Shown here piece after piece: positions 1-64,000 of a stretch of 64,000 nucleotides of DNA. The position numbers were made by a program, and so were the translations under genes. Below the pieces are notes generated by a model. The model was not told the origin of the DNA. It searched no databases and worked only from the letters and a program-made list of their open reading frames with translations. This DNA is from Neoroseomonas oryzicola (GTDB lineage Bacteria; Pseudomonadota; Alphaproteobacteria; Acetobacterales; Acetobacteraceae). The DNA is taken from NCBI RefSeq assembly GCF_012163135.1, contig NZ_JAAVUP010000011.1, positions 1 to 64,000 on the forward strand. The letters are read 5' to 3'. Each line of letters begins with the position of its first letter. Position 1 is the first letter of the stretch.

Positions 1-28
1 CCGCCGCGTGGAGATCGTCCTCCGCTAA
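1..28 (+). CDS. 3' end of a plus-strand gene, possibly an OmpA-family protein (partial)
   Basis: Only the last eight codons and the TAA stop lie in the window. They read RRVEIVLR. A terminal NRRVEI-like sequence is typical of OmpA/MotB-type peptidoglycan-binding domains, which makes an OmpA-family outer-membrane or periplasmic protein the best guess. Eight residues are too few to be sure. The stop is followed by a strong hairpin terminator, which supports a real gene end here. Confidence 0.4.
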
Positions 29-59
29 GCGGTCGCGACAGCGACTTCGCCTTCACGGG

Positions 60-86
60 AAGGGGCGCCGAAAGGCGCCCCTTTCT
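60..86. terminator. Intrinsic terminator between convergent genes
   Basis: A perfect hairpin with an 8-bp GGGGCGCC stem and a GAAA loop is flanked by A residues on the left and TTTCT on the right. It sits between the stop of the plus-strand partial gene and the stop of the minus-strand UPF0280 gene, so it probably works in both directions. Confidence 0.8.
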
Positions 87-90
87 GCGT

Positions 91-927
91 TCAGGGGGCG
101 GGAAGCGCCGCGAGGCCGGTGGCGCGGACCTCACCCGACAGGCGCAGCGCGGCGCCGTCTATCAGCCCAGCCGTGCGATAGGCTTCGGCGCGCGCGAGGC
201 CGGCGCCGAGGGCCGCGGCGACAGCCGCCGGTTCCAAGGGCCCGACATCCAACGTCACGAGCCGGTCGCCCAGGTCGCTGTCGAGATCGAGGCTGCGCGC
301 CGGCGCCCGCGTCACGGCCGGATGCGCGATGTCGACGGCGTTGGCGATCAGCGTCGCCGCGACATCCGCCGTCGCCGCGTCCCGCGCCAGCACCGTCACC
401 GCATCCGCGATGCCGAGGGAGAAGGAACGCCCGTGGCGCCCCGACGTCGCGATCCCGCCAGGGCGACGCAGCGTCACCGCGCCATCGAGGCCCAGCGCCG
501 TCGCGTCCGCGATCAGGCCGATCGCGAGGGCTTCGCCCGGCGCGACATGCACGGCGATGTCCCCGCCGTCGTTCACATAGGCGCGGTCCAGCGCAGCGGC
601 CGCGGTCATCGCTGCGAGCACCGCATCGGCCACCGACCCGGCCACGGCCGCCATCGGCGTCACGAAGACCGGCGCGAAGGGGCGGCAGGCCGCGATCATG
701 CGTTGCGCGATGGGATGGTCGACGTGCGGACGCTCGTCCATGGGGCGGCGCAGCTCCGGCAACTCCGCGACGAGGCCCGGCAGGATCGTGGGGAAGAGGC
801 GCAGCGCCGCAGCCTCGGCCGCCTGCATCGCCTCCGGCGCACCCCAGGCGCGCAGCACCAGGTCGATCGGCCCGTGGGAAAGGTGCAGACGCCCGTCGGT
901 CAGCCGCTGCGCGACGGGCGGGTCCAA
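91..927 (-). CDS. UPF0280 family protein (ApbE-related)
   Basis: This 278-residue protein matches the UPF0280 family, which is structurally related to the ApbE FMN transferases. Family hallmarks visible are LSHGPIDLVLRAW near the N terminus, a central VNDGGDIAVHV and the later IATSGRHGRSFSLGIADAV, a Thr/Ser-Gly-containing stretch like that of ApbE. No signal peptide is visible, so it is probably cytoplasmic. It is the last gene of the ten-gene operon and starts with TTG four bases after the stop of the 6-hydroxynicotinate-reductase-like gene. The position suggests a role in maturing or supporting that enzyme, for example flavin attachment, but this is inference; the biochemical function of the family is not established. 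Confidence 0.8.
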   Translation of the reverse strand: MDPPVAQRLTDGRLHLSHGPIDLVLRAWGAPEAMQAAEAAALRLFPTILPGLVAELPELRRPMDERPHVDHPIAQRMIAACRPFAPVFVTPMAAVAGSVADAVLAAMTAAAALDRAYVNDGGDIAVHVAPGEALAIGLIADATALGLDGAVTLRRPGGIATSGRHGRSFSLGIADAVTVLARDAATADVAATLIANAVDIAHPAVTRAPARSLDLDSDLGDRLVTLDVGPLEPAAVAAALGAGLARAEAYRTAGLIDGAALRLSGEVRATGLAALPAP

Positions 928-931
928 GGCG

Positions 932-2416
932 TCACCGCGCGAAGGGCCAGGGATTGTCGGGGTGCCAGGTCTCGAGGCGCAGATCCTCGCCCAGGTCGCG
1001 CAGCACCTGCTGCACCGGCACGATCTCGTTCACATGGCCGCCGAGGCGCGCATAGAGCGCGCGCGGCATGGTGAATTCGATCGGTGCGACGATCGCCGGC
1101 GTCGGGACGTAGCCGAAGGAGAGCTTCGGCATGCGCAGGACGTCCGCCATGACGGTGATGCCGCCGCCGGGCCAGAGATAGACCGGCGCGCCGCCCATGG
1201 TGACGCGCGTCTCGCCCCGCGCGACCGACTGCGTCAGCAACACGGGGTTTTCCGTGACACCCGCGCGCAGCGATCCGCCGGCGCCGGCCATGAAGATGAC
1301 GGAGCAGAGCGAGGGCTCGCAATTCTCCCCGATGCGATCGACGACGGTGCGCACGGCGGCGGGCATTTCCGCGGGCACGGGCTGCAGCGCTTCGTCCAGC
1401 ACGCAGTAGAGCGCGTGGTCGCCGGTGGTGCTGGTGAACAGCAGGCGCAGGCCGGGCCACGCGACCTTCGGGTCGATCTTCTCGATGATCTCAAGCGGGT
1501 CGGTGATGTCGGTGCCGCCCCAGCCGAGGCCCGGCTGCGCGACCTGGAAGTAGCGACCCGGCGTGGAGCGCCGCCCGCGCACGCGGATGCCCGCGGGGCG
1601 CATGTTCAGCACCTTGCCGGCCTGGTGTTCGGACAGCACGCCGGTGATGTGGTCGTCGACGACGACCACCTCATCGACATGGCCGAGCCATTGCTGGGCG
1701 AAGATGCCGACGGTGGCGCTGCCGCAGCCGACGCGCATGCGCTTTTCGGGCGTGCCGTCCACGATCGGCGCGCGGCCCGCCTGCACCACCACGCCGTGGC
1801 CGCCGTCGATGGTCATCTCCACCGGTTCGGCATCGCAGAGCTTCAGCAGCGTCTCGCAGGTGACGACGCCTTCCTTCTTGCTGCCGCCCGTGAGGTGACG
1901 CACGCCGCCGATGGACAGCATCTGGCTGCCGTATTCGGCGGTCGTCACATGGCCCACCTGTTCGCCATTCACGCGCACCGCGGCGGATTCGGGGCCGAGG
2001 TGGCGGTCGGTGTCGATCTTCACCTTCACGCCGCAGTAGCTGAACATCCCTTCCGTCACGACGGTGACGGTGTCGACGCCTGCATGCGTCGAACCGACGA
2101 TGAAGGGTGCGGGCTTGTAGTCGGGATAGGTGGTGCCGGCACCGACGCCGGTGACGAAGGCGCGCGACGGATCGAGCAGTTCGCCATCCCATTCGCCCTT
2201 CGCGAAGGCGACGACGGGGTGGTTGCCCTCGATCGCCTGGGCGAGCGTCAGCGAGGGGTCGGTGCGGACAAGGACGCCATCCTGGTTGGCATAGCGCGCG
2301 CAGGCGCCGGCACGGCCGGGACGGATGCGGCAGAGGACGGGACAGGCATCGCAGCGGATGATGCCGTCGCCCTCGGCGGCGCCGAACTTCTCGCTGCGGG
2401 CGGCACGCGATGTCAT
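932..2416 (-). CDS. 6-hydroxynicotinate reductase-like iron-sulfur protein
   Basis: The 494-residue protein resembles the family annotated as 6-hydroxynicotinate reductase, which in anaerobic nicotinate fermentation reduces 6-hydroxynicotinate to the 1,4,5,6-tetrahydro-6-oxo compound using ferredoxin. The N terminus carries CDACPVLC followed by a fourth cysteine (Cys22, 25, 29 and 39), a likely 4Fe-4S site. The ATG at 2416 is chosen because GGAGG lies just upstream; the open frame continues further upstream, but into a palindromic repeat. It is preceded by the molybdenum hydroxylase gene and followed by UPF0280, so hydroxylation followed by ring reduction is plausible. The actual substrate may not be nicotinate. 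Family identity is fairly sure, substrate is not. Confidence 0.7.
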   Translation of the reverse strand: MTSRAARSEKFGAAEGDGIIRCDACPVLCRIRPGRAGACARYANQDGVLVRTDPSLTLAQAIEGNHPVVAFAKGEWDGELLDPSRAFVTGVGAGTTYPDYKPAPFIVGSTHAGVDTVTVVTEGMFSYCGVKVKIDTDRHLGPESAAVRVNGEQVGHVTTAEYGSQMLSIGGVRHLTGGSKKEGVVTCETLLKLCDAEPVEMTIDGGHGVVVQAGRAPIVDGTPEKRMRVGCGSATVGIFAQQWLGHVDEVVVVDDHITGVLSEHQAGKVLNMRPAGIRVRGRRSTPGRYFQVAQPGLGWGGTDITDPLEIIEKIDPKVAWPGLRLLFTSTTGDHALYCVLDEALQPVPAEMPAAVRTVVDRIGENCEPSLCSVIFMAGAGGSLRAGVTENPVLLTQSVARGETRVTMGGAPVYLWPGGGITVMADVLRMPKLSFGYVPTPAIVAPIEFTMPRALYARLGGHVNEIVPVQQVLRDLGEDLRLETWHPDNPWPFAR

Positions 2417-2435
2417 GGGGATGCCTCCGAAGGGC

Positions 2436-2563
2436 GGGGGGAGAAGAGAACTTCTCCCCCCGAGACCCCCCTCAACCTTCTTTGGCACATGGTGCTGTCC
2501 ACCGCGGTCAGTCCCCAAAAGCCAAAGAAGGGAGGGGGATCGGGGGAGGTTCTCCTCCCCCGA
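2436..2563. repeat. Three-hairpin palindromic element, copy 1
   Basis: The element has three nested or serial palindromes. Hairpin A (2436-2461) pairs GGGGGGAGAAG with CTTCTCCCCCC around an AGAA loop. Long hairpin B pairs 2466-2486 with 2521-2538 (the CTTCTTTGG / CCAAAGAAG arms). Hairpin C (2541-2562) pairs CGGGGGAGG with CCTCCCCCG around TTCT. It sits between the molybdenum hydroxylase and the reductase-like gene, both on the minus strand. Related copies lie at 7831-7947 and 21657-21760 in the same orientation. Confidence 0.9.
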
Positions 2564-5243
2564 GTCTTTCCATCAACCGATGCGGCAGCACCGGCACCTC
2601 CGTCATCCGCACCCCCGTCGCATGCCGGATGGCCGAGAGGATCGCCGGCGCCGTCGGCACCAGCGCGGGTTCGCCCACGCCTTTCGCGCCGAAGGGGCCT
2701 TCGGGCTCGGGGTCCTCGACCAGGTGGATGCGGATGCGCGGCATGTCGCCGGCGGTCGGGATCAGGTAGTCGTGCAGGTTCTCGGTGCGGCCGGGGATGA
2801 ATTCCTCCATCAGCGCCAGGCCGAGTCCCTGCGCGACGCCGCCATGGATCTGCCCGGTGACGAGCAGCGGGTTGACCGCGCGACCGACATCCTGGGCGAC
2901 GACGATCTCCTCGACCTTCACCGTGCCGAGCGCGGTGTCGACCCGCACCAGCGCGACCTGCGCGGCGAAGCCGTAGGTCGCGTAGGGCACGCCCTGGCCA
3001 TCGGCATCGAGCGTGACGGTGGGCGGGTCGTAGCGCGCCTCCGCGGTGAGGTCGGCGTCCAGCGCGGCGAGGTCGAGGACGCGTGTGGTGTGCGCGTCGG
3101 CGACCGTCAGGCGCGTGCCGTCGAGCGAAAGCCGCGCGCCGTCGCCGGCATTGGCCAGCGCGAGGATGCGTGCGCGCAATGCCTTCGCGGTATCCTGCGC
3201 CGCGCGCCCCGACACGAAGGTCTGTCGCGAGGCGGAGGTCTTGCCTGCATCCGGCGTCAGCGCGGTGTCGCCGACGACTTGGCGCAGCGCGGCGATGGGC
3301 AGGCCAAGCGCATCCGCCGCGATCTGCCCGATCACTGTCGTGCTGCCCTGGCCGATGTCGACCGCGCCGTTGAACAGCGTGAGCGTGCCGTCGCGCGCGA
3401 GCGTGATGCGCATGGTGGACGGGTTGGAGAGCGCGGTGTTGCCGCAGCCGTACCACATGCAGGCGATGCCGGCGCCGAGGCGCAGCCGGCGATGCGTCGC
3501 GTTGTGCGCGGCGACGCGGGCAAGCATCGCGTCCCAATCGGCCTTCAGCGCGTCGAGGCAATCCGGCAGCCCGGCCGAGGCGTGCAAGACTTGGCCGGAA
3601 GGCGTCGTGTCGCCCTTGCCGATCGCATTGCGCCGGCGGATCTCCCAGCGGTCCATGCCGAGGGCGAGGGCGAGGTCGTCGACCAGCGCCTCGGTCGCGA
3701 TCGCGGCCTGCGGCACGCCGAAGCCGCGGAAGGCGCCGGCGGGCGTGTCGTTCGTGTAGACCGCGCGGGTGCGGTTCAGCACGTTGGGCACGCGATAAGG
3801 GCCGGAGGCATGCACCGGCACGCGGTTCGCGACCGTCGGGCCCCAGGAGGCATAGGCGCCAGTGTTGAAGTCGCCATCGAGCGCGAAGGCGGTGAAGCGA
3901 CCTTCGGTATCGGCCGCCATGCGGGCGCGCAGGATGGCGGGGTGGCGCTTGGTGGAGGAGGCCATGCTCTCCGCGCGCGAATAGACCATGCGCACGGGCC
4001 GGTTCGTCACGCGAGCGGCGACGGCGAGCAGTGGTTGCACAGAGACGTCGAGCTTGCCGCCGAAGCCGCCGCCGCAGGCGGTGGGGATGATGCGCACCGA
4101 CTCATCCGGCACGCCAAGGACGCGGGCGGTTTCCTCGCGGTCCATCACCGGCGCCTGGGTGCAGGCGGCGATGGTCATCGCGCCGTCTTCACCGGGTTGG
4201 GCGTAGCCGGCTTCGGGTTCGATGTAGGCGTGCTCGACGAAGGCGGTGCGGAAGGTGCCGTCGGCGCTAACCGGCGAGGCGGCAAGGGCTGCCTCCACAT
4301 CGCCGCGCCGCAGATGGCCGCGCACCAGGATGTTGCCCGGCGCATGGGCGTGGAGTTGCACCGCATCCTGCGCGCGCGCGGCCGCGACGCCGGACAGGGC
4401 GGGCAGGACCTCCCACGCGATCGGCAGGTCGGCGTCGCGCACAGCGGCGACGGCCTCGCGCGTGCCGAGCAGGCCGAGCACGGCTTCGCCACGGTAGCGG
4501 ACATAGCCTTCGGCAAAGACCGGCTGGTCCTTGAGGTCGGGCATGATGCCGAAGGCGTTGCGCCCCGGCACGTCGCGCGCGGAGAGGATCGCGACCAGGT
4601 CGAGCCGATCGCGCGCGGCGTCGAGATCGCCGAGCGTGAAGCGCGCATGCGCGTGCGGCGACCGCACAGCGCGCAGCCAGAGCGCATCTTCCGGCGCGGC
4701 GTCGGCGCCATAGCGCTCGGTGCCCGCGACCTTGGGCGCGCCATCGACGCGCGGGAGGGAGGTGCCGACGCGGCCATCCGTCGCGCCGGGAGCGACGTCG
4801 CCGCGCGCGGCGTCCAGCACGGCGTCGATGATCTGCAGGTAGCCGGTGCAGCGGCACAGCACGCCGCCGAGGGCGTCTTCCACCGCGCGGCGATCGGGCG
4901 TCGCGTTCCGCCGCAGCAGGTCGAGGGCGGCCATCAGCATCCCCGGCGTGCAGATGCCGCACTGCGCCGCGCCGCGCGCGAGGAAGGCCGCGCGCAGCGT
5001 GTCGAGCAGGGGATCGTCGGCCTCGACCGTGGTGATCTCCGCGCCCTCGGCCTGGGCGGTGGCGACCAGGCAGGCGCAGACCTGCGCGCCGTCCATCAGT
5101 ACGGTGCAGGCGCCGCAATCGCCGGCGTTGCAGCCTTCCTTGGTGCCGGTCAGGCCGAGGCCCTCGCGCAGTGTGTCCGACAGCGGCGCGAAGGGATCGG
5201 CGTCGACCTCGTGGCGCGTGCCGTTGACGGTGAGGACGGTCAT
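2508..5243 (-). CDS. Fused 2Fe-2S / molybdopterin hydroxylase (xanthine dehydrogenase family)
   Basis: The 911-residue protein fuses the iron-sulfur and molybdenum subunits of the xanthine dehydrogenase/aldehyde oxidase family. Residues 1-80 hold the plant-type 2Fe-2S cluster (Cys38, 43, 46, 58 in GCNAGDCGACTVLMDG). Residues about 85-155 hold the second cluster (CGICTPGM and LCRCTGY). The rest is the molybdopterin domain with CGGGFGGK, AFRGFGVPQ and GAKGVGEPALVP, whose Glu is the expected catalytic base. It would hydroxylate an N-heteroaromatic or aldehyde using water. The start overlaps the stop of the FAD-subunit gene by ATGA. The last roughly 17 residues are encoded by a palindromic repeat, which appears to have replaced the original 3' end. 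Confidence 0.9.
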   Translation of the reverse strand: MTVLTVNGTRHEVDADPFAPLSDTLREGLGLTGTKEGCNAGDCGACTVLMDGAQVCACLVATAQAEGAEITTVEADDPLLDTLRAAFLARGAAQCGICTPGMLMAALDLLRRNATPDRRAVEDALGGVLCRCTGYLQIIDAVLDAARGDVAPGATDGRVGTSLPRVDGAPKVAGTERYGADAAPEDALWLRAVRSPHAHARFTLGDLDAARDRLDLVAILSARDVPGRNAFGIMPDLKDQPVFAEGYVRYRGEAVLGLLGTREAVAAVRDADLPIAWEVLPALSGVAAARAQDAVQLHAHAPGNILVRGHLRRGDVEAALAASPVSADGTFRTAFVEHAYIEPEAGYAQPGEDGAMTIAACTQAPVMDREETARVLGVPDESVRIIPTACGGGFGGKLDVSVQPLLAVAARVTNRPVRMVYSRAESMASSTKRHPAILRARMAADTEGRFTAFALDGDFNTGAYASWGPTVANRVPVHASGPYRVPNVLNRTRAVYTNDTPAGAFRGFGVPQAAIATEALVDDLALALGMDRWEIRRRNAIGKGDTTPSGQVLHASAGLPDCLDALKADWDAMLARVAAHNATHRRLRLGAGIACMWYGCGNTALSNPSTMRITLARDGTLTLFNGAVDIGQGSTTVIGQIAADALGLPIAALRQVVGDTALTPDAGKTSASRQTFVSGRAAQDTAKALRARILALANAGDGARLSLDGTRLTVADAHTTRVLDLAALDADLTAEARYDPPTVTLDADGQGVPYATYGFAAQVALVRVDTALGTVKVEEIVVAQDVGRAVNPLLVTGQIHGGVAQGLGLALMEEFIPGRTENLHDYLIPTAGDMPRIRIHLVEDPEPEGPFGAKGVGEPALVPTAPAILSAIRHATGVRMTEVPVLPHRLMERLGGGEPPPIPLPSLAFGD

Positions 5244-6082
5244 CGCGCGAAGCCCGCCAGCAGGTCGCGCAGCAGCACCAGCGCGGCCTCGATGCGATAG
5301 GCGGCCGAGGCGCGCACATCGCCGATCGGCGCGAGCGGGGCGAGATGCGCGGGCTGCGGCACCTGCGGCATCTCGGAGGGATGCAGGCCGGTCAGCGCTG
5401 CCTCGAGCGCCGGCAGGCGGCGCGCGACCGGGGAGCAGGCGCCGACGGCGATGCGGGCCTCGGCAACGCGGTCGCCTTCGAGCCGGATCACGCCGGCCGC
5501 CATGGCGATGGAGATGACCAGGTAGCGCCGTGCGCCGAGTTTCTCGAAGCGGCTGCGCGCGCCGTCGCAGCGGGGGATGTGCAGCGCGGTGACGATCTCG
5601 CCCGGCAGCAAGGCTGTGCTCCGATAGCCGGTGAGGAACCGGGCGATGGGCAGTCGCCGCGTCGCTCCGGCCGAAGCCAGTTCCACCTCGGCATCGAGCA
5701 CCAGCAGGTTCGGGATGCCATCTCCGGCCGGGGAGGCGGTGACGAGGTTCCCCGCGATGGTGCCACGGTTCTGCACCTGGCGCCCGCCGACCTCCCGGGC
5801 TGCGGCGCGCAGCCCGTCGAAGAGCGGCGGCAGAGGCGACCCCGCGATCGTCGTCCAGGTGGTGCGCGCGCCGATGCGCCAGCCTTCGGCGGTCTCCGCA
5901 ATGCCGTCGAGATCGGGCACGGCCGAGAGGTCGAGGATCTCCGGCCGCCAGGGATCGCCCCAGCCCGCGCGCGCGGTGCGGATCGCGTGGATGTCCGTGC
6001 CGCCCGCGAGCGGCAGCGCGCCGGTCGCGGCGCGGATGGCGAGCGCGTCGGCGAGCGTGCGTGGGCGGTGGTAGGCGCTCAT
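5240..6082 (-). CDS. FAD-binding subunit of the molybdenum hydroxylase (CoxM type)
   Basis: The 280-residue protein is the medium subunit that passes electrons from the iron-sulfur clusters to FAD. It shows the two FAD-binding signatures of the CoxM family: LAGGTDIHAI near residue 30 and TIAGNLVTASPAGDGIPNLL around residue 110. The C-terminal third matches the CO dehydrogenase flavoprotein C-terminal domain. The ATG at 6082 overlaps the HyuB stop by four bases (ATGA), and its own stop overlaps the next start, so it is translated together with the hydroxylase large chain. No NAD-binding domain is visible; the electron acceptor is unknown. Confidence 0.9.
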   Translation of the reverse strand: MSAYHRPRTLADALAIRAATGALPLAGGTDIHAIRTARAGWGDPWRPEILDLSAVPDLDGIAETAEGWRIGARTTWTTIAGSPLPPLFDGLRAAAREVGGRQVQNRGTIAGNLVTASPAGDGIPNLLVLDAEVELASAGATRRLPIARFLTGYRSTALLPGEIVTALHIPRCDGARSRFEKLGARRYLVISIAMAAGVIRLEGDRVAEARIAVGACSPVARRLPALEAALTGLHPSEMPQVPQPAHLAPLAPIGDVRASAAYRIEAALVLLRDLLAGFAR

Positions 6083-7818
6083 GCGGCGCGGCCCTGGCGC
6101 AGTGCTTCGGTCGCAGCGTCGTCCACCGTGCCGTCCGCGGCGATCGCCACGCCCCACAATGTCCGCGCCTGGTCGCGCGTGTAGTAGCCGCGCCGCACGT
6201 CGCGCGCGACCAGCGCCGGATCGCGCGCGAAGGGATTGCCGTAGCCGCCCCCGCCGGGCGTCATCACCTCCACCCTGTCGCCGGGCGCAAGCGCGATGCC
6301 CTGATCCTTCGACAGATGCAGCGGGATGGTGGTCGCACCGTCGCGATGGATGCGCACGGCGTTCGGCGCGCCGTCGCCGCCGCCGAGCACGCCGGGCGGG
6401 CCGAAGCGGCCATGATCCATGACGAAGGACGCACGCGCCTCGCCGCGCAGCAACTCGACCTCGTAGTGCACGCCGAAGCCGCCGCGATGCGCGCCGGCGC
6501 CGCCCGAAGCCTCGCGTAGCGCGAAGCGCGTGAAGAGGATGGGGTAGTACTGCTCCATCACCTCGACCGGCGCGGTCTTGCTGATGCCGATGGTGGAGCA
6601 GCCATTGGTCAGCCCGTCCTCCTTCGCATTGCCGCCATAGCCGCCGCCGGTGATCTGGTACATCACGTAGCCGGCGCCGCGCGCGGGATCGGTGCCGCCG
6701 AGCGCGAAATTGCCGGAGGTGCCGGCGGGCGCGGCGGTGACTTCGTCGGGCAGCGCCTGCGCCAGGCAGAGGAAGACGGCCTCCGCGATGCGCTGGCTGA
6801 CCTCCGCGGCGCAGCCGGAGACAGGGCGCGGATAGCGGGCGTCGAGAAAAGTGCCCTCCGGCCGGATGATGTTCAGCGGGGCGAAGGTGCCGGCGTTGAT
6901 CGGCACGTCGGGGAAGATGTGCTTCACGCCGAGGCAGACGGCGGAATAGGTCGTAGCCCAGACCGAATTCATCGGCCCGGCGCAAGGCTTCGACGATCCG
7001 GTGAAGTCGAAGGTCAGCGTGTCGCCTTGGCGCGTCACGGCGAGGGCGATGCGCAGCGGTTCGTTCACCACGCCGTCGGAATCGACGAAGGCCTCGGCGT
7101 GCCAGGTGGCCTCGGGCATGCGGCGGATCTCGGCGCGCATGCGTTCGGCGGCGCGGTCGCGGATCAGGGCGATGGCTTCGCGCAGCGTCGCGGCGCCGTA
7201 GCGCGCCACCATCTCGTTCAGGCGGCGCTCACCGACCAGCAACGCGGCGGCCTGCGCCTTGATGTCGCCGATGCGCTGTTCGGCGACGCGGATGTTGGAC
7301 TGGATGATGGAGAGGATCTCGCGATCCATCTCCCCGCGCTTGAACAGCTTCACGGGTGGCAGGCGCAGGCCTTCCTGCTCGACCTCGGTCGCATGTGCGC
7401 TGAAGCCGCCGGGGACCATGCCGCCGGTGTCGGGCCAGTGGCCGGTGTTCTGCAGCCAGCAGAACAGCGCGCCGTCGACGAAGAAGGGCCTGGCGAAGCG
7501 CACATCCATCAGATGCGTGCCGCCCAGGTAGGGATCGTTGACGATGTAGATGTCGCCCGGTTCCGGCGCGGCGACGGCACCTTCGCCGATCAGGCGGATC
7601 AGGTGTCCGGCGGAATGCTGCATCGCGCCGACGAAGACCGGAAGGCCGCCTTCGCCCTGCGCGATGAGTGCGCCGTCCTCGGCGGCGTAGATGCCGTCGG
7701 AGCGGTCGTCGGCCTCGGCGATCACGGGCGAGAAGGCCGATCGGGAGAAGGCCAGGTCCATCTCGTTGCAGACCTGCTGCAGGCCGGCCTGGATGACGGC
7801 GAGGGTCAGCGCGTCCAT
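6079..7818 (-). CDS. hyuB: Hydantoinase B / oxoprolinase family protein
   Basis: The 579-residue protein belongs to the HyuB family, partner of HyuA in ATP-dependent hydrolysis of hydantoins, 5-oxoproline and other cyclic amides. Family features include an N-terminal LQQVCNEMDLAFSRSAFSPV, the strongly conserved VNDPYLGGTHLMDVR and a C-terminal GGGGYGNPFARD. The first convincing start is the ATG at 7818; the open frame extends further upstream, but through a palindromic repeat. That repeat lies 12 bases 5' of the start and leaves no clear ribosome binding site, so translation may be structure-dependent. Its place between hyuA and the molybdenum hydroxylase genes suggests it opens a lactam-type ring in the same pathway. 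Confidence 0.88.
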   Translation of the reverse strand: MDALTLAVIQAGLQQVCNEMDLAFSRSAFSPVIAEADDRSDGIYAAEDGALIAQGEGGLPVFVGAMQHSAGHLIRLIGEGAVAAPEPGDIYIVNDPYLGGTHLMDVRFARPFFVDGALFCWLQNTGHWPDTGGMVPGGFSAHATEVEQEGLRLPPVKLFKRGEMDREILSIIQSNIRVAEQRIGDIKAQAAALLVGERRLNEMVARYGAATLREAIALIRDRAAERMRAEIRRMPEATWHAEAFVDSDGVVNEPLRIALAVTRQGDTLTFDFTGSSKPCAGPMNSVWATTYSAVCLGVKHIFPDVPINAGTFAPLNIIRPEGTFLDARYPRPVSGCAAEVSQRIAEAVFLCLAQALPDEVTAAPAGTSGNFALGGTDPARGAGYVMYQITGGGYGGNAKEDGLTNGCSTIGISKTAPVEVMEQYYPILFTRFALREASGGAGAHRGGFGVHYEVELLRGEARASFVMDHGRFGPPGVLGGGDGAPNAVRIHRDGATTIPLHLSKDQGIALAPGDRVEVMTPGGGGYGNPFARDPALVARDVRRGYYTRDQARTLWGVAIAADGTVDDAATEALRQGRAA

Positions 7819-7830
7819 GCGGTGCAAAGG

Positions 7831-7947
7831 TCGGGGGAGTGAACTCCCCCGAACCCCCTCCTTGTTCTGTCCGGGTGCCCGTCCTGCGTCCGGGCACGAA
7901 TCGTCAAAGAAGGGAGGGGGATTCGGGGGAGGTTCTCCTCCCCCGAC
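7831..7947. repeat. Three-hairpin palindromic element, copy 2
   Basis: Hairpin A (7831-7852) pairs TCGGGGGAG with CTCCCCCGA. Hairpin C (7923-7946) pairs TCGGGGGAGG with CCTCCCCCGA around TTCT. The central arms, ending in CAAAGAAGGGAGGGGG, are more degraded than in the other copies, and the middle contains an extra CCGGGTGCCC / CCGGGCAC pairing. It fills the gap between hyuA and hyuB. Confidence 0.88.
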
Positions 7948-7963
7948 CTTCCTTCCGCCCGTC

Positions 7964-9982
7964 TCACGCCCGCACCCTGAGATTGCCGAGCGCATCCACC
8001 ACCGCCTCGCTCCCTGGCTCGAGGATGATGGTCGCATCGGCCTGCTGCAGCACGGCGGGACCCGGGATGCGCGCGTCCTCGCGCAATGCCTCGCGCCGCC
8101 AGATGGTTGCCTCGTGCCAGGCACCGTCAGCGTAGAGGCGTCGTGTGCCGAGGCGCGCCTCGCCAGAATCGCCGGCGGCGAGCGCGCGCAGGTCGAAGGC
8201 GCGGCGCCGTCCGACGACGCTCGTCGTCAGGTTCACCAGCACCGCGCGGATCTCCGGCAGGCGCACCTGGAAGCGGGCGTAGTAGGCTTCCTCGAAGGCG
8301 GCCTGGATCTGGCCACGCGTCGGCGCCGCGGTATCGAGCGGCACGCGGATCAGGTGGGTCTGGCCGCGGAACTGCATCTCGGCCACGCGCTGGACCTCGA
8401 TGCGCTCGACCTCGGCGCCGCCGGCGGCGACGCTGGACCGCCCGCGCGCTTCCTGCGCGGCGAGGACCTCGGCGATCTCGGCTTCCGCGATGTCGTCCAG
8501 GCCGCGGTTCAGCGTGTTCACCACATCCTGACGCAGATCGGCGACGAGGCAGCCCAGCGCATTCGTCAGACCCGGGCGGAAGGGAACGAAGACCTCGGGG
8601 ATGCCGATCTCGCGCGCCAGCGCGACGGCGTGCAGCGGGCCTGCGCCGCCGAAGGCGAACAGCGCGAAGTCGCGCGGATCATGCCCGCGCGAGAGCGAGA
8701 CCATGCGGATCGCGCCCGCCATCAGCACGTTGGCCAGGCGGATCACGGCCTCGGCCGCCTGTTCGGGCGTCATTCCGAGCGGATCGCCGATTTCGCGCGC
8801 GAAGGCCTCGCGGACTTCCTCGACGGCGACGCGACGGCCGGTGGCGAGCAGCCCGTCCGGATCGAGCCGCCCGAGCAGCAGGTTTGCATCCGTCACCGTC
8901 GGCCGCACACCGCCGCGGCCGTAGCAGATCGGTCCTGGCGTGCTGCCCGCGCTTTCGGGGCCCACGCGCAGCATGCCGCCGCGGTCGATCCAGGCGATGG
9001 ACCCGCCACCGGCGCCGACGGTGCGCACATCGACCATCGGCAGGTGGATCGGCAGGCCATAGGCGATGGAGAGTTCCGCGGACACTTCCGGCACGCCGCC
9101 CGCGATCAGCGCGACGTCGGTGGATGTGCCGCCCATGTCGCAGGTGATGGCGTTGCGCACGCCGGACTGCACCAGCGTCGCCGCCGCGGCCATGACGCCG
9201 GAGGCCGGGCCGGACATCACCGTCTTGGCGGCCTCGCGCGCCACGGCGCGGGCCGGCACCGTGCCGCCATTGCCGTTCATCACCAGCAGGTCGCGCGCGT
9301 GGCCCGCTTCCGCGAGGCGATCCTGCAAATGGCGGATGTAGCGGTCGAGCACGGGCTGCACGGCGGCGTTCACGGATGCCGTGGTGCCGCGCTCGTATTC
9401 GCGGAATTCCGAGAGCAGGGAATGCCCGAGCGTCACGTAGTCGTTCGGCCAGATCGCGCGGGCGATCTCGCCGGCACGGGTTTCATGCGCGGGGTTGGCG
9501 TAGGCATGGAGGAAGTGGATGACCAGCGCCTCGCAGCCCTCGGCCAGCAGGGCGCGCACCTCGCGTTCGACCGCGGCCTCGTCGAGTGGCGTCAGGACAT
9601 GGCCGCGGGCGTCCATGCGCTCGGCGACCTCGCGCCGCCATTCGCGCGGGATCAGCGGCTCGAAGGATCCGGTCATGCCATAGGCGCGCGGGCGCGTGCG
9701 GCGGCCGAGTTCCAGCACGTCGCGGAAGCCGGCCGTGGTGATCAGCCCGACCTTCGCGAGCTTGCGTTCCAGCACCGCATTCGTCGTCGCCGTCGTGCCG
9801 TGCACGATCAGATCGAGCGCGGCGGGGGTGGTCCCCGCGGCCTCGATGGCGGCGAGCACGCCGCCGGCCTGGTTCGCCGCGGTGGTCGGCACCTTGGCGA
9901 TGCGAATGGTGCCGTCGGCTTCCTGCATCACCAGGTCGGTGAAGGTGCCGCCCACGTCGATGCCGGCGATGCGTCTGGCCAT
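7964..9982 (-). CDS. hyuA: Hydantoinase A / oxoprolinase family protein
   Basis: The 672-residue protein is a HyuA-type subunit with the N-terminal actin-like ATPase signature IAGIDVGGTFTDLV and the conserved HGTTATTNAVLERK. Further on it shows the GPASGVMAAA and CDMGGTSTDVALI motifs of the hydantoinase/oxoprolinase domain and a GGAGPLHAVALAREI stretch. With HyuB it should couple ATP hydrolysis to opening of a cyclic amide. The ATG at 9982 was chosen because IAGIDVGGT must lie at the N terminus; it begins four bases after the LivF stop. The substrate cannot be read from sequence; hydantoin, N-methylhydantoin, oxoproline or a reduced oxo-heterocycle are all possible. Confidence 0.9.
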   Translation of the reverse strand: MARRIAGIDVGGTFTDLVMQEADGTIRIAKVPTTAANQAGGVLAAIEAAGTTPAALDLIVHGTTATTNAVLERKLAKVGLITTAGFRDVLELGRRTRPRAYGMTGSFEPLIPREWRREVAERMDARGHVLTPLDEAAVEREVRALLAEGCEALVIHFLHAYANPAHETRAGEIARAIWPNDYVTLGHSLLSEFREYERGTTASVNAAVQPVLDRYIRHLQDRLAEAGHARDLLVMNGNGGTVPARAVAREAAKTVMSGPASGVMAAAATLVQSGVRNAITCDMGGTSTDVALIAGGVPEVSAELSIAYGLPIHLPMVDVRTVGAGGGSIAWIDRGGMLRVGPESAGSTPGPICYGRGGVRPTVTDANLLLGRLDPDGLLATGRRVAVEEVREAFAREIGDPLGMTPEQAAEAVIRLANVLMAGAIRMVSLSRGHDPRDFALFAFGGAGPLHAVALAREIGIPEVFVPFRPGLTNALGCLVADLRQDVVNTLNRGLDDIAEAEIAEVLAAQEARGRSSVAAGGAEVERIEVQRVAEMQFRGQTHLIRVPLDTAAPTRGQIQAAFEEAYYARFQVRLPEIRAVLVNLTTSVVGRRRAFDLRALAAGDSGEARLGTRRLYADGAWHEATIWRREALREDARIPGPAVLQQADATIILEPGSEAVVDALGNLRVRA

Positions 9983-9986
9983 GCGA

Positions 9987-10700
9987 TTACACCGTGAGGT
10001 AGGCGCGGCGGACATCCTCGTCCGCCTCGAGCGCCGCTATGCCGCCCTGCCAGCGCACGGTGCCCTTTTCCAGGATCAACGCACGGTCGGCGACGGCGGC
10101 GGCGAAGTCGAGGTTCTGCTCGGAGACCAGCACCGCGATCCCTTCGGCCTTCATGCGCAACACGGCTTCGGCCATCTGCTCGACGATCACGGGGGCGAGG
10201 CCCTCCGAAGGTTCGTCGAGCAGCACGGCCTCGGGGTTGCCCATCAGGGTGCGCGCGATGGTGAGCATCTGCTGTTCCCCGCCCGACATGGCGGAGGCGC
10301 GACGATGGCGCATCTCGGCGAGGTTGGGGAAGAATTCGAACAGCCGTTCCGGCGTCCAGGGCGCGCGGCCCGCCGGCGCGGCGCGGCGGCCGACCTCGAG
10401 GTTCTCGGCGACCGTCAGGTCGGTGAAGATGCGCCTTTCCTCCGGCACGTAGCCGAGGCCGAGGCGCGCGATGCGGAAGGGGGCGGCGCCGGCGATCTCC
10501 TGCCCCGCGAAGCGGACCGATCCGGCGCGCGGGGTCAGCAGCCCCATGATGGCCTTGAGCGTCGTGGACTTGCCCGCGCCGTTGCGGCCCATCAGCGCCG
10601 CGACCTCCCCGCGCGCGAGGTGGAGTTCGACGCCGAACAGGACCTCGGCGGGGCCGTAGCCGGCGCGCAGGCCCGTGACGTCGAGCACGCGGTCATCCAT
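9987..10700 (-). CDS. livF: Branched-chain amino acid-type ABC transporter ATPase (LivF)
   Basis: The 237-residue ATPase has Walker A GRNGAGKST, the Q-loop region, signature SGGEQQMLTIARTLM and Walker B EAVLLDEPSEGLAP, the last being characteristic of LivF. It is the second ATPase of a HAAT-family importer. The start overlaps the livG stop by eight bases. The downstream catabolic genes suggest that the transporter imports the substrate of that pathway rather than leucine. Confidence 0.92.
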   Translation of the reverse strand: MDDRVLDVTGLRAGYGPAEVLFGVELHLARGEVAALMGRNGAGKSTTLKAIMGLLTPRAGSVRFAGQEIAGAAPFRIARLGLGYVPEERRIFTDLTVAENLEVGRRAAPAGRAPWTPERLFEFFPNLAEMRHRRASAMSGGEQQMLTIARTLMGNPEAVLLDEPSEGLAPVIVEQMAEAVLRMKAEGIAVLVSEQNLDFAAAVADRALILEKGTVRWQGGIAALEADEDVRRAYLTV

Positions 10701-11475
10701 GCGCGGCCCTCCGCGCGCGGGCGGCGGCGCGCGTGCCGGAATGGCCGAGATAGACGCGCTGCACCTCGGGGTCGGCGCGGACTTCCTCGGGCGTGCCGCG
10801 CGCGATGATCTCGCCGCGCACCAGGACCAGGATGCGGTCGGCATGGGCGAAGACGGCGTCCATGTCGTGCTCGGTGAAGAGCACGCCGATGCCCTCGCTG
10901 CGCGCGATGCCGGCGACGAGGGCCATGAGCGCGGCGCGTTCCGCCGGCGCCATGCCCGCGGTCGGTTCGTCCATCAGCAGCAGGCGCGGCGCGGCGGCCA
11001 GAGCGATGGCCAGTTCCACGCGCTTCACGTCGCCATAGGCGAGCTCGCCGACCGGGCGATCCGCCTGCGCCGCCATGCCGACGCGATCGAGCAGCGCGAG
11101 CGCCGCGTCGCGATGCATCGCCGCCGCGTCCGCCAGCAGCTTCCGCGTCTGCCCGTGATGCGCGATCAGCGCCATCTGGACATTGCCGAGCACCGTGAAG
11201 GACAGGAAGGTCTGCGCCACCTGGAAGGTACGGCCGACGCCGAGGCGGCAGACCTCGCGCGGCGGCATGCCGGTCACCTCCTGCCCGGCGAGCGTCACGC
11301 GCCCGCCATCGGGCTTCAGCTGCCCGCCGACCATGTTGAAGGTGGTCGACTTGCCGGCGCCGTTCGGACCGATGATCGCCAGCATCTCCCCGGCGTTCAG
11401 CGCGAAGGTGACGTCCTTCGCTGCGAGCACGCCGCCGAAGCGTTTGGTCAGCCCCTCGGCCGCGAGCAGCGTCAT
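10693..11475 (-). CDS. livG: Branched-chain amino acid-type ABC transporter ATPase (LivG)
   Basis: The 260-residue ATPase shows Walker A GPNGAGKST, a LivG-type VGRTFQVAQTF Q-loop region, a degenerate signature GELAYGDVKRVELAIAL and Walker B LLLMDEPTAGM followed by FTEHDMDAVFAHADR. The ATG at 11475 overlaps the permease stop (ATGA). The C-terminal tail is rich in Arg and Ala and longer than usual for LivG, which usually ends near the VYLG motif. Confidence 0.92.
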   Translation of the reverse strand: MTLLAAEGLTKRFGGVLAAKDVTFALNAGEMLAIIGPNGAGKSTTFNMVGGQLKPDGGRVTLAGQEVTGMPPREVCRLGVGRTFQVAQTFLSFTVLGNVQMALIAHHGQTRKLLADAAAMHRDAALALLDRVGMAAQADRPVGELAYGDVKRVELAIALAAAPRLLLMDEPTAGMAPAERAALMALVAGIARSEGIGVLFTEHDMDAVFAHADRILVLVRGEIIARGTPEEVRADPEVQRVYLGHSGTRAAARARRAAHG

Positions 11476-13325
11476 GCCGGGCGCCTCCGCAGCGACGCCC
11501 AGGCGCCGGCCAGGCCGCGCGGGAAGATCAGGACCATTGCGATGATCGACAGGCCCAGGAACAGCCGCCAGTGGTCGGTCAGCGGCATGAAGAAGTCCTT
11601 CACCGCGTGGAAGGCGGCCGCACCCGCGACCGGACCGAGCACCGACTGGATGCCGCCGAGCAGGATCATGGACAGGAAGTCGACCGACAGCGGAATCCCG
11701 AGCAGCGTCGGGTCGATCGAGCCCTTCGAGAAGGCATAGAGCCCGCCCGCCAGCCCCGCCGCCGCGCCGGCCAGGGTGAAGCCGAGCCAGCGATGCGTAC
11801 GCACGTCGACGCCGATCGCATCCGCCCGCTGCGCCGAATCCCGCGCCGCGCGCAGCGTCGCGCCGAAGGGGGCATGGATGACGCGGCGGAGGAAGATGAT
11901 CGCCGCGACCGTCAGCGCCGCCGTCAGGTAGTGATAGACCTCGCGCGACGCCGCCCAGCGCGAGGGCCAGACGCTGACCAGGCCGTTGTCGCCGCCGGTC
12001 ACCTCGACCCACTGGAACACCACGGCATAGGCGATCTGCGCGAAGGCCAGCGTCAGCATCGCGAGGTAGATGCCCGACAGCCGCACGACGAAGAAGCCGA
12101 ACAGTGCCGCGAAGGCGCCGCCGACGATCGGGGCGGCGACCAGCGCGGGTTCCATCGGCAGTCCCGTCTTGGTCACCAGCAGCCCCGCGCCATAGGCGCC
12201 AAGGCCGAAATAGGCCGCATGGCCGAAGGAGACGATGCCGCCATTGCCGACCAGGAAGTTCAGCGAGAAGGCGGCGAGCGCGAGCACCAGCACCTCGGTG
12301 CCCACCTTCACCGCATAGGCGTCGACCAGCGGCAGGGCGAGCAGCGCGAGCAGCGCGACCCCCGCCAGCACCTTGCCCGCGAGGTCGAGCGGCCGCGGAT
12401 CGAGGATGCCTTCCGGCAGCACGGCGCGGCCCGCCGCGGCCTCGGGCTTGCCGAACAGCCCCCAGGGCTTCACCACCAGCACGGCAGCCATCAGCAGGAA
12501 GACCAGCACCAGCGTGATCTTGGGAAAGACCAGCACGCCGAAGGCCTGCAGCAGCCCGATCAGCAGCGCCGCGACGAAGGCCCCCGGCACGGACCCCATG
12601 CCGCCGATGACGGTGACGACGAAGGCCTCGGTGATGATGGACAGGTCCATCTGCGCGCTGGCCGAGACGCGCGGGATCTGCAGCGCGCCGCCGAGGCCCG
12701 CCAGCGCGGCGCCGAGGAACAGCGTGCCGGTGAACAGCATTGCTTGGTTCACGCCGAGCGCGCCGACCATCTCGCGATCCTGCGTCGCGGCGCGGATCAG
12801 CACGCCGAAGCGCGTGCGGTGCATCAGCAGCCAGAGCAGCGCGAGCACCGCCGGCCCGACGAAGATCAGGAACAGCTCATAGGCCGGGAAGCGCTGGTCG
12901 AGGATATAGACGCCGTGGCGCAGCCCCGGTGCGCGCGGGCCTGGGATGTCGACCGGTCCCCAGACCAGCAGCACCAGGTCCTGCACGATCAGCACCACGC
13001 CGAAGGTGGCGAGCAGCTGGAACAGCTCCGGCACGCGGTAGATGCGGCGCAGCAGCAGCACCTCCATCACCACGCCGAGCGCACCCACCGCCAGCGCCGA
13101 GGCCAGTACGCCCGCGAAGAACAGGGTGGGCGAGCGGTCGAACTCCAGCAGCCAGGGCACGATCGTGACCGCGATGTAGGCCCCCAGCATGTAGAAGGAG
13201 CCGTGCGCGAAGTTCACGATGCGCGTGACGCCGAAGACGATCGTCAGCCCCGAGGCGATCACGAAGAGCGATGAGGCGCTGGCCAGGCCCGACAGGGCCT
13301 GGACCAGCAGGAAGCTCCATTCCAC
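11472..13325 (-). CDS. Fused LivH-LivM ABC permease
   Basis: This 617-residue membrane protein joins both permeases of a HAAT importer in one chain. Residues 1-290 are LivH-like (GLTIVFGVTRIVNFAHGSFY near the N terminus and FVVTVIGGMGSVPGAFVAAL). Residues about 330-617 are LivM-like (LVGNGGIVSFGHAAYFGLGA and the EAA-like region near RAARDSAQRADAIGV). The GTG start at 13325 follows the binding-protein gene by six bases. Fusion fixes the permease stoichiometry at 1:1 and is seen in other alphaproteobacterial systems. Confidence 0.92.
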   Translation of the reverse strand: MEWSFLLVQALSGLASASSLFVIASGLTIVFGVTRIVNFAHGSFYMLGAYIAVTIVPWLLEFDRSPTLFFAGVLASALAVGALGVVMEVLLLRRIYRVPELFQLLATFGVVLIVQDLVLLVWGPVDIPGPRAPGLRHGVYILDQRFPAYELFLIFVGPAVLALLWLLMHRTRFGVLIRAATQDREMVGALGVNQAMLFTGTLFLGAALAGLGGALQIPRVSASAQMDLSIITEAFVVTVIGGMGSVPGAFVAALLIGLLQAFGVLVFPKITLVLVFLLMAAVLVVKPWGLFGKPEAAAGRAVLPEGILDPRPLDLAGKVLAGVALLALLALPLVDAYAVKVGTEVLVLALAAFSLNFLVGNGGIVSFGHAAYFGLGAYGAGLLVTKTGLPMEPALVAAPIVGGAFAALFGFFVVRLSGIYLAMLTLAFAQIAYAVVFQWVEVTGGDNGLVSVWPSRWAASREVYHYLTAALTVAAIIFLRRVIHAPFGATLRAARDSAQRADAIGVDVRTHRWLGFTLAGAAAGLAGGLYAFSKGSIDPTLLGIPLSVDFLSMILLGGIQSVLGPVAGAAAFHAVKDFFMPLTDHWRLFLGLSIIAMVLIFPRGLAGAWASLRRRPA

Positions 13326-13331
13326 CGTGGG

Positions 13332-14546
13332 TCAGGCGCGGGGTCGCGCCGCGAGCACTTCGGCCTCGGGGAAGAGGTAGTTCGCCCCGTCGGCGTAGCG
13401 GATGTTCTTCATCGCGCCCTGGCGGCCGCGCAGCGTCGTCTCGCCGACCCAGGTGCCGAGCGTGCCCTGGTGATCCAGCCCGCGCATCACCACCGGCCCG
13501 ACGATGCTGTCCGTCCGCAGGTCGGCCAGCGCATCGACCAGCGCCTCGGTCTCGAGCGTGTTCGCCTTGTTCAGCAACGTCGCGATGATCTGCACCGTGA
13601 CGTAGCCGAGCAGCGAGCCCTTGCGCGGCGTGTCGTTGAAGCGCGCGCGATAGGCGTCGATGAAGGCCTTGTGGGCCGGCGGCGCCTCGATCTGCTCCCA
13701 GGGATAGCCGGTGACGATCCACCCCTCCGGCGTCTCCTCGCCGAGCGGGATCAGGTATTCCGGCTCGCCCGTCAGCAGGGAGACGACGGTGCGGCGTTCG
13801 AACAGGCCGCGGGTGTTGCCCTCGCGGACGAAGGCGGTCAGGTCCGGGCCGAACAGCACGTTGAAGATGCCGTCCGGGCGGGACTGCGCCAGCGCACCGA
13901 CCGTCGCACCGGCGTCGACGCGGCCGAGGGCGGGGAACTGCTCGGCGACGATTTCGGCATCCGGGATGGCGGAGGGCAGCAGGCGCTTGAAGTTGGCGGC
14001 CGCCGACTGGCCATACTCGTAGTTCGGCGCGACGATCGCCCAGCGCTTCACGCTCCGCCCGCGGATCGCCTCGACCAGCATGCGCGTCTGCATGTAGGTC
14101 GAGGGCCGCACGCGCCAGGTGTAGCGGTTGCCCTGCGCCATGGTGATGGCGTCGGTCAGCGGCTCGGTCGCGAGGAAGAGGCGCTTGCGCTGGTTCGCGA
14201 AATCCGCGACCGCGAGTCCGACATTCGACAGGAAGGTGCCGGCGAGGAAGGAGACGTTCTCGCGCGTCAGCAGTTCCTCGGCCACGCGCACGGCGTCGCC
14301 GGGCGTCGATCCGTCGTCGCGGAAGACGAATTCGATGCGCCGCCCGCCCATCACGCCGCCCGCGGCGTTGATTGCATCCTGCGCAAGTTGCATCGCGTTG
14401 CGGTAGGGCACCGCGAAGGCTGCCATGCGCGAATAGGAATTGAGTTCGCCGATGCGGATCGGGGCGGGCTGCGCGAAGGCCGGGCTTGCCAGCGGGGCGA
14501 CGGCCAGCGCGCCGAGGGCGCGGCGGGAGACGGTGAAGCGCGGCAT
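13332..14546 (-). CDS. ABC transporter substrate-binding protein (HAAT/Leu-Ile-Val type)
   Basis: The 404-residue periplasmic protein begins with a signal peptide (MPRFTVSRRALGALAVAPLA, cleavage after AFA) containing an RR pair that could use the Tat route. The mature part is a type I periplasmic binding fold of the urea/amide/branched-chain class, with GELNSYSRMAAF, DAINAAGG and RRIEFVFRDDGSTPGDAV. A good ribosome site (AGGAGG) precedes the ATG at 14546. It is the first gene of the ten-gene operon, so its ligand is probably the operon substrate. Confidence 0.9.
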   Translation of the reverse strand: MPRFTVSRRALGALAVAPLASPAFAQPAPIRIGELNSYSRMAAFAVPYRNAMQLAQDAINAAGGVMGGRRIEFVFRDDGSTPGDAVRVAEELLTRENVSFLAGTFLSNVGLAVADFANQRKRLFLATEPLTDAITMAQGNRYTWRVRPSTYMQTRMLVEAIRGRSVKRWAIVAPNYEYGQSAAANFKRLLPSAIPDAEIVAEQFPALGRVDAGATVGALAQSRPDGIFNVLFGPDLTAFVREGNTRGLFERRTVVSLLTGEPEYLIPLGEETPEGWIVTGYPWEQIEAPPAHKAFIDAYRARFNDTPRKGSLLGYVTVQIIATLLNKANTLETEALVDALADLRTDSIVGPVVMRGLDHQGTLGTWVGETTLRGRQGAMKNIRYADGANYLFPEAEVLAARPRA

Positions 14547-14580
14547 CCGGAAGCCTCCTGGTATGTCCCTGTCGGTGGGA

Positions 14581-14609
14581 TGATCGGGGCGGTCGCGCTG
14601 CAGCGCAAT
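14581..14609 (+). promoter_or_regulatory. Possible ECF-type promoter of the sigma factor gene
   Basis: TGATCG and CGCAAT are separated by 17 bases, roughly 54 bases before the sigma gene. The pair loosely resembles the TGCATCC...CGTAAG pair found before the downstream DUF4394 gene. The resemblance is weak and rests on two sites only. Confidence 0.2.
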
Positions 14610-14662
14610 GGGGTCGTTCCGCTTGACCACCGGCGAGGGTCCATGCCTTTGTCGATCCCGGA

Positions 14663-15202
14663 ATGGATTACGCCGCGGAGTTGCCCGACCTCATCGCCGC
14701 CATCGCCACGGGCGAGCGGCGCGCCCTGCGCGTGGTCTACGAACGGCAATCGGTGCGGCTGTTCGGCGTGGCCAATGCGATCCTGCGCGACCGCGACGCC
14801 GCGGCGGACGCGCTGCAGGACGCCTTCGTGAAGATCGCGCGCCGCGCCGGCCAGTTCGACCCCGCGCGCGGCACGGCGGAGGCCTGGCTCGGCGGCATCG
14901 TGCGCCATGCCGCGCTCGACCTGGTGCGCGCGCGGGGGCGAGAGATCCCGACCGACGATCCCGGCCTCGGCGACGAGGCGATCGACCCGGAGGCGGAGGA
15001 TCGCCTCACCGCCACCGAGGAGGGGCGCCGGTTGCGGGAGTGTCTCGCCGGGCTCGAGCCGAAGAACCGCGACGGCATCATCCTCGCCTATGTGCACGGC
15101 CTGTCGCATCCGCAGATCGCCGCGCGGCTCGCCCTGCCGCTCGGCACGGTGAAGTCCTGGATCCGGCGCGGCTTGCTGGCGCTGCGGGAGTGCCTCGCAT
15201 GA
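14663..15202 (+). CDS. ECF sigma-70 family RNA polymerase sigma factor
   Basis: The 179-residue protein has region 2 (ILRDRDAAADALQDAFVKIAR) and region 4 with a helix-turn-helix (HGLSHPQIAARLALPLGTVK SWIRRG, read as two adjoining motifs), linked by a short acidic spacer. It matches extracytoplasmic-function sigma factors of the SigK/RskA-paired type. Its TGA overlaps the ATG of the anti-sigma gene, so the pair is translationally coupled. It is divergent from the transport and catabolism operon. The signal it responds to cannot be read. Confidence 0.92.
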   Translation: MDYAAELPDLIAAIATGERRALRVVYERQSVRLFGVANAILRDRDAAADALQDAFVKIARRAGQFDPARGTAEAWLGGIVRHAALDLVRARGREIPTDDPGLGDEAIDPEAEDRLTATEEGRRLRECLAGLEPKNRDGIILAYVHGLSHPQIAARLALPLGTVKSWIRRGLLALRECLA

Positions 15203-15891
15203 TCCCGACCGATCCCGTGGAACGCGACGCGCTGGCCGCGGAATACGTGCTCGGCACGCTCGATGCGCATCGCGCGGGCCAGGTCGCACGCGCGATGGAA
15301 ACCGACGCGGCGCTGCGGGACGCGGTCGCGGCCTGGGAATCGCGGCTCGCGCCGCTCGGTGACCTCGCGACACCGGAAGCGCCGCCGCCCGGATTGTGGG
15401 AACGCATCGCCGCCGCGCTCGACGGACCGCCGGCCGAGGCGCCTGCGCCGGCGCCACCACCCGCCCCGCGCCTGTGGCGGTTCTGGGCGATCGGGGCGAG
15501 CGCCGTGGCGGCGGGCCTCGCGGCGCTGCTGGTGCTGCGCCCGGCGCCGGAGCCGCGGCTGATGACGGTGCTGCTGACCCAGCGCGACCAGCCGGCCTGG
15601 CTGGTCGAGGCCGAGGGCGGCGCGCTGCGCCTCGCCGCGTTGAACCCGCAGCCGGTGCCGGCCGATCGCGTCATGCAGCTCTGGGCGCTGCCGCAGGGGG
15701 CGACGGCGCCGACCTCGCTCGGCCTGCTGCCCGGGCCGGATGCGCGGCTGACCGTGACGCCGGCGGCGATCCGGCCCGAACCGGGGATGCTGATCGAGAT
15801 CACCCTCGAGCCGCCGGGCGGTTCGCCGACCGGACGACCGACGGGGCCGGTGCTCTTCATCGGGCGGCTTTCGCCGGCGCGGGGCACCTGA
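15199..15891 (+). CDS. RskA-type membrane anti-sigma factor
   Basis: The 230-residue protein starts with the anti-sigma motif region LAAEYVLGTLDAHRAGQVAR, followed by a Pro/Ala-rich linker. A single transmembrane helix lies around residues 97-115 (FWAIGASAVAAGLAALLVL), and the periplasmic C-terminal RskA domain contains the typical AALNPQPVPADRVMQLWALP. It should hold the upstream sigma factor at the membrane until released. Start and coupling are supported by the ATGA overlap. Confidence 0.9.
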   Translation: MIPTDPVERDALAAEYVLGTLDAHRAGQVARAMETDAALRDAVAAWESRLAPLGDLATPEAPPPGLWERIAAALDGPPAEAPAPAPPPAPRLWRFWAIGASAVAAGLAALLVLRPAPEPRLMTVLLTQRDQPAWLVEAEGGALRLAALNPQPVPADRVMQLWALPQGATAPTSLGLLPGPDARLTVTPAAIRPEPGMLIEITLEPPGGSPTGRPTGPVLFIGRLSPARGT

Positions 15892-15908
15892 GATTTTTTC
15901 GTGCGCCC

Positions 15909-15937
15909 TGCATCCGGGCGCGCATCCGGTCCGTAAG
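15909..15937 (+). promoter_or_regulatory. Candidate ECF promoter upstream of the DUF4394 gene
   Basis: TGCATCC and CGTAAG are spaced by 16 bases and end about 50 bases before the start codon. ECF sigma factors of the RpoE/ChrR kind use similar TGATCC-N16-18-CGTA pairs. Its place directly after the sigma/anti-sigma pair makes it a plausible target, but no consensus for this sigma factor is known to me. Confidence 0.3.
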
Positions 15938-15986
15938 GCGGTCAGCGGGGCCAGTCACGGCCCTGCCGGACGAAGGAATGACCGCC

Positions 15987-16772
15987 ATGACGACCACCCT
16001 CCGCCTGGCCCTCGCGGCCTTCGGGATGATCGCCGCCGCGCAGGGCGCGCAGGCCGCGACGATCATCGGCCTGACCGCCGACAACGCGCTGGTGTCCATC
16101 GACAGCGAGGCGCGCCGCGCCGCAGCACCCGTGCGCATCACCGGCGCCGATGGCCGCGTGCTCGGCATCGACCAGCGGCCGCAGGATGGGCGGCTGTATG
16201 GCGTCACCGATCGCGGGCAGATCGTGACCATCGACCCGGCGACGGGGCGCGCGACGCAGGTCAGCCGGCTCAACACCGAATTCGCCTCGGGCGGGCGCGC
16301 GGTGGTCGACTTCAACCCGGTCGCCAACCGCCTGCGGCTGATGGGCATGAACGGCACCAACCTGCGCGTGAACGTCGATACCGGCGAAGCGGCGCGCGAC
16401 GGGGAGCTGAAGTATGCCGCCGGTTCGCCCCATGCCGAGACGACGCCGCGCATCGTCGCGGGCGCCTACACCAACAGCGTCGCCGGCACGCAGGCCACGG
16501 CGCTTTACACCATCGACACGCTGACGCGGTCCTTCAACCTGCAGGCACCGCCGAATGACGGCGTGCAGCAGCCGCGCGGCCAGGTCGCCGAGATGCTGCC
16601 GCCCGGCGTCGCCTTCGACATCCTGCCGGACGGGCAGGGCGGCAATGCGGGCTACCTGCTCGCCGGCCGCGTGCTGCACATGGTCAACCTCGAGACCGGC
16701 GCGGCGCGCGCGGCGGGCGAGGTCGCGAACCTGCCCGCCGTCGAGGTGATCGACATCGCCGCCATGCGGTGA
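15987..16772 (+). CDS. Exported DUF4394 domain protein
   Basis: The protein (261 residues from this start) has a clear signal peptide (MTTTLRLALAAFGMIAAAQG, cleavage near AQA) and a DUF4394 domain covering nearly all of the mature chain. Typical stretches are TIIGLTADNALVSID, LGIDQRPQDGRLYGVTDRGQ and GRAVVDFNPVANRLRLMG. The domain looks like a beta-propeller of unknown function. The ATG at 15987 is preferred because GAAGGA is nine bases upstream; an ATG at 15978 is also in frame but abuts that site. Its position behind the ECF pair suggests control by that sigma factor. Confidence 0.85.
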   Translation: MTTTLRLALAAFGMIAAAQGAQAATIIGLTADNALVSIDSEARRAAAPVRITGADGRVLGIDQRPQDGRLYGVTDRGQIVTIDPATGRATQVSRLNTEFASGGRAVVDFNPVANRLRLMGMNGTNLRVNVDTGEAARDGELKYAAGSPHAETTPRIVAGAYTNSVAGTQATALYTIDTLTRSFNLQAPPNDGVQQPRGQVAEMLPPGVAFDILPDGQGGNAGYLLAGRVLHMVNLETGAARAAGEVANLPAVEVIDIAAMR

Positions 16773-16858
16773 CCCGGGCGCGCCCCCGGGCGGGCGGGAC
16801 TGTCCCCGGCGGCGAGCCCCCACGCCGCCACGCCCCGCCCCGGGGGAAAGCGCAGGAC

Positions 16859-16893
16859 CCGCGCCCGCATCCGATGCGATGCGGGCGCGGCTT
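16859..16893. terminator. Bidirectional hairpin terminator
   Basis: CCGCGCCCGCAT pairs perfectly with ATGCGGGCGCGG around an 8-base loop and is followed by CTTTC. It lies between the convergent DUF4394 and mtnP genes. Confidence 0.7.
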
Positions 16894-16896
16894 TCG

Positions 16897-17781
<885 letters not shown>

Positions 17782-17848
17782 GGAAAGGACTCCGGGTGCT
17801 GCGCGAGGCCCGTTTAGCGCGGGGCGCGGCCCGTGCTAAGCGGGCGGC

Positions 17849-18022
17849 ATGACGTTCCGCGCCGCCGCCCGAGTCCTCCTGCCCGTCGTGATGCTGACCC
17901 TGGCGCTCGCGGCCTGCGGGGATCCGGCGCGTGAGCGCGACGGGCTGGGGCCGCGCGGGACGGCACTGCCGCCGCCGGATCCTGTCACGGGCGCGGCGCG
18001 GACGGCGCTGCCGGGGCAGTAA
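17849..18022 (+). CDS. Small lipoprotein, 57 residues
   Basis: This short gene encodes a signal peptide with a good lipobox (LALAAC) and then only about 35 mature residues rich in Pro, Arg and Gly. The layout resembles the small lipoproteins grouped as prokaryotic lipoprotein attachment-site proteins, which include LptM-like factors of the LPS translocon, but the mature sequence is too short to assign. It faces away from mtnP and its 3' end overlaps the 3' end of the next minus-strand gene by 38 bases. Lipoprotein nature fairly sure, role unknown. Confidence 0.65.
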   Translation: MTFRAAARVLLPVVMLTLALAACGDPARERDGLGPRGTALPPPDPVTGAARTALPGQ

Positions 18023-19325
18023 GTCGGGACCTCGCCTCGATACGCACGTTGGTCAGATGGGCGCCGGCCAGGTCCTCGACGCGAAGTGGACTGCCCTGCG
18101 AGCCAGTGGCGGTGCGGTAGACGGCCCCGCCCGCGAATGTGACATCGCGCAGCGTGGCGCCGGCGAAGTTTGGGTTCACGATACTGGCGCCACGGATATA
18201 CACGGTCGTCAGTCTTGCGTGCGCGAGGCGCGTGTCTCCGAACAAGGGCTCGACCAGCCGGCTTTCCATGATGGTTGCGCCGGTCATATCAGCTTCTCTG
18301 AAGCTCACGCCTCGCGGAAACGCAATGCGTTCCAGATGTGCATCGCGAAGATCCGCGCGCCGCACCGCGGGGAATCCCGTCGAGCCAACGAAGCGCGATC
18401 CTCTGAGATCGACGCCCGACATGTTGACGGAATTGAACCGTGTATCCTCGAAACGCGCTCCGCGCAGATCGCTCGATGTGAGGCTGACGCGTGCGAGATA
18501 GGCGCCTGAAAAGTCCGCTCCCCGCAGGTCGTGCCCCGAGAGATTCAGACCACTCAGATCCGCTTCGCGGAAATCGACCCTTTGGAGGTCCGAGAGGTCA
18601 CCCACCGCGACACGCGCAACGCCCATGGCGGCCAGGATGTCCGGGTGCGGCCCCAGGCGGGCGCGTGCCCCTTCAAGGAGCGCCAGAGCCTCGTCCGGCC
18701 GGCCTTGCGCGGTCAGAACGCGCGCCATGCCGACCTGGGGATCTGCAAGGTCCGGGAAGGTGTCCACGATTTCCCGATAGGCGGTCAGGGCCCGTTCATG
18801 ATCGCGCCAGAATCGCAGCAGTCGCGCGCGAGCGAGCACCGGCGCAACAGTGCCTGGCGCAGCGCGTACGGCGTCGTCTGCAGCCGAGAGTTGCTCCCCG
18901 AGGCGATGGAGCACGGGCGATGCCGATGTCGCGTGCCATCTTGAGCAATAGCCCGTCCCGATCTCGCCACGGTGGCGCGAGCCGAAAACCGTCTCTTCGT
19001 CCCCAACGCTGAATGTTGTGCCACACGAGGCGCTGTCCACGTTAGTCCGCACGACGACGCGGTCCGGCAACGCGCCCTTCCAGACCTGGAGCACCTCAAA
19101 CGTCGTGCGCTGCGTGCGGGGGGCGGCCCCGTCGTCGTTCTCCTCCACCGCGACGACGCGGCCGCGGAAGACGAGATCGCGCTCCATGACGGCCAGTTCC
19201 GGCATGACATCAGGGCGGCAGGAGCAGGCAAGCGACTGGGCTGCCGGGAAGAATAGGCCCGCAACGACCAAGAGCGCGAACCAGAGGCGGTGACCGCGTG
19301 GTTCGACGAGTTGTCCGTCTTGCAT
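17985..19325 (-). CDS. Exported TIMP-like / TPR / pentapeptide-repeat protein
   Basis: From the ATG at 19325 the protein has 446 residues. A signal peptide ends at SLA, so the mature chain would begin CSC. The next 115 residues resemble the TIMP/netrin-like OB-fold, with VFRGRVVAVEEN, TFEVLQVWKG, CGTTFSVGDEETVF and a final TGYCSRW. Residues about 130-240 are helical and TPR-like (ALTAYREIVDTFPD, ALALLEGARARLGPHPD). The rest is a pentapeptide-repeat solenoid of A(D/N)LxG-type units such as FREADLSGLNLSGHDLRGAD. The domain order is unusual. Starts at 19373 (ATG) and 19400 (TTG) are also in frame. The gene looks less GC-biased than its neighbours, which could mean transfer. Function unknown. Confidence 0.75.
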   Translation of the reverse strand: MQDGQLVEPRGHRLWFALLVVAGLFFPAAQSLACSCRPDVMPELAVMERDLVFRGRVVAVEENDDGAAPRTQRTTFEVLQVWKGALPDRVVVRTNVDSASCGTTFSVGDEETVFGSRHRGEIGTGYCSRWHATSASPVLHRLGEQLSAADDAVRAAPGTVAPVLARARLLRFWRDHERALTAYREIVDTFPDLADPQVGMARVLTAQGRPDEALALLEGARARLGPHPDILAAMGVARVAVGDLSDLQRVDFREADLSGLNLSGHDLRGADFSGAYLARVSLTSSDLRGARFEDTRFNSVNMSGVDLRGSRFVGSTGFPAVRRADLRDAHLERIAFPRGVSFREADMTGATIMESRLVEPLFGDTRLAHARLTTVYIRGASIVNPNFAGATLRDVTFAGGAVYRTATGSQGSPLRVEDLAGAHLTNVRIEARSRLTAPAAPSAPRP

Positions 19326-19460
19326 CCGTCGAATCCCGGCGGGGCGAGTGTCTGGGGCATTTCCCAGTCGCATCGTGCTCACACCCGCACGGATAAGCAA
19401 TAAATAGCGCGCTGCTCTCGTCGGGAGATATTGTCGAGGGCCGGAGGCGGCCTCAGTAGA

Positions 19461-20555
19461 TCACACGTTGAACCGGAACAGCATCACGTCGCCGTCCTTC
19501 ACGACGTATTCCTTGCCTTCCACCCGCATCTTGCCGGCTTCCTTGGCACCCTGCTCGCCGTTCAGCGTCACGTAGTCGTCGAAGGCGATGGTCTCGGCCG
19601 CGATGAAGCCGCGTTCGAAGTCGCCATGGATCACGCCGGCGGCCTGCGGGGCCTTCATGCCCTTCAGGATGGTCCAGGCGCGGGCCTCCTTCGGCCCCAC
19701 CGTGAAGTAGGTGATCAGGCCGAGCAGCGCGTAGCCGGCGCGGATGATGCGGTCCAAGCCGGAATCCTCCAGCCCGAGCGAGGCGAGAAACTCCGCCCGG
19801 TCGCCCTCGGGCATCTGGCTGATCTCGGCCTCGATGGCCGCCGAGACCACCACCGCCTGCGCGCCCTCGGCCTTCGCCTTGGCGAAGACGCGTTCGGACT
19901 GCGCGTTGCCGGTGGCGGCGCTGGCCTCGTCCACGTTGGCGACATAGAGAACGGGCTTGGTCGTCATCAGCTGCAGGCGCGCGGCGGCGGCTTCCTCGCC
20001 CTTCGGCACCGCGGTGCGCGCGGGCCGGCCTGCCTCGAGCGCGGCCTTGATCGGTTCGATCAGCGCCATCTGCGCGATCGCTTCCTTGTCCCCGCCGCGC
20101 GCGCGCTTCACCAGGCCCTGGGCGCGCTTCTCGAGGCTGTCGAGGTCGGCGAGCATCAGCTCCGTCTCGACCGTCTCCGCATCGCGGATCGGATCGATGT
20201 TGCCCTCGACATGGGTGATGTCGCCGTCCTCGAAGCAGCGCAGGACGTGGACGATGGCGTCCACCTCCCGGATGTTCGCGAGGAACTGGTTGCCGAGGCC
20301 CTCGCCCTTGGAGGCGCCGCGCACCAGCCCGGCGATGTCCACGAATTCCAGGCTCGTCGGGACGATCTTCTGGCTCTTGCCGATGCGCGCGAGGTCGTCG
20401 AGCCGGCGGTCCGGCACGGCCACGCGGCCGACATTCGGCTCGATGGTGCAGAAGGGGTAGTTCGCCGCCTGGGCGGCCGCCGTCTGCGTGAGCGCGTTGA
20501 AGAGAGTCGACTTGCCGACGTTCGGCAGGCCGACGATGCCGCAATTGAAGCCCAT
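19461..20555 (-). CDS. ychF: Redox-regulated ATPase YchF
   Basis: The 364-residue protein is an Obg-family P-loop NTPase with G1 GLPNVGKST at residues 8-16, [12 protein letters not shown], the Walker B-like [20 protein letters not shown] and a C-terminal TGS-like domain ending in [12 protein letters not shown]. The usual guanine-specificity motif is altered as in YchF, which prefers ATP and binds ribosomes. The ATG at 20555 follows the upstream gene by a single base, so pth, the small hypothetical gene and ychF form one unit. Confidence 0.97.
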
Positions 20556-20556
20556 C

Positions 20557-21054
20557 TCAGTCCCCTTGGCCGCCGACCGGCGGCGCCGCCTTGTGCCAGG
20601 CCGCGCCGAACTCCTCGGCGAATGTCTCTGCGATCGTCGCGGCGGCGATGCGCGCCGCGCCGTCATCCGTCACGGGCGACAGCGCCGCCGCCCGCAGATG
20701 TCCCACGATCTCGCCCACCGACAGCGAGCCGCGCGGCAGCCGCCCGACCGTCTCATGTGCCGCGCGCACGGGGTCGCCGATGAAGCGCAGCAGGTGCCGT
20801 GCCGTGAGCAGCAGCGCGCCCGCAAGTGCCGCGGCCTCGCGGGTGCCTTCGCGCATCACGCGCCGGTCCTCGGCCTCGGGCGAGAAGCCGTCGATGACGA
20901 AAAGGTCGAGCGTCTCGCGCAGCCCCGCCGCGGCGTTGGCCAGGCTCTCGGCCTCGCGCGTCAGGGCGGAGGCGAGGACGGCGGTGCCGTTGACGAAATC
21001 CTGCGGGCCGGGGCCGCCGAAGACGCCGTCCATCGGGTGATCCTCGTCTTCCAT
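20557..21054 (-). CDS. Conserved-looking hypothetical protein between pth and ychF
   Basis: The 165-residue protein has no signal peptide or membrane segment. It is acidic at the N terminus and mostly alpha-helical in appearance, with a run of Ala-rich helices such as [22 protein letters not shown] do not recognise the family. The ATG at 21054 shares an A with the pth stop (TGATG), and its own stop is one base before ychF, so co-translation with two ribosome-linked genes is likely. A role in translation is only a guess from context. A GTG three bases upstream is an alternative start. Confidence 0.7.
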
Positions 21055-21650
21055 CACGCCTCCTGGGTCAGCAGCGCGACGCGCGTCATGAAGTCCTCGG
21101 GGCGGCCTTCGACGAGCATCGGCGCGCAGTCCGCCACCGCATCGAGCAGCCGCGCGAGCCAGGCCTGGTCCTGCTTGGCGAAATTGCCGAGCACATGGCC
21201 CGTCACCGCATCCTTGTGGCCAGGATGGCCGATGCCGAGGCGCACGCGCCAGAACTCGGCATTGGCGAAGGCGCGGCGCATGTCGCGCAGCCCGTTGTGG
21301 CCGGCGACGCCGCCGCCCTTCTTCACGCGCACCTTGCCGGGCGCCAGGTCGAGCTCGTCATGGAAGGCGGTGACGGCATCGACCGGCAGTTTCAGGAAGG
21401 ATGCCGCCTGCTGCACGGAATCGCCGCTCGCGTTCATGTAGGTCATGGGCTTCAGCGCCCAGACCTTGCGGCCGGCGATCACGCCCTCGCTCACCTCGCC
21501 CTTGAAGCGCTTTCGCCAGGGGGAGAAGCGGTGGCGTCGGGCGATCTCGTCCACCGCCATGAAACCGATGTTGTGGCGCTGGCGCGCGTGTTCGCCGCCC
21601 GGATTGCCGAGGCCGACCCAGAGCAGCGGGGTGTCGTCGCGCGCGGACAT
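21054..21650 (-). CDS. pth: Peptidyl-tRNA hydrolase
   Basis: The 198-residue enzyme recycles peptidyl-tRNA by cleaving the ester bond. It contains [20 protein letters not shown] with the catalytic His, [10 protein letters not shown], and the [19 protein letters not shown] and GHNGLRD blocks with the essential Asp and Asn. The start is only seven bases from a palindromic repeat that fills the space to rplY, with no good Shine-Dalgarno sequence in between, so translation may depend on RNA structure. rplY-pth order is the usual bacterial arrangement. Confidence 0.97.
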
Positions 21651-21656
21651 GATGAC

Positions 21657-21760
21657 CGGGGGGAGAAGAGAACTTCTCCCCCCGAACCCCCCTCAACCTT
21701 CTTTGGACCCCAAGGAACAAAGAAGGGAGGGGGTGCGGGGGAGGTTCACCCTCCCCCGCC
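21657..21760. repeat. Three-hairpin palindromic element, copy 3
   Basis: Hairpin A (21658-21683) has the same GGGGGGAGAAG / CTTCTCCCCCC arms as copy 1. Hairpin B pairs CCTTCTTTG near 21696-21704 with CAAAGAAGG from 21718. Hairpin C (21735-21759) pairs GCGGGGGAGG with CCTCCCCCGC. The element occupies practically the whole rplY-pth gap, ending three bases from the rplY stop. Confidence 0.9.
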
Positions 21761-21762
21761 CT

Positions 21763-22440
21763 TCACTTCTTCTTCGCGGCCTTCGCCGGGGCGGCGGCAG
21801 CGGCGGCGGGCGCCTTCTGCTTGGTCGCCTCGACCGGGCCGGGGGCGGCCGACGGAGCGCTCTCATCGACCACCGTCGGGGCGGCGATGGAGGCGATCAT
21901 GAAGTCGCGGCCGACGATGACCGGCTTCGCGCCGAACTGGTCCTTCACGGCGGACCAGCGCAGGCCGTCGCCGATGCCGGCCTCGGCCAGGTCGACCTCG
22001 AAGGCCTCCGGCACGTTCTCCGGGTCGGCCATCACCTCGACCTCGCGGCGGACGACGTTCAGCACGCCGCCTGCCTTGATGCCCGGGCAGGTCTCTTCGT
22101 TGAGGAAGTGCACGGCGACCTTCACGCGGATGCGCGAGCCCGGCGCCAGGCGCTGGAAGTCCACATGAATGGGGCGGTCGGTGACCGGGTGGAACTGCAC
22201 GTCGCGCATCAGGCAGCGCTCGGTGCTGCCGCCCTTCACGGCGACTTCGTACAGGTGCGACTGCCAGCCGCCCTTGTGCAGTTCCTTCATCACGTCGCGC
22301 GGGTCGAGCGCCGCGAGGGTCGCTTCCTTCTTCGCGCCGTAGATGACAGCGGGGACGAGCCCCTGACGCCGGGTTGCGCGGGCTGCCCCCTTACCTGCCT
22401 GCTCGCGCGCTTCGGCCTCGATCCGGATGGTCTGGACCAT
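21763..22440 (-). CDS. rplY: 50S ribosomal protein L25 (general stress protein Ctc type)
   Basis: The 225-residue protein has the N-terminal L25 5S-rRNA-binding domain (GKGAARATRRQGLVPAVIYG) and the C-terminal TL5/CTC beta domain (HVDFQRLAPGSRIRVKVAVH, GIKAGGVLNVVRREVEV). The Ala/Lys-rich C-terminal tail of about 30 residues is typical of alphaproteobacterial long-form L25. AGGAG precedes the ATG at 22440. It leads the rplY-pth-hypothetical-ychF unit. Confidence 0.96.
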   Translation of the reverse strand: MVQTIRIEAEAREQAGKGAARATRRQGLVPAVIYGAKKEATLAALDPRDVMKELHKGGWQSHLYEVAVKGGSTERCLMRDVQFHPVTDRPIHVDFQRLAPGSRIRVKVAVHFLNEETCPGIKAGGVLNVVRREVEVMADPENVPEAFEVDLAEAGIGDGLRWSAVKDQFGAKPVIVGRDFMIASIAAPTVVDESAPSAAPGPVEATKQKAPAAAAAAPAKAAKKK

Positions 22441-22614
22441 GGTCGTGCTCCTTGCATTGGTTTGGTCGTCGCTGCGGGCCGCGGTGGGCATGCCGCAACG
22501 ACAAGCGCCGGCCTCCAGGGGTGCCGGCGCAGGGGGCTTCTAGGGGAAGGGGGGCGGGGGCGCAAGCGCGGAACGGCTTGACGCGGCGCGGGGCCGCGGC
22601 CGAGCGTTGCCGCC

Positions 22615-25308
22615 ATGGAAGGTTTCCTGCTGCTCCTCGTCCTGGCGTTCCTGGGCGGGTGGATCCTCGGCGTCGCCGGCTTTGCCCGGGCAGGGGCCGC
22701 ACGGCGGGAGGCCGAGGCGCTGCGGCGGGAGGTGGTCGCCCTGCGCGGCGAGATCGCCAGCATGGGCGGCGCGCTGATGGCCGCGGGATTCCGCCCACCA
22801 GGGGTCGCGGTCGCGCCCACGCCCGAGATGGCCCCCGCCGCCCCGCCGGAACCGGTCGCCAAGGCCGCGCCGGAGCCACCGCCAGCCCCCGAGCAGCCGG
22901 AGGTCGCCCCGGAGCCGGCCGCCCCGCTGCCGCCCTGGGCGCGGCCGTCCGGCCCGCGGCCGCAGCGGAACATCGAGGAACTGCTCACCCAGCGTTGGGG
23001 CGTCTGGCTCGGGGCCGGCGCCCTGCTGCTGGCCGGCGTCTTCCTGATCCGCTTCGCGGTGGAGGAAGGCTGGCTCGGCCCGGGGGCGCGCTGCGTGCTG
23101 GCGGCGCTGCTGGGCGTGGCGCTGATCCTTGCCGGGGAATGGCTCGCGCGGCGTCCGGCGCCTGGCGGGTCGGCGCTGCCGGATTACGGGCCGCCGGCGC
23201 TCGCCGCGGGGGGCGTCGCGGCGCTGTTCGGGGCGGCCTATGCCGCGACGGCGATGTACGCCTTCCTGCCGCCGCCGATCGGCTTCGCCGCCATGGCCGG
23301 GGCGGGCGGGCTCGGCATGCTGCTCTCGCTGCGGCGGGGGCCGCTGGTCGCGGTGGTGGGCCTGGTGGGCGCCTTCGTCACGCCGATGCTCGTCGCGACC
23401 GAGGAGCCGTCCATCCCCGGCCTGTTCGCCTATCTGCTGGTGGTGACCGTCGCGGCGATGATGGTGGTGCGGCTGACCGCCTGGGGATGGCTCGGCTGGT
23501 GCGCGACGGTCGCCGGGGCCTTCTGGGCGCTGGGCGGCACCTTCGCCGCGACCGGGCTCGACCTCTGGGCGCCGACGCTGTTCGTCGTGCTGGGGGCGGC
23601 GGCCTTCCTGTTCCTGTTGCCGCGGGAGGCGCTGGGCACGCCGCTCGGCAGCCGGCTCGCGCATGTGCCGCCGGTGGTGCTCGGCCTCGCGCTGATGCCG
23701 GTCGCGATCGGGCAGTCCGGCCTGGCGCCGGCGATCGGCGTGTTGCTGCTCGCACCCGTCGCCATCGCGGCGGGGCTTCGCGACGTGTCGCTGTCGCGGC
23801 TGCCCTGGCTGGTCGCGGGGCTGGGGCTGCTGCTGCTGCTGGTGTGGAACGTGCCGGCGTGGTCGCCGACGACGGAACTCGTCACGGTCGAGGGCGCGGT
23901 GCAGGGGCTGATCCCCGGTGCCTGGGTGCCGGAGGCGCTGTGGCGCTTCATCGGTGCCGCGCTGGCCTTCGCGCTGCTGCACCTGCTGGCCGGGCTGGCG
24001 CTGGAAAAGCGGCACGGCCTGGCCTGGGCGGGTCTCGCGGCGGCGGTGCCGGTGCTGACGCTGCTCGTCGCCTATGCGCGCATCGCGGGGATCGCGGCCG
24101 ATCCGATCTGGGGGCTGATCGCCTGCGGCGTCGCGGCGGTGCATGTCGGCGCGGCGGCACGCGGCATTGCGGCCGGGGACAGCCGGCGGGCGGGCGCACA
24201 CGCCACGGGGGCCACGGCCGCGCTCGCGCTCGGCTGCGCCTTCGTGCTGCGGGACCAGTGGCTCACGCTCGCGGTCGCGCTGTTCCTGCCGCCGCTTGCG
24301 ATGATCGCCCGGCGCACGGGGTTCGAGGCGCTGCGCCGCGTCGCAGTGGTGGTGGCGGTGACGGTGCTGGTGCGCCTGGCCGCCAACCGCTTCGTGCTCG
24401 GCTATGAGTGGGGTGACTGGCCGGTGGTGAACGGCCTGCTGCTCGCCTATGGCGTGCCGGCGGTCTGCTTCGCCTGGGCCTCGCGGGTCTTCCTGCGGAT
24501 GCGCGACGGCATCGTGGTGCGGCTGCTCGAATGCGGCGCGGCGTTGTTCGCGGTGCTGCTCGTGCTGCTCGAGATCCGCCACGGCCTGACCAACGGCAAG
24601 ATCGGCGCCAGCAGCTGGGGCTTCGCCGAGGCCGGCTGGCAGGCAACTGCGCTCTTCGCCTCCGCCTGGGTCGCGCTGCTGCTACACCGGCGCGGCGGGC
24701 GCATCGCCATGCTGTGGGTGGCGCGCACCGCCGGCGTGGTCGGCCTGCTGCTCGGCGGCCTGCTGATCTTCTACAACCCCTGGACGGTGAACGAGGCGGT
24801 GCCCGGCCTGCCGGTGCTCAACGCGCTCCTGCCGGCCTATGCGCTGCCGGCGCTGCTCTGCGCACTTGCGCTGGCGCGCGCGCCCGAGGCGCATGAGACC
24901 AAGGGCGCGGGGCAGGTCGTGGCGCTCTACACGCTCGCGGCCGCCTTCGCCTGGGTGACGCTCGAGGTGCGGCGCGCCTTCCATCCCGACGACATCGGCT
25001 GGGGTCGCATCGGGGAGGCGGAGATGTACGCCTATTCCGGCGCCTGGCTGCTGCTCGGCGCGCTGCTGCTCGCGACCGGCATCCGCACGGCGCGGAAGGA
25101 GGTGCGGCTCGCGGCCCTCGCGGTGATCGCGCTGACCACGCTCAAGGTGTTCCTGGTGGACATGGACGCGCTGGTCGGTCTGTGGCGCGTCCTGTCCTTC
25201 CTGGGCCTCGGCCTGGCGCTGATCGCGCTGGGCGCGATCTACCGCCGCTTCGTGATGGTGAAGCCGCCGGCGCCTATGCCGGAAGCGGCGGCAGCGCCAC
25301 CGGGCTGA
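22615..25308 (+). CDS. DUF2339 multi-pass membrane protein
   Basis: The 897-residue protein starts with one membrane anchor (LLLVLAFLGGWILGVAGFA), followed by a short coiled coil and a Pro/Ala-rich linker to about residue 120. The conserved LLTQRWGVWLGAGALLLAG then opens a very long DUF2339 region with some two dozen hydrophobic helices. Motifs at the C terminus include DMDALVGLWRVLSFLGLGL. The family has no known function. It reads divergently from rplY, and its last 35 bases overlap the 3' end of the convergent histidine phosphatase gene. Confidence 0.85.
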   Translation: MEGFLLLLVLAFLGGWILGVAGFARAGAARREAEALRREVVALRGEIASMGGALMAAGFRPPGVAVAPTPEMAPAAPPEPVAKAAPEPPPAPEQPEVAPEPAAPLPPWARPSGPRPQRNIEELLTQRWGVWLGAGALLLAGVFLIRFAVEEGWLGPGARCVLAALLGVALILAGEWLARRPAPGGSALPDYGPPALAAGGVAALFGAAYAATAMYAFLPPPIGFAAMAGAGGLGMLLSLRRGPLVAVVGLVGAFVTPMLVATEEPSIPGLFAYLLVVTVAAMMVVRLTAWGWLGWCATVAGAFWALGGTFAATGLDLWAPTLFVVLGAAAFLFLLPREALGTPLGSRLAHVPPVVLGLALMPVAIGQSGLAPAIGVLLLAPVAIAAGLRDVSLSRLPWLVAGLGLLLLLVWNVPAWSPTTELVTVEGAVQGLIPGAWVPEALWRFIGAALAFALLHLLAGLALEKRHGLAWAGLAAAVPVLTLLVAYARIAGIAADPIWGLIACGVAAVHVGAAARGIAAGDSRRAGAHATGATAALALGCAFVLRDQWLTLAVALFLPPLAMIARRTGFEALRRVAVVVAVTVLVRLAANRFVLGYEWGDWPVVNGLLLAYGVPAVCFAWASRVFLRMRDGIVVRLLECGAALFAVLLVLLEIRHGLTNGKIGASSWGFAEAGWQATALFASAWVALLLHRRGGRIAMLWVARTAGVVGLLLGGLLIFYNPWTVNEAVPGLPVLNALLPAYALPALLCALALARAPEAHETKGAGQVVALYTLAAAFAWVTLEVRRAFHPDDIGWGRIGEAEMYAYSGAWLLLGALLLATGIRTARKEVRLAALAVIALTTLKVFLVDMDALVGLWRVLSFLGLGLALIALGAIYRRFVMVKPPAPMPEAAAAPPG

Positions 25309-25855
25309 CATCCCAGGCGCCGCCGCCGGCGGGCGGGGTGCAGAGGATCGGCAGCGCGTTCGGCGTGCGGACATTGGGCTCGTGGCCGAGGGCGAGGCGC
25401 AGGGCGCGGAACAGCGCGCCATGCGCGACCACCAGCACCGGGCCGGGCAGGGCGGTGGCGCGGTTGATCGCGGCGACGCCGCGCGCGACCAGGCCGGCGA
25501 AGGTCTCCCCGCCCGCCGGCGTGTAGCGGCCCTCGATCCAGTCGTCGTACCAGTCGCCCATCGGCAGGCCTTCCTGCTCGCCGAAGGCGACTTCCTGCAG
25601 GTCATCGTCGGTCGCGATCGGCAGGCCGACGGTCTGGGCGACGATCTCGGCGGTGCGGAAGGCGCGGTCGAGCGGCGAGGCGACGATGGTCGCGATGCCG
25701 CGCCCGCGCATCGCCTCGGCCGCGCGCGCGGCCTGCATCAGCCCGATGGCGTTGAGCGGGATGTCGGTGCGCCCCTGGCTGAGGCCCTGCGCGTTCCAGT
25801 CGGTCTCCCCGTGGCGGAGGAACCAGAAGGGGATGGGGTTCAGCGCGGGGGTCAT
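25274..25855 (-). CDS. Histidine phosphatase family protein (phosphoglycerate mutase-like)
   Basis: The 193-residue protein has the RHG signature FLRHGETDWNAQG at residues 13-25 with the phospho-accepting His. It also has the SPLDRAFRTAEIVA arginine motif, an acidic EVAFGEQEG and the second catalytic His in VVAHGALFRAL. This fits a cofactor-independent-size phosphatase of broad specificity rather than a glycolytic mutase. The ATG overlaps the GST stop. It is the last gene of the prs-led run. Confidence 0.88.
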   Translation of the reverse strand: MTPALNPIPFWFLRHGETDWNAQGLSQGRTDIPLNAIGLMQAARAAEAMRGRGIATIVASPLDRAFRTAEIVAQTVGLPIATDDDLQEVAFGEQEGLPMGDWYDDWIEGRYTPAGGETFAGLVARGVAAINRATALPGPVLVVAHGALFRALRLALGHEPNVRTPNALPILCTPPAGGGAWDVSPVALPPLPA

Positions 25856-26499
25856 CCGATCTCCTGTTCGCGGGCGAGCGCCGCGGCGATGGCGGGCACC
25901 GCGGCGACCTTGGCGCCGAGGGCCTTGAGGTTGGCATAGCCGTCCGTGGCGACGCCGAGGAAGCCGCCGAAGCCGAGCAGCGCGGCGAGGAAGATGTCCG
26001 CGGCGGAGACCTTCTCCGTGCCGAGGATGGTGCCGTGCGGCCGGCCGGCGAGCTGCGCGTCGGCGAAGGCCAGCGCGTCCTGCGCGCGGGTCACGGCGGT
26101 CGCCTTCAGCGCGGCGGCCGCGGCCTCGTCCCCGCCGGTCAGGCGCTTCGCCTGGAAGGCCAGGGAGAAGGTGTTGGCCATGCGGAAATGGCACCAGCAG
26201 AGCCATTCCATGCCCTTGGCACGCCCGATCGCGTCGCGCGGCAGCAGGCCGGAGTCCGGCGCGGCTTCCGCGAGCCAGAGCGCCATGGCCGGGATCTCGG
26301 TGATCGTCACGCCCGCGTCGGGGATCTGGATCGCCGCGACCTCGCCCTTGGGGTTGATGGCGAGGAAGTCGGGCGTCTTGTGGTCGCCCTTGCGCAGGCT
26401 GATGAAGCGGATGTCGAGGTCGAGGCCGCTCGCCGCGACCATCTGGTGGACGATGGTCCCGCTGGTGCGGGTCGAGGTCCAGAGGATCGGCTTCGTCAT
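25852..26499 (-). CDS. Glutathione S-transferase family protein
   Basis: The 215-residue protein has a thioredoxin-like N-terminal domain (ILWTSTRTSGTIVHQMVAAS, then KGEVAAIQIPDAGVTITEIPA, where cis-Pro and the glutathione-binding E-I/S motif sit) and an all-helical C-terminal domain. It begins with the ATGA overlap to the ridA-like gene. Electrophile or peroxide detoxification is probable; the exact class is unclear. Confidence 0.85.
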   Translation of the reverse strand: MTKPILWTSTRTSGTIVHQMVAASGLDLDIRFISLRKGDHKTPDFLAINPKGEVAAIQIPDAGVTITEIPAMALWLAEAAPDSGLLPRDAIGRAKGMEWLCWCHFRMANTFSLAFQAKRLTGGDEAAAAALKATAVTRAQDALAFADAQLAGRPHGTILGTEKVSAADIFLAALLGFGGFLGVATDGYANLKALGAKVAAVPAIAAALAREQEIG

Positions 26500-26894
26500 G
26501 ATGCGTCTCCGGCGAGGGCGATGCAGGCGAAGGCGACCTTCGCCTCGGTCGGCACGCCGAAGCGCGCGGTGTGGCGCGCGGGCAGCCCGTTCGGGAAGTG
26601 CTTCACGTATTCCGCGTTGCAGGCGTCGTAGTCGGCGGGGTCGGTGATCAGCATCGTCACCTGCACCGCGCGGTCGAGGCTGCTGCCGGCCTCGCGCAGG
26701 ATGCTCTCGACCATGGCGAGCGCGTTGCGCGTCTGTTCGGCCGCCGTGGCGCCGCGGTGGATGCCGCGGGCCGGATCGTGCGGGGCGGAATGCCCCGACA
26801 CGAAAACCAGGCCGCCGGCCCGGGTGGCGCGGCTGAAGGGCCGCTTCTCCCCCGGTCCGGGCGGGAGGAAGATGTCGAAGGGTGCCGGGCTCAC
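26496..26894 (-). CDS. RidA family protein (enamine/imine deaminase-like)
   Basis: The 132-residue protein has the YjgF/RidA fold, with FSRATRAGGLVFVSGHSAPHD, an Arg in PARHTARFGV and a terminal VAFACIALAG. RidA proteins hydrolyse reactive enamines. The GTG start at 26894 overlaps the stop of the upstream GST (GTGA). The N-terminal ten residues extend beyond the usual RidA start. Whether it has true deaminase activity is uncertain because family members vary at the active-site Arg position. Confidence 0.85.
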   Translation of the reverse strand: MSPAPFDIFLPPGPGEKRPFSRATRAGGLVFVSGHSAPHDPARGIHRGATAAEQTRNALAMVESILREAGSSLDRAVQVTMLITDPADYDACNAEYVKHFPNGLPARHTARFGVPTEAKVAFACIALAGDAS

Positions 26895-27508
26895 GCCAGG
26901 CCTTCGGCCGCCAGCGTGCGCTGCACCGCCGGCCGCGCCTTCATGCGCGCGTAATGCGCCGCGACATTCGCCGGCAGGTCCTTCTGCAGCCGTGCGTTCC
27001 ACCAGAAGGAGACGTAGAAGAGCGCGGAATCGGCGAAGGAATAGGTGCCGGCCAGCCACTCCTTGCCCTCGAGCGCCTTGTCCATCAGCGCGAGGCCACG
27101 GGAGAAGATCTCGGCGCCGCGGGCCTTCACCGCCTCGGCATCGCCTTCCGACGGGGCGAAGTTCGACGGGCGGAACATGCGGGAGAAGCCCTGCATGTGC
27201 ATCGTCGCCACGCAGTAGTCGGTGCATTCCAGCGCGCGCGCCTGGGCGTCCATGCCGATCGGCATCAGCCCCGCTGTCGGGAAGCGGGAGGCGATCCAGA
27301 AGGCGATGGCGGGGTATTCCGTCAGCACGCTGCCGTCGTCGCGCTCGAGCGTGGGGACCTTCGACTTCGGGTTCACGCCGGTGAATTCGGGCTTGAACTG
27401 CGCGCCCTCGCGCAGGTTCACGAGCACCGCCTCGTAAGGCGCGCCGGTTTCCTCGAGCAGGACATGGATGCCGACCGAGCAGGCGCCGGGGGAGTAGTAC
27501 AGCTTCAT
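26891..27508 (-). CDS. Glutathione S-transferase family protein
   Basis: The 205-residue protein begins KLYYSPGACSVGIHVLLEE, with the SPGACS motif of beta-class bacterial GSTs including the active-site Cys. NPKSKVPTLERDDGSVLTEYPA provides the cis-Pro and glutathione gamma-glutamyl contacts. The helical C-terminal domain is complete. AAGGA lies about ten bases before the ATG. The neighbouring GST at 25852 is only distantly similar, so this is not a recent duplication. Confidence 0.9.
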   Translation of the reverse strand: MKLYYSPGACSVGIHVLLEETGAPYEAVLVNLREGAQFKPEFTGVNPKSKVPTLERDDGSVLTEYPAIAFWIASRFPTAGLMPIGMDAQARALECTDYCVATMHMQGFSRMFRPSNFAPSEGDAEAVKARGAEIFSRGLALMDKALEGKEWLAGTYSFADSALFYVSFWWNARLQKDLPANVAAHYARMKARPAVQRTLAAEGLA

Positions 27509-27616
27509 GGACGATCGTCCTTCCGTTCCGCCGCCGTTCAGGCGGGCCACCCGGACAATCCTCCGGGGGCGAGGGCTTGGCAAGGCGGGCCGGCGCCCGC
27601 GTTCCCGAGCACGCCT

Positions 27617-28225
27617 TCAGCCCCGCCGCGCGAGCCAGACGGTATGCCCGCCGCACTCCGGGTCCTCCGCGGCATGGCCCAGCACCGCGAAGCCGCTGGC
27701 GGCCAGCAGCGCCCGGTATTCCGCCGGATCGAGGCTGGCATGGAACAGCGGTTCCCCGCCGAGGGTTCCCATCGCGATGCCGTGCGCGGGGCCCGAGGTG
27801 AACATCAGCACCGCACCCGGCGCGGCATCGGCGGCGAAGACGGGAAACATCGCGCGCTGGTCGTCGTGGCGCAGGTGGAAGACGCTGTCCCAGGCGAGGA
27901 TGCCGTCGAAGCGGCGGCCGAGCGCGAGCCCGCGCATGTCGGCCAGGATCCAGTCCTGGTCCGGCAGGGCGGCGCGCGCCATGGCGATCATCTCGGGCGA
28001 GGAATCGACGCCGGTGACGGCATGGCCAAGTCCGGCGAGACGCGCCGCGACCGGCCGTCCCGGCCCGCAGCCGAGGCCGAGCACCGTGCCGGCGGCCGGC
28101 AGCAGCGCGGCGAAGCGCGCCAGCCATCCGGCCTCGACGCCGGGTGCCGTGCCGCGCGCCGCGGCCCAGGCCCCGGCGTGGCGGCGATAGAGGCCGGCGA
28201 TCCTGCCGGCCTCGTCCTCGTTCAA
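27617..28225 (-). CDS. Class I SAM-dependent methyltransferase
   Basis: The 202-residue protein carries the SAM-binding motif [19 protein letters not shown], the acidic motif [12 protein letters not shown] and a following ADMRGLAL. The first in-frame start is a TTG at 28225 overlapping the prs stop (TTGA), so it is translated behind prs. The acceptor substrate cannot be told. Confidence 0.8.
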
Positions 28226-29154
28226 TTGAACAGCGAGGAGACCGAGGATTCCTCGCTGATGCGCTTCATCGCCTCGGCGAGCAGCGGGGCGATGGTGAGC
28301 TGGCGGATGTTGCGCGACACGCGCACCGCCTCGGTCGCCTGGATCGAGTCGGTGACCGTCATCATCTCGATCGGCGCCGCGCCGATGCGCGCGACCGCGC
28401 CACCCGAGAAGACGCCGTGGGTGACGTAGACGCCGGCCGACTTGGCGCCGTTCTTCAGCAGCGCCTCGGCCGCGTTGCACAGCGTGCCGCCGGAATCGAC
28501 GATGTCGTCGACCAGCAGGCAGTGGCGACCCTCGACCTCGCCGATCACGTTCATCACTTCCGACACGCCGGCGCGCGGGCGCCGCTTGTCGATGATGGCG
28601 AGATCCACGCCGAGCCGCGCCGCGATGGCGCGCGCGCGCACCACGCCGCCGACGTCGGGGGAGACGATCATCAGCTCCCGCCCCTCGTAGCGTTCCTGGA
28701 TGTCGCGGGAGAACAGCGGCGCGGCGAACAGGTTGTCCACCGGGATGTCGAAGAAGCCCTGGATCTGCGCGGCGTGCAGGTCCATCGTCAGGACGCGGTC
28801 GGCACCGGCCTCGGTGATCAGGTTCGCCACCAGCTTGGCGCTGATCGGGGTGCGGCTGCCCGACTTACGATCCTGCCGCGCATAGCCGAAATACGGGATC
28901 ACCGCCGTGATGCGCCGCGCGCTGGCGCGCCGCAGCGCGTCGAGCGTGATCAGCAGCTCCATCAGGTTGTCGTTGGCGGGGTAGGAGGTGGACTGCACCA
29001 CGAAGACGTCCTCGCCGCGGACGTTCTCGTGGATTTCCACGAACACCTCCATGTCCGCGAAGCGGCGGACGGAGGCGTTGGTCAGCGGGAGGCCGCAGGC
29101 GGCGGCGACAGCCTCGGCCAGGGGGCGATTGCTGTTGCAGGCGACGATCTTCAT
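28222..29154 (-). CDS. prs: Ribose-phosphate pyrophosphokinase
   Basis: The 310-residue enzyme makes PRPP from ribose-5-phosphate and ATP for nucleotide, His and Trp synthesis. It shows [20 protein letters not shown], the ATP-binding [10 protein letters not shown], the metal/PRPP-binding [12 protein letters not shown] and the PRPP loop [17 protein letters not shown]. Length matches class I enzymes. It leads the minus-strand run prs-methyltransferase-GST-RidA-GST-phosphatase, with short gaps or overlaps throughout. Confidence 0.97.
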
Positions 29155-29298
29155 GGCCGGGGAGCTCCGGGCGCCGTGGCGCGGGCTGTGTCGGGAGGGC
29201 GGCGGGTTCGTAGCAACGTGACGAAGATGTGTAAATCAGCGCGCCATACCGTCGCCGCAGGGCTGCATCACGTTCAGCCCGCCCTAAGGATCCGAAGA

Positions 29299-29730
29299 AT
29301 GCGCCTCGCCGCCGCCCTGACCCTCGCGTTCGCCCTGCTCGCCGGCGCCGCCGCCGCCCAGACCACCCGGGAATTCGACGCCCAGGGGCGGATGACCGGG
29401 CGCAGCGACGGCAACAGCGGCGACGTCCGCCATTACGATGCCAGCGGGCGGCTCACGGGCCGCTCCCAGACCTCGGGCAACACGACGCGGCACTACGACT
29501 CGGCCGGGCGGGCGGTGGGGCGCAGCGAGACCCAGGGCGAGGTGACCCGCCATTACGACGCCTCCGGCCGCTTGACGGGCTCGACCGACTGGCACGGCAA
29601 CACCGCCAGGCTACGCGACGCGCAGGGCCGCTCGACCGGGCGGATCGAGCGCAGCGGCGACACCTGGCGGCGCTACGACGCCCAGGGCCGCCTGGTGGCG
29701 CGAGGCACCGGTCCCGCGCCCAACCGGTAG
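29299..29730 (+). CDS. Small secreted YD-like repeat protein
   Basis: The 143-residue protein has a signal peptide (MRLAAALTLAFALLAGAAAA, cleavage near AAAQ) and then six tandem units of about 19 residues. Each unit has the pattern YDAxGRxTGRSxxxG(N/D), for example HYDASGRLTGRSQTSGN. The units resemble the YD repeats of Rhs/teneurin proteins but the array is far shorter, with no toxin tip. A periplasmic or surface beta-structure is likely. The gene is divergent from prs and convergent with the phasin gene. No function can be assigned. Confidence 0.75.
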   Translation: MRLAAALTLAFALLAGAAAAQTTREFDAQGRMTGRSDGNSGDVRHYDASGRLTGRSQTSGNTTRHYDSAGRAVGRSETQGEVTRHYDASGRLTGSTDWHGNTARLRDAQGRSTGRIERSGDTWRRYDAQGRLVARGTGPAPNR

Positions 29731-29743
29731 GCGTGACGGGCCG

Positions 29744-30187
29744 CTATTTGCCGGCCTTCGCCATCAGCCCCTTCACCTCGTCCATCGCCTCGGTGAAGCG
29801 CTTGTTGAGCAGGGAGATCGCCTCGCTGTTCGACCGCTGGATGAGGTCCGCGATCTCCTGCAGGTTGGCCACCGCCTTCTCGTAGGTCGACTTGGCGAGC
29901 TCGGCCTGCTTCGCCGCCTTGTCCTGCGGCGCCTCGGCCGAGGCGAGGGACTTCATCGCCTCGGTCATCTCGGCGACCGAGGACTGCAGGATTTCCATGT
30001 GGCGCCGCGCGACGGCCTGCGCGCCCTCGAGCGCGACGCGGTTCGCGGCCGACAGGGCCTCGATGTTCTTGCGCTGGGCGGTCGCGACCGCCTCCATGTC
30101 CGGCATGGCCGGCACGTTGGGCATCTTGAAGTCGGCGAACATCTTGAAGACGTCCATGTCGGGCTTGAAACCGAACGGATCGGCCAT
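29744..30187 (-). CDS. Phasin family protein
   Basis: The 147-residue protein is a phasin, which coats polyhydroxyalkanoate granules. It is almost entirely amphipathic helix, with AQRKNIEALSAANRVALEGA and RRHMEILQSSVAEMTEAMKS being typical of the alphaproteobacterial phasin_2 group. The N terminus is rich in Phe, Met and Pro (FKMFADFKMPNVPAMP). GGGGAGA lies upstream of the ATG. A TetR-type regulator follows upstream on the same strand and could control it. No PHA synthase is in the window. Confidence 0.9.
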   Translation of the reverse strand: MADPFGFKPDMDVFKMFADFKMPNVPAMPDMEAVATAQRKNIEALSAANRVALEGAQAVARRHMEILQSSVAEMTEAMKSLASAEAPQDKAAKQAELAKSTYEKAVANLQEIADLIQRSNSEAISLLNKRFTEAMDEVKGLMAKAGK

Positions 30188-30280
30188 CGTGATCTCCCCT
30201 TGTTGATGCCGAAGCCTAGAGCAGAACAGCGCGGCGGCGATACAGGAAGTCGCGGCGGCGATCGTTCGCCGCGCGGCACG

Positions 30281-30895
30281 TCACGCCTCGCCGGGCGTCG
30301 CCTCCGTGCCGGATGCGGATCCATCGCGCGGCGTGACGCCGAAGGTCCGCGCGATCTGCTCGGCGCGGTCGAGCGCGCGGTCGAGCGCGGCCATGGTGTG
30401 GCCCAGATCCTCGCTCTCGTCCTCCGTCCAGGCGCGCACGGTGGCGAGCCAGACGCCGACCAGGCCGAGCGCCATGGCCCGGCGCGCGCAGCCCTCCCCG
30501 CTGATCTCCGCGGCATCGAGCATCCAGCGCATCGACATCGCGATGCGTGGCGCGAGGGCCGCGGCGAGCCCCGGGTCGCGCCGCAGATGCGCGAGGAAGC
30601 GCAGGATGCCCGCCCGGTGCGGCTGCATGGCGTCGAACCGGCGCATCAGCACGTCGAACAGCCGGTCCCGCGCCGCGCCGCCCTGGCCCGGCACGGTCCC
30701 GTCGAGCACCGCCCGGTCGACCACCTGCCCGTGCAGGACCAGGGCATCGAGCCGGGTGGGGAAGCGTTCGCGTAGCGTCGCCAGGGGGACGCCGGCCTCG
30801 GCGGCGAGCCGCCCCATGGTCAGGCCCTGCCAGCCATGCGCGGCGACCACGCGCCACAGCGCGCCGATCAGGGCCTCGTCGTTCGTCTCGCTCAT
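30281..30895 (-). CDS. TetR family transcriptional regulator
   Basis: The 204-residue protein has an N-terminal helix-turn-helix (GWQGLTMGRLAAEAGVPLAT LRERF, two adjoining motifs) and a ligand-binding helical domain with a DALVLHGQVVDRAVLDGTV stretch resembling the COQ9-like TetR group. It lies 93 bases upstream of the phasin gene on the same strand. Regulation of granule metabolism is a guess from this position. Confidence 0.82.
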   Translation of the reverse strand: MSETNDEALIGALWRVVAAHGWQGLTMGRLAAEAGVPLATLRERFPTRLDALVLHGQVVDRAVLDGTVPGQGGAARDRLFDVLMRRFDAMQPHRAGILRFLAHLRRDPGLAAALAPRIAMSMRWMLDAAEISGEGCARRAMALGLVGVWLATVRAWTEDESEDLGHTMAALDRALDRAEQIARTFGVTPRDGSASGTEATPGEA

Positions 30896-30920
30896 GGGGC
30901 GAGGATATGGGAGGCGGGGC

Positions 30921-31733
30921 TCAGCCCGCCAGTTCCCGCGCGCGATCGGTGGCGGCCGCGATGGCCTTCGACATCAGCGCCGGCCAGGCATCGGGTTCCA
31001 TCAGGACGTTCAGTGCCCTCTCGGTGGTCCCCTTGGGGCTGGTCACGGCCTTGCGGAGGTCGGCGGCATCCTGGGGGCTGGCGGCGAGCAGCGCGCCCGA
31101 GCCCGCCACCGTCGCCCGCGCCATCCGGCGCGCGAGGTCGGCCGGCAGGCCCTGTTCGATGGCGGCCTTCTCCAGCACCTCGGCGAGCAGGAAGACATAG
31201 GCCGGGCCGCCGCCCGACACGGCAGTGACGGGGTTGATCTGGTCCTCCTCGGCGACCCAGGCGACCTCGCCCACCGCCTGGAGCAGGGCGTCGGCGAGCG
31301 CCTTCTGGGCGTCCGTCACGCCGGGGGCGGCATAGGCGGCGGTGAAGCCCTGGCGGACGGCGGCCGGGGTGTTCGGCATGGCGCGGACCACGGCCGCGCC
31401 CTCCCCGAGGGCCGCGCGCATCGAGGCGACCGACCGGCCGGCCATGATCGAGACAAAGAGCGCGCCTTCCGCCGCGAAGCGGGCGAAGGCGGGCACCGTC
31501 GCCGGGGCCTCCTGCGGCTTGATCGCGAGGATCACGGCCGCGGGCCGGAAGCCAGCCGGGATGGAGGCGGCGTCCGGGACGATGGTGGCCCGGCCGGCGA
31601 AGGCGGCGGCCGAGGCCGCGAAGGGTTCCACCACGACGGCGCGGGCCAGGCCGCGTTCCAGCCAGCCGGACAGCATCGCGCCGCCCATCTTGCCGCAGCC
31701 GATCAGGAGGAGGTCGGGGAGGGTCTCGGTCAT
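30921..31733 (-). CDS. proC: Pyrroline-5-carboxylate reductase
   Basis: The 270-residue enzyme makes proline from pyrroline-5-carboxylate. It has an N-terminal Rossmann motif LLLIGCGKMGGAML, the LAIKPQ motif, VRAMPNTPAAVRQGFTA, and the C-terminal signature around AVSGGGPAYVFLLAE and VTSPKGTTERALNVL. The ATG at 31733 is chosen because the Rossmann motif must be close to the N terminus; the upstream in-frame extension is unlikely. Ends 25 bases before the TetR gene, same strand. Confidence 0.95.
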   Translation of the reverse strand: MTETLPDLLLIGCGKMGGAMLSGWLERGLARAVVVEPFAASAAAFAGRATIVPDAASIPAGFRPAAVILAIKPQEAPATVPAFARFAAEGALFVSIMAGRSVASMRAALGEGAAVVRAMPNTPAAVRQGFTAAYAAPGVTDAQKALADALLQAVGEVAWVAEEDQINPVTAVSGGGPAYVFLLAEVLEKAAIEQGLPADLARRMARATVAGSGALLAASPQDAADLRKAVTSPKGTTERALNVLMEPDAWPALMSKAIAAATDRARELAG

Positions 31734-31921
31734 GCGCGGCACCGTGCCGCCTCGCGCCCCGGCCGGCAAGCATGCTGCGCCGATGCCGATGGGGCTACCT
31801 CGGACTCGCAACAGTTGGCCGGTTGTGCAGTAATCCTCGCGGTTTGTCGCGAAAATCGGACAAACTGGCTCGCCAAGCCGTGAGGGCATGGCCTGGCGAC
31901 ATGCCCAGAGGTAGGGAGCGG

Positions 31922-33565
31922 ATGGACGGCGCCCTGGAAGCCATCGAGGCCGTGCGCTCGACGCGCGAGGCGGCGGCGCGCACGCGGCGCTGGCGCTTCG
32001 CGGAGTGGATGGGGCGCATCAGCACGCGCGCCGGCATCGTCAGCATCCTGTTCCTGCTCACCGTCGGCCTGCTGGCCGGCAACGCGGCCACCAACCTCGC
32101 CCGGCAATCCGCGATCGTCGAGGAACTGGGCGTGCGCGTGCGTCTCGCGGACGAGGCGGTCAGCACCTTCGCCGCCAGCGTCAATGCCTACGGCACCGCC
32201 TTCAACACCATGGCCGCCACGGCCGGCCAGCCCAACGCGGCGCCGCCGCGCATCGTCATGCAGGGCACCCAGCTCACCGCAGCCTTCCGCGAGGTCGAGA
32301 CCCTGTTCGGCGGCGAGATCGACAGCGTCGTGCTGGGCGGGGCGCGCGACATGAGCCGGAGGATCGGCGGCCTGTCCGAGCGCGCCCAGCAGGCCTTCTC
32401 CGCCCGGCGCCGCGCCGACCTCACGCCGCTGCAGGACGAATGGCTCGACATCCAGGTGGCCTTCAACCGCTTCGCCGATGCGGCGCGCGACGCCTCCCGC
32501 GCGCGGGCCGAGGCGAGCGTCGCGAGCGCGCGCCGGATCGCCGGCGACGCCCGCATCGTCACCATGCTCGGCACCGGCCTTGGCGTCTTCGCGGCGCTGC
32601 TGACGTGGTATGTCCTCGTCACCACCATCACCCGGCCGGTCGGCGCGCTGGCGCGGACCATGACCCAGGTCGCGCGCGGCGATGTCGCGACCGAGGTGCC
32701 TCTGACGGATCGCGAGGATCAACTCGGCCAGATGGCGCGCGCCGTCGTGATCTTCCGCGACAACCTCAACGTCACGCGCAGCCTCGCCGACCGCGCACTC
32801 GACGGCGCGCGGCAGACGGCGAGCTCGACCACCCAGGCCTCCCAGGCCATCGGGAGCATCTCGGACGGTGCCTCGAAGCAGCTGAGCGAGCTGCGCGCCT
32901 TCGCCGCCTCGCTGGCCGACAGCGCCGAGCAGATCCGCCTGGTCGGCCAGAACACCCAGGATGCCAGTGCGCGCGCGAGCGACGCGAAGACGCTGCTCAC
33001 CGACAGCGTGCACCGCATCCGCGACCTGGTGCAGATCGTCGAGGGCGTGGGCGACGACGCCGAGCGGGTGAACCGCATCGCCGCCTCGATCGCGCAGATG
33101 GCGACGCAGACCAACATCCTCGCGATCAACGCCGCCATCGAGGCCGCGCGCGCCGGCGAGCACGGCCGCGGCCTCGCGGTGGTGGCCGAGGAGGTGCGCC
33201 AGCTCGCCGCGAACACCGAGGGGCTGGCGACCGAGATCGCCGACCTCGTCCGCGGCGCCGGCCAGCGCACGCGCGAGGGCGGGGCGGCGGCGAAGAATGT
33301 CGGCGTCTCGGTCGACCGGCTCGAGGGGCTGGTGGCCGAGAGCGCGCGGCTGGCGAGCGACATCGCGACCGCCATGGACCAGCAGCAGGCGACCGTCCGG
33401 CAATTGGGAGAGCGCGTGAACACCTTGACCCTGATCGGCCAGTCCAGCGCGACGGCGGCCGAGCAATTGACCGGCACCATGGTCGAACTGTCCCGCCAGG
33501 CCGCCGATACGCGCGTGGCGGTCGAATCCGTCGCCGGCGGCGCGAAGCTGGGGCGCAATCTGTGA
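31922..33565 (+). CDS. Methyl-accepting chemotaxis-type receptor
   Basis: The 547-residue receptor has a first transmembrane helix at about residues 38-56 (AGIVSILFLLTVGLLAGNAA) and a helical periplasmic sensor to about 213. A second membrane helix (GTGLGVFAALLTWYVLV) leads into a HAMP domain starting TRPVGALARTM, followed by a cytoplasmic signalling domain. The hairpin tip TQTNILAINAAIEAARAGEH is well conserved, so it should bind CheA/CheW. AGGGAG precedes the ATG at 31922. The TGA overlaps the GTG of the receiver-phosphatase gene (GTGA), which ties the receptor to that output protein. No CheR or CheB esterase lies nearby. Confidence 0.92.
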   Translation: MDGALEAIEAVRSTREAAARTRRWRFAEWMGRISTRAGIVSILFLLTVGLLAGNAATNLARQSAIVEELGVRVRLADEAVSTFAASVNAYGTAFNTMAATAGQPNAAPPRIVMQGTQLTAAFREVETLFGGEIDSVVLGGARDMSRRIGGLSERAQQAFSARRRADLTPLQDEWLDIQVAFNRFADAARDASRARAEASVASARRIAGDARIVTMLGTGLGVFAALLTWYVLVTTITRPVGALARTMTQVARGDVATEVPLTDREDQLGQMARAVVIFRDNLNVTRSLADRALDGARQTASSTTQASQAIGSISDGASKQLSELRAFAASLADSAEQIRLVGQNTQDASARASDAKTLLTDSVHRIRDLVQIVEGVGDDAERVNRIAASIAQMATQTNILAINAAIEAARAGEHGRGLAVVAEEVRQLAANTEGLATEIADLVRGAGQRTREGGAAAKNVGVSVDRLEGLVAESARLASDIATAMDQQQATVRQLGERVNTLTLIGQSSATAAEQLTGTMVELSRQAADTRVAVESVAGGAKLGRNL

Positions 33566-34743
33566 CCGCACCGGTCGTGCCGCCCGTCGCGGCCTCCATC
33601 CTCGTGGTCGACGACAGCGCCTTCAACCGGCTGCTGCTCACGCGCCGCCTCGCCGAGCTCGGCTACCACGACGTCGCGCTGGCCGAGGACGGGCAGCAGG
33701 GGCTCGAGGCGATCGCCGCGCGCGCCTTCGATGCCGTGCTGCTCGACATCGAGATGCCGGGCCTCGACGGCATCGGCGTGCTCGACCGGCTGCGCGCGCT
33801 GGGCACCGAGGCACCGCCGGTGATCGTCATCTCCGCGTTGACCGAGATGACGGCGATCGTCCGCTGCATCGAGCTTGGCGCCGAGGATTTCCTGCCCAAG
33901 AACTTCGACCCGACGCTGCTGCGCGCGCGGCTGTCGACGGTGCTCGAGAAGAAGCGGCTGCGGGACCTCGCCGCACAGCGCCTCGCGGCGCTGGAGGCGG
34001 AGCTCGAGAGCGCGCGCTCGGCGCAGGTCTCGCTCGTGCCGCACGATTTCGCGGCGATCATCGCGGGCGACCGGATCGACGTCTATGCGGCGATGATCCC
34101 GGCGCGGCAGGTCGGCGGCGACCTGTACGACGCGGTGCGGCTGAACGAGCGGACGGTGCTGTTCGCGGTCGGCGACGTCTCGGGCAAGGGGGCGCCGGCG
34201 GCGCTGACCATGGCGCGCAGCATGGGCCTCGTGCGCGCATCGGCGCGGCTCTGCGCGGAGCGGCATTGCCCGCCCGATCCGGGTGAGCTGCTGACCATCG
34301 CCAATGACGACCTCGCCCGCGACAACGAGGACATGACCTTCGTGACGGTCGCCCTCGGCGTCATCGACCTCGAGACCGGGGAGGGCGCGATCGCCATCGC
34401 CGCGCATGACGCGCCCTTCCTGCTGCGCGACGACGCCCCGCCGCGCGATTTCGGTCCCTTCGGGCGCCAGCCGCCGCTCGGCGCGCGCGAAGGCACCGTC
34501 TATCGCAGCGAGCCCTTCCGCCTGGCGCCTGGGGAGGCGCTGCTGGTCTTCTCCGACGGGGTGACGGAAGCCGAGAACGCGGCGGGAGAGGCGCTGGAGC
34601 GGGAGGGGCTGCAGCGCGCGCTGGCAGGCCTCGGGGCCGATCCGCGCAAGGTGGTGGATGGCGTGCTCGCCGCGGCGGCCACCTTCGCGGACGGCACGCC
34701 GCAATCGGACGACATCACGGCGCTGGCGATCCGGATGCGCTGA
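33562..34743 (+). CDS. Receiver-PP2C (RsbU/SpoIIE-type) protein phosphatase
   Basis: The 393-residue protein joins a response-regulator receiver (residues 13-130, VVDDSAFNRLL, phospho-accepting Asp62 in LLDIEMPGLDG, Lys in FLPKNFDP) by a coiled coil to a SpoIIE-like PP2C domain. The metal-binding residues appear in ARQVGGDLYDAV, VGDVSGKGAPAAL, FSDGVTEAENA and QSDDITALAI. Such proteins dephosphorylate STAS-domain anti-anti-sigma factors. It starts with GTG overlapping the chemoreceptor stop. A STAS protein and RsbW-like kinase at 42.3-43.1 kb are the natural partners; that link is inferred. Confidence 0.9.
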   Translation: MTAPVVPPVAASILVVDDSAFNRLLLTRRLAELGYHDVALAEDGQQGLEAIAARAFDAVLLDIEMPGLDGIGVLDRLRALGTEAPPVIVISALTEMTAIVRCIELGAEDFLPKNFDPTLLRARLSTVLEKKRLRDLAAQRLAALEAELESARSAQVSLVPHDFAAIIAGDRIDVYAAMIPARQVGGDLYDAVRLNERTVLFAVGDVSGKGAPAALTMARSMGLVRASARLCAERHCPPDPGELLTIANDDLARDNEDMTFVTVALGVIDLETGEGAIAIAAHDAPFLLRDDAPPRDFGPFGRQPPLGAREGTVYRSEPFRLAPGEALLVFSDGVTEAENAAGEALEREGLQRALAGLGADPRKVVDGVLAAAATFADGTPQSDDITALAIRMR

Positions 34744-34788
34744 CGCGCAAGCCGCCTGAGGCGACGGCGTCGCCGCTGCGCCGGAGGG

Positions 34789-34830
34789 CGCTTCATCCTC
34801 CGCGCCGCCCGCGCGATGAAGCGGCCCCTT
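34789..34830. terminator. Possible terminator hairpin
   Basis: CGCTTCATC pairs with GATGAAGCG around a 17-base loop and is followed by GCCCCTT. It lies between the convergent receiver-phosphatase and DUF1254 genes. The loop is long and the T-tract poor. Confidence 0.3.
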
Positions 34831-34857
34831 CGACGGATCGCTCGCAGGACTGCGGCG

Positions 34858-36402
34858 TCAGCCCTGCGGTTCGATGTCGCCTGGCTTCCAGCTCTGGTCG
34901 AACCAGGGCTGCAGCGGGCCGTAGAGCCGCAGGATCATGAACCACGACTTGCCCGGGATGGTCTGCACCCAGTTGCTCTCGCGTCCCGCCGGCGCGGTCG
35001 GGCCGAACCAGATGTCGACCGAGCCGTCGGCGTTCTTCTGCACGGCCGGATTCTGGCTGGTGACCGAGGGGAAGCGGTTGTCGGTCTGCAGCATCGACCG
35101 GGTCTGGGTGTCGTAGACGATGGTGGACCAGAAGGTGCGCACCGGCACCGGGCCCGGCAGGTGCAGGCGGTAGGTCTTGCCGCCGTCGAAGGCGTTGCCG
35201 TTCGAATCCTCGGCCGTCCAGGGATAGGTCGAGCCCTCGCCCACGATCTTCGTGTCCATCGCCGGCGTCACGCCGGTGGCGAGGAAGAAGAAGAAGGCGC
35301 GCGCATCGAGGTTGCCGACGCCGGGCTGATGCTGGAACAGGTAGCCGCCCTGGAAGGCGTAGCGCCAGCGCCGGTCGCTGAAGATGCGCGCTTCCGGATC
35401 GCGCGCCCGGTAGGCCAGCGCGCGGGCCGTCGCATCGCCGGCGACCGCGGCCTCCGTCAGGATGCGGCGCATCCGCGCGTCGGGCTGGAAGGGCTTGCCC
35501 TTCTGGATGCCGATGGAGGCGAAGAAGCCGAGCGTGACGGGGTCCGACGCGCTGCTCGGTTCCACCTGCACCACGTCGTTCAGCATTTCCCAGAAGCGGA
35601 AGTCGGACGGGCCGACCATGTTGAAGGGTCGCTCGGACATGTCGACGAAGGTCAGGCGCGGCGGGTTGGACGCGCGGGACAGCGGATAGATCTTCGTGCG
35701 GCGCTTCACCGACTCGATGGCGGGGCGGAAGTCGCCGTTCACGGGGAAGCTGCGCCACGCGAACCAGTTCTGGAAGGTCTTCGGGCGGACCACTGTGTAG
35801 CCCTCCGGCACCGCCCCGCGATGGCCCGGCGGCAGCAGCAGGTACTTGCCGCCGCGGCCGCGATCCGCGCCGGTGATGCCGACATCGGCCACCCAGGAAT
35901 AGAACATGTCGTTGATCAGGCCGAGCACGCCCGGCGGCACCTCGACCACCAGCGGGCCGTTGCGGAGGTCCACCCAGAACCAGGTGTAGGGCGTGTTGTC
36001 GTTGGCGGTCAGTTCGACCGTGCGGCTGTCCACCCGCCCTTCCCAAATCGGCACCGTGGCGTTGACCGGGCCGACGCTGAGGACGGCGTTTCGGTTCGCC
36101 GCCTGGTTCACCGCGGGCAGGGCGAGCAGGTAGGCCTGCAGGGCGCGCTGCCGGTCGAGGTTGTCGTAGATCAGCCGCGTACTGTCGGCATCCGGCACGC
36201 CGTCGAAGAAGTTCAGCCGGCCGAAGCCCGTCTCGACCGTGGCGGGCATGACGACGCCGGAGGGCATCGGCGTGGTGTAACGGAAGACCGGGGGCGTCGG
36301 GGTGCCGGTGAGCGGCTGGGCCTCCGCCGGGGCTGGGCCGAAGGCGCCGCGCAAGGCCGATGCTGCTGCCGCGAGCACGGCGAGTTCACGTCGTGTGGTC
36401 AT
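34858..36402 (-). CDS. Exported DUF1254/DUF1214 protein
   Basis: The 514-residue protein has an N-terminal signal with an RR pair (MTTRRELAVLAAAASALRGA) and then the DUF1254 and DUF1214 domains seen in a widespread family of unknown function. Typical stretches are VGPVNATVPIWEGR, NDNTPYTWFWVDLRNGPLVV, PVPVRTFWSTIVYDTQTRSM and, near the end, NWVQTIPGKSWFMILRLYGPL. Periplasmic location is likely. It is divergent from an AraC-type regulator gene with about 230 bases between them, which may hold a shared control region. Confidence 0.88.
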   Translation of the reverse strand: MTTRRELAVLAAAASALRGAFGPAPAEAQPLTGTPTPPVFRYTTPMPSGVVMPATVETGFGRLNFFDGVPDADSTRLIYDNLDRQRALQAYLLALPAVNQAANRNAVLSVGPVNATVPIWEGRVDSRTVELTANDNTPYTWFWVDLRNGPLVVEVPPGVLGLINDMFYSWVADVGITGADRGRGGKYLLLPPGHRGAVPEGYTVVRPKTFQNWFAWRSFPVNGDFRPAIESVKRRTKIYPLSRASNPPRLTFVDMSERPFNMVGPSDFRFWEMLNDVVQVEPSSASDPVTLGFFASIGIQKGKPFQPDARMRRILTEAAVAGDATARALAYRARDPEARIFSDRRWRYAFQGGYLFQHQPGVGNLDARAFFFFLATGVTPAMDTKIVGEGSTYPWTAEDSNGNAFDGGKTYRLHLPGPVPVRTFWSTIVYDTQTRSMLQTDNRFPSVTSQNPAVQKNADGSVDIWFGPTAPAGRESNWVQTIPGKSWFMILRLYGPLQPWFDQSWKPGDIEPQG

Positions 36403-36633
36403 GAAGGTCGAACCTCTCCGGATGCTTGGGCAGCGTTCACCTTATCGGGAAAAGACCATGGCAGGCCCGGAGGACCGCCGTTCCGCATCGATCTCATCGC
36501 CGTACCGGTCGAACCGTCATCGCCGCTCGGGGCAAGCGTATCGCGATTCGACCTGCGGCATGGGTTGAATCGCTAGCCGGATTCGGAACACCCTCCGCTT
36601 CTGCGGGCGCCACGCACCGAGGAGATCCGCCGC

Positions 36634-37587
36634 TTGGAGTGCATCGCCCCCGCCACCTGGTCGGCAGAGCTGGACCGGATCGAGCCCCTGGCCGAGGCGC
36701 AGCGCGATTTCCAGGCGGACATGGTCCAGCTCTCGCCGGGTCGGTTCCGCTACGGGCTGCGGCTGGTCGATCTCGGGCCGCTGCGGGTCCAGTCGAACGA
36801 CCTCGATGGCAGCTATCTCGGGCGGGCGCGGGTGCCGCCTGGCACCTGGGCACTGTTCTTTCCGACCGGCGGGCCGGAGGAGGCGAGCCGCCTCAACGGC
36901 ATGGTGCCGGGCAGGGCCGACGCCGTCCTGTACGGGCCGCACGCCGAGCTCCATGCCAGGGTTTCGGACGGGCAGCGCTGGACGATGGCCGTGTTCGACG
37001 ACGGCCGCTTTCGCGAGATCTTCGATCGCATTCCCGCGGCCTGCGAACGGCGCGCGGTCCATCTGCCCGGGTTGCTCGCCCGGGCGCCCGGGCTGCTTCG
37101 CCTCGAGGAGGTCCACGGCGCCGTCGCGGGGGGCGCGGCCGGCGCCGCGGTGTCGGAGGGCGTGGTCGACGGCCTGTGCGCGGCACTCGACGGCGCGTTC
37201 ACCGCCGGCGCGTCATCGGCCCGGCGGGTGCGCGCCGAGGGGCGCGCCGTCCGTGTCGCCTCGGCCGCGGTGGCGTATCTCGAAGCCGCACGGGGCCGGG
37301 CTGTCTTCAGCCATGAGATCGGCGCTGCGATCGGCGTGAGCCCCCGCTTCGTCAATCAGTGTTTCGACGCGGTCTTCGGGATGAGCGTGCACCGTTACCT
37401 CCGGCTGAGGCGCCTCGCCGAGGCGCGCCGGCGGCTGATGGCCGGGGGGGATGGCTTGCTGGTGAAGCAGGTCGCGCTCGACCTCGGCCTGTGGCACTTC
37501 GGCCGCTTCGCCAGCGCCTACCAGGCACAGTTCGGCGAGACGCCCTCCCAGACGCTGGCCGCCGGTGGGCGCCGGCCGCATCGGTAG
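36634..37587 (+). CDS. AraC family transcriptional regulator
   Basis: The 317-residue protein has an N-terminal sensing domain of about 200 residues and a C-terminal AraC DNA-binding domain. That domain has two helix-turn-helices, seen around FSHEIGAAIGVSPRFVNQCF and VKQVALDLGLWHFGRFASAY, and ends with the GETPSQTL motif. A TTG at 36634 is used because GAGGAG lies eight bases upstream and no ATG fits. It is divergent from the DUF1254 gene and may regulate it. Confidence 0.85.
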   Translation: MECIAPATWSAELDRIEPLAEAQRDFQADMVQLSPGRFRYGLRLVDLGPLRVQSNDLDGSYLGRARVPPGTWALFFPTGGPEEASRLNGMVPGRADAVLYGPHAELHARVSDGQRWTMAVFDDGRFREIFDRIPAACERRAVHLPGLLARAPGLLRLEEVHGAVAGGAAGAAVSEGVVDGLCAALDGAFTAGASSARRVRAEGRAVRVASAAVAYLEAARGRAVFSHEIGAAIGVSPRFVNQCFDAVFGMSVHRYLRLRRLAEARRRLMAGGDGLLVKQVALDLGLWHFGRFASAYQAQFGETPSQTLAAGGRRPHR

Positions 37588-37690
37588 CGGCCGCCGGCCG
37601 CGATGCGGGAGCGGATGACGCAGCACGCCCTCGCGCCGGCGGTGCATGTCGATCCGGTCGCATGAAGGCCCAGCCTTCGTGCTCCTGCAC

Positions 37691-40309
37691 TCAGGCGGGC
37701 ACCAGCCCGTCGGGTTCCAGAACCACCACCGGTTCCCCGGTGCCGAGCACGCCGACGCCGCCCACGCCGGGCAGGGCGGCGAGCGTCGGGTGCAGCGGCC
37801 GCAGCAGCAGGTCGACGCGCCGGCTGACCCGGCCGACCGACAGGCCGATCCGCCGTCCGCCTGCCCCGCGCAGCAGCAGGATGCCGCCCGGTTCGCCCGG
37901 CACCGGCAGGCCGAGCGCGGCTTCCAGCGAGACGACCGGCGGCAGTTCCCCCGCGCTGCCGAGGGTGCCGGTGTGCAGCACCGCCTCGACGCGCGCGACG
38001 GGCAGGGCGTAGGGGTGGCCGCCGGCCTCGACCAGCAGCACCGGCGCCATGGCGGCCGAGAGCGGCAGGTCGAGCACGAATTCCGTTCCCGCGCCCGGGC
38101 GGCTCGACACCGTCACCGATCCGCCGGCGCGGTGGACCGCGTCCTCAACCACGTCGAGGCCGACGCCGCGGCCCGAGGTCGCGCTGACGCGGTCCTTCGT
38201 CGAGAAGCCGGGACGGAACAGCAGGCGGTGCACGCCGGTCTCGTCGAGGCGCGCGGCCTCGGCGCCGCCCACCACGCCACGGGCGACGGCGGCGCGGCGC
38301 ACCGCCTCGGTGTCGATGCCCGCGCCGTCGTCGGCGACGGTGACGCGCACGCGGTCCGCGCCATGGCGTTCGGCGGCGATGCGCAGGCGCGCGCGCGGCA
38401 CCTTGCCGGCGGCGCTGCGCTGCGCGGGCGGTTCGACGCCGTGGTCCACGGCGTTGCGCACGAGGTGCTGCAGCGGGTCGGCGAGGATCTCGATCAGGCC
38501 GCGGTCGATGCTGACCTCGCCGCCGGCGAGCTCGACCTCGATCTCCTTGCCGGCGGCCTCGGCCACCGCGCGGGCGATGCGCGGCATGCGGCCGAACAGG
38601 GCGGCGAGCGGCGTGACGCGCAGCTCCATCATCGCTTCGTTCAGCCGGCGCAGCGCGATGGTCAGGCGGTCGGCGGTGCCCTGCACCTCCTGCATGGTGG
38701 CGCTGACGCGGTCGGCGAGCGCGGCGGCCTCGGCGGCGCGTCCGGGCGGCAGGTCGCGCGTCAGGCTGGCGATGCGGGTGGCGAGGCCGCGGACCTCGCT
38801 GCGGCCGGCGACATCGGCGAGGGAGAGGCCGGCGGCGCGCACCTCGGCCTCGAGGGCGATGATGCCGTCCACGGTTTCCTGCCGCAGGCGCAGCGTGCCG
38901 CCGGCGGCGGGCGTGGCGGGCTCGCCGGCGGGCGCGGCGCCAAGCGGCGTCAGCGCGGCGACCAGCGTGCCCGAGGGATCGATGGCGGCACGGCTCGCCT
39001 CGAAGGCGCGGGCATCGGCGGGGCCGGCGAGGAGCAGTTCCAGCACCGGCGGGTCGCTGCCGGGCAGCAGGCGGCTGGCCAGCGCCTCGGCGCCCTGGGC
39101 GGTGAGCCATTCGATCAGCGCGGCCTCGCGCTCGACCGTCGCGAGGTGGCCGAGGCGGGCGCGGTAGAGGCCCCGCCCGGACGCGACCGCTGCGGCGGCG
39201 CGCTCGGCGCCCTCGGGGCCCAGTGTCGCGGCGAAGTCCGGCGGGATGCCGGGGGCGGCGACCGGTGCGGTGGGTTCCTCGGCCTGGGTGCGCAGGGCGG
39301 CGAGGCCGCCGGTCGCGACCGCGCGCAACCGGCCGGCGATCAGCGCGCGGCGGGCGGTGACGGCCGCGGCGGCGTCGGGTTCGGCGAGGCGGTCCCAGAG
39401 ATCCTCGACCGTGAGCAGCAGGTCCTCGAGCGGCGCCTCGCCGATCGCCGCGGCGATGCGCGCGGCCTCCCGCGCCGCCGCGACGCAGGCGGCGGGGTCG
39501 GGGCCGTCCACCAACTCGGCGAGGGTTCCGACGCGTGCCGGGAGCCCGGCCTGGCCCGCGGTCTCGGCCAATGCCTGCTGAAGCGCCGCCGCGCCGGCAT
39601 CCTGGCCGGTCAGCGCCGAGAGCGCCGCGAGCCCGCGGCACAGATCCCCGAAGGCGGGCAATGCGGCGGGACCGGCGCGGCCCGGCAGCGCGCCGAGCGT
39701 CGCCGCGACGCGCCCCGCCCCCGCGGCGCGGGCGAGCGCGGCGAGCTCGGTGGCGAGCGTCGTCGCCTCGTGCGACCCGCCCGCCGCGAGCGGGGCGAGT
39801 TTCATCGCGACCTTGGCCGAGACCTCGGCCAGCACGGCGAAATGCCGCGCGGCCTGCGTCGCGGCCGGGGGCGCCGCGGCGGGTTGTGGCGCCGGTGCGG
39901 GTGGCGGCGCGGCGGCGGGCGGCGGGGCGGCCACCGCCGTGCCGTCCGCGACGGCGCCGAGCCGCGCGAGCAGCGCCGCCGGGGCCGGGATGTCGCAGTT
40001 CTCCCCCACCAGCCCGGCGCGCTGGCGGCGCATGGTGTCGACGGCGGCGACCAGCGCGTCCGCCGCCTCCCCGGCGATCGCCGCACGGCCCTGGCGCGCC
40101 AGGCCGAGGATGTCCTCGCAGCGATGCGCCACCGCCATCATGCCCGCGCCGCCCAGCGCGCCGCTCATGCCCTTCAATGAGTGGAAGGCGCGGAAGAGGG
40201 AATCGATCGCTGCGCGATCGGCGACGCCGGCGGCGAGCAGCGTCTCGATGGTGTCGAGGTGTTCCTCGCTCTCGGCGGCGAAGTGGTCGCGCAGGTCGTC
40301 GTCGATCAC
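37691..40309 (-). CDS. cheA: CheA-type chemotaxis histidine kinase
   Basis: The 872-residue kinase has an N-terminal HPt domain (His43 in FRAFHSLKGMSGALGGAGMM), a long Ala-rich middle with little conservation that may include a degenerate second HPt, the dimerisation helices, and a HATPase domain. The HATPase boxes are HLVRNAVDHGVE (N), VTVADDGAGID (G1), FRPGFSTK (F) and GRGVGLDVV (G2). A CheW-like domain follows from about residue 740. A GTG start overlaps the stop of the receiver gene (GTGA). It is the last gene of the STAS/RsbW/CheW/receiver/CheA cluster. No flagellar or CheY gene is nearby, so a non-motility output is likely. Confidence 0.9.
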   Translation of the reverse strand: MIDDDLRDHFAAESEEHLDTIETLLAAGVADRAAIDSLFRAFHSLKGMSGALGGAGMMAVAHRCEDILGLARQGRAAIAGEAADALVAAVDTMRRQRAGLVGENCDIPAPAALLARLGAVADGTAVAAPPPAAAPPPAPAPQPAAAPPAATQAARHFAVLAEVSAKVAMKLAPLAAGGSHEATTLATELAALARAAGAGRVAATLGALPGRAGPAALPAFGDLCRGLAALSALTGQDAGAAALQQALAETAGQAGLPARVGTLAELVDGPDPAACVAAAREAARIAAAIGEAPLEDLLLTVEDLWDRLAEPDAAAAVTARRALIAGRLRAVATGGLAALRTQAEEPTAPVAAPGIPPDFAATLGPEGAERAAAAVASGRGLYRARLGHLATVEREAALIEWLTAQGAEALASRLLPGSDPPVLELLLAGPADARAFEASRAAIDPSGTLVAALTPLGAAPAGEPATPAAGGTLRLRQETVDGIIALEAEVRAAGLSLADVAGRSEVRGLATRIASLTRDLPPGRAAEAAALADRVSATMQEVQGTADRLTIALRRLNEAMMELRVTPLAALFGRMPRIARAVAEAAGKEIEVELAGGEVSIDRGLIEILADPLQHLVRNAVDHGVEPPAQRSAAGKVPRARLRIAAERHGADRVRVTVADDGAGIDTEAVRRAAVARGVVGGAEAARLDETGVHRLLFRPGFSTKDRVSATSGRGVGLDVVEDAVHRAGGSVTVSSRPGAGTEFVLDLPLSAAMAPVLLVEAGGHPYALPVARVEAVLHTGTLGSAGELPPVVSLEAALGLPVPGEPGGILLLRGAGGRRIGLSVGRVSRRVDLLLRPLHPTLAALPGVGGVGVLGTGEPVVVLEPDGLVPA

Positions 40310-41004
40310 GGCGCGGCATCCTGCGGAAGTCCGGCGGCGCGGCGCGCGGCCGAGATCAGCGCCGCGCCCCGCCGTTCCGCCATGTCGGCCGACAGCGCGC
40401 CGGATGGCTTGCCGGTGACGCCCGCGGCGCCGAGCCGCCGGACCTCCCGCGCCAGCGCCGATCCCGGCGGCGTGGCGGAGGAGACGACGAGCACCGCGCC
40501 GCGTCCTTCCAGCGCCCAGTGGCGCAGCATCGTCACGCCATCCATGCCGGGCATCTCGATGTCGAGCAGCACGAGGTCCGGCGCCGCCTCGGCGCAGCGG
40601 GCGATCGCCTCGGCGCCGTCGGCGGCCTCGGCCACAACCTCGAAGGCGGGGTCGGCGGCGAGGATCTGGCGCAGCAGGCGGCGCATGGTGGGGGAATCGT
40701 CGACCACCAGCGTGCGCACCCGCGCGGCGGGCGGGGGCGCGGGCGGTGCGAGGGCGGCGTCGAGCGCCCCACCCATCGCCGCTGCCGCCGCGTGCAGCGC
40801 ATCGGCGTCCCCGGCCGCGACCGCTTCCGCCGCCGTGTCGAGCGGAGGCAGCAGCGCGGAGATCCCCACCGCCTCGACCATGGCGCGCAGGTTGGCGATG
40901 ACCCGTCCCGCCGCCGGCAGGTCCGTGGCGGCGGCGAGGCGCGCCGCGCCGGCGCGGTATTCCTCGGCGAAGGCGGCGACCAGGTCGGGATCGGGCGCGG
41001 TCAT
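40306..41004 (-). CDS. Receiver-domain response regulator with CheB-like receiver, no esterase domain
   Basis: The 232-residue protein has an N-terminal helical segment of about 90 residues (possibly HPt-like), a Pro-rich linker and a receiver domain. The receiver has the DD pair at 102-103 and phospho-accepting Asp148 (LVLLDIEMPGMDG). The receiver and the following VVSSATPPGSALAREV resemble CheB, yet the methylesterase domain is absent. It is overlapped on both sides, with CheW-like (ATGA) and CheA (GTGA), so it is presumably a direct phosphotransfer partner or phosphate sink of this CheA. Confidence 0.82.
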   Translation of the reverse strand: MTAPDPDLVAAFAEEYRAGAARLAAATDLPAAGRVIANLRAMVEAVGISALLPPLDTAAEAVAAGDADALHAAAAAMGGALDAALAPPAPPPAARVRTLVVDDSPTMRRLLRQILAADPAFEVVAEAADGAEAIARCAEAAPDLVLLDIEMPGMDGVTMLRHWALEGRGAVLVVSSATPPGSALAREVRRLGAAGVTGKPSGALSADMAERRGAALISAARRAAGLPQDAAP

Positions 41005-42161
41005 GCGGGCAGGGCCGACGCTCGGCAGATGCGGATGCCCATGCCGTCGAGCGGTGCGAGGCCCGAGACGAGCGCGTCGTCGGCGACCGCTTCGATCAGC
41101 GCCGCGGGCAGGGCGCGCAGGCCGAGCACGCGCTCGACCGGCACCACGACCGGGCGTGCGAGCGCGAGGCGCAGCAGCGGCGCCTGGGCGAGGGCCGCTG
41201 CGGCGAGCGGCGCGGCGAGGCGCGGGTCGAGGTCGTGCACCGGCAGCACCTCCCCCCGATGGGAGACGACGCCGCGCAGGGAGGGCACGGGCGCGGGCGC
41301 CGGGGCCGGGCGCAGCGGGGCGAGGACGGTCGCGATCTCGGCCGCCGCTACGGCGAAGCGGGTGCCGCCGGCCTCGCACAGCAGCAGGCGCGCGACCTCG
41401 CGGCCCGCTTCGGGGGCGGCGGCGGGCAGCGCGTGCGGCGCGGCGTCGAGCAGCGCGCGGCCGTCCGGGGTCTCGCGCAGCCGTTCCTCCAGCACGGGGC
41501 CTTCCATGCCAGGCGCGGCGCGGCCGATCGGCATGGCGAGCAGGCGGCCGTCGATGCGCAGCAGCGCCACCAGCCCCGAGGCCATCCCCGTGCCGAGCCT
41601 GCCCCCTGTGCACCAGGCGGGATCGAGGACGAGGACGCGCCTTCCGGCGACCTCATGGATGCCGAAGGCGCCTGGCAGGCCCGGGGGTGCGGCCGGGTCC
41701 ATGCCGGGCCGCAGCGAGCCCATCCCTTCCAGCGCCGCGAGCGGCACCGAGACCGACCCGGTTCCGTGGGTCAGCAGGTAGTGGTCACGGCTGCGCGGCG
41801 CGGCGAGCGGCACGGCCGCGGGCAAGGGCGGGATCGCGAGCGGCACCGGCGCCGGCATGGGCAGGGGCGCGACATCCGGCAGGTCGAGCGGCACGGCATC
41901 GGGCGTCGGTTCGGCCACCGCGTCGCCGCCGCAGATCACGGCGCCGCCGTCCCGTTCCACCACCACCCAGGCGGAGGGGAAGGGGGTCAGCGCCCAGACC
42001 ATCGCGCCGCGCCGCTCGACCATGGCGAGGCCCAGCAATCCCGGCGGCGCACCGGGCAGCGGCCGCGGCGCCGGCGGTGCCTCGAGCCGGCGGGAGCGGG
42101 CCGGCAGCAGGTAGCAGCGCATCCCGGCGCGCAACGCCAAGGCCTCGGCTTCCGCGGTCAT
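41001..42161 (-). CDS. CheW-like domain protein
   Basis: The 386-residue protein contains CheW-like beta-domains. The clearest is at the C terminus (ARLLLCEAGGTRFAVAAAEI, then SLRGVVSHRGEVLPVHDLDP). A second, weaker one lies around residues 125-215 (RDHYLLTHGTGSVSVPLAAL, FGIHEVAGRRVLVLDP), and a first degenerate segment may be present at the N terminus. The tandem arrangement would allow it to scaffold several receptors or kinases. It is coupled to the receiver gene by ATGA. Confidence 0.78.
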   Translation of the reverse strand: MTAEAEALALRAGMRCYLLPARSRRLEAPPAPRPLPGAPPGLLGLAMVERRGAMVWALTPFPSAWVVVERDGGAVICGGDAVAEPTPDAVPLDLPDVAPLPMPAPVPLAIPPLPAAVPLAAPRSRDHYLLTHGTGSVSVPLAALEGMGSLRPGMDPAAPPGLPGAFGIHEVAGRRVLVLDPAWCTGGRLGTGMASGLVALLRIDGRLLAMPIGRAAPGMEGPVLEERLRETPDGRALLDAAPHALPAAAPEAGREVARLLLCEAGGTRFAVAAAEIATVLAPLRPAPAPAPVPSLRGVVSHRGEVLPVHDLDPRLAAPLAAAALAQAPLLRLALARPVVVPVERVLGLRALPAALIEAVADDALVSGLAPLDGMGIRICRASALPA

Positions 42162-42274
42162 GCGGAAGACCCCCTGGCCTTGCGTGTTCCGGCAGCACTC
42201 CCCCGCACCGCGCGCCCCGCCCGTATCGCGAACCCCAGGCTAGGCCGATCCCGACCCGCAATGCCACCGGCGCG

Positions 42275-42712
42275 TCAGAGGAGGACCATCCGCAGGCGGT
42301 TGCGGCCCTCGGGCAGACGCTGATAGGCGAGCTCGCGGGTCAGGCGCCGCATCAGCACGAGGCCAAGCCCGCCGGGTTCGGCATCCGCCAGGCTGAGCGG
42401 GCGTTCCTTCAATTCGCCGGCGGTGGGGTCGAAGGCGCGGCCGGTATCCTCGAAGACCAGGATGCAACGGTCGGGCCCGGCCTCGGCGAGCAGCTCGACC
42501 TCGGCCGTCGCCGCGTCCTCGGCGCCGTGCATGGCGACGTTCATCACCACTTCCTCGACGAGGAGCTCGGCGCGGTCGGCGATGCCGCCGGGCAATCCCC
42601 GCGCGTCGAGGAAGGCGCGCAGCCGCGGCTGTGCCTCCGCAAGGCCTGACGAGGAGGCATGGATGGCCAGGCGGATCGCGCCCGCCTCTTCCGGATCGGT
42701 GGCCAACGGCAC
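42275..42712 (-). CDS. RsbW-like anti-sigma serine kinase / HATPase domain protein
   Basis: The 145-residue protein is a stand-alone GHKL ATPase of the RsbW/SpoIIAB type. It shows the N box ELLVEEVVMNVAMHGAED, the G1-like VFEDTGRAFDPT and a G2 motif PGGLGLVLMRRL. Such proteins phosphorylate STAS antagonists and may bind a sigma factor or another target. A GTG start with GGGAGG seven bases upstream is used. It is 16 bases downstream of the STAS gene, the standard partner order. Confidence 0.88.
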   Translation of the reverse strand: MPLATDPEEAGAIRLAIHASSSGLAEAQPRLRAFLDARGLPGGIADRAELLVEEVVMNVAMHGAEDAATAEVELLAEAGPDRCILVFEDTGRAFDPTAGELKERPLSLADAEPGGLGLVLMRRLTRELAYQRLPEGRNRLRMVLL

Positions 42713-42728
42713 CGCCCGGCCTCCCGCC

Positions 42729-43070
42729 TCAGGTCGCGGTCAGCGACAGCGCCTCGGCCTCGTCGGTCGCGATCGGGATCAGCGTGCCGAGGGCGACGGT
42801 CTCGAAGACCGTCATGACCGAAGGCTGAGGGTTCAGGATCACGGCCTTGCGGCCGCGCCGGTGCAGCGTGCGCGCGACCGTGAGCAGCAGCCGGATGCCG
42901 AGCGAGCTGACGAAGGGCACGGCGGCGAGGTCGACCACCGCGTGGCGGTCGGCCGGGGCGAGGCTCGCGGTGAAGCGCAACTCGATCTCGCCGGTGCCGG
43001 CGGCATCGAGGCGCCCGTCGAGGACCACCCGGTTCACCCCCGGCGCCATTTCCTGAATATCCATCTTCAT
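42729..43070 (-). CDS. STAS domain anti-anti-sigma factor-like protein
   Basis: The 113-residue protein is a single STAS domain with DLAAVPFVSSLGIRLLL, where Ser55/Ser56 is the expected phosphorylation site. It would be phosphorylated by the RsbW-like kinase encoded just downstream and dephosphorylated by a PP2C such as the receiver-phosphatase at 33.6 kb. That pairing is an inference from family knowledge. Confidence 0.88.
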   Translation of the reverse strand: MKMDIQEMAPGVNRVVLDGRLDAAGTGEIELRFTASLAPADRHAVVDLAAVPFVSSLGIRLLLTVARTLHRRGRKAVILNPQPSVMTVFETVALGTLIPIATDEAEALSLTAT

Positions 43071-43226
43071 CGCGCCATCATCCCTTCCGACCACCGCCAG
43101 GACGGTGGGCCACGCCCCTCGCCCGGCAGTCTCGTTGACGACGGTGTGATAAGGGAAGAGGGCCGTTCCCGACATGTGACAATTCCATGTCGAATGGCCG
43201 GCGCGGGCGGCGCCGGCCCCGCGGGG

Positions 43227-43730
43227 TCAGGCTTCGCCGACGCAGTCCAGCATGGAGGCGGCCAGCGCCTCGGCCGGCGCCTTGCCGCCCCAGAGGACGA
43301 ACTGGAAGGCGGGAAAGAAGCGCTCGCACTCGGTGATGGCGATGTCGACCATGTCCTCGAGGCTCTCGGCCGAGGCCGAGGGCGAGCCGCGCAGCAGGAC
43401 CGAGTGGCGGAACACCGGGACGCCGTCCTCGGCCTCGATGCCGAAATGGCCGATCCAGAGGCGATCATTCGCCAGCGCCAGGAGCTCGTAGAGCTTCTCC
43501 CGCCGGTCGGCCGGCACCTTCAGGTCGAAGGCGCAGGTGAAGGCCATGGCGCTGATCTCGTGCGACCAGGAGAAGTGCAGGCCGTAGTCGCACCACTTGC
43601 CCGGCGCCTCGGCCGCCATCTCCCCGTCCGAACGGCGCTCGAAGGCCCATTCATTGGCGGCGATGATCTGTTCGAGGATGTCGAGGGGGTTCGAAGCACG
43701 GTCGCGGTCCAACTGGAGAGAGGCGGACAT
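43227..43730 (-). CDS. YbjN domain protein
   Basis: The 167-residue cytoplasmic protein matches the YbjN family, whose fold resembles type III secretion chaperones. Recognisable parts are NEWAFERRSDGEMAAE, LHFSWSHEISAMAFTCAFDL and ECERFFPAFQFVLWGGKAPAE. A strong AAGGAGG precedes the ATG at 43730. It is about 150 bases upstream of the STAS gene on the same strand; whether it belongs to that system is unclear, since YbjN genes also occur elsewhere as stress-related genes. Confidence 0.85.
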   Translation of the reverse strand: MSASLQLDRDRASNPLDILEQIIAANEWAFERRSDGEMAAEAPGKWCDYGLHFSWSHEISAMAFTCAFDLKVPADRREKLYELLALANDRLWIGHFGIEAEDGVPVFRHSVLLRGSPSASAESLEDMVDIAITECERFFPAFQFVLWGGKAPAEALAASMLDCVGEA

Positions 43731-43864
43731 GCGGCACCTCCTTGCCCGGGTCTGCCGCCCGGACACCACAAGATATGGGGTGCGAATCGGGCGGCGGGAT
43801 ACGAAGGGCAGACTACGCAGACGCGGAATCGCGTCGCAAGCCTGTAGCGGTTGCAAACCGGTCT

Positions 43865-44155
43865 TCAGGTTTCGGGTGAGGAGTCCGTGCCAGCCTCAAG
43901 TTCGGAGACCCGGTGTTCGAGCGCGGCGAGCCGGGCTTCCAGCGCCTCCGCCTGCTCGCGCGCGCGGCGGGCGACCTCCATCGCGGCGTCGAGTTCCTCG
44001 CGCTTCACGAGGTCCAGCCGGCGGACGATCGCCTCGGCCTGGGCCTTGGCCATCGCCTCGACCTCGGTCCGCACGCCCGCGAGGAGCGAGAAGGCGCCCC
44101 CGGCTACACCCGCCAGGTCGTCCATGAACTTCGCGCGGCCACCATTGCCGACCAT
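43865..44155 (-). CDS. ubiK: UbiK-like ubiquinone biosynthesis accessory factor (BMFP/DUF526)
   Basis: The 96-residue protein has the YqiC/UbiK layout: an N-terminal amphipathic part (FMDDLAGVAGGAFSLLAGVR) and a C-terminal coiled coil starting REELDAAMEVARRAREQAEA. It forms membrane-associated oligomers that support ubiquinone synthesis in E. coli. The ATG at 44155 has AAGGAG six bases upstream; an ATG at 44161 abuts that site. It is divergent from hldD. Confidence 0.82.
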   Translation of the reverse strand: MVGNGGRAKFMDDLAGVAGGAFSLLAGVRTEVEAMAKAQAEAIVRRLDLVKREELDAAMEVARRAREQAEALEARLAALEHRVSELEAGTDSSPET

Positions 44156-44253
44156 GGTCATCTCCTTCGTGCCGCTCGCCTTGCGGGGCCGTCCCACCGG
44201 GGCCTATACCGCCCGCGCCCCCCTCTCAAGGTCTGCCGGGCGGAATATCGACC

Positions 44254-45237
44254 ATGCACATCGTCACCGGCGGGGCCGGATTCATCGGGTCCAACCTCGT
44301 CGCGGCGCTCTGCGCCCGTGCGGAGGAGGTGGTGGTCGTCGACCGGCTGCGCCAGGGCCTGAAGTGGCGGAACCTCGCCAAGCATCCCATCGCGGGCATC
44401 GTGGCGCCGGACGACCTGCCCGCCTTCCTGGCGAAGAAGCCCCCGGTCAGGGCGCTGTTCCACATGGGGGCGATCAGCGCGACGACCGAGACGGACGGGG
44501 ACCTGGTCGCGGCGACCAACCTCGCCCTGCCGCAGATGCTCTGGGACTGGTGCGCGGATGCGGGGGTGCCCTTCATCTATGCCTCCTCGGCGGCGACCTA
44601 TGGCGACGGGGCACTCGGCTTCGAGGACGATCTGCGCGCCGAGGCGCTGGCGCGGCTGCGGCCGCTCAATCTCTATGGCTGGTCGAAGTTGGCCTTCGAC
44701 CGGCGGGTGGCGCAGATGCTCGCGTTGGGGCGGAAGCGGCCGCCGGGCTGGGCGGGGCTGCGCTTCTTCAACGTCTATGGGCCCAACGAGCACCACAAGG
44801 GGCGCATGGCCTCGGTGGTGCTGCACAAGTTCAACCAGATCATGAAGGGCGAGGCGGCGACGCTGTTCGCCTCGGACCGCGAGGGCATCGCGGACGGTGA
44901 GCAGAAGCGCGACTTCGTCCATGTGCGCGACTGCGTCGCGGCGATGCTGTGGCTCGAGGCGCATCCCGAGGCGTCCGGCCTGTACAACATCGGCTCGGGC
45001 CAGGCGCGCACCTTCCTCGACCTGACGCGGGCGATCTACGCCGCGCTGGGGCGCAACGCCGATATCCGCTTCGTGCCCATGCCTGACGACCTCAAGGGCA
45101 AGTACCAGTACTTCACCGAGGCGCGGATGGACCGCCTGCGCGGGGCAGGTTTCACGCAGCCGCCCACGACGCTGGAGGACGGGGTGCGTTCCTATGTGCG
45201 GGACGTGCTGATGAACGCCGAGGATCCCTTCGCCTGA
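44254..45237 (+). CDS. hldD: ADP-L-glycero-D-manno-heptose 6-epimerase
   Basis: The 327-residue enzyme produces the heptose donor for LPS inner core. It shows the NADP-binding IVTGGAGFIGSNLVAAL, HMGAISATTETDGDL, the Ser-Tyr-Lys catalytic set in YASSAATYGDG and LYGWSK, and FFNVYGPNEHHKGRMASVV, all typical of HldD rather than generic epimerases. Its TGA overlaps the lgt ATG (TGATG). It leads the operon hldD-lgt-midA-pgeF-lipoprotein. Confidence 0.94.
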   Translation: MHIVTGGAGFIGSNLVAALCARAEEVVVVDRLRQGLKWRNLAKHPIAGIVAPDDLPAFLAKKPPVRALFHMGAISATTETDGDLVAATNLALPQMLWDWCADAGVPFIYASSAATYGDGALGFEDDLRAEALARLRPLNLYGWSKLAFDRRVAQMLALGRKRPPGWAGLRFFNVYGPNEHHKGRMASVVLHKFNQIMKGEAATLFASDREGIADGEQKRDFVHVRDCVAAMLWLEAHPEASGLYNIGSGQARTFLDLTRAIYAALGRNADIRFVPMPDDLKGKYQYFTEARMDRLRGAGFTQPPTTLEDGVRSYVRDVLMNAEDPFA

Positions 45238-46040
45238 TGTTCTTCGCCATTCCCTTCCCCGCCATCGACCCGACGCTGATCGAGATCGGGCCCTTCGCCA
45301 TCCGCTGGTATGCGCTGGCCTACATCGCCGGCATCATCCTCGGCTGGCGGGTCGCCCGGGTGCTGGTCCAGCGCACGCCGAAGGTCGCGACGCCCGAGCA
45401 GGTGGACGACTACGTCACCTGGGCGACGCTCGGCATCATCCTCGGCGGGCGGCTCGGCTACGTCCTGTTCTACCGGCCGGGCTACTACGTCACGGCGCCG
45501 TGGGAGGCCCTCGCGCTGTGGCATGGCGGGATGTCCTTCCATGGCGGGGCGCTCGGCGTGATCGTCGCGACCTGGCTGTTCGCCCGGCGCAACGCGATCG
45601 ACTGGGTGGCCTTCGCCGACCGCATCGTCTGCGTGGTGCCGATCGGGCTGTTCTTCGGGCGGCTGGCCAATTTCATCAATGGCGAGCTCTGGGGCCGCGT
45701 GACGGACGTGCCCTGGGGGATGGTCTTCCCCAATGGCGGGCCGGACCCGCGGCATCCCTCGCAGCTCTACCAGGCCTTCCTCGAGGGCATCGTGCTGTTC
45801 AGCGTGCTGATGTGGCTCGCGCGCAGCGAATGGGTGCGGGCGCGGCCGGGCATCCTGTCGGGCAGCTTCCTCGCGGGCTACGGCATGGCCCGCATCACCG
45901 GCGAGTTCTTCCGCCAGCCGGACGCGCATCTCGGCTTCCTGTTTGCGGGCGCGACCATGGGGCAGTTGCTGTCGCTGCCGATGATCCTGATCGGCGCCTG
46001 GCTGATCCTCCGCGGCCGGGCGCGGCATGTCGAAGGCTGA
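45237..46040 (+). CDS. lgt: Prolipoprotein diacylglyceryl transferase
   Basis: The 267-residue inner-membrane enzyme adds diacylglycerol to the lipobox Cys of prolipoproteins. It has about seven membrane helices, the HGGMSFHGGALGV motif with the essential His, the Lgt signature GRLANFINGELWGRVTDVPW and PRHPSQLYQAFLEG. It ends 14 bases inside the next gene. Confidence 0.97.
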   Translation: MFFAIPFPAIDPTLIEIGPFAIRWYALAYIAGIILGWRVARVLVQRTPKVATPEQVDDYVTWATLGIILGGRLGYVLFYRPGYYVTAPWEALALWHGGMSFHGGALGVIVATWLFARRNAIDWVAFADRIVCVVPIGLFFGRLANFINGELWGRVTDVPWGMVFPNGGPDPRHPSQLYQAFLEGIVLFSVLMWLARSEWVRARPGILSGSFLAGYGMARITGEFFRQPDAHLGFLFAGATMGQLLSLPMILIGAWLILRGRARHVEG

Positions 46041-47043
46041 CGCGGCGTCCGAGCGCCTCGATCGTTTCCTGAGCCGGGCGGCCGCCGCCTACTACGCCGC
46101 GCGGGAGCCCTTCGGCGCCGGGGGCGACTTCACCACGGCGCCCGAGATCACCCAGGCCTTCGGGGAATGCCTCGGCCTCTGGGCGGCCATCGCCTGGGAG
46201 GCGATGGGGCGGCCCGATCCGGTGCTGCTGGTGGAACTCGGTCCTGGGCGCGGCACGCTGATGGCCGATGCGCTGCGCGCGGTGGGCGAGATGGTGCCGC
46301 CCTTCCGCGCCGCGGCCCGGGTCCATCTGGTCGAGACCTCGCCCCGGCTGCGTGCTGTCCAGGCCGAACGGCTGGGCGGGACGGTCGCCGCCTGGCATGA
46401 CGACATCGCCGCGCTGCCGCCGGGCCTGGCGATCGTCATCGCCAACGAATTCCTCGACGCCCTGCCGATCCGCCAGTTCGTCCGCCGCGGCGGGGCCTGG
46501 CTGGAACGCTTCGTTGCGGCCGGCGCCTTCGTCGAAGGGCCCGCCGATGCCGCGCCGGCCCTGCCCGAGGATGCGCCCGAGGGCGCGGTCCAGGAGGTCT
46601 GCGAACCCGCGCGCGCGCTCGGCGCCGCGCTTGGCGCGCGGATCGCGGCGCAGGGTGGGGCGGCGCTGTTCCTCGACTACGGGCCGGCCGAGAGCGGCTT
46701 CGGCGACAGCCTCCAGGCCATGGCGCGCCATGGCGCCGCCGACCCGCTGGGCGAGCCCGGTTCCGCCGACGTCACGGCCCATGTCGACTTCGCGGCCTTC
46801 GCGGCGGCGGCCCGTACGGCGGGGGCGCAGGTGCAGGGGCCGCTGCCGCAGGGGGTCTTCCTCGGGCGGCTCGGGCTGTTCAGCCGGGCGGCGATGCTCG
46901 CGCGGATGGACCCCAAGCGTGCGACGCACCATCTTGCGGCGGCGCAGCGGTTGGCCGCGCCCGAGCATATGGGGCGGCTGTTCAAGGCGATCTGCCTCTG
47001 CCACGCCGGCCTGCCGACGCTGCCGGGATTCGAGGAGGGCTGA
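46027..47043 (+). CDS. MidA/NDUFAF7-family SAM-dependent methyltransferase
   Basis: The 338-residue protein belongs to the DUF185/MidA family; the mitochondrial member NDUFAF7 methylates an Arg of complex I. Visible are YYAAREPFGAGGDFTTAPEI at the N terminus, the SAM motif LLVELGPGRGTLMAD, VHLVETSPRLRAVQ and IANEFLDALPIRQF. The start overlaps lgt by 14 bases and the stop overlaps pgeF (TGATG), so it is part of the same operon. This lgt-midA-pgeF order is common in alphaproteobacteria. Confidence 0.92.
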   Translation: MSKADAASERLDRFLSRAAAAYYAAREPFGAGGDFTTAPEITQAFGECLGLWAAIAWEAMGRPDPVLLVELGPGRGTLMADALRAVGEMVPPFRAAARVHLVETSPRLRAVQAERLGGTVAAWHDDIAALPPGLAIVIANEFLDALPIRQFVRRGGAWLERFVAAGAFVEGPADAAPALPEDAPEGAVQEVCEPARALGAALGARIAAQGGAALFLDYGPAESGFGDSLQAMARHGAADPLGEPGSADVTAHVDFAAFAAAARTAGAQVQGPLPQGVFLGRLGLFSRAAMLARMDPKRATHHLAAAQRLAAPEHMGRLFKAICLCHAGLPTLPGFEEG

Positions 47044-47816
47044 TGGCCCAGTTCGTCACCGCCGAGAGCCTCGCCGCCCAGTCCGGCCTGGCCCATGCCT
47101 TCTTCACCCGCCGGGGCGGTGTCTCCGCCGGGCCCTTCGCGGCGCTGAACTGCTCGCTTTCGGGCAAGGACGACCCCGACGCGGTACGGGAGAACCGGCG
47201 CCGCGCCGCCGATGCGCTGGGTGTCGCGGGCGGTTCGCTCGCCGCGCTGACCCAGGTGCACGGCCCGGACGTGGCGGTGGTCGAGACGCCCTGGCCGGAC
47301 CACGACCGCCCGAAGGCGGATGCCATGGTCACGCGGCGGCCGGGGGTGGCGCTCGGCATCGTCACCGCCGATTGCGCGCCGGTGCTCTTCGCCGATCCCG
47401 CCGCGGGGGTGATCGGCGCGGCCCATGCCGGCTGGCGCGGCGCGGTGGGCGGCGTGCTCGAGGCGACGATCGCGGCGATGCTCGCCCTCGGCGCTCGGCG
47501 GGAGGCGATCGTCACCGCGGTCGGGCCCTGCATCCGCCAGCCTTCCTACGAGGTCGCGGCGGACCTGCGCGACGCGGTGCTGGCGCATGACCCCGCCCAT
47601 GCCCGCTTCTTCGCCGACGGACGGCGGGAGGGGCGGTGGCAGTTCGACCTCGCGGGCTATTGCGCCGCGCGGCTCGCGGCGGCGGGCGTCGGGGTCGAGG
47701 TCACGCCGCACGACACGCTGGCGCTGGAAGGGGACTTCTTCAGCCATCGGCGGAACACCCTCGCGGGCGGCGGGCCGATCGGGCACCAGCTCTCGGCCAT
47801 CGCGCTCGCGCCGTGA
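47043..47816 (+). CDS. pgeF: Peptidoglycan editing factor PgeF (multicopper polyphenol oxidase family)
   Basis: The 257-residue protein has the His/Cys metal set of the family: LTQVHGPDVAVV, VTADCAPVLFAD, AAHAGWRGAVGG and AVGPCIRQPSYEV. PgeF homologues remove Ser-containing errors from peptidoglycan precursors; older annotation called them laccase-like. It is translationally coupled to midA. Confidence 0.94.
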   Translation: MAQFVTAESLAAQSGLAHAFFTRRGGVSAGPFAALNCSLSGKDDPDAVRENRRRAADALGVAGGSLAALTQVHGPDVAVVETPWPDHDRPKADAMVTRRPGVALGIVTADCAPVLFADPAAGVIGAAHAGWRGAVGGVLEATIAAMLALGARREAIVTAVGPCIRQPSYEVAADLRDAVLAHDPAHARFFADGRREGRWQFDLAGYCAARLAAAGVGVEVTPHDTLALEGDFFSHRRNTLAGGGPIGHQLSAIALAP

Positions 47817-47858
47817 GCACCCCTGGTCAATCCAGTGTCCTCCGCCAATAAGGACGCC

Positions 47859-47930
47859 ATGCCCTACATCCTGATGTTCGGAGCGCTGATGCTGCTCACC
47901 ATGCTGGTGTCCTGCTTTGCGCTGGTCTGA
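47859..47930 (+). CDS. Possible 23-residue membrane peptide
   Basis: AAGGA is followed at a proper distance by an ATG and 23 codons (MPYILMFGALMLLTMLVSCF and three more residues). The product is one hydrophobic helix. The reading frame ends 14 bases inside the following lipoprotein gene, which begins with TTG. It could be a real small membrane protein or a leader that couples translation. Size makes the call uncertain. Confidence 0.4.
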   Translation: MPYILMFGALMLLTMLVSCFALV

Positions 47931-48909
47931 TCCCATCCGCGCCGCGCTGGCCGCGTTCGCGCTGGTCGCCCTTGCCGCCTGCGGCGACCTGCCGCAGCCC
48001 TTCCGCGGCAATCCGGGCGGGCAGGCCGGGCTGCTCGCCGCGCCGCCGGCCTATCGGCTCGCCATCCCCCGGCCCGCCGGCGCCATGCTGACCGATCGGC
48101 AGGCCGACGGCTTCGCCGAGGCGCTGTCCACCGCCCTGCTGGCCAACGAGGTCCCGGCCTCGGCGACCGATCCGCTGCCGCTCGACTGGCGGCTGACGGT
48201 GGAAGCGCGGCTCGATGGCACTGCCGTGGTGCCGCGCTACACCCTGACCGACCCGGACGGGCAGCGGCAGGGCAGCGCCGAGGGCGCGCGGGTGTCGTCG
48301 CGCGAATGGTCGGCGCCGAGTGCCGATGTCCTCACTCGCGTCGCGCGCGACGCGGCGCCGCGCGTGGCCGACCTGCTGCTGCGCGCCGAGGCGGCGCGGA
48401 AGGGCATGGACCCGGCGGCGCTCGCCGTGGCCGGCCCGCCGCGCATCTATGTCCCGATGGTCCGCGGCGCGCCGGGCGACGGCAACATGGCGCTGACGGC
48501 CCGGCTGCGCGAGGCGCTGAACCAGCAGGGCCTGGTCGTGCAGGAGACCACCCAGGGCGCCCGCTTCGCGGTGACCGGCCAGGTCGACGTCGTGAACCAG
48601 CCGGCCACGCGCACCCAGCGGATCGAGATCCTGTGGACCGTGTCGCGCCAGGATGGCGAGGACCTCGGCCGCGTGCTGCAGCTGAACGAGGTGCCGCAGG
48701 GGGTGCTGGAACGCTTCTGGGGCGACGTCGCCTTCGCCGCGGCGAACGAGGCGGCGGGCGGCGTCAGGACGGTGATCTCCAACGCGGGGGGCTTCCCCAC
48801 CCAGCCCGGCGCGGCACCGCGGCCGGCGGGCCCGCAGGCCGGCCAGGGGCTCGCCATGCCGCAGAACCCCGGCGCGCTTCCGGCGCCGCAGGCGCAGGCG
48901 GCCGAATAG
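47917..48909 (+). CDS. Predicted lipoprotein
   Basis: The 330-residue protein has a signal peptide with lipobox ALAAC (Cys about residue 22). A mature domain repeats the theme of LTVEARLDG / FAVTGQVDVVNQ beta-strands and has PPRIYVPMVRGAPGDGNMAL in the middle; the tail is Pro/Ala/Gln-rich. I do not recognise a named family. The only fitting start is TTG at 47917, without its own ribosome site but overlapping the short hydrophobic reading frame upstream, so coupled translation is likely. It closes the hldD-lgt operon; its lipid anchor would be added by the lgt product encoded three genes upstream. Confidence 0.78.
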   Translation: MRWSDPIRAALAAFALVALAACGDLPQPFRGNPGGQAGLLAAPPAYRLAIPRPAGAMLTDRQADGFAEALSTALLANEVPASATDPLPLDWRLTVEARLDGTAVVPRYTLTDPDGQRQGSAEGARVSSREWSAPSADVLTRVARDAAPRVADLLLRAEAARKGMDPAALAVAGPPRIYVPMVRGAPGDGNMALTARLREALNQQGLVVQETTQGARFAVTGQVDVVNQPATRTQRIEILWTVSRQDGEDLGRVLQLNEVPQGVLERFWGDVAFAAANEAAGGVRTVISNAGGFPTQPGAAPRPAGPQAGQGLAMPQNPGALPAPQAQAAE

Positions 48910-48916
48910 GGCCGGC

Positions 48917-48944
48917 CCCGGCCAGGTCGCGCCGCCTGGCCGGG
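48917..48944. terminator. Terminator-like hairpin after the hldD-lgt operon
   Basis: CCCGGCCAGG pairs perfectly with CCTGGCCGGG around an eight-base loop, starting eight bases after the lipoprotein stop. No T-tract follows, so it may stabilise the 3' end rather than terminate on its own. Confidence 0.5.
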
Positions 48945-48973
48945 CAAGGTTGCCTGCACCGGCGAAGTCCGCG

Positions 48974-49007
48974 GAGGGCCCGGCGCGCGGGCGCCGCTCG
49001 GGCCCTC
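48974..49007. terminator. Hairpin at the 3' end of the GNAT gene
   Basis: GAGGGCCC pairs with GGGCCCTC, with additional GC-rich pairing inside; the right arm reaches the stop codon of the minus-strand GNAT gene. It lacks a T-tract. Confidence 0.35.
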
Positions 49008-49779
49008 AGCCGAACTTCAGCGAGGGCACGGCATCCGCGGCGCGGACCAGGTAGCGGTAACGATAGGCCTCGGTCATGCCGAGGCCGGTGTTCAGCGCGA
49101 TCGAGGCGATGTTCGCCTTGGCCACCTGGCAGAACATCCATTCGGCGCCGAGACCCGCGGCCCAATGCGCGGCGGCGCGCACCGCGCGGGCAGCGAGGCC
49201 CTTGCGCCGATGCTCGGGACGCACGGCGAGGTCGAAGAAGCCCGCGATCGGACCGGCGGCGACGGCCGAGATCACGGCGGCCGGCTGCCCGGCCTCGCGC
49301 AGCGTGATCCAGGCGCCGGGGACCATCAGCAGCGCCGGGGTGCCTTCCTTCTCGCGGCGGCGTGCGGGGCTCTGGTGCTCGGCGGTCGCGGTGACCGCCA
49401 TCCAGTCCGCGTCGGGTTCTGGATGCGCCTGCGCGGCGAGGTCGGGGGCGGCGAGCGTGGCGATCGGGGCGAGCAGGATGACCGTCTCGTCCTTCTCGAC
49501 ATAGCCCCGCGCGGCGAGCGCCTCCGCGAGGCCCGGCGGGTCTAGCGGTGTGGAGCGGAAGCGCGGCGGCACGCCGAGGGCGGCGTAGAATCCCTCGATC
49601 CGCGCGATGCGGGCTGCGAGGTCCGGATCGGGCGACGGGTCGAGGCTGGACGCCGCATTGGCGCGGCCCGTGCCGCCGGCATAGGCGCGCACGACGAAGG
49701 GCCCGTCGAAGGCGATGCGGGGTGCGGGAACGGTGCTGAGCGTCGCGCGTTCGAGCGCGAGGATATCCGGAGGCGTCAC
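49006..49779 (-). CDS. GNAT family N-acetyltransferase
   Basis: The 257-residue protein has a C-terminal GNAT domain with the acetyl-CoA loop AVRPEHRRKGLAARAVRAAA and the following IALNTGLGMTEAYRYRYLVR. The N-terminal half is a second, degenerate GNAT-like lobe. A GTG start overlaps the stop of the Bug receptor gene (GTGA). Substrate unknown. Confidence 0.85.
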   Translation of the reverse strand: MTPPDILALERATLSTVPAPRIAFDGPFVVRAYAGGTGRANAASSLDPSPDPDLAARIARIEGFYAALGVPPRFRSTPLDPPGLAEALAARGYVEKDETVILLAPIATLAAPDLAAQAHPEPDADWMAVTATAEHQSPARRREKEGTPALLMVPGAWITLREAGQPAAVISAVAAGPIAGFFDLAVRPEHRRKGLAARAVRAAAHWAAGLGAEWMFCQVAKANIASIALNTGLGMTEAYRYRYLVRAADAVPSLKFG

Positions 49780-50750
49780 GGCTGCAGGCCGAGACGGCCG
49801 ATGAGCATTTCCTCGATGCGGGCGGACTGGGCGAGGAAGGCCCCGTAGCTGGGGCCGTCGCGGTAGTCTTCGGTCATGTCGTTCCTGGACAGCACGTCGT
49901 GGAAGGCCTGGTCCTGCATCGCGGCGCGGAAGGCGTCGTGCAGGCTGGCGGTGATCTCGGCCGGGAGGGCTGCGGGGCCGACGATGCCGAAGGGCGCGGT
50001 GACGGTGAGGCGGTAGCCGAGCTCGCGCAGCGTCGGCGCCTCGGGCCAGCGGGGCAGGCGCTCGGCGGACCAGACGTTGAGCCAGACGGCATCCCCGTCG
50101 GTCACCGCGCTGCCGATGCTGACCGGCCCGGCCATGACGTCGACATCGCCGGCGACCAGGGCCCGGACGCCGAGGGCTGCGCCCCGGAAGGGGACGTGCA
50201 CGACCTGCACACGTTCGCGCAGCAGCAGCCGCGCCATGGTCAGGTGGCCGTTCGAGTTCACCCCGGCGCTGCCATAGGAGAGCACGCCGGGTTTCTCCCG
50301 CGCCTCGGCGATGAAGCCGCGCCAGCCCTCGGGGAAGCGATCCTTCTTGGCGATGGACCCGAAGGCGCCGCCCGCCACGCCGAGGATGGGCGTGAGATCG
50401 CCCGGGAAGTCGAGCGGCAGGTGGTCGAGCAGCGCGATGCGGATCGCGGCGGCCGGCAGCTGCGCGATGACCAGACCGTCCGGCGTCGCCGAGGCGAGGC
50501 CGGCGATCATCCGCACGCCGGGACGGCCGGGCTTGTTGTAGACCTCGATCGGCTGGCCGAGGCGGCGGGCGGCGCAGTCGGCCAGCACGCGCATCACCTC
50601 GTCATTGGTGCCGCCGGGGGCGAAGGGGACGATGACGCGCACCGGCCCGGGTGGCGTCCAGGCGCGGGCGGGCCTGGCAAGCGCCGGCAGGGCGAGCGCG
50701 CCCAGAAGCAGGCCGCGCCGTCCGGCAGCGCCCGTTCCGATCATCCGCAT
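49776..50750 (-). CDS. Bug family tripartite tricarboxylate transporter substrate-binding protein
   Basis: The 324-residue periplasmic receptor has a signal peptide (RRGLLLGALALPALARPARA) and the Bug fold motifs RVIVPFAPGGTNDEVMRVL, EVYNKPGRPGVRMIAG, SYGSAGVNSNGHLTMARLL and VVHVPFRGAALGVRAL. No TctA/TctB membrane genes are adjacent, which is usual for the large orphan Bug sets of some beta- and alphaproteobacteria. ATG 50750 or 50744 are both possible starts; the second has GGG at a better distance. Confidence 0.9.
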   Translation of the reverse strand: MRMIGTGAAGRRGLLLGALALPALARPARAWTPPGPVRVIVPFAPGGTNDEVMRVLADCAARRLGQPIEVYNKPGRPGVRMIAGLASATPDGLVIAQLPAAAIRIALLDHLPLDFPGDLTPILGVAGGAFGSIAKKDRFPEGWRGFIAEAREKPGVLSYGSAGVNSNGHLTMARLLLRERVQVVHVPFRGAALGVRALVAGDVDVMAGPVSIGSAVTDGDAVWLNVWSAERLPRWPEAPTLRELGYRLTVTAPFGIVGPAALPAEITASLHDAFRAAMQDQAFHDVLSRNDMTEDYRDGPSYGAFLAQSARIEEMLIGRLGLQP

Positions 50751-50868
50751 ACCCTGGATCCCGTCGCGCATGCTGCGGGGGCCATCCGTTGCAATCCGTT
50801 GCGCGCCTGAAAAACGGTCGTCACCCGGCGCTGCTGAGGTGATCGCACGAGATCGCGAGGGACGGAAG

Positions 50869-51264
50869 ATGGCAGCACGATTCACCGGCACGGCGGCGCT
50901 CGCCGCTTTGGCCCTGGCCTGGATCCTGACCGCCCAGCCTGCTGCGGCGCAGCAAGGCGCGGCGCCGGCGGGCGAGGTACAGGACCAGCAGCGGCGGGGC
51001 GCCCTGCGGGCCCAGTTCCGCGGCCATGTCGCCGCCGCCGATGCGGCGCTCGCGGCCGGGCGTCCGGCCGAGGCGCGCGAGCGGATCGGCCGCGCCGAGA
51101 CCATGCTGGCGAACCTCCGCCGTCCCGGGCGGGAGCGCGCGGGCCGGGCGACGCAGGCGCTCGAGACGGCGCGCGTCGCCCTGGACCGCGGGTCCTACGA
51201 GGAGGCCCGCGCCGCGCTCCAGCCGCTGCTGGCGCGCCAGGCGCCGGCCTCCCGCAAGGCCTGA
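50869..51264 (+). CDS. Small exported hypothetical protein
   Basis: The 131-residue protein has a signal peptide (AALAALALAWILTAQPAAAQ, cleavage near AAAQ). The mature part is an Ala/Arg-rich helical hairpin, with AAADAALAAGRPAEARERIG and ALETARVALDRGSYEEARAA resembling TPR-like helix pairs. GAGGGA lies upstream of the ATG. It shares this helix theme with the protein encoded at 52292-52687. No function known to me. Confidence 0.7.
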   Translation: MAARFTGTAALAALALAWILTAQPAAAQQGAAPAGEVQDQQRRGALRAQFRGHVAAADAALAAGRPAEARERIGRAETMLANLRRPGRERAGRATQALETARVALDRGSYEEARAALQPLLARQAPASRKA

Positions 51265-51268
51265 CCGG

Positions 51269-51541
51269 CTACCAGCGGCGGCCATAGCCCCAGGCCTGGT
51301 CGCCGCGGTGCCACGCTGGCGGGGCCGGGCGGTGCCAGCTCTCGCGCCAGGCGGGGGCCGGGCGGTAGGGGCGGTAGCCATAGGCGTAGCCGCGGCCATA
51401 GCCGTAGTGGTGGCCGTGCTGCCAGGCGGGCGCGGGGCGCCAGCCCTGCACGGGCGGCGGGCGGTGATAGTCCCAGGCGAGAGCCGGGGTGGCGGCGAGG
51501 GTGCCGAGGACCAGGGCGAGGATGGGAAGCGAACGGCGCAT
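51269..51541 (-). CDS. Small exported Tyr/His/Trp-rich protein
   Basis: The 90-residue protein has a signal peptide (MRRSLPILALVLGTLAATPA, cleavage after ALA) and a mature chain of about 68 residues dominated by His, Tyr, Gly, Arg, Pro and Trp, such as HGHHYGYGRGYAYGYRPYRP. AAGGAG precedes the ATG. Low-complexity His/Tyr-rich periplasmic proteins of this kind are common in the group; metal binding or a structural role is only possible. Confidence 0.7.
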   Translation of the reverse strand: MRRSLPILALVLGTLAATPALAWDYHRPPPVQGWRPAPAWQHGHHYGYGRGYAYGYRPYRPAPAWRESWHRPAPPAWHRGDQAWGYGRRW

Positions 51542-51738
51542 GGCGGTATCTCCTTCCAGCGAGGACAGGAGACGCCCGGCGCAAGGCGGCGCGGCGGCGC
51601 GCGCATGGCGGGATGGCGGCGGCGCGTGACGGACGGTGACGGAGGCCCGGGACCGTTCGGCGGATCTGGCGCCGGCCGGCAGCCACGCGCGGCCCGGGAC
51701 GCGCGTGGCCGGTGGCGCGCCGGCGCCGCGTCGACCGG

Positions 51739-52293
51739 TCAGACGTCGTCCGCGAGGCGCGCGAGCGCGGCGCGGTAGGTTTCGTCGAACAGCGCGTCGA
51801 GGGCGGGGTTCACGCCCTTGCAGCCCGCCGCGACCCGGCCCGCCCAGCCAACGTACTCCGTGCGCCGCGCGTGGTTCCAATTGGCCGGCGGGCTGTCGGC
51901 GATCGCCCGGAGGTTCGAGATCTTGTCGGCGAGCTTCAGTTGCTTCGCCGCATCCGACTTCTTGGGCGCGAGGGAGACCTGCAGCGCCTTGCGCGTCTCC
52001 TTGGGCAGGGTCTTGTCGTCGGTCGCCTCGGCGACGAGGTTCGCGACCGTCTCGCCGAAGGCGGCGACGAGGTCGGCGTGGGTCGCGTCGGTGTCCTCGA
52101 CCGTGTCGTGCAGCAGGCCGGCGAGGATGGCGTCCTCGGGCGCGCCGGCCTCGGCGAGGATGGCGGCGACCTCGATCACGTGGTTCACGTAGGGTTCGGC
52201 GGCGGCACCCTTGCGCGCCTGGCCGGCATGGGCGCGGGCGGCGAAGAGCGTGGCCTGGAGGATGCGGGCGGCGGAGGTCTCGGCGGGCGGCAT
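51739..52293 (-). CDS. HD domain protein, alarmone hydrolase-like (MESH1/RelA HD type)
   Basis: The 184-residue protein is a single HD domain of the RelA/SpoT hydrolase type: FAARAHAGQARKGAAAEPYV, VNHVIEVAAILAEAG and the metal-binding LAGLLHDTVEDTDAT. It lacks synthetase, TGS and ACT domains, so it corresponds to small alarmone hydrolases such as MESH1, which remove pyrophosphate from ppGpp (or phosphate from NADPH in animals). AAGGA lies before the ATG at 52293. That ATG overlaps, on the other strand, the possible start of the next gene within a single CATG. Confidence 0.85.
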   Translation of the reverse strand: MPPAETSAARILQATLFAARAHAGQARKGAAAEPYVNHVIEVAAILAEAGAPEDAILAGLLHDTVEDTDATHADLVAAFGETVANLVAEATDDKTLPKETRKALQVSLAPKKSDAAKQLKLADKISNLRAIADSPPANWNHARRTEYVGWAGRVAAGCKGVNPALDALFDETYRAALARLADDV

Positions 52294-52687
52294 GGGATCG
52301 TCCTTTCGACGGAATGGGGCGGGGAGGCAAGCGGCCTCGCGCACGCGGCGGGCGCTGCTGGCGCTGGGGGCGGGCGGTCTGCTCGGCGCGCAGGCGCCGG
52401 CGCCGGGGCTCGCTGCGGCGCGGGAGGCGCTGGAGTCGGCGCGCGCGATGCTCTGCGGCGATTGCGACAACGACATCGAGGCCGAGGGGGTGAACCGGCC
52501 GATGCGGCGCGCGGTGGCCGCGGAGAACTGGATGGCGCGGGCCGAGGAGGCCCTCGAGCCGCTCGCGTCGTCCGCCCCCGCATCGGCGGCCCGGGCGGCG
52601 ATGGCCCGGGCGCGCGAGGCGCTGGAGGGCCTCGACGAGGCGGCGGCGATCAGCGCCCTGGAGGAGGCGTCGGCGGCGCTGCGCTGA
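52292..52687 (+). CDS. Exported helical hypothetical protein
   Basis: From ATG 52292 the protein has 131 residues. A likely signal peptide (RTRRALLALGAGGLLGAQAP) is preceded by a basic N terminus with RR, so Tat export is possible. The mature part is helical and contains a CGDC pair and AALE-rich segments. The true start is uncertain because no good ribosome site precedes 52292, and the first codon overlaps the start of the opposing HD gene. The 3' end overlaps the TetR gene by 38 bases. I do not recognise the family. Confidence 0.5.
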   Translation: MGSSFRRNGAGRQAASRTRRALLALGAGGLLGAQAPAPGLAAAREALESARAMLCGDCDNDIEAEGVNRPMRRAVAAENWMARAEEALEPLASSAPASAARAAMARAREALEGLDEAAAISALEEASAALR

Positions 52688-53306
52688 CCGGAGCGGTGGT
52701 GGAGGCGAGCGGGCCACCGGGCGCCGCCGCGGCGAAGGCCGCGCCGACCACGCCGAGGATCTCGGCCTGCGTCGGCGTCAGCCGGTGGGTCAGCAGCCGG
52801 TACCAGGCGAAGCCGAAGACCAGGTCGATGATGAGGCCGAGGTCGGTCGTCGGAGCGATGCGGCCCGCCGCCACCGCGCGCGCGAGGATGGCGCGCGGGA
52901 CCTCCCGCGTCCGGGGCAGGAAGTCGTCGCGCAGCGCGGCGAGGGCGGCAGGGTCGGCCTGGGCCTCGGCGATGATGCTGCGGAAGGCTTGGCCGGCGGG
53001 GGAGTCGCGCCAGAAATCCATCACCGCGCGGACCAGGTCGGCGAAGTCCTCCTGCGGGTCGGGCAGGGTGGGGCGCGCGGCTTCCATCGCCACCTTCTCG
53101 CGCTCGTAGACCTCGATCAGAAGGGCGGCCTTGTTCGGCCACCAGCGGTAGAGCGTGGGCTTGCCGGCACCGGCGCGACGGGCGACGGCCTCGAAGGTCA
53201 CGCCGGCATATCCGTGCTCGGCGAGCAGGGCGGCGGCGGCATCGAGGATGGCCGCGTGGCTTTCCGGATTGCGGTGGCTGCCGATGGAGGCGCGGGGCTT
53301 GGCCAT
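52650..53306 (-). CDS. TetR/AcrR family transcriptional repressor
   Basis: The 218-residue protein has the N-terminal helix-turn-helix EHGYAGVTFEAVARRAGAGK followed by PTLYRWWPNKAALL, the classic TetR signature. The C-terminal domain matches the TetR_C group found with efflux regulators (DFWRDSPAGQAFRSIIAEAQ). It is divergent from a small membrane protein gene, and a clean inverted repeat plus sigma-70 promoter lies in the gap, so it probably represses that gene and itself. Confidence 0.92.
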   Translation of the reverse strand: MAKPRASIGSHRNPESHAAILDAAAALLAEHGYAGVTFEAVARRAGAGKPTLYRWWPNKAALLIEVYEREKVAMEAARPTLPDPQEDFADLVRAVMDFWRDSPAGQAFRSIIAEAQADPAALAALRDDFLPRTREVPRAILARAVAAGRIAPTTDLGLIIDLVFGFAWYRLLTHRLTPTQAEILGVVGAAFAAAAPGGPLASTTAPVSAAPPTPPPGR

Positions 53307-53327
53307 GGATACGGTCTAGCATTCAAG

Positions 53328-53358
53328 TTGACGAAACGGAACTGGCCGTATAGATAAT
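53328..53358 (+). promoter_or_regulatory. Sigma-70 promoter of the small membrane protein gene
   Basis: TTGACG is followed after 19 bases by GATAAT (5 of 6 matches to the -10 consensus). The stretch is markedly AT-richer than its surroundings. A TetR-type operator overlaps its spacer and start region. Confidence 0.55.
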
Positions 53359-53378
53359 CGAAACGATCCGTTCCGTTT
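53334..53378. promoter_or_regulatory. Candidate TetR operator (inverted repeat)
   Basis: AAACGGAAC (53334-53342) and GTTCCGTTT (53370-53378) are perfect 9-base inverted repeats centred 36 bases apart. One arm lies in the promoter spacer and the other just after the expected transcription start. An additional AAACG at 53361 forms a tighter imperfect palindrome with the right arm. Binding by the adjacent TetR protein is inferred. Confidence 0.5.
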
Positions 53379-53392
53379 AGATGAGGCTCCCG

Positions 53393-53617
53393 ATGTCGAA
53401 TGCCCAGAGGGCGCGGCTGGCGCTCGTGCTGATCCCTGGTGCCTACGCCGTAGTGACGGCGCTGCTGTACGTGTGGTCGCCGGTGCTGGCCCGGCTGGCG
53501 CCCTGGCAGACCGCGGCGCTGATCGTGCCGCAGATGGTCGGTGCCATGATCTGGGGCGTGATCCCCGCGGCGCACCGCTGGTTCGGCGGCTTCATCGCCG
53601 GCCGCTGCACCGCCTGA
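53393..53617 (+). CDS. Small two-helix membrane protein under TetR control
   Basis: The protein (74 residues from this start) has two hydrophobic segments, LALVLIPGAYAVVTALLYVW and AALIVPQMVGAMIWGVIPAA. It is preceded by GAGG at six bases; an ATG at 53381 would add four residues. It is divergently paired with the TetR repressor and has its own promoter and operator. I do not recognise a family with confidence. A role in resistance or membrane stress is possible from the regulator type only. Confidence 0.65.
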   Translation: MSNAQRARLALVLIPGAYAVVTALLYVWSPVLARLAPWQTAALIVPQMVGAMIWGVIPAAHRWFGGFIAGRCTA

Positions 53618-53659
53618 CGGCGGCTGGCCCGGCCCGCATGCGTGATGCGGGCCGGGGGC

Positions 53660-53857
53660 GAACACCGATCAGGTGTTCATCGCGTCGCGCCGCAGGCGCG
53701 CGGACGGCGAGGACGATGCGGTGAACACCGATCAGGTGTTCATCGCGTCGCGCCGCAGGCGCGCAGATGGCTAAGCGGATGCCTGGAACACCGATAAGGT
53801 GTTCATGGCGTCGCGCCATAGGCGCGCGGAAGGCGAGGACGATGCGGTGAACACCGA

Positions 53858-53867
<10 letters not shown>
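53660..53867. repeat. 63-bp tandem repeat array starting in the 3' end of rho
   Basis: The 19-base palindromic core GAACACCGATCAGGTGTTC occurs at 53660, 53723, 53786 (one mismatch) and 53849, at an exact spacing of 63 bases. The rest of each unit is also conserved: CATCGCGTCGCGCCGC, then GGCGCGCGGA, then GGCGAGGACGATGCGGT in units 1 and 3. The fourth copy of the core contains the last codons and the TGA of rho. Each core can form a seven-base-pair hairpin. Confidence 0.95.
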
Positions 53868-55132
<1,265 letters not shown>

Positions 55133-55374
55133 GGGGTCCTGGACGCGGTCCGAAGCAGGGGATTGGCCGGGACGTTCCCGATGGCCCCGAAGGAGCCTGA
55201 TCGCCCGGGTCGGCGCCGCTGGGGGCGCGAGGGGCGATGTCCCGAATGGAGGAGGGAAGTGGCGGCGCGGGGCGCGATGGCCCGCACCGTGGGCGGGAAG
55301 TACCCGGAACCTATGGACGCGCGGGGCGCCCGTCAACCGGGAACCGCGCGGTTCGGCGCGGAATCCCGGGAAAC
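55133..55374 (-). promoter_or_regulatory. Leader region of rho
   Basis: About 240 bases without a gene lie between the hemJ stop and the rho start. Rho genes in other bacteria are autoregulated in their leader. I see no open reading frame with a good start here and no clear promoter. Confidence 0.3.
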
Positions 55375-55827
55375 TCAGAAGGGTTTCGCGATCACCATCA
55401 CGACGATGAGGATCAGGGCGAGGGTCGGGACCTCGTTCAGGATGCGCCAGGTGCGCTCGCTGCGGGTGTTGGCGTCGCGCTCGAAGGCCTTGCGGGCGAG
55501 GCCTAGGTCATGGTGCAGCCAGGTCATGGTCAGCAGGCCGAGCATCTTCCCGTGCCACCAGCCCGCCTTCCAGTCGACCACCCCGGGGGTCAGGACCAGC
55601 AGCGTGCCGAAGGTCCAGGTCCAGATCATCGCCGGGTTCATGATGGCGCGCAGCAGGCGGCGTTCCATGACCTTGAACAGCTCGGACTGCGCCGAGCCGA
55701 CCTCGACCTGGCAGTGGTAGACGAACAGTCGCGGCAGGTAGAACAGCCCCGCCATCCAGGCGAAGGTGCCGATCAGGTGCGCCGACTTGATCCAGACATA
55801 CCAGGGCGCGAGCGCGTCGATCGTCAC
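55375..55827 (-). CDS. hemJ: Protoporphyrinogen oxidase HemJ
   Basis: The 150-residue membrane protein converts protoporphyrinogen IX to protoporphyrin IX in haem synthesis. It has four membrane helices and the conserved residues of the family in [37 protein letters not shown]-like [17 protein letters not shown] and the terminal AKPF. hemJ next to rho is a common alphaproteobacterial arrangement. Its start overlaps the stop of the DUF1330 gene. Confidence 0.93.
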
Positions 55828-56117
55828 CCGGGCAGGCCCTCGACCAGCGCCATGCTGCCGTCGGCCGCCGACAGGCGCAGGGCGAGCAGCGGGGCATACT
55901 CCTCGCTCGTGTAGAAGGCGCGGGCCGCGGCGGCGTCGGGGAATTCGAGGATGACGACGCGCTCGAGGCCGGGGTCGCCTTCCATCACCTCGACCGCGCC
56001 GCCGCGCACGATGTAGCGCCCGCCGAACTTCGCGATCACCGCGGGCACGGCCTGGCGGTACTGCTCGAACTTCGCGGGGTCGCGGACGCTGATGTTCACC
56101 AGGAAATAGGCGGGCAT
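55824..56117 (-). CDS. DUF1330 domain protein
   Basis: The 97-residue protein is a dimeric alpha/beta-barrel type DUF1330 protein: MPAYFLVNISVRDPAKFEQY, GGRYIVRGGAVEVMEGD, RVVILEFPDAAAARAFYTSE. No enzymatic function is established for the family. It is coupled to hemJ by ATGA. Confidence 0.92.
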   Translation of the reverse strand: MPAYFLVNISVRDPAKFEQYRQAVPAVIAKFGGRYIVRGGAVEVMEGDPGLERVVILEFPDAAAARAFYTSEEYAPLLALRLSAADGSMALVEGLPG

Positions 56118-56180
56118 GGGCGTATCCTCTCGGGCCTGGGCCGCAGCATGGCGGGCGGTGGCCCGTCGCGGCAATACGGG

Positions 56181-57119
56181 CTACTGGCGGGCGAGGCCGA
56201 GCTCGCGCAGCAGCGTCTGGTTCGCCGCGCTTTCGGCTGCGAAGGTTTCGCGGAAGCGATCGCCGGGCAGGAAGGCGGGGACCGAGGCGAGGCGCTGGGC
56301 GGTGGTGCGGAAGCCTTCGCTGGCCACCGCCGTCTCGCAGGCGCGTTCGATGGCCGCCGCCGCGGCGTCGGGGATGCCGGCCGGGGCGATCAGCCCGCCA
56401 TGGGAGGAGCCCTGGATGGGGTAGCCGAGTTCCCCGACCGTAGGCACATCGGGCAGGTGCGGCAGGCGCTGCGCCGTGACGACGGCGATGGGCGTGAGGC
56501 CGGTCGAGGCCGGGATGGAGGAGGCCTCGATGAAGGCCATGATCTGCCCGCCGAGGGCCGCCTGGCTCATCGGCCCCGCGCCGGTGAAGGAGACCATCAG
56601 CCCCTCGACGCCGGCACGCTTGAGCAGCGCAGCCATGAGGATGTGCTGCGTGCTGGCGCTGCCGGGCGCGCCGTAGACCAGGGCTTCGCGCGCACTGCGG
56701 CCATGCGCGATCATGCCCTGGAGGTCCTGGAAGGGCGCATTGCGGCCGAGGATGACGACCTGCGGATTGTCGTAGACGCGGCAGAGGAAGCGGAAGCTGT
56801 CGAGCGAATAGGTGAGCGGGATGGCGTGCGGCTGCGCCGTGATCGGGTTGTTGGGCGTGATGCCGATCGTGTAGCCGTCGGGTCGGGCGCGGGCGAGCTC
56901 GGCGCTGCCGATGGTCCCGGCCGCCCCGCCGCGGTTCACCACCACCACGGTCTGCCCCAGCGCGCGGCTGAGTTCCGGCTGGATCGCGCGCGCCATCAGG
57001 TCGGTGTTCCCGCCGGGCGGATAGGCGGCGATGAGGGTGATGGTCCGGCTCGGGTAGGCTTCCTGCGCCGTCGCCACGGAGGCGAGCAGGCAGAGCGCGG
57101 CAGCAATCGTGCGGACCAT
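56181..57119 (-). CDS. Bug family tripartite tricarboxylate transporter substrate-binding protein
   Basis: The 312-residue receptor has a signal peptide (TIAAALCLLASVATAQ) and the Bug motifs ITLIAAYPPGGNTDLMARAI, VVNRGGAAGTIGSAELARA, YGAPGSASTQHILMAALLKR and MVSFTGAGPMSQAAL. GGGAGGA precedes the ATG. It follows the flavin oxidoreductase gene after two strong hairpins, so it is likely a separate unit. No TctAB genes are nearby. Confidence 0.9.
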   Translation of the reverse strand: MVRTIAAALCLLASVATAQEAYPSRTITLIAAYPPGGNTDLMARAIQPELSRALGQTVVVVNRGGAAGTIGSAELARARPDGYTIGITPNNPITAQPHAIPLTYSLDSFRFLCRVYDNPQVVILGRNAPFQDLQGMIAHGRSAREALVYGAPGSASTQHILMAALLKRAGVEGLMVSFTGAGPMSQAALGGQIMAFIEASSIPASTGLTPIAVVTAQRLPHLPDVPTVGELGYPIQGSSHGGLIAPAGIPDAAAAAIERACETAVASEGFRTTAQRLASVPAFLPGDRFRETFAAESAANQTLLRELGLARQ

Positions 57120-57177
57120 GGTGTTCCTCCCGGCGGTCTCGTTTCCGCCGCGAGACTAGGCGCCCCGGTCCCGGGTC

Positions 57178-57237
57178 CCAAGGGCCTTTCGGCCCTTGGC
57201 GGGGAGAGGTGCGGAGAGGGGCGGCGCCCCTCTCCGC
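57178..57237. terminator. Two strong hairpins after the flavin oxidoreductase gene
   Basis: CCAAGGGCC / GGCCCTTGG around TTTC (57178-57199) and GCGGAGAGGGGC / GCCCCTCTCCGC around GGC (57211-57237) are both perfect. They lie between the stop of the flavin oxidoreductase and the next Bug gene. No T-tract is present, so they may act as mRNA end stabilisers or as another palindromic repeat type. Confidence 0.5.
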
Positions 57238-57246
57238 GGCGCTGCG

Positions 57247-58359
57247 TCAGAGCGTCTTCATCGGGGCCGCGATGCTGCGGTCCATCGTCCACTTGCCGAG
57301 CGTGTTCCAGCCGCGGTCGTATTGCGGCGGGATGTGCAGCGCGTCGACGCGGCCGAGCTCGGCCGCCGCGCGCATCGGCCAGTAGGGTTCGCGCAGCACC
57401 GCGCGCGCCAGCAGGATCAGGTCGGCCTTGCCGTCCGCGAGGATCTGCTGCGCCTGCTTCGGCTCGGTGATCAGGCCTACGGCCGCGACCGGCATGTCCG
57501 CGCCGCGCTTCACGGCTTCCGCGCCCGGCACCTGGTAGCCCGGCCCCATCGGGATCTTCTGCCCGGCATCGAGGCCGCCCGAGGAGACGTCGAGCAGGTC
57601 GACGCCGAGCGCCTTCACGCGACGGGACAGTTCGACGCTCTCCTCCGTCGTCCAGCCGCCCTCGACCCAGTCGGTGTGGGAGATGCGCAGGCCAAGCGCG
57701 ATGTCGGACGGGATCGCGGCGCGGACGGCGGCGGCCATCTCCCGCGCGAAGCGGGTGCGGCCCTCGAAGTCGCCGCCCCAGGAATCGTTGCGGCGGTTGG
57801 AGATCGGGCTGAGGAACTGGTGGACCAGGTAGCCGTGCGCGCCGTGCAGCTCGATGAAGCGGTAGCCCGCCTTCACCGAACGCTTCGCGGCCTCGACGAA
57901 GGCGGCGAGGGTCGCGCCGATCTCGGCCTCGGTCATCGCATGGGGGACGGCGAAGCCCTCGAAGGCTTCGGCGGAGGGTGCCTGGCAGACCCAGGACGGA
58001 TCGGCCGCGCCGACGCCCCAGGGCGGCTGGCGCGACGCCTTGCGGCCGGCATGGGCGATCTGGATGCCGGCGACGCCGCCTGTGGCGTGGATGGCATCGA
58101 CGATGCGCGCATGCGGGGCGATGTGCGCATCGGACCAGATGCCGACATCGGCCGGCGTGATGCGGCCTTCGGGCACGACGGCCGAGGCCTCGGTGATGAT
58201 CAGCCCGGCGCCGCCGACCGAGCGCGAGACCAGGTGCGCGAGGTGCCAGTCGGTCGGCAGGCCGTCGTCGCGGCAGGAGTACATGCACATCGGCGACACG
58301 CCGATGCGGTTCTTGAGCGTGACGCCGCGCAGCGTCAGGGGCGAGAAGAGATCGGTCAC
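57247..58359 (-). CDS. NADH:flavin oxidoreductase (Old Yellow Enzyme family, YqjM-like)
   Basis: The 370-residue FMN enzyme belongs to the Old Yellow Enzyme family. It shows the thermophilic/YqjM-type PMCMYSCRDDG with the active-site Cys, GIQIAHAGRKAS, the HGAHGYLVHQFLSPISNRRN substrate-site block and LLARAVLREPYWPMRAA near the end. It reduces activated alkenes such as enones or enoates. A GTG start overlaps the DUF2272 stop (GTGA), so it belongs to the thioesterase-thiolase-DUF2272 unit. Confidence 0.92.
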   Translation of the reverse strand: MTDLFSPLTLRGVTLKNRIGVSPMCMYSCRDDGLPTDWHLAHLVSRSVGGAGLIITEASAVVPEGRITPADVGIWSDAHIAPHARIVDAIHATGGVAGIQIAHAGRKASRQPPWGVGAADPSWVCQAPSAEAFEGFAVPHAMTEAEIGATLAAFVEAAKRSVKAGYRFIELHGAHGYLVHQFLSPISNRRNDSWGGDFEGRTRFAREMAAAVRAAIPSDIALGLRISHTDWVEGGWTTEESVELSRRVKALGVDLLDVSSGGLDAGQKIPMGPGYQVPGAEAVKRGADMPVAAVGLITEPKQAQQILADGKADLILLARAVLREPYWPMRAAAELGRVDALHIPPQYDRGWNTLGKWTMDRSIAAPMKTL

Positions 58360-59141
58360 GAGGTGGGACCCTCATTTCGGGATGGAGAGAACCATGGGGG
58401 CAGGCGCCCCAGCCGGTTCTCGAGGACGGCGAACCATGTGGGTTGCCCGGGGCCGCGTGGAAGAAGGCGGCCGGACGGGTCGGTGGCGAAGCGGGACAGC
58501 GTCACCGCATCGCGGACATTGCCGCCGATCGCCTCCACCGCGCCCGCCGTGACGCGCACCACGATGTCGCAATGCATTGGGCGGAAGCGGCCGGCTTCGG
58601 CGGCGCGGTCGCGCCAGGAGGCGAGCGGCGCGGCGGAGCGGTCGGCGCAGACGAGGTCGCCGACGCGCGGCGCGCGCTCCGCGACCTCATAGGGCAGGAA
58701 GGGCGCGGTCGCGGGGAAGCGCTGCGCATCGGCGATCAGCGCATCGAGGTAGAAGGCATGCGCGGCCGAGGGCGGGAATTCCCGCGCGCCGATGCCCGCG
58801 CCGCGCATGACGTAGGAGACGAAGGCGGCCGACCAGGCGGGCTCCCGCCAGAGGTCCGGGCTGCCGTCGCGGAACAGCGCGCGGTTGCGCGCGATGGGGC
58901 CGCTGCCCTCCGGCACCGCCTGCCAATAGGCGAGCACGCGGGGGAAGTTGCGCGGGTCGGATTCGGATTCCGTGCCGGCCGGCGCCTCGGAGGTCTGGCG
59001 GCCCCAATCCGCCCATTCCGCGGCGGCGATGCGCAGCATGCGCTCGCGCGCCGAGGGCGGGTAGGAGAGCGGCGGCTCCGGCGGCGGCGGCGCGGCACAG
59101 GCGGCGAGCAGCGCGCCGAGGAGGAGGACGGCGCGCCGCAT
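58356..59141 (-). CDS. DUF2272 lipoprotein
   Basis: The 261-residue protein has a lipoprotein signal (LLLGALLAACAAPPPP, Cys about 15) and a DUF2272 domain. Recognisable parts are SARERMLRIAAAEWADWGRQ, WSAAFVSYVMRGAGIGAREF, AHAFYLDALI and a DLVCADR/HCDIVV pair that resembles the Cys/His arrangement of NlpC/CHAP-like hydrolases. A cell-wall role is possible but unproven. It starts seven bases after the thiolase stop. Confidence 0.85.
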   Translation of the reverse strand: MRRAVLLLGALLAACAAPPPPEPPLSYPPSARERMLRIAAAEWADWGRQTSEAPAGTESESDPRNFPRVLAYWQAVPEGSGPIARNRALFRDGSPDLWREPAWSAAFVSYVMRGAGIGAREFPPSAAHAFYLDALIADAQRFPATAPFLPYEVAERAPRVGDLVCADRSAAPLASWRDRAAEAGRFRPMHCDIVVRVTAGAVEAIGGNVRDAVTLSRFATDPSGRLLPRGPGQPTWFAVLENRLGRLPPWFSPSRNEGPTS

Positions 59142-59148
59142 CGCAGGT

Positions 59149-60351
59149 TCAGGCGACCTCGAAGAGGCCCGCGGCGCCCTGGCCGCCGCCGACGCACATC
59201 GTCACCACCACGTATTTCGCGCCGCGGCGCTTGCCCTCGATCAGCGCATGGCCGGCCATGCGCGCGCCCGACATGCCGTAGGGATGACCGATCGAGATCG
59301 CGCCGCCATCGACGTTCAGCCGTTCCTGCGGGATGCCGAGGCGGTCGCGGCAGTAGAGGACCTGGCAGGCGAAGGCCTCGTTCAGCTCCCACAGGCCGAT
59401 GTCGTCGATCTTGAGCCCGTGCTGCGCGAGCAGCTTCGGCACGGCGAAGACGGGGCCGATGCCCATCTCCCCAGGATCGCAGCCCGCGACCGCCATGCCG
59501 CGATAGACGCCCAAGGGATGCAGGCCGCGCTTCGACGCCTCCTTCTCCTCCATCAGCACGGCGGCGGAGGCGCCGTCGGAGAGCTGGCTCGCATTGCCCG
59601 CGGTGATGAACTTCCCCTGCTTGACCACCATGCCGTCCTTGAAGACCGGCTTGAGGGACTGCAGGCCTTCGAGCGTCGTGTCGGCGCGGTTGCCCTCGTC
59701 CTTCTTCAGCGTGGTCGGGACGTCGAGGACCTCGTTGGTCTCCTTGTTGACCAGCTTCATGACGGAGGGCAGCGGGACGATCTCGTCGTCGAAGGCGCCG
59801 CGGGCCTGGGCTGCGGCGGTGCGCTGCTGGCTGCCGAAGGCGTATTCGTCCTGCGCGTCGCGGGGCACGCCGTAGCGGTCGGCGACGATCTCGGCGGTCT
59901 CGAGCATCGACATGTAGAGCGCCGGGACGCGCTCCATCAGCGAGGGGTCGGCGCGGCGGAACCAGTTGGCCTTGTCGTTCTGCACGAGGGAGATGGATTC
60001 GAGCCCGCCGCCGACCGCGACCTGCATGCCGTCATGCAGGATCTGCTTCGCCGCGGTGGCGATGGCCATGAGGCCGGAGGAGCATTGCCGGTCGAGGCTC
60101 ATGCCCGGCACGGTGTCCGGCAGGCCCGCGGCAAGCGCGACCTGGCGGCCGACATTGGATCCCTGGCAGCCCTGCTGCAGGGCGGCGCCCATGATGACGT
60201 CCTCGACCTCCCTGGGGTCGAGGCGGGCACGTTCCACCGCGGCGCGGACGGCATGGCCGCCCAGGGTCTGCGCGTTGGTGTCGTTGAAGGCGCCGCGATA
60301 GGCGCGGCCGATCGGCGTGCGGGCGGTGGAGACGATGACGGCGCTTCGCAT
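59149..60351 (-). CDS. Acetyl-CoA acyltransferase (thiolase)
   Basis: The 400-residue enzyme has the nucleophile Cys90 in [13 protein letters not shown], the [10 protein letters not shown] block, the catalytic His in [15 protein letters not shown] and the second catalytic Cys in [10 protein letters not shown]. It is closest to degradative thiolases acting on branched or odd chains ([11 protein letters not shown] variant). AGGAAG lies before the ATG at 60351. It is preceded by a PaaI-type thioesterase gene, so both act on CoA esters. Confidence 0.93.
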
Positions 60352-60392
60352 GGCGCTTCCTCCCTTGGCGTGGCCGAAGGGTAGCCGAGCCC

Positions 60393-60824
60393 TCAGGACG
60401 CGCCCAGCCGCTTCCAGACCCCGTCCGCGGTCGCGACGATCCGCTCGCCCACCGTGAGCTGGCCGCGCACGAAGACCATCGAGCGCGTGGCGCGCACCGC
60501 CTCGGCCCGGGCTTCGAGGAACTCGCCTGCCTTGGCGCCGGAGACGAAATGCGTGTTGAGCTGGATGGTCACGACCGGGGCCTTGTTCGCGGCCGTCCAG
60601 CAGGTCACGCCGAGGATCTGGTCGAGGAAGGTCACCAGCATGCCGCCATGGATGATGCCATGCGCGTTGCCGTGGCGCGGTTCGGCGACCAAGCCGTAGA
60701 CCCAGCCATCCCCGTCCTTCTTCGACCAGAAGGGGCCGACGAGGGTGGGGAAGCCGTCCTCGTGCCAATGCAGGATCTTCCAGCCATGGGCGGCGGGGTC
60801 GAAGGGGGCGGGGGCGTGCGTCAT
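60393..60824 (-). CDS. PaaI-type hotdog-fold thioesterase
   Basis: The 143-residue protein has the hotdog signature [20 protein letters not shown], with the HGG and the catalytic Asp position, followed by [20 protein letters not shown]. Such enzymes hydrolyse acyl-CoA thioesters. It lies 41 bases upstream of the thiolase gene on the same strand. The ATG at 60824 gives the usual family length; longer forms overlap the divergent GST promoter region. Confidence 0.88.
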
Positions 60825-60882
60825 GGCCCTGGCTTCGCGCGCCGGGCTGGCGCCGTCAACGGGGGGTGGTAGCGTCCCCCGC

Positions 60883-61515
60883 ATGAAGCTCTTCCATTCG
60901 CCCGGCTCGCCCTATGCCCGCATCGCCCGGATGGCGGTGATCGAACTCGGGCTCGAGGATCGCGTCGCGGCCGAGGAGGCGACGCTGCGCGATCCTTCCT
61001 CGGTCCTGCTGCCGTTCAACCCCGTGGGGCGGGTGCCGACGCTGGTGCTCGACGACGGGACGGCGATCACCGAGACGACGCCGGTGCTGATGATGCTGGA
61101 CAGCCTGGTCGAGCCGGCGCGGCGGCTGCTGCCGGGGCCGGAGAACCCGCGGGCGCTCGCGGCCTATGGGCGCGTGCTCGGCGCGATGGACGGCATCGCG
61201 GTGTGGAACCGGGAACTGCGGCGGCCTGAGCATGAGCGATCGCCGGGCGTCATCGCGCTCGAGGCGCTGCGCGCCGTGCGCGTGGCCGATGCGCTGGAGC
61301 AGGAGGCGGCGCGCGGCGGCTATGCGGCGCGGGATGCGGGCTGGTTCGCGCTGGTCTCGCTGCTGGGGTATTGCGAGCGGCGGCACACGGCCTTCGCCTG
61401 GCGGCAGGGACGCCCCGCACTCGCCGCGCTGTTCGACGCGGCGCAGGCGCGGCCCGCGGTGGCGCGGACCGTGCCGCCGGCGGGCATGGGCAGCGCGGCG
61501 CCGCCCCTGCGCTGA
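60883..61515 (+). CDS. Glutathione S-transferase family protein
   Basis: The 210-residue protein begins MKLFHSPGSPYARIARMAVI, the thioredoxin-like GST N-terminal domain. It also has NPVGRVPTLVLDDGTAITET with the cis-Pro, and a helical C-terminal domain. It is divergent from the thioesterase gene, with about 58 bases between them, and its stop is directly next to the stop of the convergent Bug receptor gene. Confidence 0.87.
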   Translation: MKLFHSPGSPYARIARMAVIELGLEDRVAAEEATLRDPSSVLLPFNPVGRVPTLVLDDGTAITETTPVLMMLDSLVEPARRLLPGPENPRALAAYGRVLGAMDGIAVWNRELRRPEHERSPGVIALEALRAVRVADALEQEAARGGYAARDAGWFALVSLLGYCERRHTAFAWRQGRPALAALFDAAQARPAVARTVPPAGMGSAAPPLR

Positions 61516-62496
61516 TCAGTTCTGGATGCGGATGCCGCGGGCGCGGATCAGCGTGCCCCATTTGTCGAACTCGGCGGTCCAGTAGGGGCCGAATTCCGCG
61601 GGCGTGCCGCCGACCGGGTCGGCGCCCTGGGCGACGATCTGCGCGCGGAAGCCGGGATCGGCGACGGCGGCCTGCACCGCCTCGGTCAGGCGCGCGACGA
61701 TCGGGGCCGGCAGGTTGGCCGGGGCCATCAGCGCCATGTCGGTCGAGGACTCGAAGCCGGCGACGCCGGCTTCCTGCAGCGTCGGCACATCGGGCGCGAG
61801 CGGCGTGCGCCGCGCCGTGCTGACCGCGAGCATCTTGAGCGTGCCGGCCTGGCGATGCGGCAGCGCGGTGATGGCGTCGATGAAGGACATCTTGGTCTCG
61901 CCGGCCAGCACCGCCTGGGCCGAGGGCGCGCCGCCGCGATAGGGCACGTGCACCATGTCGAGCCCCGCCGCGGCCATCAGCAGCTCGGTCGCGAGGTGGC
62001 TGGTGGCGCCGATGCCGGCCGAGGAGAAGTTGATCTGCCCCGGCCGAGCGCGGACATAGGCGAGGAATTCCTGGATCGTCGTGACCGGCACGGAGGGGTG
62101 CACGCAGACCGCCTGCGCGGTGCGCGCCATCAGGCTGATGCCGGTGAAGGCGGCGCGATTGTCGTAGGGCAGCGGCGTGATCAGGTGCGGCGCGATGGCA
62201 TAGGTGCTGTTCGTCGCCGATAGCAGCACATAGCCGTCGGGCCGCTGCTGCGCGACGAAGTTGTGCCCGATCGTGCCCGAGGCGCCGGCGCGGTTCTCCA
62301 CCACGAATTGCTGGCCGAAGACCTGGGTGAAGCGCTGCGCGAAGAGCCGCGTCATGGTGTCGGACGACCCGCCCGCCGGCCAGGGATTGACCATCGTGAC
62401 CGGCCGCGTGGGCCAGGCGCCCTGGGCGGTGGCGCTGCGCAGCGCCGGGGCGGCGAGCGTCGCGGCGAGCAGGGCGCGGCGATGGATCAGCGTCAT
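61516..62496 (-). CDS. Bug family tripartite tricarboxylate transporter substrate-binding protein
   Basis: The 326-residue periplasmic receptor has a signal peptide with RR (MTLIHRRALLAATLAAPALR) and the Bug motifs VTMVNPWPAGGSSDTMTRLF, VVENRAGASGTIGHNFVAQQ, NFSSAGIGATSHLATELLMA and MVHVPYRGGAPSAQAVLAGE. GGAG precedes the ATG. It is divergent from the FAD oxidoreductase gene, a possible functional partner. No membrane components are adjacent. Confidence 0.92.
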   Translation of the reverse strand: MTLIHRRALLAATLAAPALRSATAQGAWPTRPVTMVNPWPAGGSSDTMTRLFAQRFTQVFGQQFVVENRAGASGTIGHNFVAQQRPDGYVLLSATNSTYAIAPHLITPLPYDNRAAFTGISLMARTAQAVCVHPSVPVTTIQEFLAYVRARPGQINFSSAGIGATSHLATELLMAAAGLDMVHVPYRGGAPSAQAVLAGETKMSFIDAITALPHRQAGTLKMLAVSTARRTPLAPDVPTLQEAGVAGFESSTDMALMAPANLPAPIVARLTEAVQAAVADPGFRAQIVAQGADPVGGTPAEFGPYWTAEFDKWGTLIRARGIRIQN

Positions 62497-62659
62497 GACG
62501 GAGTCTCCTGGCAGGATGCCGGACCGCCGGTGGCGGGTTCGGTCATGGGCAGGGATGGTTCCCCCGTGCGGCGATGGGCGCAACCCACGAAATCGCAGTA
62601 CGAGGCGTCGATCGATCCGTATCTGGACAGTCCCCGCCGGTCCTGCGCACAGATGAGGC

Positions 62660-64000
62660 ATGAGCACGCCGAATCCCGGACCCCGCCTCCTCGACCCCGT
62701 CGAGAGCGATGCCGCCCTGCCTGCATCGGTCGATGTCGCCGTGATCGGCGCGGGCATCGTCGGCGTCGGCGCCGCCTATGCGCTGGCCAAGGCGGGGCAT
62801 TCGGTCGCGCTGCTGGACAAGGGCGTGGTCGCGGGCGAGCAGTCGAGCCGCAACTGGGGCTGGTGCCGCACGCTGAACCGCGACGAGCGGGAGATCCCGC
62901 TGATGCAGCACAGCCAGTCGCTGTGGGACAGCCTGCCCGCCGAGATCGGCGCCGACATGGGCTTCCGGCGCAACGGGCTCGTCTACGTCACCAAGGATCC
63001 GCAGCAGCTGGCCGATTGGAAGGCCTGGCTCGACATGGCGCAGCCCTACCAGATGGGCGCGCGGATCATCGACGCGGCCGAGGCGAAGCGGCTGACGCCC
63101 GGCAACGAGCAGGACTGGATCGGCGGCATCGTCTCGCCGCGCGACGGGCGGGCGGAACCGGCGAAGGCGGCGCCCGCACTCGCGCGCGGGGCGCGGGCGC
63201 TGGGGGCGACGCTGCACCAGAACTGCGCGGTGCGGGGGCTCGACACCACGGGCGGGCGCGTCAGCGGCGTCTTCACCGAGAAGGGGCGGATCGGCGCGCA
63301 GGCGGTGGTGCTGGCGGGCGGCGCCTGGGCGTCGATGTTCCTGCGGCGGCACGGGGCGGACATGCCGCAATCCTCGGTGCATTCGACGATCTTCGCGACG
63401 ACGCCGGCGAAGCAGGTCAGCAGCGGGCCGCTCTACACGCCGGACTTCATCCTCACGCCGCTGCTCGACGGCGGGTACCTGGTGGCGGCGCGGGCACGCG
63501 GGCGGCTCGAACTGACGCCGGCGGGCATCCGCTATGCGCGCCAGTTCCTGCCGAGCCTGCGGAAGAACTGGAAGATGGTCGAGCTGCGCTTCGGCAAGTC
63601 CTTCTTCGAAGGGCCGGACGCCTGGCACGGCAAGTGGTCCTTCGACCGGCCGACGGTGTTCGAGCGGATGCGCGTGCTCGACCCCAAGCCGAAGGCAAGC
63701 ATCGTCGAGCCGACGCTGCGCGAGATCGTCGCCACCTATCCCGAACTGGCGGGCATCCGCGCGGCGCGGCTCTGGGCGGGGTGGATCGACTCGACGCCGG
63801 ATGCGGTGCCGGTGATCTCGCCGGTCGAGGCGCTGCTGGGCCTGGTCGTCGCGGCCGGGTTCAGCGGGCATGGCTTCGGCATCGGGCCGGGGGCGGGACG
63901 GCTGGCGGCGGACCTCGCGACCGGGGCGCCGCCGGTCGTCGATCCGGCGCCCTTCCGCCTGTCGCGCTTTTCCGACGGATCGCGCATGCACGCGCCCGCG
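62660..64000 (+). CDS. FAD-dependent oxidoreductase of the DAO family (cut by window end)
   Basis: 447 codons are present without a stop. The N terminus after about 28 residues has the FAD-binding Rossmann motif VAVIGAGIVGVGAAYALAKA, then SSRNWGWCRTLNRDEREIPL and, near the end, LWAGWIDSTPDAVPVISPVE and AGFSGHGFGIGPGAGRLAAD, the C-terminal FAD contact of DadA/glycine-oxidase-like enzymes. It probably oxidises an amino acid or a secondary amine. The family length suggests that few residues are missing. It is divergent from a Bug receptor gene with about 160 bases between them. Confidence 0.9.
   Translation, partial: MSTPNPGPRLLDPVESDAALPASVDVAVIGAGIVGVGAAYALAKAGHSVALLDKGVVAGEQSSRNWGWCRTLNRDEREIPLMQHSQSLWDSLPAEIGADMGFRRNGLVYVTKDPQQLADWKAWLDMAQPYQMGARIIDAAEAKRLTPGNEQDWIGGIVSPRDGRAEPAKAAPALARGARALGATLHQNCAVRGLDTTGGRVSGVFTEKGRIGAQAVVLAGGAWASMFLRRHGADMPQSSVHSTIFATTPAKQVSSGPLYTPDFILTPLLDGGYLVAARARGRLELTPAGIRYARQFLPSLRKNWKMVELRFGKSFFEGPDAWHGKWSFDRPTVFERMRVLDPKPKASIVEPTLREIVATYPELAGIRAARLWAGWIDSTPDAVPVISPVEALLGLVVAAGFSGHGFGIGPGAGRLAADLATGAPPVVDPAPFRLSRFSDGSRMHAPA

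What the first reader, a model, noticed from the sequence alone, without database searches (positions are those of the whole stretch)
31922..43730. Split chemosensory / partner-switching signalling system
A chemoreceptor is fused by a GTGA overlap to a receiver-PP2C phosphatase. Seven kilobases away (counted from the end of the phosphatase gene to the STAS/RsbW genes) a single cluster encodes YbjN, STAS, RsbW-like kinase, a tandem CheW-like protein, a receiver protein and CheA. Family knowledge: CheA phosphorylates receivers, PP2C enzymes dephosphorylate STAS proteins and RsbW kinases rephosphorylate them. Inference: stimulus to receptor, to CheA, to receiver-PP2C, to STAS, releasing or capturing a target of the RsbW-like kinase. 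There are no CheR, CheB-esterase, CheY or flagellar genes, so output is probably gene expression, surface behaviour or development rather than swimming.
Basis: partly seen in the sequence, partly recalled or inferred. Interest (0 to 1): 0.75.

Follow-up and report, generated by a model that had tools for sequence, protein, structure and literature searches.

The report
Chemoreceptor system driving a protein switch
A bacterium appears to use chemotaxis-type sensing parts, best known for steering swimming, to control a protein-partner switch of the kind that often controls gene activity, and in the related genomes examined that carry it the two halves occur together.

Summary
The genes are as described. 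A chemoreceptor gene overlaps a receiver-PP2C phosphatase gene (GTGA); 3-8 kb away lie STAS, RsbW-type kinase, CheW-like, receiver and CheA genes. They form one system: CheA and receiver-PP2C orthologues occur in exactly the same 25 of 299 Acetobacteraceae genomes, with the receptor in all 25. Two genomes have the parts in one co-oriented run; in eight the halves lie on different contigs, in at least five of these far apart. The 'split' is a 2.9-kb insertion absent from Neoroseomonas marina.

Corrections: YbjN is a bystander. The genome has FliM and a classical che cluster elsewhere. Relatives carry CheR and CheB in this operon; the window's genus lacks them there, and its receptor signalling domain has diverged most.

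Likely mechanism: receptor-CheA phosphorylates receiver-PP2C, which dephosphorylates STAS, which captures RsbW and frees an unknown target. No phosphotransfer is shown. The principle is in print (Shewanella Che1-CrsR-CrsA-RpoS), so this is a new variant of a known kind.

The parts
31922..33565 (+). MCP chemoreceptor (HAMP + signalling domain; 547 aa)
   Evidence: Pfam MCPsignal 2e-26, HAMP; residues 319-533 match 4-218 of E. coli Tsr 1qu7, equal lengths; present in 25 of 25 system-bearing genomes
33562..34743 (+). Receiver-PP2C phosphatase (response regulator with SpoIIE-type Ser phosphatase), GTGA overlap with the MCP gene
   Evidence: Pfam Response_reg + SpoIIE; phospho-Asp and four PP2C Asp positions conserved 25 of 25; overlap
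34745..37690 (.). Inserted segment, not part of the system: DUF1254/DUF1214 protein (34858-36402, -) and AraC-type regulator (36634-37587, +)
   Evidence: Pfam; absent in N. marina; no match to either gene in the other loci scanned
37691..40309 (-). CheA kinase (HPt, ATPase, CheW domains; 872 aa)
   Evidence: Pfam; HPt His43 in 20 of 20 covered rows (5 gaps), N and G boxes 25 of 25
40306..41004 (-). CheB-type receiver protein with an N-terminal four-helix domain resembling an HPt without its histidine; no esterase domain
41001..42161 (-). CheW-like coupling protein (one Pfam CheW domain, C-terminal; N-terminal half unassigned)
42275..42712 (-). RsbW-type Ser kinase (HATPase_c_2)
   Evidence: Pfam 6e-18; N-box Asn in 19 of 19 covered rows
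42729..43175 (-). STAS (RsbV-type) protein; likely real start near 43064
   Evidence: Pfam STAS 3e-13; second Ser of the VSS motif conserved 18 of 18; start from alignment of orthologues
43227..43730 (-). YbjN: neighbour, not part of the system
   Evidence: next to proC without the system in L080 and L081; present in 7 of 7 genomes of the genus tested, 2 with and 5 without the system

Best explanation
One integrated chemosensory system with a partner-switch output. The receptor, with the CheW-like protein, controls autophosphorylation of CheA on its HPt histidine. CheA passes phosphate to the receiver of the receiver-PP2C, and also to the CheB-type receiver protein, which may serve as a sink or brake. 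Phosphorylation activates the PP2C, which removes phosphate from the STAS serine. Unphosphorylated STAS binds the RsbW-type kinase and so releases, or blocks, an unidentified RsbW target encoded elsewhere. Shown here: gene content, intact catalytic residues, strict co-occurrence, correlated inheritance, and co-oriented gene runs in relatives. Inferred: every phosphotransfer step, the sign of the PP2C control, and the target. In the window's genus the methylation enzymes of the operon are missing (inferred loss), so the array probably adapts poorly or depends on the CheR/CheB of the C7 cluster.
For: CheA and receiver-PP2C orthologues (E<=1e-100) in the identical 25 of 299 family genomes, neither in the other 274 at that level; last CheA orthologue 9.7e-101, next match 1.1e-70; last PP2C orthologue 9.0e-122, next 7.5e-88. 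MCP in 25 of 25. Presence and absence are mixed within at least six genera among listed rows (g1, g4, g17, g25, g73, g96). L022 and L018 have MCP-RsbW-STAS-CheW-CheB-REC-CheA-PP2C all on one strand. In 8 of 25 the halves are on different contigs but both are kept, PP2C directly after MCP; in at least five of these (G011, G141, G225, G239, G262) contig lengths put them tens of kb apart or more. Distance matrices of CheA and PP2C correlate r 0.92, and 0.90 in the 8 genomes with halves on different contigs; both trees group the window genus with G107/G269 and not with their congener G239, consistent with joint transfer. STAS lies with the system in 22 of 25. Active-site residues intact.
Against: No direct evidence of phosphotransfer. 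Two genomes of genus g96 (G231, G262) have RsbW but no STAS in the cluster; a third (G195) is cut by a contig end. G005 has STAS but no RsbW match in the 20 kb fetched. No sigma factor or other candidate target is conserved in the neighbourhood in three or more genera. The genome searches scored only the five or six best first-look candidates per genome. The tree correlation has no species-tree control, and the MCP tree does not recover the G000/G104 + G107/G269 grouping. The Pfam CheA dimerisation domain was not detected in this CheA at E<=1. Three of the eight 'different contig' genomes (G072, G257, G284) sit on short contigs, so assembly breaks are possible there.
Confidence: 0.72

Rival explanations
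1. The STAS protein works like rhizobial CheS: it binds CheA and redirects phosphate between the two receiver proteins, and RsbW merely tunes STAS. There is no downstream partner-switch target.
For: CheS is a STAS-only protein in alphaproteobacterial che clusters that binds CheA (PMC12654446, passages read); no RsbW target is conserved nearby; the system has two receiver proteins.
Against: The passages read on CheS name no RsbW kinase or PP2C; here RsbW, a phosphorylatable Ser (18 of 18) and a PP2C are kept.
Confidence: 0.12
2. The system feeds into flagellar behaviour: it shares receptors or phosphate with the classical C7 chemotaxis cluster, and PP2C/STAS is a side branch.
For: The genome has only three MCPs, FliM and a classical che cluster; 23 of the 25 system-bearing genomes have a FliM match.
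Against: No stand-alone CheY was found among the genes of the cluster; two system-bearing genomes (G248, G278) gave no FliM match. The pairing of this CheA with the PP2C is exact, whereas CheA matches in general are widespread (214 of 299 genomes at E<=1e-40).
Confidence: 0.1
3. The receiver-PP2C answers to another histidine kinase, as its distant relatives may, and its linkage to CheA is incidental.
For: Distant receiver-PP2C relatives lie with RsbW, STAS and other receiver-bearing proteins rather than a match to this CheA (L049-L054, L059, L060); those neighbours were not identified further.
Against: For orthologues the CheA association is exact, 25 of 25 versus 0 of 274, and includes unlinked cases.
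Confidence: 0.04

Closest known systems
Shewanella oneidensis Che1 - CrsR/CrsA - RpoS (PMC9855816: abstract, introduction, section 3.1 and passages; PMC7666153: passages; CrsR domains from PMC6482189 passages)
   Same: Chemosensory operon with receptors, CheA, CheW, CheR, CheB plus a receiver-PP2C-kinase regulator and a STAS antagonist; a 36-heptad receptor; a second system does chemotaxis
   Different: There receiver, PP2C and kinase are one protein (CrsR), a CheD is encoded and the target is RpoS; here PP2C and kinase are separate proteins, the target is unknown, an HPt-like CheB-type receiver protein is present, and CheR/CheB are missing in this genus. CheD was not searched for here. PMC9855816 says Che1 'could be' and 'probably' is involved in RpoS control; PMC7666153 states it outright, citing a paper I could not read.
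F7 stage 1 and 2 chemosensory clusters of gammaproteobacteria (PMC7184735: section 10 and passages)
   Same: STAS antagonists and a serine phosphatase inside a chemosensory gene cluster whose function the authors call unclear
   Different: No RsbW or receiver-PP2C is named in what I read; other gene order; class membership not tested here
Bacillus cereus RsbK-RsbM-RsbY-RsbV/RsbW (PMC4574943, passages)
   Same: Receiver-PP2C (RsbY) switched by a histidine kinase that is methylated; drives RsbV/RsbW
   Different: Hybrid histidine kinase instead of receptor-CheA; target sigma B
Pseudomonas aeruginosa HptB - HsbR - HsbA (PMC6482189, passages)
   Same: Phosphorelay onto a receiver-PP2C-kinase controlling a STAS protein
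   Different: HPt protein and hybrid kinases upstream; single-chain regulator; c-di-GMP and RpoS/FlgM outputs
Rhizobial CheS (PMC12654446, passages)
   Same: STAS-only protein encoded in a che cluster of alphaproteobacteria
   Different: Acts on CheA-CheY; no RsbW or PP2C mentioned in the passages
Campylobacterota PP2C/STAS-kinase pathways (PMC9239204, passages)
   Same: Predicted wiring among a receiver-PP2C-kinase, a STAS protein and a chemoreceptor
   Different: Proposed to act on a receptor, with an unknown histidine kinase upstream; here the receptor and CheA are upstream

Membership tests
Chemosensory (Che) system | Receptor signalling domain, CheA with HPt His and ATPase, CheW-like protein | tested here: met
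   Pfam; residues conserved
Chemosensory (Che) system | CheR and CheB in the same cluster | tested here: not met
   Absent from the window cluster and from G104; among the 25, CheB in 18 (5 of 7 misses at contig ends) and CheR with the system in 20, plus G195 at another contig's end
Partner-switching system (RsbU/RsbV/RsbW type) | PP2C phosphatase with metal-binding aspartates | tested here: met
   four Asp positions 25 of 25; that these are the metal ligands is recalled
Partner-switching system (RsbU/RsbV/RsbW type) | HATPase_c_2 Ser kinase with N box | tested here: met
   Pfam; Asn 19 of 19 covered rows
Partner-switching system (RsbU/RsbV/RsbW type) | STAS protein with phosphorylatable Ser | tested here: met
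   18 of 18; which Ser is the acceptor rests on a recalled comparison with RsbV/SpoIIAA
Partner-switching system (RsbU/RsbV/RsbW type) | Sigma factor or other target of the kinase | tested here: inconclusive
   no conserved candidate nearby
CrsR/HsbR regulators | receiver, PP2C and kinase in one polypeptide | tested here: not met
   Pfam finds only receiver and SpoIIE in the PP2C protein; the kinase is a separate gene
F7 chemosensory class | CheA/CheB/CheR phylogeny within F7 | not tested
   no named class references were compared; only receptor length agrees with the Tsr (36H) type
ACF (alternative cellular function) class | CheA/B/R phylogenetic class and multidomain response regulators | tested here: inconclusive
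   multidomain receiver-PP2C present, as reported for ACF-type clusters in PMC3447774 (passages); phylogenetic class not tested

The most novel reading that the evidence does not exclude
In the window's genus a chemosensory array has lost its own adaptation enzymes and become a non-adapting on/off switch of a partner-switching pathway: a chemotaxis machine converted into a steady-state transcriptional or stress switch, with a CheB receiver recycled onto an HPt-like domain that lacks its histidine as a phosphate brake.
Probability: 0.3. Interest if true: 0.7.

Novelty: new variant of a known kind. Interest (0 to 1): 0.5.

Why it matters
In PMC9855816 the link from Shewanella Che1 to the CrsR partner switch is argued from gene order; I found no phosphotransfer data in what I could read (the primary papers were not held). 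This family gives a strong genomic case (identical presence in 25 of 299 genomes, kept together even when unlinked) and small, separate proteins for the test. It also offers natural variants with and without CheR/CheB, so the role of adaptation in such an output can be studied.

Tried and rejected
Considered and rejected: YbjN as a component. 'Split' as an intrinsic trait. Absence of flagella or of a classical chemotaxis cluster. Receiver-PP2C belonging to another kinase.

Led nowhere: structure of the CheW-like protein (pLDDT 46), so the tandem claim is open. Pfam on the receiver protein's N-terminal domain found nothing at E<=1; its HPt likeness rests on helices in a model and a weak hhalign (E 4e-4, probability 34%; four controls E 0.008 to 0.31), and the PDB comparison covered only the receiver. 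A strict, recalled methylation-site consensus matched none of 25 receptors, so the ATAAEE-to-ATAAEQ change in G000/G104 and ATAAGE in G269 is only suggestive. Neighbourhood clustering gave no target. Plasmid searches found one distant receiver-PP2C (Aureimonas, 43%) and no CheA. Class-wide search: 77 of 385 alphaproteobacterial genomes had some receiver-PP2C match at E<=1e-45; 11 loci, mostly from the top of the list (G481, sixth, not taken), were inspected and none had a match to this CheA profile within the 12-20 kb fetched.

Rows dropped or odd: L007-L016 were used for maps but not counted among the 25 (several are the same genomes under names). L009 and L014 were left out of the maps. L012, whose receiver frame is broken, was left out of the alignments. 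In one search the receiver rows of G239, G231 and G262 were skipped by the motif filter; repeats of the last two were added through search patterns. In one search the G284 receptor is partial.
Full report
What is there. Ten genes of the region were checked with Pfam. The MCP gene (31922-33565, +) overlaps the receiver-PP2C gene (33562-34743, +) by GTGA. On the other strand lie CheA (37691-40309), a receiver protein, a CheW-like protein, an RsbW-type kinase and a STAS protein; CheW/receiver and receiver/CheA overlap by ATGA and GTGA. YbjN follows. The window lies on contig C3 of a 5.3-Mb genome, close to Neoroseomonas marina (CheA 96% identical).

The halves belong together. A search of 299 Acetobacteraceae genomes with the receiver-PP2C and with the C-terminal 472 residues of CheA gave orthologues at E<=1e-100 in exactly the same 25 genomes and in none of the other 274 (five or six candidates were scored per genome). 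The gaps to the next tier are wide (CheA 9.7e-101 to 1.1e-70; PP2C 9.0e-122 to 7.5e-88). Genomes are not independent, but presence and absence are mixed within at least six genera among the rows listed. Maps of the fetched loci show the usual layout RsbW-STAS-CheR-CheW-CheB-receiver-CheA converging on receiver-PP2C preceded by the MCP. L022 and L018 have MCP-RsbW-STAS-CheW-CheB-receiver-CheA-PP2C on one strand in one run. In 8 of 25 genomes the halves are on different contigs, with the MCP still directly before the PP2C gene. In five (G011, G141, G225, G239, G262) the contig lengths put them far apart; in G072, G257 and G284 the contigs are short and a break in assembly is possible.

They seem to move together. 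CheA and PP2C distance matrices correlate at 0.92 (0 of 2000 permutations as high), and at 0.90 among the 8 genomes with halves on different contigs. Both trees join the window genus (G000, G104) with G107 and G269 (support 98/97 and 89/89) while G239, of the same genus as the last two, lies elsewhere. No species-tree control was run, but that shared departure from genus labels is consistent with joint transfer. The MCP tree does not recover this grouping; the window-genus receptors sit on a long branch.

The 'split' is secondary. Window and N. marina DNA match up to 34744 and again from 37691; in N. marina 8 bp lie between the two blocks. The 2,946 bp in the window carry a DUF1254/DUF1214 gene and an AraC-type gene, neither of which matched anything in the other loci scanned. 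The whole locus lies between proC (Pfam P5CR_dimer) and ybjN. In two congeners lacking the system (G203, G267) proC and ybjN are direct neighbours; in three others (G160, G237, G292) ybjN is present without proC in the 12 kb fetched. In all five, ybjN keeps its BMFP (UbiK-type) and rfaD neighbours, so ybjN is best read as a bystander.

Genome context. G000 has three MCPs, three SpoIIE phosphatases and two CheA matches at E<=1e-40. Contig C7 carries CheR, CheB, a CheY-like receiver, CheW and a hybrid CheA, with a protein matching Pfam HPTransfase beside them, and FliM is on C1. Of the 25 system-bearing genomes 23 had a FliM match; G248 and G278 had none. Further partner-switch clusters lie on C23 and C12.

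Adaptation. In relatives CheR and full CheB are part of this operon (Pfam). CheB was found in 18 of 25 (five of the seven misses are at contig ends). CheR lies with the system in 20 of 25: 15 in fetched clusters and five beside the matching STAS on another contig, plus G195 at the end of another contig. The two window-genus genomes lack both; G107 and G269 lack CheR. That this is loss is inferred from their nested place in the CheA tree (midpoint root). In these four genomes the receptor signalling domain is more diverged relative to the PP2C (ratios 1.02, 1.02, 0.84, 0.85) than in any of the 21 others (0.61-0.82); they form one group in two trees, so this may be a single event. A strict methylation consensus matched no receptor.

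Partner-switch parts. STAS lies with the system in 22 of 25: in 17 fetched clusters, and in five genomes (G072, G175, G209, G257, G284) beside the matching CheR on another contig. In genus g96, G231 and G262 have RsbW in the cluster but no STAS there; G195 is cut by a contig end. RsbW was seen in 19 of 25 (in G209 only as a divergent pair beside the receptor); five misses are at contig ends, but G005 has STAS without a visible RsbW. In a STAS profile search, matches at E<=1e-36, a cut-off chosen afterwards, occur in 25 of 25 system genomes and 1 of 12 system-free genomes; at E<=1e-15, 25 of 25 and 3 of 12. Phospho-acceptors and catalytic residues checked are intact.

Comparison with what is known. 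In Shewanella oneidensis the che1 operon encodes CrsR and CrsA, a partner switch on RpoS (PMC9855816: abstract, introduction, section 3.1 and passages; PMC7666153: passages). F7 stage 1 clusters hold STAS proteins and a serine phosphatase (PMC7184735: passages and section 10). Receiver-phosphatase regulators are reported in CheR-TPR clusters assigned to the ACF type (PMC3447774: passages). HsbR (PMC6482189: passages), RsbY (PMC4574943: passages), CheS (PMC12654446: passages) and Campylobacterota pathways (PMC9239204: passages) are related in parts. A review notes STAS-only proteins in motility or chemotaxis operons (PMC8256260: passage). Borrelia CheA1 affects RpoS stability, but no anti-sigma factor is known there (PMC10703414: passages). 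PMC7647112 (passages) added nothing on Che. Ten literature searches showed no paper on this Acetobacteraceae system among the rows listed, judged by title and start of abstract; some lists were capped (for instance 15 of 96), most subscription journals are not held, and the two Shewanella papers looked up by id were not held.

Verdict. A real, single, conserved chemosensory-to-partner-switch system; a new variant of a known kind. The phosphotransfer chain and the target are inference.

Noticed in passing
L019:6474-7931 and L025:6272-7594: The HPt-like N-terminal domain of the receiver protein occurs three times in tandem before a single receiver in genus g96, where STAS is missing from the cluster.
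   Followed up: partly
window 34745-37690: 2,946-bp segment with DUF1254/DUF1214 and AraC-type genes between two converging genes; by profile-match ends, other loci have from about 10 bp to about 2 kb at this junction.
   Followed up: yes
L055 and L056 (own genome, contigs C23 and C12): Two further partner-switch clusters with RsbW, STAS and SpoIIE phosphatase; the C23 phosphatase matches the receiver-PP2C end to end at 37%.
   Followed up: partly
L006 (own genome, contig C7): Classical che cluster with a hybrid CheA (two CheW stretches and a receiver) and, beside it, a protein matching Pfam HPTransfase.
   Followed up: partly
L061:8860-14437 and L062:5756-11256: In another alphaproteobacterial family, STAS, receiver-PP2C and RsbW sit next to a gene with a weak receptor match and no CheA match nearby: possibly a second link between receptors and partner switches.
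   Followed up: no
L028:3987-5310: G209 has a divergent RsbW pair and STAS upstream of the receptor, besides the usual STAS-CheR on another contig.
   Followed up: no
L046:2032-11080: In G072 the PP2C-MCP pair lies about 6 kb from ybjN, the gene that flanks the locus in the window, although the CheA half is on another contig.
   Followed up: no
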